Shown here: piece by piece, positions 1-37,217 of the stretch
Numbering within the stretch: position 1 is the first letter of the stretch
Layout: every line of letters begins with the position of its first letter
NCBI GenBank assembly: GCA_003215695.1
Contig: QCJZ01000008.1
Coordinates: forward strand, 1-37,217
Origin: Prochlorococcus sp. AG-409-J03
Lineage (GTDB): Bacteria > Cyanobacteriota > Cyanobacteriia > PCC-6307 > Cyanobiaceae
Direction of reading: 5' to 3'
Length of the DNA: 37,217 nucleotides
Made by a program: the position numbers and the translations under genes
The notes under the pieces: generated by a model
Told to the model about the DNA's origin: nothing
Database searches by the model: none
What the model saw: the letters and a program-made list of their open reading frames with translations, nothing else

Positions 1-226
1 TAAGAAAGCAGCAGCCCAGAAGAAAACCAAAATAGAGAAAAGATCTCAAGCCAGCAAGAACGTTAATTCTCGAAAACAAATTGATTCACAACAGAAACGA
101 GACTCTAGAACTGAATTATTAACGGTATCAGTTTCATTAAACACTGGGAAGATTGTTGCTATAGCTTCTGTAGGGATTTTGGCTTCGGCCATTCTCGTTT
201 CTGCGATGGTATTTATTGCTGGGTAA
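1..226 (+). CDS. 3' end of a small single-span membrane protein (partial)
   Basis: An open frame enters from the left edge and stops with TAA at 224-226, giving 74 visible residues; the start lies outside the window. The visible N-terminal part is rich in Lys, Gln, Arg and Ser and looks soluble and basic. The last 30 or so residues form one hydrophobic span preceded by the motif L-T-V-S-V-S-L-N-T. The peptide encoded at 1006-1140 has the same arrangement (T-I-S-V-Y-L-N-T followed by a membrane span), so the two look like paralogs. No function is recognised. The hydrophobic tail suggests a protein held in the membrane by its C-terminus with a basic cytoplasmic head, which is inference. Confidence 0.6.
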   Translation, partial: KKAAAQKKTKIEKRSQASKNVNSRKQIDSQQKRDSRTELLTVSVSLNTGKIVAIASVGILASAILVSAMVFIAG

Positions 227-316
227 TTCAATTTCACGAATATCTATGTGAAAGTAATTTTTTATTCTGACTTTCTGCTATGTTTTCGTTCTTGTAGTTT
301 TAGATAAACCTAAACT

Positions 317-880
317 GTGTTTAAAGAGAGAATCCAGGAAGTTTTTGATTTCACAACGAGTGAGTCTCCCTATAGGAAAGCCAATAAGGGTTGGATTAAT
401 GAAGATATATTTTTAGATTTAAACCCCAGTGCTAATAAGGTTAGTAAACCAAATGAAGCTGCTAAAGTAACATTATTTTGGCCACCAATAAATAGTTTAT
501 TATCGAATATTTTTTTGATCCTTATTGCATGCTCAATACTAGTATTTACTTCAATATCTTTTGCAAAAGGAAGATTTGATTTTAATTTTTTGAATAAGTA
601 TGCTACTATTGATGTTGTTAGAGAACTGGAAGAAAAAGCTATAAAGAACACCCCTATCAGTGCATTAGATTCTAATGATTCTAAAACCCAAGAAAGGCCT
701 TATACAAAAGATTTAGCTAAACCAAATAAAATAGATTCTTTAGATGATGATTTAATTAAATCAAATAAGAAAGTAATAAATAAAAAAATAGAGAAACAAG
801 AGACTTTAATAAAAGAGATTGAAAGTAATGAAGAAATTAAAATTTTACGAAATAAAAAAGCGAAATCAAACTTTATTTGA
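317..880 (+). CDS. Hypothetical membrane protein with a charged C-terminal tail
   Basis: A 187-residue frame begins at GTG 317. Residues about 55-80 form one strongly hydrophobic segment (L-S-N-I-F-L-I-L-I-A-C-S-I-L-V-F). Before it lies a polar region of about 50 residues with several aromatic residues and prolines. After it the chain is dominated by Lys, Glu, Asp and Asn and is probably disordered or coiled coil, ending in a run of basic residues. No family is recognised. It sits between two small paralogous membrane peptides on the same strand. The low complexity of the tail and the very AT-rich DNA leave some doubt, but the clear membrane span and the length favour a real gene. A shorter open frame on the opposite strand (370-651) is less convincing. 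Confidence 0.5.
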   Translation: MFKERIQEVFDFTTSESPYRKANKGWINEDIFLDLNPSANKVSKPNEAAKVTLFWPPINSLLSNIFLILIACSILVFTSISFAKGRFDFNFLNKYATIDVVRELEEKAIKNTPISALDSNDSKTQERPYTKDLAKPNKIDSLDDDLIKSNKKVINKKIEKQETLIKEIESNEEIKILRNKKAKSNFI

Positions 881-1005
881 ACTGTCTTATTGATACCAAT
901 TCAATAATTCTTTCGTTTTTTAAAAATTGTTTTATCAGTTAAATTTTTATTGTTTTTTGGCAGAGTCAGATGCTTTAATCAATGTGATTTTTATGGTTTT
1001 TTAAG

Positions 1006-1140
1006 GTGTCTGAAGCAAAGGGTAATCAACTCGCAACTATATCTGTTTACTTAAATACACCAATAATAGCCGTTCTTTTGGCTGTTGGATTTCTGTTGGG
1101 ATCAATTTTATTTGCTGGAATTTTACTTATTGCGAAATAG
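1006..1140 (+). CDS. Small single-span membrane peptide, SVxLNT type
   Basis: A 44-residue frame starts at GTG 1006 and stops with TAG at 1138-1140. After a short polar head (S-E-A-K-G-N-Q) it carries T-I-S-V-Y-L-N-T and then one hydrophobic span reaching almost to the C-terminus (A-K). The same motif followed by a span closes the partial protein at 1-226, which supports this being a real gene despite its size. The GTG is the first start after the in-frame stop at 985. An AAGG lies right next to it, closer than a normal ribosome-binding site, so the exact start is uncertain. The last 14 bases overlap the 3' end of the convergent gene at 1127-2026. Function unknown. Confidence 0.5.
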   Translation: MSEAKGNQLATISVYLNTPIIAVLLAVGFLLGSILFAGILLIAK

Positions 1141-2026
1141 CATATTTGTTTAATGCACTGCTAATCGCAGGAAGTAAAAATTGATCTTTGACTAATTCTT
1201 TACCAGTTGTAAAAACAACTGTAAGCATTGGATTATTATTAGGAGTTTGCCACCAAGCGACATCATGGCGAACTTCACTCATTAAACCTGCTTTACTCCA
1301 AAGTTGAGAAGCCAAAGGAAGACCTGCGCCTAAAAATCCATCTACTTGATTGTTTACATCTTGCTTGCGATCAACTGGATCTAGTGAACGTTGAAAAATT
1401 TTTTTTAAATCCTCGCTTGCAAATTTTGGTAGAATTTCAATAGTCATTAATGATTCAAACATTCTAGCGATCCCATCTGTTGTCATAGTGTTTCGATTCT
1501 CATTGTTTTTCCCATAAAAATCTTTTTCCCTTCCATAAGGTCCCTCATTCCATGTCTTTTGACTACAGTTCCAATTTCTTATTTCAGGCCATCTAAGACC
1601 GTTTAGCCAGTGGTTAATCAATTGTCTTTGGATTTTCCATGCTTGATAGTTGGACTCATTAAGAGATGGACCACTTGTTGTACCTGTTAAAAGATCTAAG
1701 ATATAACTTGTTGCGTCATTATTAGAGTTTGCGATCATTTCGTGTAATGCTCTTCTAAGTTCGCCTGAATCAACAATTAAGTCTTGTTGAAGCCATACTT
1801 GAGTTGCCAATGCATAAACGATTTTTACTATGCTTGCGGGATAAAAATTTTTGTTTGAATTCCATCCTGCTCCATATCCGCTAGATGAAGATGGATTTTG
1901 CTTGTCATAACGTATGCATGTTATTGCAATATTTCCTTGAAGGTTTGTATGACCTTCTTTTTCAAACCTATCTAGAAGACCTTTTAGGTAAAATGCCATT
2001 TCAGGGTCTTGTCGGTAGAACCCCAT
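1127..2026 (-). CDS. Beta-lactamase-fold serine hydrolase (class A-like)
   Basis: The 299-residue product has the three landmarks of penicillin-recognising serine hydrolases in order and with normal spacing: S65-I-V-K68 (S-x-x-K with the nucleophile), S101-N-N103 (S-D-N-like) and K245-A-G247 (in place of K-T-G). The regions around them resemble class A beta-lactamase-like proteins. No signal peptide is visible, so it may act inside the cell or be exported in another way. The altered second and third motifs argue against a true antibiotic-degrading enzyme. A role in peptidoglycan or peptide metabolism is more likely, which is inference. It is divergent from an NlpC/P60 wall hydrolase only 21 bases away, which fits a cell-wall role. 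The start is ATG at 2024-2026. Confidence 0.8.
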   Translation of the reverse strand: MGFYRQDPEMAFYLKGLLDRFEKEGHTNLQGNIAITCIRYDKQNPSSSSGYGAGWNSNKNFYPASIVKIVYALATQVWLQQDLIVDSGELRRALHEMIANSNNDATSYILDLLTGTTSGPSLNESNYQAWKIQRQLINHWLNGLRWPEIRNWNCSQKTWNEGPYGREKDFYGKNNENRNTMTTDGIARMFESLMTIEILPKFASEDLKKIFQRSLDPVDRKQDVNNQVDGFLGAGLPLASQLWSKAGLMSEVRHDVAWWQTPNNNPMLTVVFTTGKELVKDQFLLPAISSALNKYAISQ

Positions 2027-2047
2027 AGCGCTCGAGAAGAATTCAAT

Positions 2048-2800
2048 ATGACCTTAGAGGTTTTGCTAAATAAATCCTTATTTGTTTTAGGAAGTTTGTG
2101 GAAATTGCGAACAAATATTGATGGATTAAAAAGTGAAGATAGCGATGAATTAGTAACTCAAGCAAGTGTTGGTAGGAGTTTTCAATTGATTGATTGTTCA
2201 AAAATTCATTTTAAACATAATGAAATTATCGATAGAGTGAAAGTTCGACTTTTGGAAGATGATTATATTTGTTGGTTTAGATTTTCTGAATTAACTCATA
2301 ACGCGTCAAAAATAGAATCATGGGAATCTGAATTTTTTACTGAAGAGCAAATTATTTCTAGGATTCCTCAGATATTGTCATGGACGCAGGATGCGAAACA
2401 AAAAAGTAATGAATATATGTGGGGTGGAACTATTGGACCCAATTTTGATTGCTCTGGTTTGGTTCAATCTGCTTTTGCAAGTACAGGTATTTGGATTCCA
2501 CGAGATGCTTATCAGCAGGAAAAATTCTGTAAAAACTTTGCATTGGATATTGAAGCTTTAGGCGAAAAATTAATGCCTGGTGATTTACTGTTCTTTGGCT
2601 CTCATGAAAAATGTACACATGTTGGATTGCATATTGATAATGGTTTTTATATTCATAGTTCTGGGCTAAGTAATGGGCATAATGGAATAGAGATTGATTG
2701 TTTATTTCACTCAGATGTTGGCAAGATTGCATCTTTTTACAGATCTCAATTTAGATCTGCTGGAAGAGTGATTTCTTGTTATGAGAGTGAAAAACTTTAA
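2048..2800 (+). CDS. NlpC/P60 family cell-wall hydrolase
   Basis: From ATG 2048 the product has 250 residues; an in-frame TTG at 2009 would add 13 residues but would overlap the divergent neighbour. The C-terminal half is an NlpC/P60 domain. It has the catalytic Cys135 in F-D-C-S-G-L-V, the catalytic His191 in H-V-G-L-H and a third polar residue, His203, in Y-I-H-S-S-G. The N-terminal 90 or so residues are compatible with the bacterial SH3 domain that precedes this peptidase in cyanobacterial cell-wall cysteine peptidases. The family cleaves the D-Glu to diamino-acid bond in peptidoglycan stem peptides. No signal peptide is evident, so export or a role in muropeptide recycling is open. Confidence 0.9.
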   Translation: MTLEVLLNKSLFVLGSLWKLRTNIDGLKSEDSDELVTQASVGRSFQLIDCSKIHFKHNEIIDRVKVRLLEDDYICWFRFSELTHNASKIESWESEFFTEEQIISRIPQILSWTQDAKQKSNEYMWGGTIGPNFDCSGLVQSAFASTGIWIPRDAYQQEKFCKNFALDIEALGEKLMPGDLLFFGSHEKCTHVGLHIDNGFYIHSSGLSNGHNGIEIDCLFHSDVGKIASFYRSQFRSAGRVISCYESEKL

Positions 2801-2833
2801 AGAAGATTAATTGACCTTTACTTGGAGTTTTGA

Positions 2834-3796
2834 ATGAATTCAAATGTTGCACTATCAATAGTTGTTCCTATTTATAACGAGGAAGAAAGTCTTCCTTTTT
2901 TGGTGAATCAGTTATTAGAAGTTTTACAGCCTATGGAGGAAACTTTTGAATTGGTTTTAGTTAATGATGGTTCAGCAGACAATAGCGCAGAGGTAATTAG
3001 AAACCTAAGCTTTGAGATACCAGAATTAGTTGGAGTTCTTTTACGTAAAAACTATGGTCAGACTGCTGCAATGGCGGCAGGATTTGACATTTCTTCTGGT
3101 GAAATAGTCGTTACACTTGATGGTGATTTGCAAAATGATCCTGCCGATATTCCTTTATTAATTAATAAGATTAGGGATGGCTTTGATCTTGTAAGTGGAT
3201 GGAGATATCGAAGGCAAGATGCCGCTATCAGTAGAAAGCTTCCATCTAAAATAGCTAATCGTTTGATTGGGAAAGTTACTGGAGTTCGACTTAATGATTA
3301 TGGCTGTTCATTAAAGGCTTATAGAAAAGAAGTATTAACAGATATGAGATTATATGGAGAGTTACATAGATTTTTGCCTGTTCTAGCAAATATTGAAGGA
3401 GCTAGAATTACCGAAGTAAAAGTAAATCATAGAGCACGTCAATTTGGATCTAGTAAGTATGGAATAGATAGAACATTTAGAGTTTTAATGGACTTGTTGA
3501 CTGTTTGGTTTATGAATAGATTTTTAACTAGACCTATGTATGTTTTTGGTTTTGGTGGAATCGTTGCAATCATTGCTAGTTTCATAACAAGTTTTTATCT
3601 ATTAACCATCAAACTTTTAGGAGAAGATATTGGTAATAGACCTTTACTTATTTTCGCTTTACTTCTTGCCGTGACCGGAGTTCAACTTTTTGGGTTTGGA
3701 TTGCTTGGAGAGCTTCAGATCCGTACTTATCATGAAAGTCAAAATAGACCAATTTATCGCATCAGAAATACATTTCGAGGAGGACGAGACGATTGA
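2834..3796 (+). CDS. Family 2 glycosyltransferase, DPM1/GtrB type, with two membrane spans
   Basis: The 320-residue protein starts with the GT2 signature V-V-P-I-Y-N-E-E and carries N-D-G-S near residue 44. The nucleotide-sugar and metal motif D96-G-D98 lies in V-T-L-D-G-D-L-Q-N-D. The C-terminal third has two hydrophobic spans (about residues 235-258 and 268-292). This layout is typical of polyprenyl-phosphate glycosyltransferases such as GtrB and dolichol-phosphate mannose synthases, which load a sugar from UDP or GDP onto a lipid carrier at the cytoplasmic face. The sugar cannot be read from sequence. It follows the NlpC/P60 gene by 33 bases on the same strand, and its last 43 bases overlap the convergent HEAT-like gene. 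Confidence 0.92.
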   Translation: MNSNVALSIVVPIYNEEESLPFLVNQLLEVLQPMEETFELVLVNDGSADNSAEVIRNLSFEIPELVGVLLRKNYGQTAAMAAGFDISSGEIVVTLDGDLQNDPADIPLLINKIRDGFDLVSGWRYRRQDAAISRKLPSKIANRLIGKVTGVRLNDYGCSLKAYRKEVLTDMRLYGELHRFLPVLANIEGARITEVKVNHRARQFGSSKYGIDRTFRVLMDLLTVWFMNRFLTRPMYVFGFGGIVAIIASFITSFYLLTIKLLGEDIGNRPLLIFALLLAVTGVQLFGFGLLGELQIRTYHESQNRPIYRIRNTFRGGRDD

Positions 3797-4233
3797 GTTT
3801 TTTGATTGAAATTAATAGTTTTTCCTTTATAAAATGCTATGGCAGCTGCAGAAGCAATAACGATTCGACTGTCAGAATCTTTTAATCCTCTCTTTAAAAA
3901 AGGTAATGCTTTCTTGTTGTTCCATTGACTAGCAATTTGAATAGCTAATAATCGATCTCTTGGGTTGCTAGAGATTAATTTAGTTAATTGTTTTTTTGTT
4001 TCTATTGAATTAAGTGGAGGTTGATGTGCAAAAAATATAGATCTTTTATTATTCAGTTTTGTTGACTTTTCATTTTTTAAACTTTGATCGATGACTAAAG
4101 ATGATTTTACCTGAGCCTTTGAAAAAGAATCATTTTGAGATTTGTTGAAAGCTGATGCTTTTGATTGTTTTTTTGAACTCCAAAGTATTAAAGCAATAAT
4201 TAGAGCCAAACCACCAGCAAAAACTTGATTCAT
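3754..4233 (-). CDS. Small membrane-anchored HEAT-repeat-like protein
   Basis: The 159-residue product begins with a hydrophobic anchor (F-A-G-G-L-A-L-I-I-A-L-I-L-W, about residues 5-18) and a Lys/Ser-rich linker. The second half looks like one or two HEAT-type helical repeats: R-D-R-L-L-A-I-Q-I-A-S-Q-W followed by A-L-P-F-L-K-R-G-L-K-D-S-D-S-R-I-V-I-A-S-A-A-A-I-A. In cyanobacteria such repeats occur in phycobilin lyases and in scaffold proteins, but this protein is too short to assign. The C-terminal 14 or so codons overlap the end of the glycosyltransferase on the other strand. Function unknown; the gene is probably real because of the anchor and the repeat. Confidence 0.65.
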   Translation of the reverse strand: MNQVFAGGLALIIALILWSSKKQSKASAFNKSQNDSFSKAQVKSSLVIDQSLKNEKSTKLNNKRSIFFAHQPPLNSIETKKQLTKLISSNPRDRLLAIQIASQWNNKKALPFLKRGLKDSDSRIVIASAAAIAFYKGKTINFNQKTQSSRPPRNVFLMR

Positions 4234-4369
4234 GAGGAGAAAAACTGTTTAGTAATAGATCTTCGTTAAAGAAGATATACGGATTGAACTTTTATGTCAT
4301 CAATGTGTCTTATATGGTTTGTTTAGATCATAATTCTATAAAATAAAATTGGATTTATTGAAATAAGTA

Positions 4370-4486
4370 ATGACTAGTGAACTAGCTTCAAGTTTGCTTC
4401 CCGCTATTCTGGTTCCATTAGTTGGAATCATGGGTCCAGCAGTTTTCATTGTTTTGATTGGTAGGTACATAACTGCTACTGAGTAA
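4370..4486 (+). CDS. psaI: Photosystem I reaction centre subunit VIII (PsaI)
   Basis: This 38-residue frame runs from ATG 4370 to TAA 4484-4486. It matches PsaI in length and pattern: a short polar head, the conserved core L-L-P-A-I-L-V-P-L-V-G-I, one membrane helix, and a charged end (R-Y-I-T-A-T-E). PsaI is a single-helix subunit at the periphery of photosystem I. It helps bind PsaL, which holds the PSI trimer together. The next gene, 35 bases downstream on the same strand, is psaL, the usual cyanobacterial neighbour. The two are probably co-transcribed and end at the terminator at 5075-5102. Confidence 0.93.
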   Translation: MTSELASSLLPAILVPLVGIMGPAVFIVLIGRYITATE

Positions 4487-4521
4487 TTTCAAAACTTTAT
4501 TTTTTATCAATTTTTTAGCCC

Positions 4522-5049
4522 ATGACTGAATCTAAAGAAACACTTATGCAAAGGTGGGCTGTGAAAACAGTCTCAGACCCAACTGTTGGTAATCTTCAAA
4601 CCCCAGTCAATAGTGGTTGGTTTACCAAAATGGTTATTAATAATCTTCCTGTTTATAGAGAGGGACTATCACCTAATTTCAGAGGTCTCGAGACAGGAGC
4701 AATTTTTGGTTATTTACTCTATGGACCATTTTCGATGACTGGTCCTCTAAGAAATACTGACTTTGCTTTAACAGCTGGTTTGCTTGGTGGAGTGGGAGCT
4801 ATTCAAATAATGACAGCCCTTTTTATTCTTTATAATGCCCCAGGTAAGGCTCCAAATGTTCAACCTCCCGATGCAACAGTAGATAACCCTCCTTCTGATT
4901 TATTTACCAGAGCCGGATGGAATGATTTTACAAATGGTTTTTGGTTAGGTGGAACTGGAGGTGTGGTTTTTGCTTGGTTGTTAATTGGTACTTTGCATCT
5001 AGATACTGTACTACCTTTGATAAAGGAATATCATTTACTAGGAGCTTGA
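4522..5049 (+). CDS. psaL: Photosystem I reaction centre subunit XI (PsaL)
   Basis: The 175-residue product is PsaL. Near residue 52 it has the conserved stretch [13 protein letters not shown], followed by G-P-F and a hydrophobic helix. A polar stretch with [14 protein letters not shown] comes next, then a C-terminal helix. PsaL binds chlorophyll and carotenoid and forms the core of the PSI trimer interface in the thylakoid membrane. It follows psaI directly and is followed by a strong intrinsic terminator. It points toward psaAB, from which it is separated by a partial duplicate of the psaB 3' end. The ATG at 4522 fits the family N-terminus. Confidence 0.95.
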
Positions 5050-5074
5050 ATCCTTTCTCTAGAAGAATTTAATT

Positions 5075-5102
5075 AAAAAGCCCCTTCAATAAGGGGCTTT
5101 TT
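5075..5102 (+). terminator. Intrinsic terminator after psaL
   Basis: A perfect 12-bp stem (5075-5086 pairing with 5091-5102) with a CAAT loop ends in five T residues. The arms read A-rich then GCCCC, and GGGGC then T-rich. It lies 25 bases after the psaL stop and should end psaI-psaL transcription before it runs into the psaB copy. The A-rich left arm means it could also act in the other direction. Confidence 0.85.
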
Positions 5103-5170
5103 AATTCGCTAAAATATTTAGTGCAATTGGCTGATATTTTTAAAAAGCTTGAACTGAGATTCATTTATTT

Positions 5171-5379
5171 TGTTCTTTTGATTGGAAGCTTGTTATAGAT
5201 TTATCCGAACTTACCTGAAGTAGATGCGATAACAAAGGCTCCAAAGGTTACAAAGTTTCCAACTGTGAAATGGGTTAAACCAACTAATCGTGCTTGGACA
5301 ATGGATAATGCAACAGGCTTATCTCTCCAACCAACTAAATTAGCTATTGGTGTTCTTTGATGAGCCCAAACAAGAGTTT
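5171..5379 (-). pseudogene. Duplicated 3' end of psaB (209 bp, identical copy)
   Basis: Positions 5171-5379 are identical base for base to 5447-5655 (offset 276). The second stretch contains the last 58 codons and the stop of psaB plus 30 bases beyond it. The copy therefore holds a headless C-terminal fragment of PsaB, with its stop at 5201-5203 and no start codon or ribosome-binding site. It lies beyond the psaB terminator, between the converging psaL and psaB genes. The outer end of the copy begins inside what is one arm of the terminator stem in the authentic copy. Perfect identity implies a recent event, ongoing gene conversion, or an assembly error. It is not expected to make protein. 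Confidence 0.9.
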
Positions 5380-5421
5380 TTATAGATCATCCTTTTAAAT
5401 ATTAGTATTTGTTCCCATAAA

Positions 5422-5455
5422 AAAAGAACACTGCTTATAAAGACAGTGTTCTTTT
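5422..5455 (-). terminator. Intrinsic terminator of psaA-psaB
   Basis: A perfect 12-bp stem is formed by 5422-5433 and 5444-5455 with a 10-base loop. Read on the minus strand it is followed by a run of seven T residues. It lies about 20 bases after the psaB stop. Its gene-proximal arm, on the right in plus-strand coordinates, includes the outer end of the duplicated segment, so the duplicate at 5171 carries only part of one arm and cannot rebuild the hairpin. Confidence 0.85.
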
Positions 5456-5655
5456 GATTGGAAGCTTGTTATAGATTTATCCGAACTTACCTGAAGTAGA
5501 TGCGATAACAAAGGCTCCAAAGGTTACAAAGTTTCCAACTGTGAAATGGGTTAAACCAACTAATCGTGCTTGGACAATGGATAATGCAACAGGCTTATCT
5601 CTCCAACCAACTAAATTAGCTATTGGTGTTCTTTGATGAGCCCAAACAAGAGTTT
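5447..5655. repeat. Authentic member of the 209-bp direct repeat, inside psaB
   Basis: This is the copy of the direct repeat that belongs to the intact gene. It spans the psaB terminator right arm from 5447, the stop at 5477-5479 and the final 58 codons. The other copy is at 5171-5379 in the same orientation, with 67 bases between them. The match breaks at T/G on the left side (5170 versus 5446) and T/C on the right side (5380 versus 5656). Confidence 0.95.
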
Positions 5656-7705
5656 CGATAAGTTCTTGCCAGTACCCTCTCCAAGAGATGAGGAACATAA
5701 ATCCAGTCGCCCAAATGAGATGACCAAATAAGAACATCCAAGCCCATGGAGATAAAGCATTTACACCAAATGGGTTATATCCATTGATTAGCTGAGAACT
5801 ATTTAGCCATAGATAATCTCTAAACCAACCCATTAAATAGGTACCAGATTCATTGAATTGAGCGGTATTACCCATCCAAATTGCTAGATGTTTCCAATGC
5901 CAATAGAAGGTAATCCAAGCAATAGTATTTAAGGCCCAGAACATTGCTAAATAAGTAGCGTCCCAAGAAGAACTATCACAAGTACCACCACGGCCGGGTC
6001 CATCACATGGGAAAGCAAATCCTAAATCCTTTTTATCTGGAATTAGTTTTGTTCCTCTAGCATCAAGAGCACCCTTGATAAGAATCAAAGCAGTTGTATG
6101 TAGTCCTAGTGCAATCGCATGGTGAACTAAGAAATCTGCAGGTCCAATAGGTAAGAAATTGGTTAGTGCATCTGGTCTATTGATCATGTCCATCCAGTAG
6201 TGATTACCTGGCATGGAATTTGCAGCTATAGATGCAGAACTTGATGCATTTGCTAGCAACGCATTAAATCCATACATCATTTTTCCACTAGCAGCCTGTG
6301 CGAACTGTGCAAATACTGGTTCTATAAGAATCTGTTTTTCAGGTGTGCCAAAGGCTACAACTACATCGTTGTGAACATAAATTCCAAGAGTATGGAAGCC
6401 TAGGAGCATTGTTACCCAACTTAAGTGGCTAATTAAGGCTTCTTTTGTACTAAGGATTCTTGCTAGAACATTGTCTTTATTAAGCTCTGGATCATAATCT
6501 CTGACAAAGAAAATTGCTCCGTGAGAGAACGCACCAACCATCAAGAACATTGCTATGTATTGATGATGGGTATATAGAGCTGACTGAGTTGTGTAATCCC
6601 TTGCGATAAACGCATATGAAGGAAGAGCACCCATATGCTGGGCGACCAAACTACAAGCTACACCTAAAGAAGCGAGTGCTAGTCCAAGTTGAATATGGAG
6701 TGAATTGTTAACTGTCTCGAATAGTCCATTGTGCTTGATACCGAAATAACCCTTATGTGGATCTTTTGGGTGACTTGTATTGTGGGCTTCAACGATTTCT
6801 TTAAGGCTATGTCCAATACCAAAGTTAGTCCTATACATATGGCCTGCAATTATAAATACAACTCCTATAGCCAAATGATGGTGAGCAATATCTGTTAGCC
6901 AAAGTGATTCACTTTGAGGATGAAGTCCACCTAAGAATGTAAATATCGCTGTACCAGCTCCTTGAGTAGTTCCAAAAACCGCATCAAGTGAATCAGGGTT
7001 TTGAGCATAAGCTCCCCAATTACCAGAGAAAAATGGAGTTAGACCTTCTGGATGAGGCATAACAGTTAACCAGTTATCCCAGCCAACATGTATTCCTCTT
7101 GATTCAGGGATAGCTACGTGAATTAAGTGACCAGTCCAAGCAATACTGCTGAATCCAAAAAGAACAGCTAAGTGATGGTTTAACTGAGATTCTGCATTTT
7201 TAAACCATGCTAATGAGGGTCTGTATTTAGGCTGAAGATGAAGCCATCCAGCAAACAATAACCAGCAGACAAGGATGTTCATAAAGATTGCACCCTGGAA
7301 AAGCTGCTCATTAGTTCTCATGCCAATTGTGTACCACCAGTGGTATAAGCCGGAGTAAGCAATATTGACTGGAGAAGTTGCTCCTGCCTGAGTCAGTGCA
7401 TCAGTAAGACCTTGTCCAAAATGAGGGTCCCAAATTGCATGAGCAATTGGACGAGTATGAGTTGGATCTAGAACCCATTGCTCAAAGTTTCCTTGCCAAG
7501 CAATGTGAAAAAGATTTCCTGCCACCCAAAGACCAATGATGGCTAAGTGACCAAAATGTGTAGAGAAGAGTTTTTGATATAACTGTTCCTCTGTCATACC
7601 GTCATGACTTTCGAAGTCATGAGCGGTAGCTATGCCGTACCAGATTCTTCTGGTTGTAGGGTCTTGAGCAAGACCCTGACTAAAAGATGGAAATTTAGTT
7701 GCCAT
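5477..7705 (-). CDS. psaB: Photosystem I P700 apoprotein A2 (PsaB)
   Basis: The 742-residue product has the full length of PsaB. It binds the P700 chlorophyll pair with PsaA, most of the antenna chlorophylls, and half of the F-X iron-sulfur cluster. The F-X loop [12 protein letters not shown] is present with ligands Cys567 and Cys576. Many paired histidines in hydrophobic helices (H-H-H-L-A-I, L-N-H-H-L-A) are the expected chlorophyll ligands. It starts at ATG 7703-7705, 21 bases after psaA, so the two form one operon. The 3' end is duplicated exactly just downstream. It ends at the terminator 5422-5455. Confidence 0.99.
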
Positions 7706-7726
7706 TTTATAAAAGATCAGAGAGGG

Positions 7727-10033
7727 TCAGCCGAGACCGATTAAGCGAGCGTGGAAGAAGGCCCAAGTTGTAGCAATTCCTCCTAGAAGGAAATGAGCTG
7801 CTCCTACTGCACGACCTTGAGTGATAGATAGAGCTCTTGGTTGAATAGTTGGTGCCAACTTAAGTTTATTGTGAGCCCAAATGATTGACTCAAATAATTC
7901 TTGCCAGTAACCACGGCCACTGAATAGGAACATAAGACTAAATGCCCAAACGAAATGTGCTCCTAAGAACATCAAACCGTACATACTTATGGGTTGACCA
8001 TAACTTGTAAGGACCTGTGAGGACTGAGCCCAGAGGAAATCTCTAAGCCATCCATTAATAGTTATGGAGCTTTGAGCAAAGTTGCCTCCGGTAAGTCCCC
8101 ATACATCACTTTGCATTTTCCATGAGAAGTGGAAGATAACTACTGATAAGCCGTTATACATCCAGAACAATCCAAGGAAAACATGATCCCAAGAAGAAAC
8201 TTGGCATGTACCTCCTCTTCCTGGTCCATCACAAGGGAATCTAAACCCAAGATTCGCTTTGTCAGGAATTAGTCTGGAGCTCCTTGCGAATAAAACTCCC
8301 TTTAGAAGAATCAGAAGGGTTACGTGGATAGTAAAAGCATGGATATGGTGAATCATGAAATCAGCAGTTCCTAGAGGTATAGGAGCGATTCCAATTTTTC
8401 CGCCAACTTGGCTTACAGAACCATTGAAAACTTCACTTACTAAACCAGGTTGAAGATTTACATTGAAACCATTAAGAGTGGTTGCTCCTGCTGCGGAATG
8501 ATGGATATTTTGAATCCATTGAGCAAAAACAGGTTGAAGTTGGATTCCTGTATCGCTGAACATATCTGCAGGTCTTCCTAAGGCTCGCATTACATCGTTA
8601 TGGATATAAAGACCAAAACTATGGAAACCTAAGAACATGCAAGCCCAATTTAGATGACTAATTAATGCATCTCTTGCTTTCAAAATTCTATCTAGGACAT
8701 TATCTATATGCTTTGCTGGGTCATAGTCTCTAATCATTGCAATGCCAGCATGAGCTGCCGCACCAACAATAAATAAACCTCCAATCCACATATGGTGGGT
8801 AAATAATCCTAGTACTGTTGGATAGTCAACAGATAAGTATGGATAAGGAGGCATCGCATACATGTGATGCGAAATGATAATGCTCAAAGAACCAACCATT
8901 GCCAGATTGATTGCTAATTGTGCATGCCAACTATTTGCAAGGAATTCGTAAATTCCTTTGTGTCCATTAGGAGCAGGGAAAAGTATTGGGTCTCCTACAT
9001 GGTTGTCTACTATTTCTTTAAGACTATGACCAATACCAAACATAGTTCTATATATATGTCCACCAAATACAGCTAGGACCCCAAAAGCCAAATGATGGTG
9101 AGATATATCTGTCATCCATAGACTTCCAGTTACAGGATTTAATCCTCCTTTAAAGGTAAGGAAATCTGTAAATGCCCACCAATTTCCACTGAAGAAGTTT
9201 TCAACAGTTCTTCCTGCAAGACCAGGGAAGATCTGACTAGCTATTTGTGGATTGCAAAATTCATGAGGTAGAGGAATATCTGCAATGCTTGCAATTGATA
9301 CTCCATCAATTACAAGTGGTTTGCCTGCATCTATCGCATCCATTAATGCTGCAGTAGGAGCACCAATATGAATACAGTGACCTGCCCATGCAATGGAACC
9401 TAAACCAATAAGTCCAGCTTGATGATGGTTGAGCATCGATTCAAGATTTCTGAACCAGTCAAGTTTAGGAGCTGCTTTGTGATAGTGATAAATACCACCA
9501 TGTAGCATTATTGCTGCCATGAGAAGAGCGCCAATAGCAAGAGCCATTAACTCAGTCTCATTTGTAATTCCCCAGCCTCTCCACATCTGGAAAATTCCTG
9601 ATGTGATCTGAATGCCGTGATAGTTTGCACCTAAATCAGCGTTAAGCATCTCTTGGCCAACTATTGGCCAAACAACTTGAGCGCCAGGTTTGACATGGGT
9701 AGGATCAGCTAACCAGCCAGAATAATTCGAAAAGCGCGCCCCGTGAAAGAAGGCAGCGCTCATCCAAATGAAAATGACTGCTAAATGTCCAAAGTGAGCA
9801 GAAAAGATTTTTCTACTGGTTTCTTGTAGATCTCCAACATGGGTATCAAAATCATGCGCATCAGCATGAAGATTCCATATCCAAGTTGTAGTCTTTGGAC
9901 CCTTTGCAAGGGTCTTGGACCAAAAACCAGGCTTATCAAGCTTGGAAAAATCTACAGGGATTGCATCAGTTTCGATAGGTTTATCGAGAACTGGTTCTTT
10001 TTTTTGTTCTCTTTCTGGTGGGCTAATGGTCAT
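7727..10033 (-). CDS. psaA: Photosystem I P700 apoprotein A1 (PsaA)
   Basis: The 768-residue protein is PsaA, the partner of PsaB in the PSI core. It has the same F-X cluster loop [12 protein letters not shown], with Cys601 and Cys610, and many chlorophyll-ligating histidines (L-N-H-H-Q-A, S-H-H-H-L-A-F). A segment near residues 225-265 (D-A-I-D-A-G-K-P-L and following) lies in a lumenal loop that varies between cyanobacteria. It is the first gene of psaAB. The start ATG at 10031-10033 is preceded by GAAGGAA, which lies in a short hairpin. A 636-base gap upstream separates it from the divergent cobalamin gene and must hold its promoter. Confidence 0.99.
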
Positions 10034-10669
10034 CGAGTGATTCCTTCAGGAATGTGATCGAGGTTTTTTGGGGCCTAATCTTGCAAAGATCAGGGTTAAA
10101 TCTTTGGTAAGTAATTCTACTTATGAAGTTGGATTACTTTGTGAAAGATTTTAGGAATTCAAGACCTACCTTTGAAGTTACTTGAAAACCTATATAAGGG
10201 TTATGACATAAGCATAAAGTAGACAGACAGTTACTACGGAACCATGTAACAAATGTTCTACACTTTTATTCCTAAGAGGCCATTGAATTAATGGTTTTTC
10301 TTGATTAGTAAATATTTGCCTTTAGTAGAGTGAAGGGAAAAAAGTTATTTAGGTCTAGAGGCTTTACTTTTTATAGACATTAATTCGAGGAAACATAAGC
10401 TATATAATCTTTTCTTGGCTTTGGAAAGTTTAATTAGGCCATAATGGCTAGGTAAAAATACCATACGATTGTTTGATAACAGCTTTTTATTGATTTCAAG
10501 AAATTTATTTAAAGACTATTTCACGGTTTTTGATTTTTGATTTTTACTAAAGCTTTCTTTTAGGGGCTAACTTGTTTAGGTAATTAAAAAATTTATTTTA
10601 TTTCTCGTTCTGGAAAAAACATTAATAAAAACTCCCAAAAGGATTGCATTTGGATTTTCTTTAAGCGCT
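10034..10669. other. Divergent intergenic region between psaA and the cobalamin gene
   Basis: This 636-base stretch is one of the largest gaps in the window and holds no convincing gene on either strand. It must contain the psaAB promoter on the minus strand, and A/T-rich boxes resembling -10 elements are frequent, so no single one can be chosen. The rightmost 60 or so bases may code for the missing N-terminus of the cobalamin fusion protein, because its frame is open back to 10577. No tRNA fold or repeat was recognised. Confidence 0.6.
10040..10053 (-). promoter_or_regulatory. Hairpin enclosing the psaA ribosome-binding site
   Basis: On the psaA strand the sequence ATTCC-TGAA-GGAAT forms a 5-bp stem with a 4-base loop, six bases before the start codon. 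The AAGGA that pairs with 16S rRNA lies partly in the loop and partly in the right arm. It could modulate translation of psaA, but the stem is short and the regulatory idea is only an inference. Confidence 0.35.
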
Positions 10670-12451
10670 TTGCCTTTGCTTGAGAGATTGCAAGCAAGCA
10701 ATCATGTAGATCAAATCTTTATATCTAATGGTTCAACTCTTTTTTTAGAAAAAAAAATTGAAGGTTTAGTTGAATCCTCACCAATTGATTTTTTAAAAGA
10801 TCATTGGAAGAACAATAATAAATTAATTTTTTTAGGTTCAATCGGAGCTGTGGTAAGGCTTATATCTCCTTTTGTTAGATCTAAACATAATGATCCAGCA
10901 ATACTTGTCATGGATTCAAAAGCTAAAAATGTTATTACTCTTTTAGGAGGCCATAAGCAAGGAGGAGACGCATTTGCGAATGAGTTGGCAGCTGCTTTAG
11001 AGGCAGAAGTGATTTGCACCTCAGATTCATTTACTGAAAGAAGAATTCCTTTGGATTGTTTTGGTGAAGGATGGGGTTGGGAGAGAGGTGGTGCAGATGT
11101 CGATTGGCGAAAATTAATGATTAGACAGTCTAAAGAGCAAAAAAATATAGTTTTTCAAGCACAAGGTTCAAAATTATGGCAAAAATTAAAAGGTTGTTCC
11201 AATTGTTCTTTTTTAGCGAAAAATGATCCAATCTCTTTTGAAAATATCAACTTATATATAGGTCAAGAAAATTCCAATATATGTTCATGGCATCCACCGA
11301 CAATAATCATTGGAATTGGCTGTGAGAGAAATACTGATGAAAGAGTCATTGAAAGGGCAATTAATCAGTCTTTTAAGCAAAATGGTTTATCACTTCTTTC
11401 AATCAGTTGTTTAGCAACTATCGATAAAAAAAATGATGAAATAGGATTATTAAATGTTGCAAATAAAAATGAATGGCCAATTTATTTTTTTAGTGCACTT
11501 GAACTTTCACAAGTCAGTGTGCCTACTCCTTCAAATGTAGTTTTGAATGAAATGGGAACCCCTTCAGTTGCTGAGGCTGCGGCAATTTTATTAGGAACTC
11601 AGAGTGGCAAGTTAATACAAGAGAAACAAATCTATTATTCCAACGAAGATGAGAGTGGGGCAGTAACAATTGCATTGGTCGAGGTTTCAGCTCCTTTTGC
11701 ACCTCATAAAGGTGAATTGCATTTAATCGGCAGCGGCCCTGGAGATGTGGAGATGCTCACTGCTGACTCACGCCGAGCTTTAGCTAGATGTGTTGCTTGG
11801 ATTGGTTATACACCTTACTTAAATTATCTGGATTCAATTCGTCGCCATGATCAGTTTCGGATTGATTCAGACTTAACTTTTGAAAAAGATCGATGTCAAT
11901 ACGCTCTTGATCTTGCGAAAGAGGGAGTCAAGGTTGCTCTTATTTCGTCTGGCGATTGTGGAATTTATGGAATGGCAGGGTTGGCTCTTGAACTCTGGCT
12001 CAATGAAAAGGTTTGTTCAAGGCCCTTATTCCAAGTTCATCCAGGCATTAGCTCTTTTCAGATGGCTGCAGCGAAACTAGGAGCACCTTTTATGCATGAT
12101 TTTTGCTCTATCTCTTTAAGTGATCTTTTGACACCATGGAATCAAATTGAGAAGAGAATAAAAAGCGCTGCGATAGGTGACTTTGTTATTGCAATATTTA
12201 ATCCAAAATCTGTTAAGCGTGATTGGCAGTTAAAAAAGACAGTTGATTTACTACTTGAATTTCGTCAACCAGGCACACCTGTTGCTATCGCTAGAGAGCT
12301 TGGAAGGCCAGATGAAAGTATAGAAATACATACTCTTGAAACGGTGCCATTTAATCAGGTCGATATGCTTACGATTTTGGTGATTGGCAATAGTCAAAGT
12401 GTTATTAAAAATAATAGATTTCTAACGCCAAGAGGTTATTTCTCTAATTGA
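10670..12451 (+). CDS. cobJ: CbiG-CobJ fusion, cobalamin biosynthesis (precorrin-3B C17-methyltransferase)
   Basis: This bifunctional protein carries CbiG in residues 1-345 and a tetrapyrrole methylase in 349-593. The CbiG part has L-G-S-I-G-A-V-V-R and L-L-G-G-H-K-Q-G-G-D, then G-I-G-C-E-R and the family P-S-V-A-E-A-A-A. The methylase part opens with L-I-G-S-G-P-G-D and has G-D-C-G-I-Y-G-M-A. CbiG opens the ring A lactone with loss of a two-carbon unit. CobJ/CbiH methylates C17 and contracts the ring. TTG 10670 is the only usual start, but the frame stays open upstream and reads R-I-A-F-G-F-S-L-S-A before it. That matches a CbiG N-terminus, so translation may begin near 10610-10645 at a rare codon. 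Pseudocobalamin synthesis is known in these organisms. Confidence 0.93.
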   Translation: MPLLERLQASNHVDQIFISNGSTLFLEKKIEGLVESSPIDFLKDHWKNNNKLIFLGSIGAVVRLISPFVRSKHNDPAILVMDSKAKNVITLLGGHKQGGDAFANELAAALEAEVICTSDSFTERRIPLDCFGEGWGWERGGADVDWRKLMIRQSKEQKNIVFQAQGSKLWQKLKGCSNCSFLAKNDPISFENINLYIGQENSNICSWHPPTIIIGIGCERNTDERVIERAINQSFKQNGLSLLSISCLATIDKKNDEIGLLNVANKNEWPIYFFSALELSQVSVPTPSNVVLNEMGTPSVAEAAAILLGTQSGKLIQEKQIYYSNEDESGAVTIALVEVSAPFAPHKGELHLIGSGPGDVEMLTADSRRALARCVAWIGYTPYLNYLDSIRRHDQFRIDSDLTFEKDRCQYALDLAKEGVKVALISSGDCGIYGMAGLALELWLNEKVCSRPLFQVHPGISSFQMAAAKLGAPFMHDFCSISLSDLLTPWNQIEKRIKSAAIGDFVIAIFNPKSVKRDWQLKKTVDLLLEFRQPGTPVAIARELGRPDESIEIHTLETVPFNQVDMLTILVIGNSQSVIKNNRFLTPRGYFSN

Positions 12452-12582
12452 TTTTTACTTCCTTTGATTAAACAATGGAAAGTTAGTATTCAGATTGCTT
12501 TTTGTTAGTAAGTTTAGAAGAACTTAAAAAATCAAGTCAATTTTGAAATTCTTTCTAAAGTTAGTTTGTTATTAAAAGAGCT

Positions 12583-13452
12583 TTGCTTAAACCAGACTGG
12601 TTACGTGTTAAGGCACCGCAGAAAGAAAGGATCGGAAATGTTGCTGATCTATTGGTTGATTTAAACCTAAATACAGTTTGTCAGGAAGCAAGTTGTCCAA
12701 ATATTGGAGAATGTTTTGCAGGTGGAACTGCTACTTTTTTAATAATGGGTCCTGCTTGCACTAGGAAATGCCCTTATTGTGATATTTCGTTTGATAATTC
12801 AAAAAGGCCTTTAGATTCGTCAGAACCTGATCGTTTAGGTGAAGCCGTTTACAGGATGGGTTTAACGCATGTTGTAATAACTTCAGTAAACCGTGATGAT
12901 TTGGACGATGGAGGAGCTAGTCAATTTTTGAAATGTATTAAGGCTGTTCAAAGAAAATCTCCTTTTACATCTATTGAAGTCTTGATTCCAGATCTTTGTG
13001 GTAATTGGGATGCCTTGAAAGTTATTTTGGATGCTTCCCCAAATGTACTAAATCACAATATCGAGACAGTTCCAAGACTATATTCAAGAGTTAGACCTCA
13101 AGGAAAATATGAAAGGTCTTTGGAATTATTAAAAAGAGTTCGTGAAGGTTGGCCAAGAGTTTATACAAAATCTGGCTTGATGGCTGGATTAGGGGAAACA
13201 GATGAAGAGATTTCGAGGGTTCTATATGATCTTCATTTAAATAAAGTCGATATAGTAACTATTGGCCAATATTTATCACCAGGACCAAAACATTTACCTG
13301 TTAATCGATTTGTATCGCCTGCGCAATTTGAGAATTACCGTGTTGAGGGAGAAAATAAACTAGGATTTTTACAGGTGATTAGTTCACCATTAACTAGAAG
13401 CAGCTATCACGCCGGAGAAGTTAAGAAATTAATGATGTCTCATCCAAGATGA
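12583..13452 (+). CDS. lipA: Lipoyl synthase (radical SAM)
   Basis: The 289-residue product is LipA, which inserts two sulfurs into octanoyl groups on 2-oxoacid dehydrogenase and glycine-cleavage proteins. It has both iron-sulfur motifs: C33-x4-C38-x5-C44 for the auxiliary cluster and C59-x3-C63-x2-C66 for the SAM-binding cluster. The C-terminal R-S-S-Y-H-A, whose serine ligates the auxiliary cluster, is also present. Translation starts at TTG 12583, with AAAAGAG upstream; M-L-K-P-D-W-L-R fits the family N-terminus. It follows the cobalamin gene by 131 bases. Its last 13 bases overlap the convergent YCII-like gene. Confidence 0.97.
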
Positions 13453-13766
13453 GTGGAAAAGTTGGGTTTACTTCCATCAATTGCTATCCATTCTTGAAGA
13501 TTCCAATCTACTAATTCATGTTTAATCATTGGATCATTTTCGATGAATTTTTTTGCTGTTAAATAATCCTTAGCTTCAAAAATTAATAAACCTCCACCTC
13601 CTGGAATTTTATTTTCGTTTGTTAAGTAGCCACTATGAATATACTGCCCAGATTGACTTATATTTTTTACCCATTCTTTGTGCATTAATAAGAAATTATT
13701 TCTCTGACTATTTGATAAATCTAAGGTGCACTTTTTAAACTTTTCAGTCTTAATAAATATAGGCAT
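13440..13766 (-). CDS. YCII-related domain protein
   Basis: From ATG 13764-13766 the protein has 108 residues. An upstream in-frame ATG at 13796 would overlap the glutamate synthase gene, whereas ATG 13766 has an AAAGAGAAAAGA ribosome-binding stretch directly before it. The sequence fits the YCII fold: an N-terminal basic strand, L-M-H-K-E-W-V-K as the first helix, [10 protein letters not shown], then [10 protein letters not shown] and F-I-E-N-D-P-M. YCII proteins are small ferredoxin-like dimers and only a few have a known activity. It lies 10 bases after the stop of the glutamate synthase gene on the same strand and is probably co-transcribed with it. Confidence 0.8.
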
Positions 13767-13776
13767 TCTTTTCTCT

Positions 13777-16700
13777 TTATAGTGTTGCTTTTTCAAGAGT
13801 TTCTTTGATACCTAATTTATTTTTTTCGCTTGGAGGAACTACGACTTTAAATAAGTTTTTGCATGAGGACCAATCTGAGAGAATTTTTTTCGCTATAGGA
13901 CTTTGGGTTTTCTCATGATATTCAATAATGAGATCCTTTAAAAATTGTTCTTGGTTTGTTGAATTTAGATCATGAACTTCAACAATTTCTTTATTCATTC
14001 TTAAGTCAAGTTTATTGTGTTGGTCAAGAATAAAAGCTAGGCCTCCAGTCATTCCTGCTCCAATATTTCTTCCAGTTTTTCCAAGCACAACAACTACTCC
14101 TCCAGTCATATATTCGCAACAATGATCTCCAGCTCCTTCAATAACTGCATGAGCTCCACTATTGCGAACACCAAAGCGTTCTCCTGCTATTCCAAGAGCG
14201 AATAATTTGCCACCAGTTGCTCCATATAGGCACGTGTTTCCAACTATTACCTGAGAGCTAGATGTTTCATTAATAATTTTTGGAATTATCGTAATGGACC
14301 CTCCGTTTATCCCTTTGCCTACATAATCATTGGCTTCTCCTATTAAAGAAATATTCATTCCTTTTAAAATAAATGCACCAAAACTTTGACCAGCTGAACC
14401 TTTAAAGATCAAATTTAAATTCCCATTAAAACCTTTATTTCCGTATTTTTTGGCTATTTCTCCAGAGATTCGTGCGCAAAGACTTCTATCAGTGTTAATA
14501 ACTGGAATTTCTTTAGTGATGCTTCCCTGAGTTTGAATTGCATTGGTAATCCCTTCATCTTTGAGTAGAGAATTTTCAAGAACATCTCCATTACTATGAG
14601 CTTGTACTTCATGGTGCAACCATGAACGATCTTTTGGGTTCTCTAGAGGCTTTAGAAGGCTAGATAGGTCAACTTCTTTCGTTTTGGTCAATTCAAAGTG
14701 CCTTGGGATTAATAGATCTGTTCTTCCAATTAGATCCTCGACTTTTGCTACTCCAACTTGACTCATCAATTGTCTAACTTCCTCAGCTACGAAGATAAAA
14801 AAGTTAACTACATGTTCTGGTAAACCAGGGAATCTTTTTCTTAGACCTTCTTGTTGAGTTGCTACACCGACCGGACATTTGTTTGTATGGCAAATCCTTG
14901 CCATGATGCAACCTTCTGCAATCATTGCGATTGTTCCAAAACCATATTCTTCTGCTCCCAGTAAAGCTGCAATCAGCACATCCCATCCTGTCTTTAAACC
15001 TCCATCTGCTCTTAATAAAACTCTTTTTCGAAGACCATTTTCGATTAAAGAGCGATGAACTTCAGTTAAGCCCAGTTCCCAAGGCAAACCAGCATGTTTA
15101 ATTGAACTTAGTGGAGATGCTCCAGTCCCTCCATCATGCCCTGAAATTTGGATGACATCAGCATTCGCTTTTGCGACTCCCCCTGCAATAGTGCCAATGC
15201 CTATTTCAGCAACTAATTTCACACTGACTTTTGCAGTCGGATTTATTTGATGTAGATCATGTATAAGCTGGGCAAGATCTTCTATGGAATAGATATCATG
15301 ATGAGGAGGAGGAGAAATAAGAGCTACTCCTGGCTTGCTATTTCGAAGCTTGGCTATATATTTATCTACTTTGGGTCCAGGTAATTGACCTCCTTCGCCA
15401 GGCTTTGCACCTTGAGCTACTTTGATTTCTAATTGTTTGCCACTAGTTAAATATTCCGGTGTTACACCAAATCGACCAGACGCAATTTGTTTAATTGCAG
15501 AACAAGCGGTATCTCCATTTAAAAGTCCTTTCAGATTGGGTAGAGTTTTTGATTGATTATTTTCATCAACATCATCGAGAACATTGAATCTCGCTGGATC
15601 TTCTCCTCCTTCACCACTATTACTTTTACCTCCTATTCTATTCATTGCTATTGCAAGAACTTCATGCGCTTCCCTTGATAGGGCTCCCAGGCTCATTCCA
15701 CCGGTGCAGAATCTTTGACAGATACTCTCAACACTTTCTATTTGATCAAGAGGTAAAGGCTGAGAAGCTGTTTTAAATGTAAGGAGATCTCTCAGGGTAG
15801 TAGCGGGGCGACTTTCTAGAAGTTGTTGATAAGTTTTGAAGTGGTCATATCCAGGACCAGCTTTCACTGCAGCATGGAGCAGTTTTGACATTTCTGGATT
15901 ATTTAAATGAAATTCTCCGCTATTTCGATATTGAACAAATCCATTAAAATCAAGTTTTTTTTGCTCTAATTCTGGGTAAGCCTTTTTATGAAATGAAATT
16001 GTCTCGATTGATAATTCGCTCAGCGTAAGTCCTGCTATACGACTTGTCGTTCCCTTGAAAGCCAAATTAATTAAATCTGCTCCAATACCTATAGCTTCAA
16101 AAATTTGTGCTCCATGATAGCTTGCTAGCACTGAAATTCCAATTTTTGAAAGTATTTTTCTTAATCCATCTTCCATTGCTCTTTTAACATTATCTTGAGC
16201 AATCTCTATGGATATATGAGATAACTTTCCATCGGAAATCAGTTTTTGAGTTTTAGGGAGTGTCCACCAATGGCGAGTAGTTTCCCATGTCAGCCACGGA
16301 CATATTGCACTGGCCCCAAATCCAATCAGACAAGCTATATGATGCGTACTCCAGCATTGAGCTGTATCTACAATTATGGAGGTTTTCAGTCGCAGTCCCT
16401 TTCTAAGTAAGTGATGATGAACGGCGCCAACAGCAAGAAGAGGAGGGATGTAGGAATTTTCTCGATTAATATGTCTATCTGAAAGGATTAGTATTTCAGC
16501 ACCATTGATAACAATATTTTCTGCTTCTTGGCATAGATTTTTAAGACCTTTATCTAAATCCCCTTCATTATTAATGGGAATTAACGTAGATAATTCTTTG
16601 CAGTTAAGACCAGATTTAGCTATTGTAAGTAATTCTTTTTCATTAATAATTGGCGACTTGATATGAATTAGTTTTGCTGATTTTTCTTTTGGAGATAATG

Positions 16701-18363
16701 GTGCTTTTCTAACACCAAGATGCATCTCTAAGCTAGTAACAAGTTTTTCTCTAAGAGGATCAATTGGGGGATTAGTAACCTGTGCAAATCTTTGTTTGAA
16801 ATAGTCATAAAGAATATGAGGTCTATTAGAAAGTATGGCTAATGGAATGTCATCACCCATGCAATAGGTTGGTTCTTTTGCATGGGCTGCCATGCTATTA
16901 ATTATGTAATCAAAATCTTCAGCACTAAATCCAAAGGCAATTTGTTGTTGCAGCAACTCTTTCTTATCAAATTTATGATTTACTTCCCAATTTTGGTTAT
17001 TAAGGTTTATTCGATTTGCTTTTAACCAATCCAAGTATGGATATCGATTCGCTGCCTCTTCTTTGACATCCCAGTTTCGTAAAATTCTCTTTTTTTCTAA
17101 ATCTACTGCCAGCATTTGTCCAGGACCAAGTCGACCTTTTTCTTGTATTTGGTGTTCATCTAAATCAACCACACCTGTTTCAGATCCCATGACAACATAT
17201 CCATTTTTAGTGATGCAATAACGAGCTGGTCTAAGTCCATTTCTATCAAGTGTTGCGCCTATATTTCTTCCATCAGTAAAGACTATTAATGCTGGTCCAT
17301 CCCATGGCTCCTGAGTTCCAGCCGCATATTCATAAAAAGCAGTGATTTCTGGTTTTTGTATTAATTCAGGTTGATCTCTAAAAGCTTCAGGTATAAGTGT
17401 TAATAAGCTATCAGTTATAGGTCGTCCGCTACGCACTAATAATTCAAGAGTTAAATCAAGATTGGCTGAATCACTAAATAAATTATTGACAATTGGTTTT
17501 AGATCACTTGCAGTGTCCTTCCAAACTGAACTGATATCAGTTTCTGTTGCTTTTGCCCAATTTATATTTCCTAGTAATGTATTTATTTCTCCATTATGAC
17601 CTAAAAGTCTCATTGGCTGGGCTAATGGCCATTTTGGTAAGGTATTTGTACTAAATCTTCTATGGTAAACCACATATGAAACTTCGAATCTATCATCATT
17701 TAGATCTGTATAAAAAGGAGCCAGAATTTCAGATCTAACCATACCTTTATATACAATTGTCTTATTACTTAAGGAGCATATATAGAGCCCTAATTTGTCA
17801 TCTTTTAATTTTATATTAGCTCTATTTGAAATCCTTTGCCTTAATCTAAAAAGTAAAGCCTCAAGATTAATTTCTTTATCTTTAATGGTAACTATCCATT
17901 GTGCAATAAAGGGTTCATTTTCTCTTGCAAGCCTGCCTAAGACTTCATCATTGACTGGAACATCTCTCCATCCTTTGGAGATCAACCCTAAAGACTCAGC
18001 TTCTTCCTCGCATATATTCTTAGCTATTTCTCTGTTTTTTGAGTCTTTAGGCATGAAAATCATACCTATTCCTGATAGTTCAGGTTCGCAAGATCTAGCT
18101 GAACCCCAAACTTGCGTGAAATAAGACCATGGAATTTCGCATAAGATTCCTGCCCCATCCCCTGAGTCACTATCTCCTCCACATCCTCCTCTGTGTTCCA
18201 TGCAGCTTAGGCCACGTAATGCCTGAGCTAGCACCCAATGATTTTGTTTGCCTTCAACGCTGGCTATAAAGCCAACTCCACAAGAATCTTTTTCCCCAGA
18301 AAAGGCGTCTGGATAAGTGCTATCACGATAAGGCCAATTTGATCTTGAGAGTCTTTGATTCAT
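13777..18363 (-). CDS. glsF: Ferredoxin-dependent glutamate synthase
   Basis: The 1528-residue product has the size and domain order of ferredoxin-type glutamate synthase, which makes two glutamates from glutamine and 2-oxoglutarate (the GOGAT half of GS-GOGAT). A 27-residue propeptide precedes the nucleophile Cys28 in D-S-C-G-V-G-F. A glutaminase domain, a central domain, an FMN-binding synthase domain and a C-terminal beta-helix rich in Gly repeats follow. The 3Fe-4S ligands are seen in C-I-M-A-R-I-C-H-T-N-K-C (C-x5-C-x4-C). No small GltD subunit lies nearby, which agrees with a ferredoxin-linked enzyme. It is transcribed toward the YCII gene and away from the str operon. Confidence 0.97.
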   Translation of the reverse strand: MNQRLSRSNWPYRDSTYPDAFSGEKDSCGVGFIASVEGKQNHWVLAQALRGLSCMEHRGGCGGDSDSGDGAGILCEIPWSYFTQVWGSARSCEPELSGIGMIFMPKDSKNREIAKNICEEEAESLGLISKGWRDVPVNDEVLGRLARENEPFIAQWIVTIKDKEINLEALLFRLRQRISNRANIKLKDDKLGLYICSLSNKTIVYKGMVRSEILAPFYTDLNDDRFEVSYVVYHRRFSTNTLPKWPLAQPMRLLGHNGEINTLLGNINWAKATETDISSVWKDTASDLKPIVNNLFSDSANLDLTLELLVRSGRPITDSLLTLIPEAFRDQPELIQKPEITAFYEYAAGTQEPWDGPALIVFTDGRNIGATLDRNGLRPARYCITKNGYVVMGSETGVVDLDEHQIQEKGRLGPGQMLAVDLEKKRILRNWDVKEEAANRYPYLDWLKANRINLNNQNWEVNHKFDKKELLQQQIAFGFSAEDFDYIINSMAAHAKEPTYCMGDDIPLAILSNRPHILYDYFKQRFAQVTNPPIDPLREKLVTSLEMHLGVRKAPLSPKEKSAKLIHIKSPIINEKELLTIAKSGLNCKELSTLIPINNEGDLDKGLKNLCQEAENIVINGAEILILSDRHINRENSYIPPLLAVGAVHHHLLRKGLRLKTSIIVDTAQCWSTHHIACLIGFGASAICPWLTWETTRHWWTLPKTQKLISDGKLSHISIEIAQDNVKRAMEDGLRKILSKIGISVLASYHGAQIFEAIGIGADLINLAFKGTTSRIAGLTLSELSIETISFHKKAYPELEQKKLDFNGFVQYRNSGEFHLNNPEMSKLLHAAVKAGPGYDHFKTYQQLLESRPATTLRDLLTFKTASQPLPLDQIESVESICQRFCTGGMSLGALSREAHEVLAIAMNRIGGKSNSGEGGEDPARFNVLDDVDENNQSKTLPNLKGLLNGDTACSAIKQIASGRFGVTPEYLTSGKQLEIKVAQGAKPGEGGQLPGPKVDKYIAKLRNSKPGVALISPPPHHDIYSIEDLAQLIHDLHQINPTAKVSVKLVAEIGIGTIAGGVAKANADVIQISGHDGGTGASPLSSIKHAGLPWELGLTEVHRSLIENGLRKRVLLRADGGLKTGWDVLIAALLGAEEYGFGTIAMIAEGCIMARICHTNKCPVGVATQQEGLRKRFPGLPEHVVNFFIFVAEEVRQLMSQVGVAKVEDLIGRTDLLIPRHFELTKTKEVDLSSLLKPLENPKDRSWLHHEVQAHSNGDVLENSLLKDEGITNAIQTQGSITKEIPVINTDRSLCARISGEIAKKYGNKGFNGNLNLIFKGSAGQSFGAFILKGMNISLIGEANDYVGKGINGGSITIIPKIINETSSSQVIVGNTCLYGATGGKLFALGIAGERFGVRNSGAHAVIEGAGDHCCEYMTGGVVVVLGKTGRNIGAGMTGGLAFILDQHNKLDLRMNKEIVEVHDLNSTNQEQFLKDLIIEYHEKTQSPIAKKILSDWSSCKNLFKVVVPPSEKNKLGIKETLEKATL

Positions 18364-18640
18364 GTTTTTGACTTACTATTTTTCTTTTCTTATAAATGTG
18401 CTATTGGTAATTTTTAAAATAGATGATTAGATTGATTTGATAGATCTTTAAGTTACATCTTAATCACTTTTGTCTACCATCAAGTTTTTTATTCAATACT
18501 TTCTTAAAAACTTTTGTACTTGTCCTTAAACCTGAATAAAAATAAAATATTAATTCAAAAAAAAAACGAATTTGGGTGGTTGACCAAGTAATCTAAACAA
18601 TTGTTGAATCTGGTCGAACCAAAGACCAAATATTAAATTA

Positions 18641-19015
18641 ATGCCAACCATTCAACAGTTGATAAGAACAGAGCGAAAGACTCTAAAAACAAAGACTAAA
18701 TCTCCTGCTTTGCGAGGTTGCCCAGAAAGGAGAGGGGTTTGTACAAGGGTTTACACCTCAACTCCCAAAAAACCTAACTCGGCTCTAAGAAAAGTGGCTC
18801 GTGTCAGATTAACTTCAGGTTTTGAAGTTACTGCATATATTGGTGGTATAGGCCATAACCTTCAAGAACACTCTGTAGTTTTGCTTAGAGGTGGCAGGGT
18901 TAAAGATCTTCCAGGAGTTAGATACCACATAGTCAGAGGAACTCTTGATACCGCTGGTGTTAAAGACCGTAAACAGTCAAGATCAAAATATGGAGCTAAA
19001 ACTCCTAAAGATTAA
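18641..19015 (+). CDS. rpsL: 30S ribosomal protein S12
   Basis: The 124-residue product is S12: it starts M-P-T-I-Q-Q-L-I-R and has the decoding-site loop [14 protein letters not shown]. The P-G-V-R-Y-H loop follows near residue 90 and the C-terminus is basic. The lysine in the first loop is the residue that gives streptomycin resistance when mutated in other bacteria, and it is wild type here. It is the first gene of the str operon; a 277-base gap upstream separates it from the divergent glutamate synthase. Confidence 0.99.
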
Positions 19016-19063
19016 AAATATCATTTTGATTTATTGATTTTTCCCTTTATACAATTTCATTTC

Positions 19064-19534
19064 ATGTCAAGAAGAAACGCTGCAGAAAAAAGACCTGTTC
19101 TCCCAGATCCTCAGTTTAATAATCGTTTGGCGAGTATGATGGTCCATCGGTTGATGAAACATGGGAAGAAATCAACAGCTCAAAGAATTCTTTCTGATGC
19201 TTTTGCTTTGATTAATGAAAGAACTGGTTCAGACCCGATTGAGTTATTTGAAACTGCAGTGAAAAATGTCACACCTCTTGTTGAAGTTAGAGCAAGAAGA
19301 GTTGGTGGGGCTACATATCAGGTTCCAATGGAAGTTCGTCAAGAAAGAGGAACTGCAATGGCGCTTAGATGGTTGGTAAATTTCTCAAGATCTAGAAATG
19401 GCAGAAGCATGGCTCAAAAACTTGCTGGGGAGCTTATGGATGCAGCTAATGAAGCGGGAAATGCAGTAAGGAAAAGGGAAGAGACCCATAAAATGGCCGA
19501 AGCAAATAAAGCTTTTGCTCACTACCGTTACTGA
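19064..19534 (+). CDS. rpsG: 30S ribosomal protein S7
   Basis: From ATG 19064 the product is 156 residues, the family's normal length, beginning [10 protein letters not shown]. An in-frame TTG 30 bases upstream would add residues not found in the family, so I prefer the ATG. Recognisable parts are [11 protein letters not shown] and [14 protein letters not shown], which contact 16S rRNA in the head of the small subunit. It is the second gene of the str operon, 48 bases after rpsL. Confidence 0.98.
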
Positions 19535-19639
19535 TTTTGTTCAAATTTTTCAATTGAAATCCTCAAAATATTTCTTTTTTTGCATGCTGAGTTGTAGAGT
19601 CCAGGCGCATTTTAAAGTCCTTTAGTCGGAGTATTTTCT

Positions 19640-21715
19640 GTGGCACGCGCCTTTCCTTTGGAACGAGTAAGAAATATCGGGATTGCTGCACATATTGATG
19701 CTGGTAAAACCACTTGCACTGAAAGAATCCTTTTCTATTCAGGTGTTGTTCATAAGATGGGTGAGGTCCATGATGGTGCCGCTGTCACCGATTGGATGGC
19801 CCAAGAGAGAGAAAGAGGAATCACTATTACCGCTGCAGCGATTTCAACAACATGGGATGATCACCGTATCAATATCATTGATACCCCTGGCCACGTTGAC
19901 TTCACCATAGAAGTTGAACGTTCGATGCGAGTTCTTGATGGTGTTATTGCTGTCTTCTGCGCGGTGGGTGGTGTGCAGCCACAATCTGAAACAGTTTGGC
20001 GTCAGGCAGATAGGTATTCAGTACCGAGAATGGTATTCGTAAATAAAATGGATAGAACTGGAGCAGATTTTCTTAAAGTACATGGTCAAATTAAAGATAG
20101 ATTAAAAGCTAATGCTGTTCCAATTCAATTGCCAATAGGAGCCGAAAATGACTTGAAGGGCATTATTGACCTTGTAGAAAATAAAGCATACATATATAAA
20201 GATGATCTTGGAAAAGATATTGAGCAGACTGATGTTCCATCAGACATGGTTGATTTGGTCTCTGATTGGCGATCAAAATTAATGGAGTCAGTAGCCGAAA
20301 CCGAAGAGGAATTACTAGAGGCGTTTTTAGAGAATGGGGAGCTAACAATAGATGAACTCAAATCTGGAATCAGAGAGGGGGTTTTGAAACATGGTTTGGT
20401 TCCAATGTTATGTGGTTCAGCTTTTAAAAATAAAGGAGTTCAATTATTACTAGATGCTGTAGTTAGCTATCTACCTGCTCCTGTTGATGTCCCTCCCATA
20501 CAAGGATTACTTCCTAGTGGAAAAGAAGCTGTTAGGCCTTCTGATGATGGAGCTCCATTTAGCGCGCTTGCATTCAAGGTTATGGCTGATCCATATGGGA
20601 AATTGACTTTTGTTCGCATGTATTCCGGTGTCCTCGAAAAAGGAAGTTATGTGCTCAACTCAACTAAGGATGCAAAAGAGAGAATATCCAGGCTAATAGT
20701 TTTAAAAGCTGATGACCGTGAGGAAGTGGATGAATTAAGAGCTGGGGATCTTGGGGCTGTACTTGGACTTAAAAACACAACAACGGGAGATACTTTATGT
20801 GATTCCGATGAGTCAATTGTTCTTGAGACTCTTTACATACCTGAACCAGTTATTTCAGTTGCCGTAGAGCCCAAGACTAAAAGTGATATGGAAAAGTTAG
20901 GTAAAGCGTTGACATCTCTTTCTGAAGAAGATCCAACTTTCAGAGTAAGTACCGATCAAGAGACAAATCAAACTGTAATTGCAGGTATGGGTGAACTTCA
21001 CCTGGAGATTTTGGTGGATCGTATGTTGAGAGAATTTAAGGTAGAGGCGAATATTGGAGCACCTCAAGTTTCATATAGAGAAACCATTAGAGCTAGCTCT
21101 TCAGGTGAAGGAAAGTTTGCAAGACAAACTGGTGGTAAAGGTCAATATGGTCACGTTGTGATTGAAGTTGAGCCAGGTGAACCAGGAACTGGTTTTGAGT
21201 TTGTCAATAAAATTGTCGGTGGGGCTGTCCCAAAAGAATATATAAAGCCTGCTGAATCAGGAATGAAAGAAACATGTGAGTCTGGTGTAATTGCTGGCTA
21301 TCCTCTGATTGATGTAAAAGTTACATTGGTTGATGGCTCTTATCATGATGTTGATTCATCAGAGATGGCCTTCAAGATTGCCGGTTCAATGGCTTTCAAA
21401 GATGGAATCAAGAAGTGCAATCCTGTCCTTCTAGAACCTATGATGAAAGTTGAGGTAGAAGTTCCTGAGGACTTTCTAGGCTCTATAATTGGAGACCTGT
21501 CCTCTAGACGAGGGCAGGTTGAAGGTCAATCCATTGATGATGGACAATCCAAAGTCCAGGCAAAAGTGCCATTAGCCGAAATGTTTGGCTATGCCACTCA
21601 ACTCCGATCAATGACTCAAGGTCGGGGTATATTTTCAATGGAGTTCAGCACCTACGAGGAAGTTCCTCGTAATGTTGCTGAAGCAATTATCTCCAAGAAT
21701 CAGGGCAATTCCTGA
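19640..21715 (+). CDS. fusA: Elongation factor G
   Basis: The 691-residue GTPase moves tRNAs and mRNA through the ribosome. G1 is A-H-I-D-A-G-K-T, G2 lies in the switch I stretch [10 protein letters not shown]3 is D-T-P-G-H and G4 is N-K-M-D. The five-domain EF-G architecture is complete, and the C-terminal domain contains R-R-G-Q-V-E-G. It starts at GTG 19640 with GGAG upstream. It is the third gene of the str operon and precedes tuf by 40 bases. Confidence 0.99.
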
Positions 21716-21755
21716 TCTCTAAAATTTACTAACCAATCCCCGATTCTTTAAACAA

Positions 21756-22955
21756 ATGGCTCGCGAGAAGTTTGAGAGGAACAAACCTCACGTCAACATA
21801 GGTACTATCGGTCACGTTGACCATGGTAAAACAACTCTTACTGCAGCAATCACAAAGGTTTTAGCTAAAAAAGGGCAAGCCGAGGCTCAAGATTACGCTG
21901 AAATTGATGGAGCTCCTGAAGAGCGTGAACGCGGTATCACAATCAATACTGCTCATGTTGAATATGAAACCGATGGTAGGCATTACGCTCATGTTGACTG
22001 CCCAGGTCACGCTGATTATGTAAAAAACATGATCACAGGTGCTGCTCAAATGGACGGTGCGATTCTTGTAGTAGCAGCTACAGATGGTGCAATGGCACAA
22101 ACAAAAGAACATATTCTTTTGGCAAAGCAGGTTGGAGTGCCTGCTCTAGTTGTTGCTCTAAACAAATGCGACATGGTCGATGATGAAGAAATGATAGAAC
22201 TAGTAGAAATGGAAATTCGTGAACTTCTCACAAGTTATGACTTCCCTGGCGATGATATACCTGTTGTTCAAGTTTCAGGATTAAAAGCAATTGAGGGAGA
22301 AGCAGATTGGGAGACAAAAATAGATGAATTGATGACTGCTGTTGATTCTTCAATTCCAGAACCAGAACGTGAAGTAGATAAGCCTTTCTTAATGGCAGTT
22401 GAAGACGTGTTCTCAATTACTGGTCGTGGAACAGTTGCTACTGGCCGAATTGAAAGAGGAAAAGTAACAGTTGGAGAGGAGGTTGAAATTGTAGGCATCA
22501 GAGACACGAGACTTACAACCGTTACTGGAGTAGAGATGTTTAGAAAACTTCTCGATGAAGGTATGGCTGGAGATAATGTTGGACTTCTCTTGAGGGGTAT
22601 CCAAAAAGAAGATATTGAAAGAGGAATGGTTCTTGTTAAAAAGGGTTCTATAACTCCCCATACTAAATTTGAAGGTGAGGTATATGTATTAAAAAAAGAA
22701 GAGGGTGGTCGTCATACTCCTTTCTTTGCTGGATATCGTCCTCAGTTTTACATTCGTACTACTGACGTAACTGGTCAAATTACAGCTTTTACCTCTGATG
22801 ATGGCAGTAATGTTGAAATGGTTATGCCTGGTGACAGAATAAAAATGACAGGGGAACTAATATCTCCTGTTGCTATCGAGCAAGGAATGAGATTCGCAAT
22901 TCGTGAAGGTGGACGTACTATTGGAGCTGGAGTCGTTTCAAAAATTATTGAGTAA
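21756..22955 (+). CDS. tuf: Elongation factor Tu
   Basis: The 399-residue GTPase delivers aminoacyl-tRNA to the ribosome. G1 is G-H-V-D-H-G-K-T, G3 is D-C-P-G-H and G4 is N-K-C-D. The body ends [10 protein letters not shown], as in bacterial EF-Tu. Codon choice is more regular than in the neighbours, as expected of a highly expressed gene. Two inverted repeats lie between it and rpsJ. Confidence 0.99.
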
Positions 22956-22964
22956 TAAATTTCT

Positions 22965-22997
22965 GAGGATGACTTGTAATTTATTCATGTCATCCTC
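22965..22997 (+). terminator. Hairpin after tuf, possible attenuator
   Basis: A perfect 9-bp stem (GAGGATGAC at 22965-22973 with GTCATCCTC at 22989-22997) encloses a 15-base loop, ten bases after the tuf stop. No T run follows directly (TAAATTAAAT), so it is a weak terminator at best. It may serve as an attenuator or 3'-end processing structure between tuf and rpsJ. Confidence 0.4.
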
Positions 22998-23009
22998 TAA
23001 ATTAAATAA

Positions 23010-23035
23010 TTGTATGAACTAATTAGTTCATACAA
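23010..23035. repeat. 26-bp perfect palindrome between tuf and rpsJ
   Basis: TTGTATGAACT, AATT, AGTTCATACAA forms a perfect palindrome with 11-bp arms around AATT. It is followed by a run of A, not T, on the plus strand, so it is not a normal terminator for tuf. On RNA it would give a strong hairpin 43 bases before the rpsJ start. A protein-binding site or an RNA processing signal is also possible. Confidence 0.6.
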
Positions 23036-23077
23036 AAAAGAACATTGAAAATTTAATTAGCTTTTGGTCATCCCATT

Positions 23078-23398
23078 ATGTCAACTGCAATTGCACAGCA
23101 AAAAATACGCATTCGCTTAAAGGCTTTTGATAGAAGAATGCTAGATTTATCTTGCGATAAAATAATTGAGACTGCAGACACAACAGCTGCTTCAGCAATT
23201 GGGCCTATTCCACTTCCTACTAAAAGAAAAATTTATTGTGTTCTTCGTTCGCCACACGTGGATAAAGACTCAAGAGAGCATTTTGAAACAAGAACTCATA
23301 GAAGATTAATTGATATTTACAGCCCTTCTGCAAAGACGATTGATGCCCTGATGAAGTTGGATCTTCCAAGCGGAGTTGATATAGAAGTTAAGCTCTAG
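23078..23398 (+). CDS. rpsJ: 30S ribosomal protein S10
   Basis: The 106-residue protein is S10, with I-R-I-R-L-K-A-F-D at the N-terminus. The loop G-P-I-P-L-P-T-K and the stretch [12 protein letters not shown], which reaches into the head of the small subunit, are both present. S10 doubles as the transcription antitermination factor NusE. In this lineage it follows tuf directly, the cyanobacterial arrangement, rather than heading the S10 operon as in E. coli. Confidence 0.98.
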
Positions 23399-23458
23399 GT
23401 CTTTTTCTCTCAAACCAGAGATTGATTATCTAGGATATGTTTAATTAGGAATAACCAT

Positions 23459-24121
23459 TTGAGCGAACTTTCAGTTAGGGAGCTACCACTTTTCCCATTG
23501 CCTGAGGTTGTGCTTTTTCCTCAGGAGTACTTACCACTTCATATCTTTGAGACTCGTTATAGGGTAATGCTTGAAGCTGTTTTGAAATCTGATAGCCGAT
23601 TTGGAGTTGTTAGATGGGATCCAATTGCAAAAAAAATGGCAGATGTTGGTTGCTGTGCTCAGATTATTAAGCACCAAACTTCACAAGACGGAAGAAGTAA
23701 TATTGTCACCATTGGACAGCAAAGATTTCGTATCCTCGAAATTATTAGTGAAACCCCTTTCATTAACGCGCTAATTAGTTGGGTGGATGATGAACCAATT
23801 TCAGACCAAACTAAATTACTGGAATTGAAGGACTCAGTCACCATTGCTCTAAAAGATGTAGTTTCACTTACCTCAAAATTAACTGAATCGGAGAAGGAAC
23901 TCCCTGATGCTTTGCCTGATATTCCAAGAGAATTGTCCTTTTGGATAGCAGCTCATCTTGGCGGTCCAGTAGCAAGTGAGCAGCAAAGTTTATTAGAATT
24001 AACCAATACTTTCCATCGCTTGGAAAGAGAATATGAACTTCTTGATCACACAAGAAAACAATTAGCTGCCAGAACTGCTTTAAAAGATACTTTTTCAAAC
24101 GCTGATCAAGCGAATAATTAA
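23459..24121 (+). CDS. LON-domain substrate-binding protein
   Basis: The 220-residue product is a stand-alone Lon N-terminal domain: L-P-L-F-P-L-P-E-V-V-L-F-P and L-P-L-H-I-F-E-T-R-Y are the hallmarks, followed by the G-x-V strands. It has no ATPase or Ser-Lys protease part, so it is not Lon protease. Such proteins may bind unfolded substrates or act as adaptors, but the role is not established. It starts at TTG 23459, 60 bases after rpsJ, and is followed after only two bases by the methyltransferase gene, so these two are surely co-transcribed. Confidence 0.9.
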   Translation: MSELSVRELPLFPLPEVVLFPQEYLPLHIFETRYRVMLEAVLKSDSRFGVVRWDPIAKKMADVGCCAQIIKHQTSQDGRSNIVTIGQQRFRILEIISETPFINALISWVDDEPISDQTKLLELKDSVTIALKDVVSLTSKLTESEKELPDALPDIPRELSFWIAAHLGGPVASEQQSLLELTNTFHRLEREYELLDHTRKQLAARTALKDTFSNADQANN

Positions 24122-24123
24122 TT

Positions 24124-25056
24124 ATGCAATGGATAATAATTTTTATATTTTGTACATTCTTTATATTCACTTTGACTAATCAATGGCTTAGTCAAAGCCG
24201 AAAATATGAATCCGTTAGTAGTGTTGCATCCTCATATGATGCATGGACTGATGACCGTATATTAGAAAATCTATGGGGAGAACACATACATCTTGGTTTT
24301 TATGAAAAACCAAGAATGAAAAAAGATTTTAGGAAAGCCAAGGTTGATTTTGTTCATGAATTAGTTCATTGGAGTGGTTTAGATAAATTACCAAAAGGCT
24401 CAAGGGTTCTAGATGTTGGATGCGGTATTGGAGGGAGTGCAAGAATACTGTCTGATTATTATGGATTTGATGTAATTGGTATCTCCATAAGTCAACAACA
24501 AATTAAAAGAGCTAATGAATTAACGGTTAATAAAGATTTTTGTCGTTTTGAGGTTATGAATGCACTTGATTTAAAGTTTGAGAAGGGCAGCTTTGATGGG
24601 GTTTGGAGTGTTGAAGCTGGGCCTCATATTCTTGATAAACAAACGTTTGCAGATGAGATGCTAAGAGTGCTTCGGCCTGGTGGGGTTTTGGCAGTTGCAG
24701 ATTGGAATCAAAGAGATTCAAAAATGCATCCCTTCAATATATTTGAAAAATTTATTATGAATCAATTATTAACTCAATGGACCCATCCTGAATTTTCAAG
24801 TATTGAAGGTTTTAAAAATAACTTATTAAATAGTCCTTATTGTGGAAGCTCTGTAGAGTCTTCAAATTGGACAAGATACACAATTCAATCTTGGAATGAA
24901 TCTATATATGAAGGTGTTAGAAGACCTTCATCTATATTAAAATTAGGTCTTAGGTCCTTAATTAAAGCTTTTAGAGAAATACCGACCATACTGATGATGA
25001 GATGGTCTTTTGCCATAGGCTTGATGGAATTCGGAGTATTCAAATCAAGAGGATAA
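24124..25056 (+). CDS. MPBQ/MSBQ methyltransferase (plastoquinone and tocopherol pathway)
   Basis: The 310-residue protein begins with a hydrophobic anchor (residues 3-20) and then has S-V-A-S-S-Y-D-A-W-T-D-D and W-G-E-H-I-H-L-G-F-Y. The SAM-binding motif is V-L-D-V-G-C-G-I-G-G-S. W-S-V-E-A-G-P-H and V-A-D-W-N-Q-R-D follow. From memory this pattern matches the Synechocystis 2-methyl-6-phytylbenzoquinol methyltransferase (Slr0418 type) better than gamma-tocopherol methyltransferase. It would methylate the ring of plastoquinone and tocopherol precursors at the membrane. It ends one base before the convergent pheA. Substrate choice is inferred from family resemblance only. Confidence 0.88.
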   Translation: MQWIIIFIFCTFFIFTLTNQWLSQSRKYESVSSVASSYDAWTDDRILENLWGEHIHLGFYEKPRMKKDFRKAKVDFVHELVHWSGLDKLPKGSRVLDVGCGIGGSARILSDYYGFDVIGISISQQQIKRANELTVNKDFCRFEVMNALDLKFEKGSFDGVWSVEAGPHILDKQTFADEMLRVLRPGGVLAVADWNQRDSKMHPFNIFEKFIMNQLLTQWTHPEFSSIEGFKNNLLNSPYCGSSVESSNWTRYTIQSWNESIYEGVRRPSSILKLGLRSLIKAFREIPTILMMRWSFAIGLMEFGVFKSRG

Positions 25057-25057
25057 A

Positions 25058-25888
25058 CTATTCAACTTCTGATCCAAAATAACATCCAAAATTAATTATT
25101 TGGTTGCAAAGTGGAGATAGCTCTTTGGTAAGGTTTTCAAAATCTTTTTTATCATTATTATTTAAATCAAGATCAATAAAAAACACATACTCGCCAAGTT
25201 CTCTTTTAGAAGGGCGAGATTCAATTCTACTCATGTTCAGGCCAAGATCTGCGATGCAATTCAATGCTTTTAGTAAAGCACCTGGACTATTGGACTTAAG
25301 AGAAAAAGCCATACTCGCTTTATTGCCATCTACCTTAATGTCGTTCTTACTAAGAAGAACGAACCTAGTGCAATTGCCTTCAATGTCATTAATAGGATAT
25401 GCGAGAATATTTAGTTCATTACTAGCATCTTTGGCCCCTATCGCTGCTCTGAATGAGCTGCCTTTTACCATCCTTATTGCTTCTGCCGTTGAATTGGTTG
25501 GTAAATGAACCGCATTTGGAATATTGTCATTTAGCCACTGGCTGCATTGAGCTAAAGCCTGTGGATGGGAAAGAACCTCTGAAATCGTTGATATAGATCC
25601 GCTGCTCATTAATGAGTGTTTGATTGGGAGAACTAGGGCTCTATGGATATATATATTTTTATGTCTCCATAAAGAATCTAATGTTGTAGTAACTCCACCT
25701 TCTACTGAATTTTCAATTGGTACAACGGCTGCTTCACAAAGATTGTTTGCAAGATTATCTACTACAGATCTTAAACCTTTGAATGGCGATAACTCAGGCG
25801 AGTCAAGCTTTTCTAAGGCTACAAGTGCTTTTGCAGCCTTTTCAGCGTATGTTCCTTTAGGTCCTAGGTAGGCCACTCGAGTTGACAT
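25058..25888 (-). CDS. pheA: Prephenate dehydratase
   Basis: The 276-residue product converts prephenate to phenylpyruvate in phenylalanine synthesis. The catalytic domain begins V-A-Y-L-G-P-K-G-T-Y and has V-P-I-E-N-S-V-E-G-G-V and the T-R-F-V-L-L motif. The C-terminal ACT domain with S-P-G-A-L-L-K-A-L and E-S-R-P-S-K is the phenylalanine-sensing regulatory module. No chorismate mutase domain is fused. It converges on the MPBQ methyltransferase and is divergent from the DUF1997 gene. Confidence 0.97.
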   Translation of the reverse strand: MSTRVAYLGPKGTYAEKAAKALVALEKLDSPELSPFKGLRSVVDNLANNLCEAAVVPIENSVEGGVTTTLDSLWRHKNIYIHRALVLPIKHSLMSSGSISTISEVLSHPQALAQCSQWLNDNIPNAVHLPTNSTAEAIRMVKGSSFRAAIGAKDASNELNILAYPINDIEGNCTRFVLLSKNDIKVDGNKASMAFSLKSNSPGALLKALNCIADLGLNMSRIESRPSKRELGEYVFFIDLDLNNNDKKDFENLTKELSPLCNQIINFGCYFGSEVE

Positions 25889-25944
25889 TAGATGAAAAAA
25901 ATGGGGTAAATACCGATAAGATCAAACTTAGTAAGTTTTTGATA

Positions 25945-26457
25945 ATGCCTCTTGCCTTTAAAGCACGACAAAAAATTGATCTAGTTGTTCAAGATAATCA
26001 GGAACAACTACCTAATTATCTCCTACAACAGGAGAGAGTTGTAGGGGCAATGCTTGATCCTAAAAAATTGACTCCTTTGGGAGAAGGAAGCTTTAGGTAC
26101 GAAGTCACCAGTTTTAAGGTTTTTCAACTTCAAATAAATCCAGTTGTATCAATAGGGGTGGAAAATACTGAGAGAAAAATCAGAATGTATGTCACGGAAA
26201 GTCACCTAGATGGTTTGGGGTTGGTTGATGATTTTGATCTCACATTAGATGCAATTTTGGAAGCAAAACCATCAGCTCTTGAAGGAGAAGCGCTTTTGGG
26301 TGTAACAGTTAGTCAGCCTCAGCTATTGAGATTAATTCCTCCTAAAATTCTCGAGTCAACTGGGCAATCAATTTTAAATGGAATTTTATTAGGAATTAAG
26401 GCAAGAGTTGAGAAGCAGCTAATTTCTGATTTCAATAATTGGTGTAAAGAAAGTTAG
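25945..26457 (+). CDS. DUF1997 family protein
   Basis: From ATG 25945 the product has 170 residues; an in-frame TTG at 25882 would overlap the start of divergent pheA, so the ATG is preferred. The sequence resembles DUF1997 proteins conserved in cyanobacteria and plastids. It has Y-L-L-Q-Q-E-R-V-V-G-A-M-L-D-P, R-Y-E-V-T-S-F-K-V-F-Q-L-Q-I-N-P, then L-D-L-like strands and a C-terminal amphipathic helix. The family fold is predicted to be lipid- or polyketide-cyclase-like, and its function is unknown. The next gene, rnhB, converges with a 14-base gap. Confidence 0.8.
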   Translation: MPLAFKARQKIDLVVQDNQEQLPNYLLQQERVVGAMLDPKKLTPLGEGSFRYEVTSFKVFQLQINPVVSIGVENTERKIRMYVTESHLDGLGLVDDFDLTLDAILEAKPSALEGEALLGVTVSQPQLLRLIPPKILESTGQSILNGILLGIKARVEKQLISDFNNWCKES

Positions 26458-26471
26458 TTGCAAGATAGATA

Positions 26472-27041
26472 TCAATCGATTTTCAACCTGGTAAGAAAAC
26501 TTTTTCGGTGGAGTTTTGTTGCACCTGCTTTGATTAAGTTTGTTCTATGAATCTCAGTTCCATATCCTTTGTTTTTTTCTAGTCCATAAAGCCTGTATTT
26601 TTGAGCTAGTCGTTTAATTAATTCGTCTCTGGTCACTTTCGCTAACACACTTGCAGCAGCAATCGAGGCGAAATGACTTTCACCTCGAACTTGTGTTTTT
26701 TGTTTTCCTGGCCATAAGCGAATGGGTAAAATTCCGTCTACGAGAATTAAATCTGGTGGAGATGAAAATTTTTCTAATGCTCTTAACATTGCTTTTTCGG
26801 TAGCCTCTCTGATCCCAATCCTGTCAATTTCTCTTGCTGAAGCCTGTCCTATCGCCCAAGCTGTTGAGTTTGTTTTTATCAAAGGAACTAGATTCTGTCT
26901 TTGTCTGGCGCTTAATTTTTTGCTGTCTTTCAAGCCTTTAGTTAGGAGATTTGCTTCGTTTTCTTGACTTAAAATCACAGCTCCAGCGAAAACAGGGCCA
27001 AATAAACAACCTTTTCCTACCTCATCAACTCCTGCAATCAT
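26472..27041 (-). CDS. rnhB: Ribonuclease HII
   Basis: The 189-residue enzyme cleaves the RNA strand of RNA-DNA hybrids and removes single ribonucleotides from DNA. The first catalytic pair lies in A-G-V-D6-E7-V-G-K-G. The third acidic residue is in L-I-L-V-D-G, and [10 protein letters not shown] carries the fourth. The start ATG at 27039-27041 is 14 bases after the rne stop, so rne and rnhB form an operon, as is common in cyanobacteria. Confidence 0.97.
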
Positions 27042-27055
27042 AAAATTTTTAGCTA

Positions 27056-28984
27056 CTACGTTGAAGAAGAAGCGGAAGATCTTCTTCTTTTTCGTCTTGG
27101 ATCTTCATTAACTTCTTGTGATTCGGTGGATATTAATTCATCCTTTTCAATGCTTGAATCATGATCAGGATTTATTAATCTATTTGTTTTTTCATCTAGA
27201 GTGACATTTATATTTTTTTCTTCTACATCGTTTTTGTCTTCGGACTTTGTTGATACTTGCTTAATAGGATTTTTATTTTCAAGATGAATGCCATCCTCAT
27301 TATTTCTTTCTTGCTTGGAATTGGAATTATCAATTATTTTTTGTTGAGTCTTATTAATTGATTTATTTGTTTCCTCTAAAACTTCCGTGACTCCAGGCCT
27401 AATTATATGAACTCTGTAGTTTTCAGATGTTAAAGGTTTATCTAAAAGTAAAATAGGATCAAATCCCATTGAGCTATAAACCATTTCTTCGTTCTCATTC
27501 ATATTTATATTAATTATTGTATTTTCCTGCCTTTTAATAATATTTTCTTTTTGGATATCTTCTCCTTTTGTATCTATGGAGATTGATTTTGAGTTGTCTC
27601 CGCAAGATTTATGTTCTTCATTCTTTGAGTTTGTTTCCAGATCTTTTAATTTGTTAGGTCGCTTTTTCTTTGTATTATTTTCAGTTGAAGATTGTATATC
27701 TTCAACTGAAAATAAGTTTGATTTGATTGCCCCAGGTTCAGGAGTTGTTGTTGGATTTATATCTTGAATAGTAATGCTTGGAAGATGACTTTGATCTTGC
27801 AAATTAGAACTTGTTTTTTTAAATAATTCATATATATTTTGACCTTGTCTTTTTCTTGTGAGCTCAACAAGTCCAAGTTCTGTAAGTGAAGCTATTTGTG
27901 GACGTGCCGAGTCTCCGTTAATTGCAGATGTGAAATGTTCTAATAATTGAAGTTGATCTCTTTTGGTATCCATATCTATGAAATCAATAATAATAACTCC
28001 TCCAATATTCCTTAATTTCAATTGCCTTGCTATCTCAATAGCTGCTTCGCAATTAGTCCATAAAACTGTTTCTCTTGAATTCGCAGATCGTGTAAAAGAG
28101 CCTGAATTAACATCAATTACTGTTAAAGCTTCTGTTGGCTCTATTATTATATATCCACCAGAAGGTAAATCAACTCTTGGTTTTAAAGCATCATTAATTG
28201 TAGATATGACTCTGTATTTTTCTAATATATTTTGTGAATCTCTATGTAATTCTATGGCTAAATCTTTATTATCCTTGTCGAGGAAACTTTCAACTCGACC
28301 AATTGCTTCACTATTATCTACAACAATTTTGGTAACATTTTGACCTGTATGATCTCTAAGAATTCTATGAATAAAGTCTTCATCTCTATTTAAAAGAATT
28401 GGTGGGGTACAACTCTCGGATGCTTGTTGAATAAGCTCCCATTGTTTAAGAAGATTTTCCAGATCATCAATTAAAAATTCTTCAGAAATATCTTCTGCTT
28501 CTGTTCTTATTAAAAGCCCAGTACTAGGAGGCTTAACTAATACTCCTAATGCTCGAAGTCGATTTCTTTCGCTTTCTGTACTAATTCTTCTTGAAATATT
28601 TACACCTTGTCCATAAGGCTGGAGTACTAGATATCTACCAGGAAGAGCTACGTTTCCAGTTAATCTAGGCCCTTTTGACCCTGTGGGCTCTTTCATTACT
28701 TGAACCAAAACTTTTTGCCTTGGTTCGAGTAACTCTGTTATTCCTGCAGTTGCTTTTTTTAATCTAAGAGGACCTAGATCATTGACATGAATAAAGCCAT
28801 TTTTTTCACTTTCTCCAATATTGACAAAAGCAGCATCTATTCCAGGAAGAACATTTTCAACCGTTCCTAAGAAAATATCTCCGATTTGGTAGCTACCTTG
28901 AGCCACGATTAATTCATCTATTCTCTCATCAGTGAGCAGAGCGGCAATTCGCAAATGCTCAGCAATAACAATTTGCTGGGGCAT
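27056..28984 (-). CDS. rne: Ribonuclease E/G
   Basis: The 642-residue endoribonuclease starts the decay and processing of most RNAs. The N-terminal catalytic half is recognisable: an S1 domain ([20 protein letters not shown]), then V-I-D-V-N-S-G-S and I-I-I-D-F-I-D-M-D with the magnesium-binding aspartates. After [12 protein letters not shown] the usual zinc-link motif C-P-x-C-x-G-x-G is missing. The rest is a low-complexity Asn/Glu/Lys tail ending in R-R-K-R-R-R-S-S-A. That ending resembles the basic nonapeptide by which cyanobacterial RNase E binds polynucleotide phosphorylase. Upstream lies an AT-rich leader, as expected for autoregulation. Confidence 0.95.
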
Positions 28985-29375
28985 ATATAATGTTGAGCTT
29001 TTTAAGCTTTTAAAAATTGATTAGCAGAAAAACTGCAAATAGAATTGTTGGATATTTTTAACGTCGAATAAACTTAAAGAGATTTTTGAATACTGTCGGA
29101 ATGATAATTAAATATAATCCGTTTGAAATCGTTGGATTTGCCAACGTTTAATCTAGGCTTCTCTTTAAGAACAATTGACGTTAATTAAGAACATTTAGGG
29201 CCTTAACCCCTTTTCTTTGTCCTTTTTTAATACTATCACAATATTCCTTTTGATTTTATAGCTTTAAGTCTGTAGCTATATGAAAAAGTTAATTCTTAAA
29301 TACTTAATCATCTGGGTTTGAAGATTTGCAGGGCTTTAAGGGATTATCCTTAAAGCAAATCTGGACAATTTTCAA
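28985..29375. other. Divergent intergenic region between rne and dapL
   Basis: This 391-base gap contains no convincing gene. It must hold two promoters and the leader of rne. In other bacteria, and in marine cyanobacteria, the rne leader is used for autoregulation, and the T-rich tracts here fit that idea without proving it. The right end contains the long hairpin listed at 29323-29361. Confidence 0.55.
29323..29361 (+). promoter_or_regulatory. Stem-loop in the dapL leader
   Basis: GCTTTAAGG (29333-29341) pairs perfectly with CCTTAAAGC (29348-29356) around a 6-base loop. Beyond a 5-base bulge GATTT (29323-29327) pairs with AAATC (29357-29361). The structure ends 14 bases before the dapL GTG and has no T run after it. 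It could control ribosome access or be an operator. No known riboswitch consensus was recognised. Confidence 0.45.
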
Positions 29376-30599
29376 GTGGTACAAGTAAATTCTGATTACC
29401 TGAAATTAAAAGCAGGATATCTTTTCCCAGAGATTTCTAGAAGAATTAAAGAATTTAATGCTAAGAATCCAGATGCTGATTTGATCCGACTTGGAATCGG
29501 TGATGTTACCGAACCCCTCCCTTTGGCCTGTCGTGAAGCAATGAAATATGCTATTGAAGAAATGGGTACACAGCAAGGCTTTAGGGGATATGGTCCAGAG
29601 CAGGGCTATCAATGGCTTCGTGAGAGCATTGTCGAAAATGATTATTTAACTCGCGGTTGTGAGATTAAGGCAGAGGAGATTTTTGTTTCAGATGGCTCGA
29701 AATGCGATAGTAGCAATATTTTAGATATTCTTGGGAAGGCCAATAAAATAGCCGTAACTGATCCTGTTTATCCTGTATACGTTGACACTAATGTGATGAC
29801 AGGTAGGACAGGAGAAGTTAACTCTTCAGGTGAATATGACGGCTTAAGTTATATTCCAATTAATTCAGATAATGGATTTGAGGCAGCAATACCAAAAGAA
29901 AAATTTGATGTGATTTATCTTTGTTTTCCTAATAATCCCACTGGGGCTGTAGCAACAAGAGAACAATTATTTTCTTGGGTTAAATATGCAAAAGAAAATA
30001 ATTCTTTGATTCTTTTTGATGCTGCTTATGAGGCTTTCATTACTGATGAATCTATTCCTCATTCGATTTATGAAATTGAGGGATCTAAAGATTGTGCAAT
30101 TGAGTTCCGCTCTTTTTCAAAAAATGCAGGCTTTACTGGAACAAGATGTGCTTTTACAGTTATTCCAAAGTCTTTAAAAGGTAAAGCGGGTGCTGAAGAA
30201 GTTGATTTGTGGTCCTTATGGAATCGTCGCCAAAGTACTAAATTCAATGGTGTAAGTTATATAGTTCAGAGGGGGGCAGAAGCTGTTTACTCTATAGAAG
30301 GTAAAAAACAAATCAAAAAATTAGTAAGTTTTTACATGAATAATGCTCAAATAATTAAAGAAAATTTGACTGCTGCAGGATATGAAGTTTTTGGTGCCAT
30401 TAATGCCCCCTATGCATGGATCAAAACACCGAAAAACATGAGCTCATGGGATTTTTTCGATTTTTTACTTGCAAAAGCAAATGTCGTTGGTACACCAGGA
30501 AGTGGATTTGGAGCTGCAGGAGAGGGTTATTTTCGATTATCTGCCTTCAACAGTAGAGAAAATGTCGAAAAAGCTATGCAAAGGATCGTAAAACTTTAA
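29376..30599 (+). CDS. dapL: LL-diaminopimelate aminotransferase
   Basis: The 407-residue PLP enzyme converts tetrahydrodipicolinate directly to LL-diaminopimelate, the cyanobacterial and plant shortcut to lysine and to cross-linkable peptidoglycan. The N-terminus M-V-Q-V-N[15 protein letters not shown] is typical of DapL. The Schiff-base lysine lies in [12 protein letters not shown], and Y-P-V-Y-V-D and F-P-N-N-P-T-G-A are the cofactor and substrate motifs. It starts at GTG 29376. Its stop shares one base with the clpS start (TAATG), showing translational coupling. Confidence 0.97.
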
Positions 30600-30970
30600 T
30601 GTGTAATCTCATGGTAAGTTCCTTGTTAAAGAGTGCTATTCATCCTGGCAGTTTAATTATGGTTGATTCTTCAAATCAAACTGATGGAGGCACGGCTGTT
30701 GTTGATAGGGAACTTCAGCGAGTGAGAAAATTATCTCCGAAATATAAGGTTTTGCTTCATAATGATCCCGTTAATACAATGGATTATGTAGTTGATACAT
30801 TAAGGCAGGTGGTTCCACAATTAAGTGAACAAGATGCTTTGAATATTATGTTAGAAACGCACAATAATGGTGTCGGTCTTGTTATCACTTGTGATTTAGA
30901 GCCCGCTGAATTTTATTCTGAATCTTTAAAGGCAAAAGGCCTAACAAGCACAATAGAATTAGAAAGCTGA
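30599..30970 (+). CDS. clpS: ATP-dependent Clp protease adaptor ClpS
   Basis: The 123-residue product contains the ClpS fold: Y-K-V-L-L-H-N-D-P-V-N-T-M-D-Y-V-V, then L-E-T-H-N-N-G-V-G and the C-terminal Y-S-E-S-L-K-A-K-G-L. ClpS binds N-degron residues and passes the substrate to ClpC-ClpP; the H-N-D-P-V-N-T-M-D-Y stretch forms that pocket. The annotated start overlaps the dapL stop. The first 20 or so residues are not typical, so ATG 30611 or ATG 30659 may be used instead. Cyanobacteria often have two ClpS versions; which of the two this is cannot be told here. Confidence 0.93.
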   Translation: MCNLMVSSLLKSAIHPGSLIMVDSSNQTDGGTAVVDRELQRVRKLSPKYKVLLHNDPVNTMDYVVDTLRQVVPQLSEQDALNIMLETHNNGVGLVITCDLEPAEFYSESLKAKGLTSTIELES

Positions 30971-31002
30971 AAATATCATTTAACAGGTTTTGGAATAGAT
31001 GG

Positions 31003-31869
31003 TTGCATCACAAGATGCAATGGCTACCAACAATAACTCTATTTTTGTTTTTATACCTTGCTGGATGGTGCATCAGCAACTTCTTTTTTTACTTTTTTAA
31101 TCGAAATATTAGCTCTAGTAATTTGAGTATTACAGGTACTATAATAACATTCATATTATTTTTAAATATTCTACCAAGTTGGGGTCTTATTAGATGGAAA
31201 ACACATAATACATGGCTATCTATAGGATTAGATTTTAGAAATAAATTTGCAGCATTCAAGATATTTTTTAGTGGACTAATATTTTCAACTTTTCTTTTAT
31301 CTATTCTGGTGATATTTGTTTTCTTATGCGGCTGGGTTGATACCGTTAACTATATTAAATTAACTGAGTTTTTAAATGCAATATTACTGATAGTGGGCAT
31401 TGTTTTCGCTGAAGAAATAATTTTTAGAGGATGGTTAATGGAAGAAATGGTCCTTTTGTTTGGTTTGAAAAAAGGAATAGTTATTCAATCTACGATTTTT
31501 AGTCTAGCTCATTATAGATCTGATATTAGTTTATTAGCTTTAATTCCTTTCTTTACTGGCCTATTTCTTTTTGGATTAGTTCTAACTTTAAGACGAACAA
31601 TTGATAGAGGGTCGTTATGGGGTTGTATCGGTTTGCATGGGGGATTGGTTGGTATTTGGTATTTATTTGATTCAGGAATGCTTATTTTCTCTGCTAATAC
31701 CCCTTATTTTTTATTAGGACCCAGCAAAAACATGGTAAATCCTATTGGGAGCGTTATAGGTATAATAATTTTATTAATTACTATATTTTTTCAAAGAAGG
31801 TTTTTTGCCAGAACGGGACGATTTTTAGCCTCTACTGTTAATGCTTCGTTTAAAGATGAAACTCCATAA
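31003..31869 (+). CDS. CPBP family intramembrane metalloprotease
   Basis: The 288-residue protein has six to eight hydrophobic spans and the three motifs of the CAAX-protease and bacteriocin-processing family: E-E-I-I-F-R (E-E-x-x-x-R), F-S-L-A-H and G-L-H-G-G near the C-terminus. These side chains form the metal site in Rce1-like enzymes. Substrates of bacterial members are mostly unknown. The TTG at 31003 opens the frame; ATG 31015 gives a product four residues shorter and is equally likely. The C-terminal 26 codons overlap the convergent radical-SAM gene by 79 bases. Confidence 0.87.
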   Translation: MHHKMQWLPTITLFLFLYLAGWCISNFFFYFFNRNISSSNLSITGTIITFILFLNILPSWGLIRWKTHNTWLSIGLDFRNKFAAFKIFFSGLIFSTFLLSILVIFVFLCGWVDTVNYIKLTEFLNAILLIVGIVFAEEIIFRGWLMEEMVLLFGLKKGIVIQSTIFSLAHYRSDISLLALIPFFTGLFLFGLVLTLRRTIDRGSLWGCIGLHGGLVGIWYLFDSGMLIFSANTPYFLLGPSKNMVNPIGSVIGIIILLITIFFQRRFFARTGRFLASTVNASFKDETP

Positions 31870-33404
31870 TCTCTTTCTAATAAATTCATAACTGTTCTAC
31901 CAAAATCATTTGGATTTGTATCAAAAGCTTCTAAACATATCCTTCCAAACTCTTTGCCCATTGGTTCTGGGTTCCAGAGCAGTTTCCTCGCTGTCCATGG
32001 CATTAAGCTCATAGGGTTGTAACCAGGTTTCAATAAACCTTTTTTAAGTCCATATTCTTCTAATAAAGTGTGAGGTTGTAGTCCTATAAAAAATATAGAA
32101 GGCTCAACAATATCGGCTCCAAAGATCTTCTCTAATTCTCGATGATAAGTAACTGTTTGTCTTATAGTTTCTGGACGTTCGTCAATAACATTGAATGAGT
32201 AATTTACTGAGACTTGTGCTTTAAATCCTGCTTTTGCTAAAAGTTCGCAATTTTTCAGGACTGTTTTTAGGTTATATCCCATTCTCATTTTCCTCACCAG
32301 TTCTTGGGATCCAGAAGTTATTCCAATTTCGAAATAGCTCATACCTGTTTTAACCATTAATTCAGCAAGCTCTTCATCTAAATTGTCAGCTCGTATATAT
32401 GCGGCCCAGTGAATATCATGCAACCCTTCATCATAGATAGCTTGAAGAATTTCTTTGGCATTTTGAATATGTCCTCTAGAAGGTATGAATTGAGCATCAG
32501 TAAACCAAAAACCACGAACACCAAGATTGTAAAGTTCTTTAATTTCTTTAATAACCTCATTAACTGGATTAATTCTTACTTTTTTCCCTTCAATAACTGT
32601 ATAAATACAATAACAACAGTTGTGAGGGCAACCTCTCTTGGTTTGGACTCCGATATAAAAGTCGCCACCATCTAAATACCATTTAAACTCGGGCCAAATG
32701 GATTCAATATATGCATAATCACATGCAGTCTTAGTTATGTTGTTTGGTTTTTCATGAATTAAATTTTCTCTAGGAGGCTCACCAACTACAAAACATCTTT
32801 CATCGATAAATGATTCATTCCTTATTATTTTTTCTATTAATAGCTCTCCTTCGCCTAATGATATGATGCTACCTTTAGGCAATGATTTTTTTAATTGATT
32901 ATAAAAAACACTAACGGCACCACCTCCAAGTATTAAAGTGGAGTTTGGATTATATTTCTTTGCACATTGTAATCCTTTTCTGATTAATCTTTGGTTTCTC
33001 CATATTTCTCCATAATGACTTTTTAATAGTTGAAAACCTCCTAATGCACCTCGGATTTTTTTAAGCGGATTTCTAGCATAGAAAACTTCAAATGAATTTT
33101 GTAAAGGATTTCCTCCTCTTCCATCTACGGGGGCGTATATTTGTATGTCTCTCCATGAAAAAACTAATAATGTGGGTTTGAAATTGTTAATACTATTTAT
33201 TAATATTCTTTCTACATCTAAAATTGGAAATGAAGCTAAATCTAAAATTAATTGTTCAATTTCTGGAAAGCATTTATGAACATGATCAGCTAAATAAATT
33301 GGTCCAATTGGAAAAATTGGATTACAAGGTAACCTGACATACAAAATTTTAACCTCTGATTTAGGTCCAAGAATTTTTAATTCTGAAGTCAGATTTGCTT
33401 TCAT
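31791..33404 (-). CDS. Radical SAM protein with B12-binding-type N-terminal domain
   Basis: The 537-residue product carries the radical-SAM cluster motif C259-P-H-N-C263-C-Y-C266 and the G-T-S/E-like stretch F-E-I-G-I-T-S-G-S near the barrel. The region before it (V-L-V-F-S-W-R-D, L-I-L-G-G-G-A-V-S, then E-G-E) is like the Rossmann-type B12-binding domain found ahead of radical-SAM domains in BchE, methylthiotransferase-like and methyltransferase proteins. The substrate is not recognisable. It is not a BchE or MiaB-type protein by the motifs I can see. The 3' end overlaps the CPBP gene by 79 bases. The start is ATG 33402-33404. Confidence 0.85.
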   Translation of the reverse strand: MKANLTSELKILGPKSEVKILYVRLPCNPIFPIGPIYLADHVHKCFPEIEQLILDLASFPILDVERILINSINNFKPTLLVFSWRDIQIYAPVDGRGGNPLQNSFEVFYARNPLKKIRGALGGFQLLKSHYGEIWRNQRLIRKGLQCAKKYNPNSTLILGGGAVSVFYNQLKKSLPKGSIISLGEGELLIEKIIRNESFIDERCFVVGEPPRENLIHEKPNNITKTACDYAYIESIWPEFKWYLDGGDFYIGVQTKRGCPHNCCYCIYTVIEGKKVRINPVNEVIKEIKELYNLGVRGFWFTDAQFIPSRGHIQNAKEILQAIYDEGLHDIHWAAYIRADNLDEELAELMVKTGMSYFEIGITSGSQELVRKMRMGYNLKTVLKNCELLAKAGFKAQVSVNYSFNVIDERPETIRQTVTYHRELEKIFGADIVEPSIFFIGLQPHTLLEEYGLKKGLLKPGYNPMSLMPWTARKLLWNPEPMGKEFGRICLEAFDTNPNDFGRTVMNLLERDYGVSSLNEALTVEAKNRPVLAKNLL

Positions 33405-33693
33405 TAGGACATCTATTGCTAATAAAAATAATCATTTAGAGATAAACACTAACAATTTGTTGACCTTTTTGATTGAAAATTAGATTAATAGTTAAAAGAA
33501 AGGAATTTCAATTTTATTCCAAATCCACCCAAAACTTAGTTGCAGTCGTCATTTTCATATTTTCTTGCAAGCATTAGGGAATGATTTAATTTAGACCAAA
33601 AGTTTTTTTGATACTTTTTAAATTGATTTTGAGCAATTGGTTTAAAAAACAAAAAATAGATCAGACTGAGGATATAGATTTAATACTTGGATT

Positions 33694-34206
33694 ATGAATC
33701 CTCCAATGACTTTGATCATATACATTCTGAGTGGAGCGGCGCTAGGAAGTTTGATGTTGCTTAGCGGTATTCCTGCAGCTCCTCTTCTTGGCTCTATTTT
33801 AGCGGCAGGATGCTTAAGCATAAGTGGTCAATTTGAACCTGCTCAATGGCCTCAGGGGACAAAAACTTTACTTGGAATTGGTGTAGGAACAGTTATTGGT
33901 ACTGGTATTAATAAAGACACTCTTGCCGAATTGCAAACTCTTTGGAAGCCAGCCATTTTGATAACAATTACCTTAATTCTTACAGGATTAGTTGTTGGAT
34001 TTCTAGTTGTTCGTTTATTTGGAATTGATCCTTTAATAGCTTTGCTAGGCTCTGCCCCTGGAGGAACTCTTGGCATGAGCTTAGTAGGAGCAGAGCTTGG
34101 CGTCGGAGCTGCAGTAGCAGCAATTCATGCATGTAGATTAATAGCTGTTTTATTGATCACTCCAGCAGTCGTAAAGTATCTATCTCCTATGATTAATGCT
34201 AATTAA
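33694..34206 (+). CDS. AbrB-type membrane protein (AbrB duplication family)
   Basis: The 170-residue protein is almost wholly hydrophobic, with four or five spans and Gly-rich turns. I-P-A-A-P-L-L-G, G-I-G-V-G-T-V-I-G and L-L-G-S-A-P-G-G-T-L-G-M-S are typical of the AbrB duplication family, whose members in Pseudomonas were first called regulators of ammonia monooxygenase. Full-length members have two such units (about 350 residues), while this one has a single unit. It may pair with itself, and transport function is only inferred. The start is ATG 33694; nothing else lies between it and the radical-SAM gene. Confidence 0.8.
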   Translation: MNPPMTLIIYILSGAALGSLMLLSGIPAAPLLGSILAAGCLSISGQFEPAQWPQGTKTLLGIGVGTVIGTGINKDTLAELQTLWKPAILITITLILTGLVVGFLVVRLFGIDPLIALLGSAPGGTLGMSLVGAELGVGAAVAAIHACRLIAVLLITPAVVKYLSPMINAN

Positions 34207-34223
34207 AAATGTATTAATAAAAT

Positions 34224-34448
34224 TTATAAAATTTTCCAAATAGGGTTTTCGGGTATTATCGGCCCTTTGTATTTATCTAATGGTTCAGTAGTTTTTATTC
34301 GCCAATGCGGGACTCTACACTGGACGTACCCAGGATTTTGAATAAGAACACCTGGATTCTCATCTTTTTTGTAAGTAAACCCCCCTTTCCAGGATCCTCC
34401 CTCTTTCAGTGACCCTTTAAACCAAACCCAACAGTTTTCTCTTTCCAT
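34224..34448 (-). CDS. Small hypothetical protein rich in Trp and Gly
   Basis: This 74-residue product has W-V-W-F-K-G-S-L-K-E-G-G-S-W-K-G-G-F-T-Y-K-K and V-P-H-W-R-I, with a Pro-rich end (I-P-E-N-P-I-W-K-I-L). No membrane span is present. No named family is assigned; the density of tryptophan and the regular turns suggest a small folded beta protein. It is 57 bases downstream of rpsU on the same strand and could be read with it. Confidence 0.6.
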   Translation of the reverse strand: MERENCWVWFKGSLKEGGSWKGGFTYKKDENPGVLIQNPGYVQCRVPHWRIKTTEPLDKYKGPIIPENPIWKIL

Positions 34449-34505
34449 TTAATTAGTCGAATAAGAGTCTAGAAATTGTAATTTGATCAGATTTGTTAGT
34501 TTTGT

Positions 34506-34682
34506 TTATCTTCTTCTACTTCTTCTTCTTTGTTGCAATTTACGCTTATATTTTTCTACAGGTGTTTCATGATGACGCAGACGCTTCAATTCTCCAAAGA
34601 TGCCAGCCTTGGAAACTTGACGTTTAAAACGGCGAAGTGCTGATTCAATGCCTTCGTTTTCTCCAACAGTTACTTGAGTCAA
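34506..34682 (-). CDS. rpsU: 30S ribosomal protein S21
   Basis: This 58-residue frame starts at TTG 34680-34682. It has the S21 core [14 protein letters not shown], the stretch [13 protein letters not shown] and an Arg-rich C-terminus (Q-Q-R-R-R-S-R-R-R). S21 binds the 3' part of 16S rRNA near the anti-Shine-Dalgarno sequence and helps initiation. It lies head to head with the RNA-binding protein gene, with 205 bases between them. Its short length and TTG start make it easy to miss. Confidence 0.95.
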
Positions 34683-34887
34683 AAAAATAAAAAAATATTA
34701 TTCGATAATTTTACAGGATGATAAAGCAAATTTTTGTTTTCACCTGATTTGGTATTTGGCAAAAAAAGACCTAGAGTTATTATGAATTATCCAAAATAGC
34801 TATCTTCAAGTTTTGGTCATTATCCAAAACATTGAGGTTTTTCCCTTTTCGTACCATTCGCCATTAACTTCATAGGTCCGTTATTCA

Positions 34888-35136
34888 ATGACTATTTACA
34901 TCGGGAATCTTTCATTTGATGCTGAGGTTGAAGATATTGTTGGTGTGTTTAGCAGTTATGGTGAAGTCACTAATTGTAAGATTCCCTTAGACAGGGAAAC
35001 TGGAAGGAAACGAGGTTTCGCTTTTGTTGATATGGGCGACGATGCTCAAGAACAAAAAGCAATCGATGATCTTCAAGATGTTGAATGGATGGGTAGAGCA
35101 ATCAGAGTTACAAAAGCTAGGCCGAAAAACAATTAA
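34888..35136 (+). CDS. RNA-binding protein with one RRM domain (cyanobacterial Rbp type)
   Basis: The 82-residue protein is a single RRM: RNP2 is I-Y-I-G-N-L and RNP1 is K-R-G-F-A-F-V-D-M, with a short basic end. Cyanobacterial Rbp proteins bind RNA, are often cold-induced and, in some species, help target mRNAs such as those for photosystem subunits to the thylakoid. A 205-base leader region separates it from rpsU, where cold-responsive leader RNA might lie. In Anabaena an rbp gene and rpsU are linked in one direction; here they diverge. Confidence 0.93.
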   Translation: MTIYIGNLSFDAEVEDIVGVFSSYGEVTNCKIPLDRETGRKRGFAFVDMGDDAQEQKAIDDLQDVEWMGRAIRVTKARPKNN

Positions 35137-35220
35137 CTTTAGATTTCAGTCTATTAGCGATTACAGCATTTTCTAAAATTAATGCTGTAATGATTAGAAG
35201 TTTAGAGCGATGCTTTTTTA

Positions 35221-35493
35221 ATGCTTTACTCAACAATCCCTTTTTCTACAATCACATTTGGTGGATTTAATCCTTTGGCTGCAATTGCTGGTTTAGTGAT
35301 TTTTTTTCAGATCTCTCAAATTTATTATTATGGTTTACCTGAGAATGAGCCATCAGTTGAGCTTTCTGAATCAGGTTCTTATCAGTACCTCCAAAAACAA
35401 TTTATTGGTGTTCAAGTAGTTACTGCTCTTATTGCTGCTTCGGTTATGCTTGCAGGTCCTGATAAAATATTTTTCCCATTTAAATATTTTTAA
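35221..35493 (+). CDS. Hypothetical two-span membrane protein
   Basis: The 90-residue product has two hydrophobic segments (about residues 15-33 and 61-79) joined by a polar loop with Q-I-Y-Y-Y-G-L-P-E-N-E-P-S-V-E-L. Both ends are short, so it should be a helical hairpin in a membrane. No family is recognised. It starts at ATG 35221, 84 bases after the RNA-binding protein gene on the same strand, and is followed by a clear terminator. The regular length and the spans support a real gene. Confidence 0.7.
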   Translation: MLYSTIPFSTITFGGFNPLAAIAGLVIFFQISQIYYYGLPENEPSVELSESGSYQYLQKQFIGVQVVTALIAASVMLAGPDKIFFPFKYF

Positions 35494-35532
35494 ATTTTTA
35501 AGCAACAAATAAATAAAATCTATTTTCTATAT

Positions 35533-35559
35533 AAAAGGCAGCCTAATTAGCTGCCTTTT
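35533..35559 (+). terminator. Intrinsic terminator after the two-span protein
   Basis: AAAAGGCAG (35533-35541) and CTGCCTTTT (35551-35559) form a perfect 9-bp stem around a 9-base loop, 40 bases after the stop at 35493. T residues follow and the A-rich left arm allows use in both directions. Confidence 0.8.
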
Positions 35560-35716
35560 ATACTTTATATATATTAATAACTTAATCTAAGTAATAATTA
35601 ACCCTACTTAATTAATGTATTTGCTAGACTATTAAGTTTTGGAATCGTCACTTTGTTCATGGTGAACATCGTCGCGTCGATCAGATGCTTTAAATAGTAT
35701 ATCTAGTTTATCTATT

Positions 35717-35893
35717 ATGAAAACAGAACAAAATCGTGTTGAAGATTCAAAAATAACAGTTAATAAAAATGAACAGGGTATTTTAGCTGAAAACTTTAAT
35801 TACTTGTATCCAAATGGACATCGAATGACTAACCAAATGAGATGGTTTAAAGGTAGTCGTAATAGGGACATAAGATCTGATATGGCTGCATAA
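35717..35893 (+). CDS. Small hypothetical protein, 58 residues
   Basis: This frame runs from ATG 35717 to TAA 35891-35893. The product is polar in the first half (Lys, Glu, Asn) and then has F-N-Y-L-Y-P-N-G-H-R-M-T-N-Q-M-R-W-F and a basic end with D-I-R-S-D-M-A-A. It has no span and no recognised family. Aromatic and charged residues alternate in a way that looks protein-like rather than random. A GC-rich stretch lies 30-80 bases upstream. It is followed 35 bases later by another small frame. Confidence 0.5.
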   Translation: MKTEQNRVEDSKITVNKNEQGILAENFNYLYPNGHRMTNQMRWFKGSRNRDIRSDMAA

Positions 35894-35928
35894 AAAATGA
35901 AAATTTATCAAATATCTACAAACAGGAA

Positions 35929-36054
35929 ATGAGGAAAGCTAACAACAATCCTGATCCCTATGAAGATAGGATTAGATTAGAGCAACTTGACCCTTATGAG
36001 TCACTAATTAAATCAAATAATTTTATAAAAAAAACTAAGAAACCAAATAAATAA
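35929..36054 (+). CDS. Small hypothetical protein, 41 residues
   Basis: This frame starts at ATG 35929 and stops with TAA 36052-36054. An AGGAAAT sequence just before and at the start gives a weak ribosome-binding match. The product (P-D-P-Y-E-D-R-I-R-L-E-Q-L-D-P-Y-E-S and a Lys-rich end) is charged with two D-P-Y-E repeats spaced by 13 residues. No family is known. It is 35 bases after the 58-residue gene and ends 46 bases before the strong hairpin at 36101, so both are probably one transcript. Confidence 0.4.
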   Translation: MRKANNNPDPYEDRIRLEQLDPYESLIKSNNFIKKTKKPNK

Positions 36055-36100
36055 TATCAAGTTTATTTGTTATCTAGATTTTGAAATTCAGTTTATAATT

Positions 36101-36142
36101 CGCATAAAAAGCCTCCTGATTAAAAAGGAGGCTTTTTATGCG
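36101..36142. terminator. Bidirectional terminator between small hypotheticals and porin-like gene
   Basis: A perfect 17-bp stem (36101-36117 with 36126-36142) with an 8-base loop contains GCCTCCT and AGGAGGC flanked by A/T runs on both arms. It follows the plus-strand small genes and lies just past the stop of the minus-strand porin-like gene, so it can end transcription from both sides. Confidence 0.9.
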
Positions 36143-36157
36143 TTTAACTACAGTGGC

Positions 36158-37168
36158 TTAGAAGCTAAATACAGTTTCAAGAACAACACCAGTGTCATCA
36201 TCACCAGTACTTGTATCTTCAACAGTGAAGAAACCAGGTGTAAGAGTAACGTTGTCGTTTAATGAATAAGTGTAAGAAACTTCAAATCCTGTTGAATCTA
36301 AAGAATCACTGCCATCAACATCAGTTGAGTTGTAAGCAGCACTTAATGTTCCTGGGCCAACTTCGTAGTCAACACCAACGAACAAATCAGTTGCATCAGC
36401 ACCTGTTTCTGGATCGGTTGTGTCATAAGCAACGCTGAATGTTGCATCAACTGACTCTGGGCTGTAATAGATGCCACCACCAAATGTGTCGTATCCAGTT
36501 GTTCCGCCTTCACCGTCGTTAGAAGCGATTACGATACCGCCACCAAAGCCGTCGCCGTTATAGCCAAGAGTGAAAGTTGAAACATCATCACCATCATCAG
36601 CTCCGATTCCTACTGTTGAAGAAGCACCACCAACAGAAACAAGACTTACAGAAGCAACTACACCGTTGTCATTAGTGTAAGTAACACCAACTCCAGGACC
36701 AGTTTCGTCGCCAGCTAAAGAGTAAGGCATAGCGCCTAGTCTGAAAGCATCTGAGTAAGCAGAAGGTGTTGCAGCAACAACATCATCCTGATCAACCAAA
36801 GGTCCAACAGTTACTGAAAGATCGCCAACTGGGAAAGAGTAAAAGAGATCTTTAACAGAAAGATCAGCACCACCACCGTAAGCGCTGTCCATAGATGATA
36901 ATGGACCAGATGCGTTACCAGCCTTGATACCAGTAACAAGTAAGTCTTCACCGCTGAAGCTAGATTTCATGCTAAGTACATACTTGTATTGCATGTAAAG
37001 TTCTTCTTCTGTATCTGTTTTTCCACCGTCAGCAACAGAACCAACAGTAAAAAAAGCACTTCCTCCAAGAGTTGTAGTTGATGAAAAAGCAGTATCTGCA
37101 TTAGCTGCAACTGGAGCTATTAGGCCCAATACAGCAGGCGCCACAAGTAAACGCTGAAAAAACTTCAT
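36158..37168 (-). CDS. Porin-like outer-membrane beta-barrel protein
   Basis: From ATG 37166-37168 the product has 336 residues. A longer frame starts five codons upstream, but the ATG at 37168 has GAGGA six bases before it. The signal peptide is clear: M-K-F-F-Q-R-L-L-V-A-P-A-V-L-G-L-I-A-P-V-A-A-N-A, resembling that of the cyanobacterial Som porins. The body alternates polar and hydrophobic residues with many Asp, Gly, Thr and Ser, and ends in V-V-L-E-T-V-F-S-F, with the terminal Phe of barrel proteins. No S-layer homology domain is seen. GC is about 47% in a sampled line, against about 30% around it, as in strongly expressed genes. Confidence 0.8.
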   Translation of the reverse strand: MKFFQRLLVAPAVLGLIAPVAANADTAFSSTTTLGGSAFFTVGSVADGGKTDTEEELYMQYKYVLSMKSSFSGEDLLVTGIKAGNASGPLSSMDSAYGGGADLSVKDLFYSFPVGDLSVTVGPLVDQDDVVAATPSAYSDAFRLGAMPYSLAGDETGPGVGVTYTNDNGVVASVSLVSVGGASSTVGIGADDGDDVSTFTLGYNGDGFGGGIVIASNDGEGGTTGYDTFGGGIYYSPESVDATFSVAYDTTDPETGADATDLFVGVDYEVGPGTLSAAYNSTDVDGSDSLDSTGFEVSYTYSLNDNVTLTPGFFTVEDTSTGDDDTGVVLETVFSF

Positions 37169-37172
37169 TGTG

Positions 37173-37181
37173 TCCTCACAC
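37173..37181 (-). promoter_or_regulatory. Candidate Yfr1 small-RNA target over the ribosome-binding site
   Basis: On the porin-like gene strand the leader reads TTGTGTGAGGACACAATG. GTGTGAGGA is complementary over nine bases to the conserved unpaired core of the small RNA Yfr1 (ACUCCUCACAC). The match covers the ribosome-binding site, four bases before the start. The same stretch also forms a small stem of TTGTG with CACAA. Known outer-membrane protein targets of Yfr1 in Prochlorococcus make this assignment plausible, but Yfr1 itself is not in this window. Confidence 0.6.
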
Positions 37182-37217
37182 AAATTATGAACAATTTATT
37201 TTCTTAATTAATAATAT

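Follow-up and report, generated by a model that had tools for sequence, protein, structure and literature searches.

Why should a streamlined Prochlorococcus genome keep a second, partial copy of psaB directly beside the gene itself? Partial copies of an essential and highly conserved gene are unexpected in such a genome, and a duplicated psaB 3′ end was noticed by inspection of the window, the whole 37,217-nucleotide stretch of Prochlorococcus sp. AG-409-J03 DNA analysed here. The preliminary description offered several explanations, including recent duplication, maintenance by gene conversion, the passage of a mobile element, exchange with a cyanophage, and an error of assembly, and these are weighed below against the same junction in related genomes.

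The repeat at the psaL-psaB junction

The features of the junction are listed in Table 1. Both psaL and psaB are intact and convergent; the reading frame at 4522–5049 is one that we take to be psaL from its family and from its naming in the preliminary description. Self-alignment of the window shows the outer and native segments to be identical at 209 of 209 positions in direct orientation (E 7e-109), with 67 nt between them (5380–5446), exactly as had been described, and an identity of this length is, as judged from the alignment, far beyond chance. A repeat search of the whole window (seed 15, minimum 30) yields two families of direct repeats; this is the longer one (5171–5384 and 5447–5660, 214 nt, 99%), and the other reflects the homology between psaA and psaB. 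The outer copy comprises the last 176 nt of psaB with its stop codon (5201–5379) and the 30 nt past the stop (5171–5200), which reach one arm of the psaB hairpin, so that the composition first assigned to the unit holds. Within the source assembly (910 kb in 67 contigs, ∼55% complete) the segment has two matches, both of them the copies in the window.

Table 1. Features of the psaL-psaB junction, in window coordinates.
Feature	Position	Strand	Basis or remark
psaL, convergent neighbour	4522..5049	+	ORF of 175 aa; aligns with psaL of the relatives
psaL terminator hairpin, terminator-like on both strands	5071..5106		Minus strand, stem of 16 pairs; a shorter stem is predicted on each strand
Breakpoint marking the loss of the outer terminator with neighbouring spacer (about 120 bp absent compared to G007)	5170..5171		Comparison with L004 (G007)
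Outer (partial) psaB tail copy: last 176 nt, stop, 30 nt downstream	5171..5379	-	Sequence, repeat search, self-alignment
Duplication junction (TTATAGAT...) and inner spacer	5380..5421		Identical junction bases after GAGTTT in G004 and G007
psaB terminator hairpin, arms AAAAGAACACTG / CAGTGTTCTTTT	5422..5455	-	Read from the sequence; most relatives show matching arms
Native counterpart of the outer copy, at the psaB 3′ end	5447..5655	-	Sequence, repeat search, self-alignment
psaB, 742 aa, intact	5477..7705	-	ORF

The psaB hairpin is missing from the list returned by the terminator scan, its 10-nt loop being longer than the scan allows. The junction spans 427 nt in the window and 547 nt in the corresponding locus of G007 (L004); the sequences flanking the window's gap match L004 on both sides, and about 120 nt including the outer terminator are absent. 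The loss of this segment explains why only a single terminator arm was seen in the preliminary description.

Tail copies in related genomes

Alignment of the same interval from relatives, as proposed with the preliminary description, was carried out over 41 genomes of the genus, from a group that is presumably the low-light clade LLI. The region was matched in 35 and not in six; G040 is left out because its match is only 40 nt long and psaB is absent from the fetched stretch, leaving 34 genomes with a readable junction at which the two genes face each other (seven of the 41 are not readable there). A psaB tail copy is present at the same place in nine of these 34: G000 (the window), G003, G004, G007, G014, G027, G031, G033 and G034. 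Among the sequences compared, the copy is recurrent and polymorphic across the genus, and in the DNA scanned it is confined to the psaL-psaB pair, a pattern that was overlooked when the window was first read.

Three of the carriers, G003, G004 and G007, are single contigs that are 99–100% complete, and two of them (G004 and G007) have the exact junction bases of the window. These genomes bear directly on the possibility that the copy is an assembly or amplification artefact of the source genome, whose assembly is fragmentary (67 contigs) and in which short reads would have difficulty with an exact repeat of 209 bp. The junction bases GAGTTTTTATAGAT recur in G004 and G007, which no artefact would bring about, and G003, also a single contig, carries a copy that has diverged; since single-contig genomes have this structure too, we consider an assembly error very unlikely. 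Assembly could nonetheless have sharpened the exact identity of the window's two copies, and we caution that short-read and single-cell assemblies may misread the psaL-psaB junction.

The organization of the copies is similar in most carriers, with the outer copy followed by its own terminator and then by a stretch of spacer homologous to the inner spacer. At seven loci (L004, L005, L006, L007, L008, L011 and L033) the copy spans the psaB tail, the terminator and the adjoining spacer in that order, as head-to-tail copies of one contiguous host segment, and likeness or a recognisable relic reaches into the terminator in eight of the nine psaB-copy genomes. This arrangement in the relatives fits the prediction of a plain tandem duplication. 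The window itself retains only the tail part of the duplicated unit; the outer copy of G014 also lacks one terminator arm, and neither G000 nor G014 has an intact outer terminator. Start-to-start distances of the psaB copies range from 235 to 381 nt. The 646-nt gap of G011 (L034) contains a further weak psaB-tail match (50/66; score 44, with shuffled sequences reaching 29 at most), which may be the remains of a heavily decayed copy and is left out of the count. We also note that, past the psaB terminator, carriers have a spacer like that of one or another copy-free genome (G032 in the case of G000, G019 in that of G004 and G007; L003, L005, L010, L013), which hints at exchange between strains.

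The same junction also contains copies of the psaL tail in place of that of psaB, in G037 and G038 (two more of the 34) and in the L052 record. Likeness to the psaL tail is 164/206 nt in L031 (G037), 156/157 in L020 (G038) and 163/164 in L052, and these tails are duplicated together with adjoining sequence at start-to-start distances of 243–269 nt.

Mobile elements and phages as conceivable sources

Integrative elements are known at the 3′ ends of other genes, and direct copies of the target tail are their expected remains. The copy could in principle be the scar of such an element, or of a satellite, that attached at the psaB 3′ end carrying a replacement tail, and the preliminary description had raised its integration and departure. 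No integrase or insert lies between the genes at any of the 34 junctions, which at 228–646 nt have no room for one. Past the terminator of the copy lies sequence homologous to the spacer past the native terminator, and spacer homology on both sides fits plain tandem duplication; the copies match their own native tails rather than a foreign one; and duplicated psaL tails occur at this place too. We regard an element scar as highly improbable.

Recombination with a psaAB-carrying cyanophage, which had been suggested too, finds a potential donor in phage P-TIM68, which carries psaB, and two viral contigs encode a relative. However, the P-TIM68 psaB DNA, the nearest from a phage, is only 77.9% identical over 357 nt, whereas copy and host tail are 100% identical, which places the copy nearer to host than to phage psaB. 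The viral psaB-related proteins are 80–81% identical, and neither of the two viral loci has a psaB tail copy. We give practically no credence to a phage origin.

Junction types and relationships among the copies

The positions at which the copies are joined fall into a small number of types. First, a breakpoint in psaB is common to seven of the nine copies within a few bases, the psaB sequence GAGTTTC[A/G/T]ATA being linked to the word ATAGATAATC of the spacer; G031 is one of these seven and is altered around the join. Short words are shared by the two parent sites, TCTATA in G027 and TCAATA in several copy-free relatives (e.g. L015, L017 and L019). Secondly, G033 and G034 break at other points, giving at least three junction types, the psaL copies apart; the bases TCT are shared at the G033 junction, and the G034 junction has no clear short homology. 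Thirdly, G000, G004 and G007 have two join bases in common that are absent from their own parent sites, and these private bases favour, as far as the sequence goes, common descent or transfer for those three.

Each of the nine copies is nearest to the native psaB tail of its own genome, likeness within genomes exceeding that between genomes, although for G004 and G007 there is a tie, between these two and G019, and the margin for G003 is a single base. The copies of G003 and G014 have diverged from their native tails (11 differences in 177 positions and 8 in 178, respectively), and homogenisation is thus not constant. In G007 the tail and terminator are identical at 244 of 244 positions, compared to nine differences in 28 columns of spacer (Fisher p 3.5e-10); this contrast, like the join bases common to G000, G004 and G007, may mean that copies have an earlier origin than their likeness implies, but recombination replacing the spacer with that of another strain could equally be its cause.

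The presence of the copy is scattered over the tree without phylogenetic signal. Parsimony on a joint psaL and psaB tree requires nine changes for nine carriers (shuffle mean 8.1), with eight on the psaB tree and nine on the psaL tree, no better than shuffled labels, on trees that draw on about 1.7 kb of DNA subject to recombination and in which several nodes are weak. Nearest relatives are often copy-free, as seen for G002, G019 and G012 compared to G007, G004 and G031, at divergences of 2.0–2.8%. A single ancient origin with few losses was considered and finds no support, there being as many parsimony changes as copies.

A probable hotspot of duplication, homogenisation and loss

We think it probable that the psaL-psaB junction is a local hotspot of tandem duplication at short homologies, followed by homogenisation and loss, and that the copy in the window is one case of this. 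The outer copy is the remnant of a tandem duplication in the chromosome, its unit of roughly 270 bp running from the psaB 3′ end through the terminator into the first part of the spacer. The join links a position some 180 nt ahead of the end of the psaB stop to one in the spacer past the terminator, at a short shared word (TCAATA or TCTATA). We infer that tail duplications form repeatedly at this convergent junction or pass between strains by homologous recombination, either of the two routes being compatible with the present data, and that the copies are then homogenised with the native gene by gene conversion, and decay or are lost by crossover between the copies. In the window a later deletion removed the outer terminator. 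Strong convergent transcription together with the two hairpins may, at a guess, underlie the hotspot. The scattered presence and absence of the copies would be an indirect sign of their instability.

Several points weigh against the hotspot reading: the private join bases of G000, G004 and G007, the G034 junction, the weak nodes of the trees and the two diverged copies, together with the possibility of selection taken up below. Independent recent duplications would likewise place each copy nearest to its own tail. The perfect identity in the window was earlier ascribed to recency, gene conversion or an assembly error, and it is compatible with the first two, of which homogenisation is now favoured. 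It was also proposed that crossover between the copies would delete the psaB terminator. This applies to the window, whose outer copy retains a single hairpin arm, but not to relatives with both terminators (e.g. L004, L005, L006 and L008), in which crossover would instead restore the single-copy state.

Possible functions of the copy

Tandem repeats this short would be expected to collapse, so that their presence in nine of 34 genomes might instead mean selection. One such alternative is that the copy is a selected RNA module, in which read-through from psaL, or an unrecognised promoter, would give an RNA with the psaB tail in antisense and ending at the psaB hairpin, or in which the copy would serve as a spare 3′ end for psaB read-through. 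A cis antisense RNA to psaB (asMED4_17331) was reported in MED4 (PMC2518516), a strain outside the set of junctions compared here. Copies are common in the genus, and the outer terminator of G003 (L007) has changed in sequence and can still be written as a candidate hairpin, CCAGCAAAAA / TTTTTGCTGG, which has perhaps arisen through compensating change. However, two carriers (G000 and G014) have no intact outer terminator, and the nearest relatives of others are without a copy at only 2.0–2.8% divergence. A sigma-70-type scan of 4900–5800 finds no promoter-like site, compared to a mean of 2.9 in shuffled sequences, a result that does not exclude a promoter; membership of a known RNA family was also considered, and the window has no Rfam match. 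We consider a selected RNA module unlikely.

A broader version of the argument, slightly more doubtful still, is that the convergent photosystem I end acts as a reversible module, with psaB or psaL tail-plus-terminator copies gained and lost rapidly under selection on the 3′ ends of these highly used transcripts and supplying either a further 3′ end or an RNA antisense to the end of psaB. What would then distinguish strains is a structural switch at a gene that is otherwise invariant. The damage to frame or terminator in the copies of G003, G014 and the window speaks against a required product, and most likely the copy has neither a protein product nor a required function.

Comparison with known systems and with other loci

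Tandem duplications with short junctions consist of direct adjacent copies joined at a few shared bases, are unstable, and are kept alike by recombination. Microhomology-mediated tandem duplication in bacteria is treated in PMC12607827. The psaB copies resemble these duplications in being direct and adjacent with few shared bases at the join, but differ in that the unit at psaB or psaL is only 235–381 bp, consists of a gene tail and terminator, and recurs at one gene pair genus-wide. The greater likeness within than between genomes is that of concerted evolution by gene conversion; unlike conversion between duplicated genes, one of the two partners at psaB is only a fragment, non-coding and adjacent to an essential gene. 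A second gene 3′ end just downstream is also produced by integrases, but the 34 junctions have neither element nor integrase, and the tandem unit includes host spacer. Tandem duplication and gene conversion are known processes, and we found no account of a psaB tail copy, nor of a recurrent tail-only case at photosystem I genes, in the literature searched, which is weak evidence of absence as subscription journals were mostly uncovered. The fast gain and loss without phylogenetic signal would make this junction a natural gauge of tandem duplication, gene conversion and collapse on a local scale, and raises the question of what sets the convergent psaL-psaB pair apart.

Searches beyond the junction address how special it is. 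A scan of 754 gene tails from the window, 400 kb of G004 and 20 kb spanning psaB in 20 further genomes (ORFs of at least 60 aa, 1,000 nt downstream, at least 55 bits, match within 60 nt of the stop) gives 11 rows, which are eight psaB tails and three spurious ORFs on the same copies; no tail copy of another gene appears among the 754, in a scan that misses decayed or distant copies and included no psaL-copy genome. In a search of 151 genomes directed at other genera, 103 matched (six of them Prochlorococcus) and 48 gave no match; none of the 97 matching genomes of other genera has a second psaB tail, with psaB tails only being searched and at most four candidates per genome scored, at E values up to 1e-6. 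Where G001 and G043 give a second hit, it falls in a stretch common to psaA. The 62 loci L056–L117 have no psaB tail copy, in some cases with short downstream DNA.

We also considered whether close direct repeats are a general feature of these genomes, and rejected this: elsewhere in 437,217 bases (the window and 400 kb of G004) they lie within ORFs or between neighbouring paralogues, with the exceptions of short repeats in L122 and L127, which we take to be hli-like small genes, and one 51-nt repeat in L123. Separately, several ORFs of G004 contain long in-frame internal repeat arrays (L129, 13054–13926 and 16495–17399; L126, 4099–10339; L132, 9784–10514), some of them less than 10 kb from psaB.
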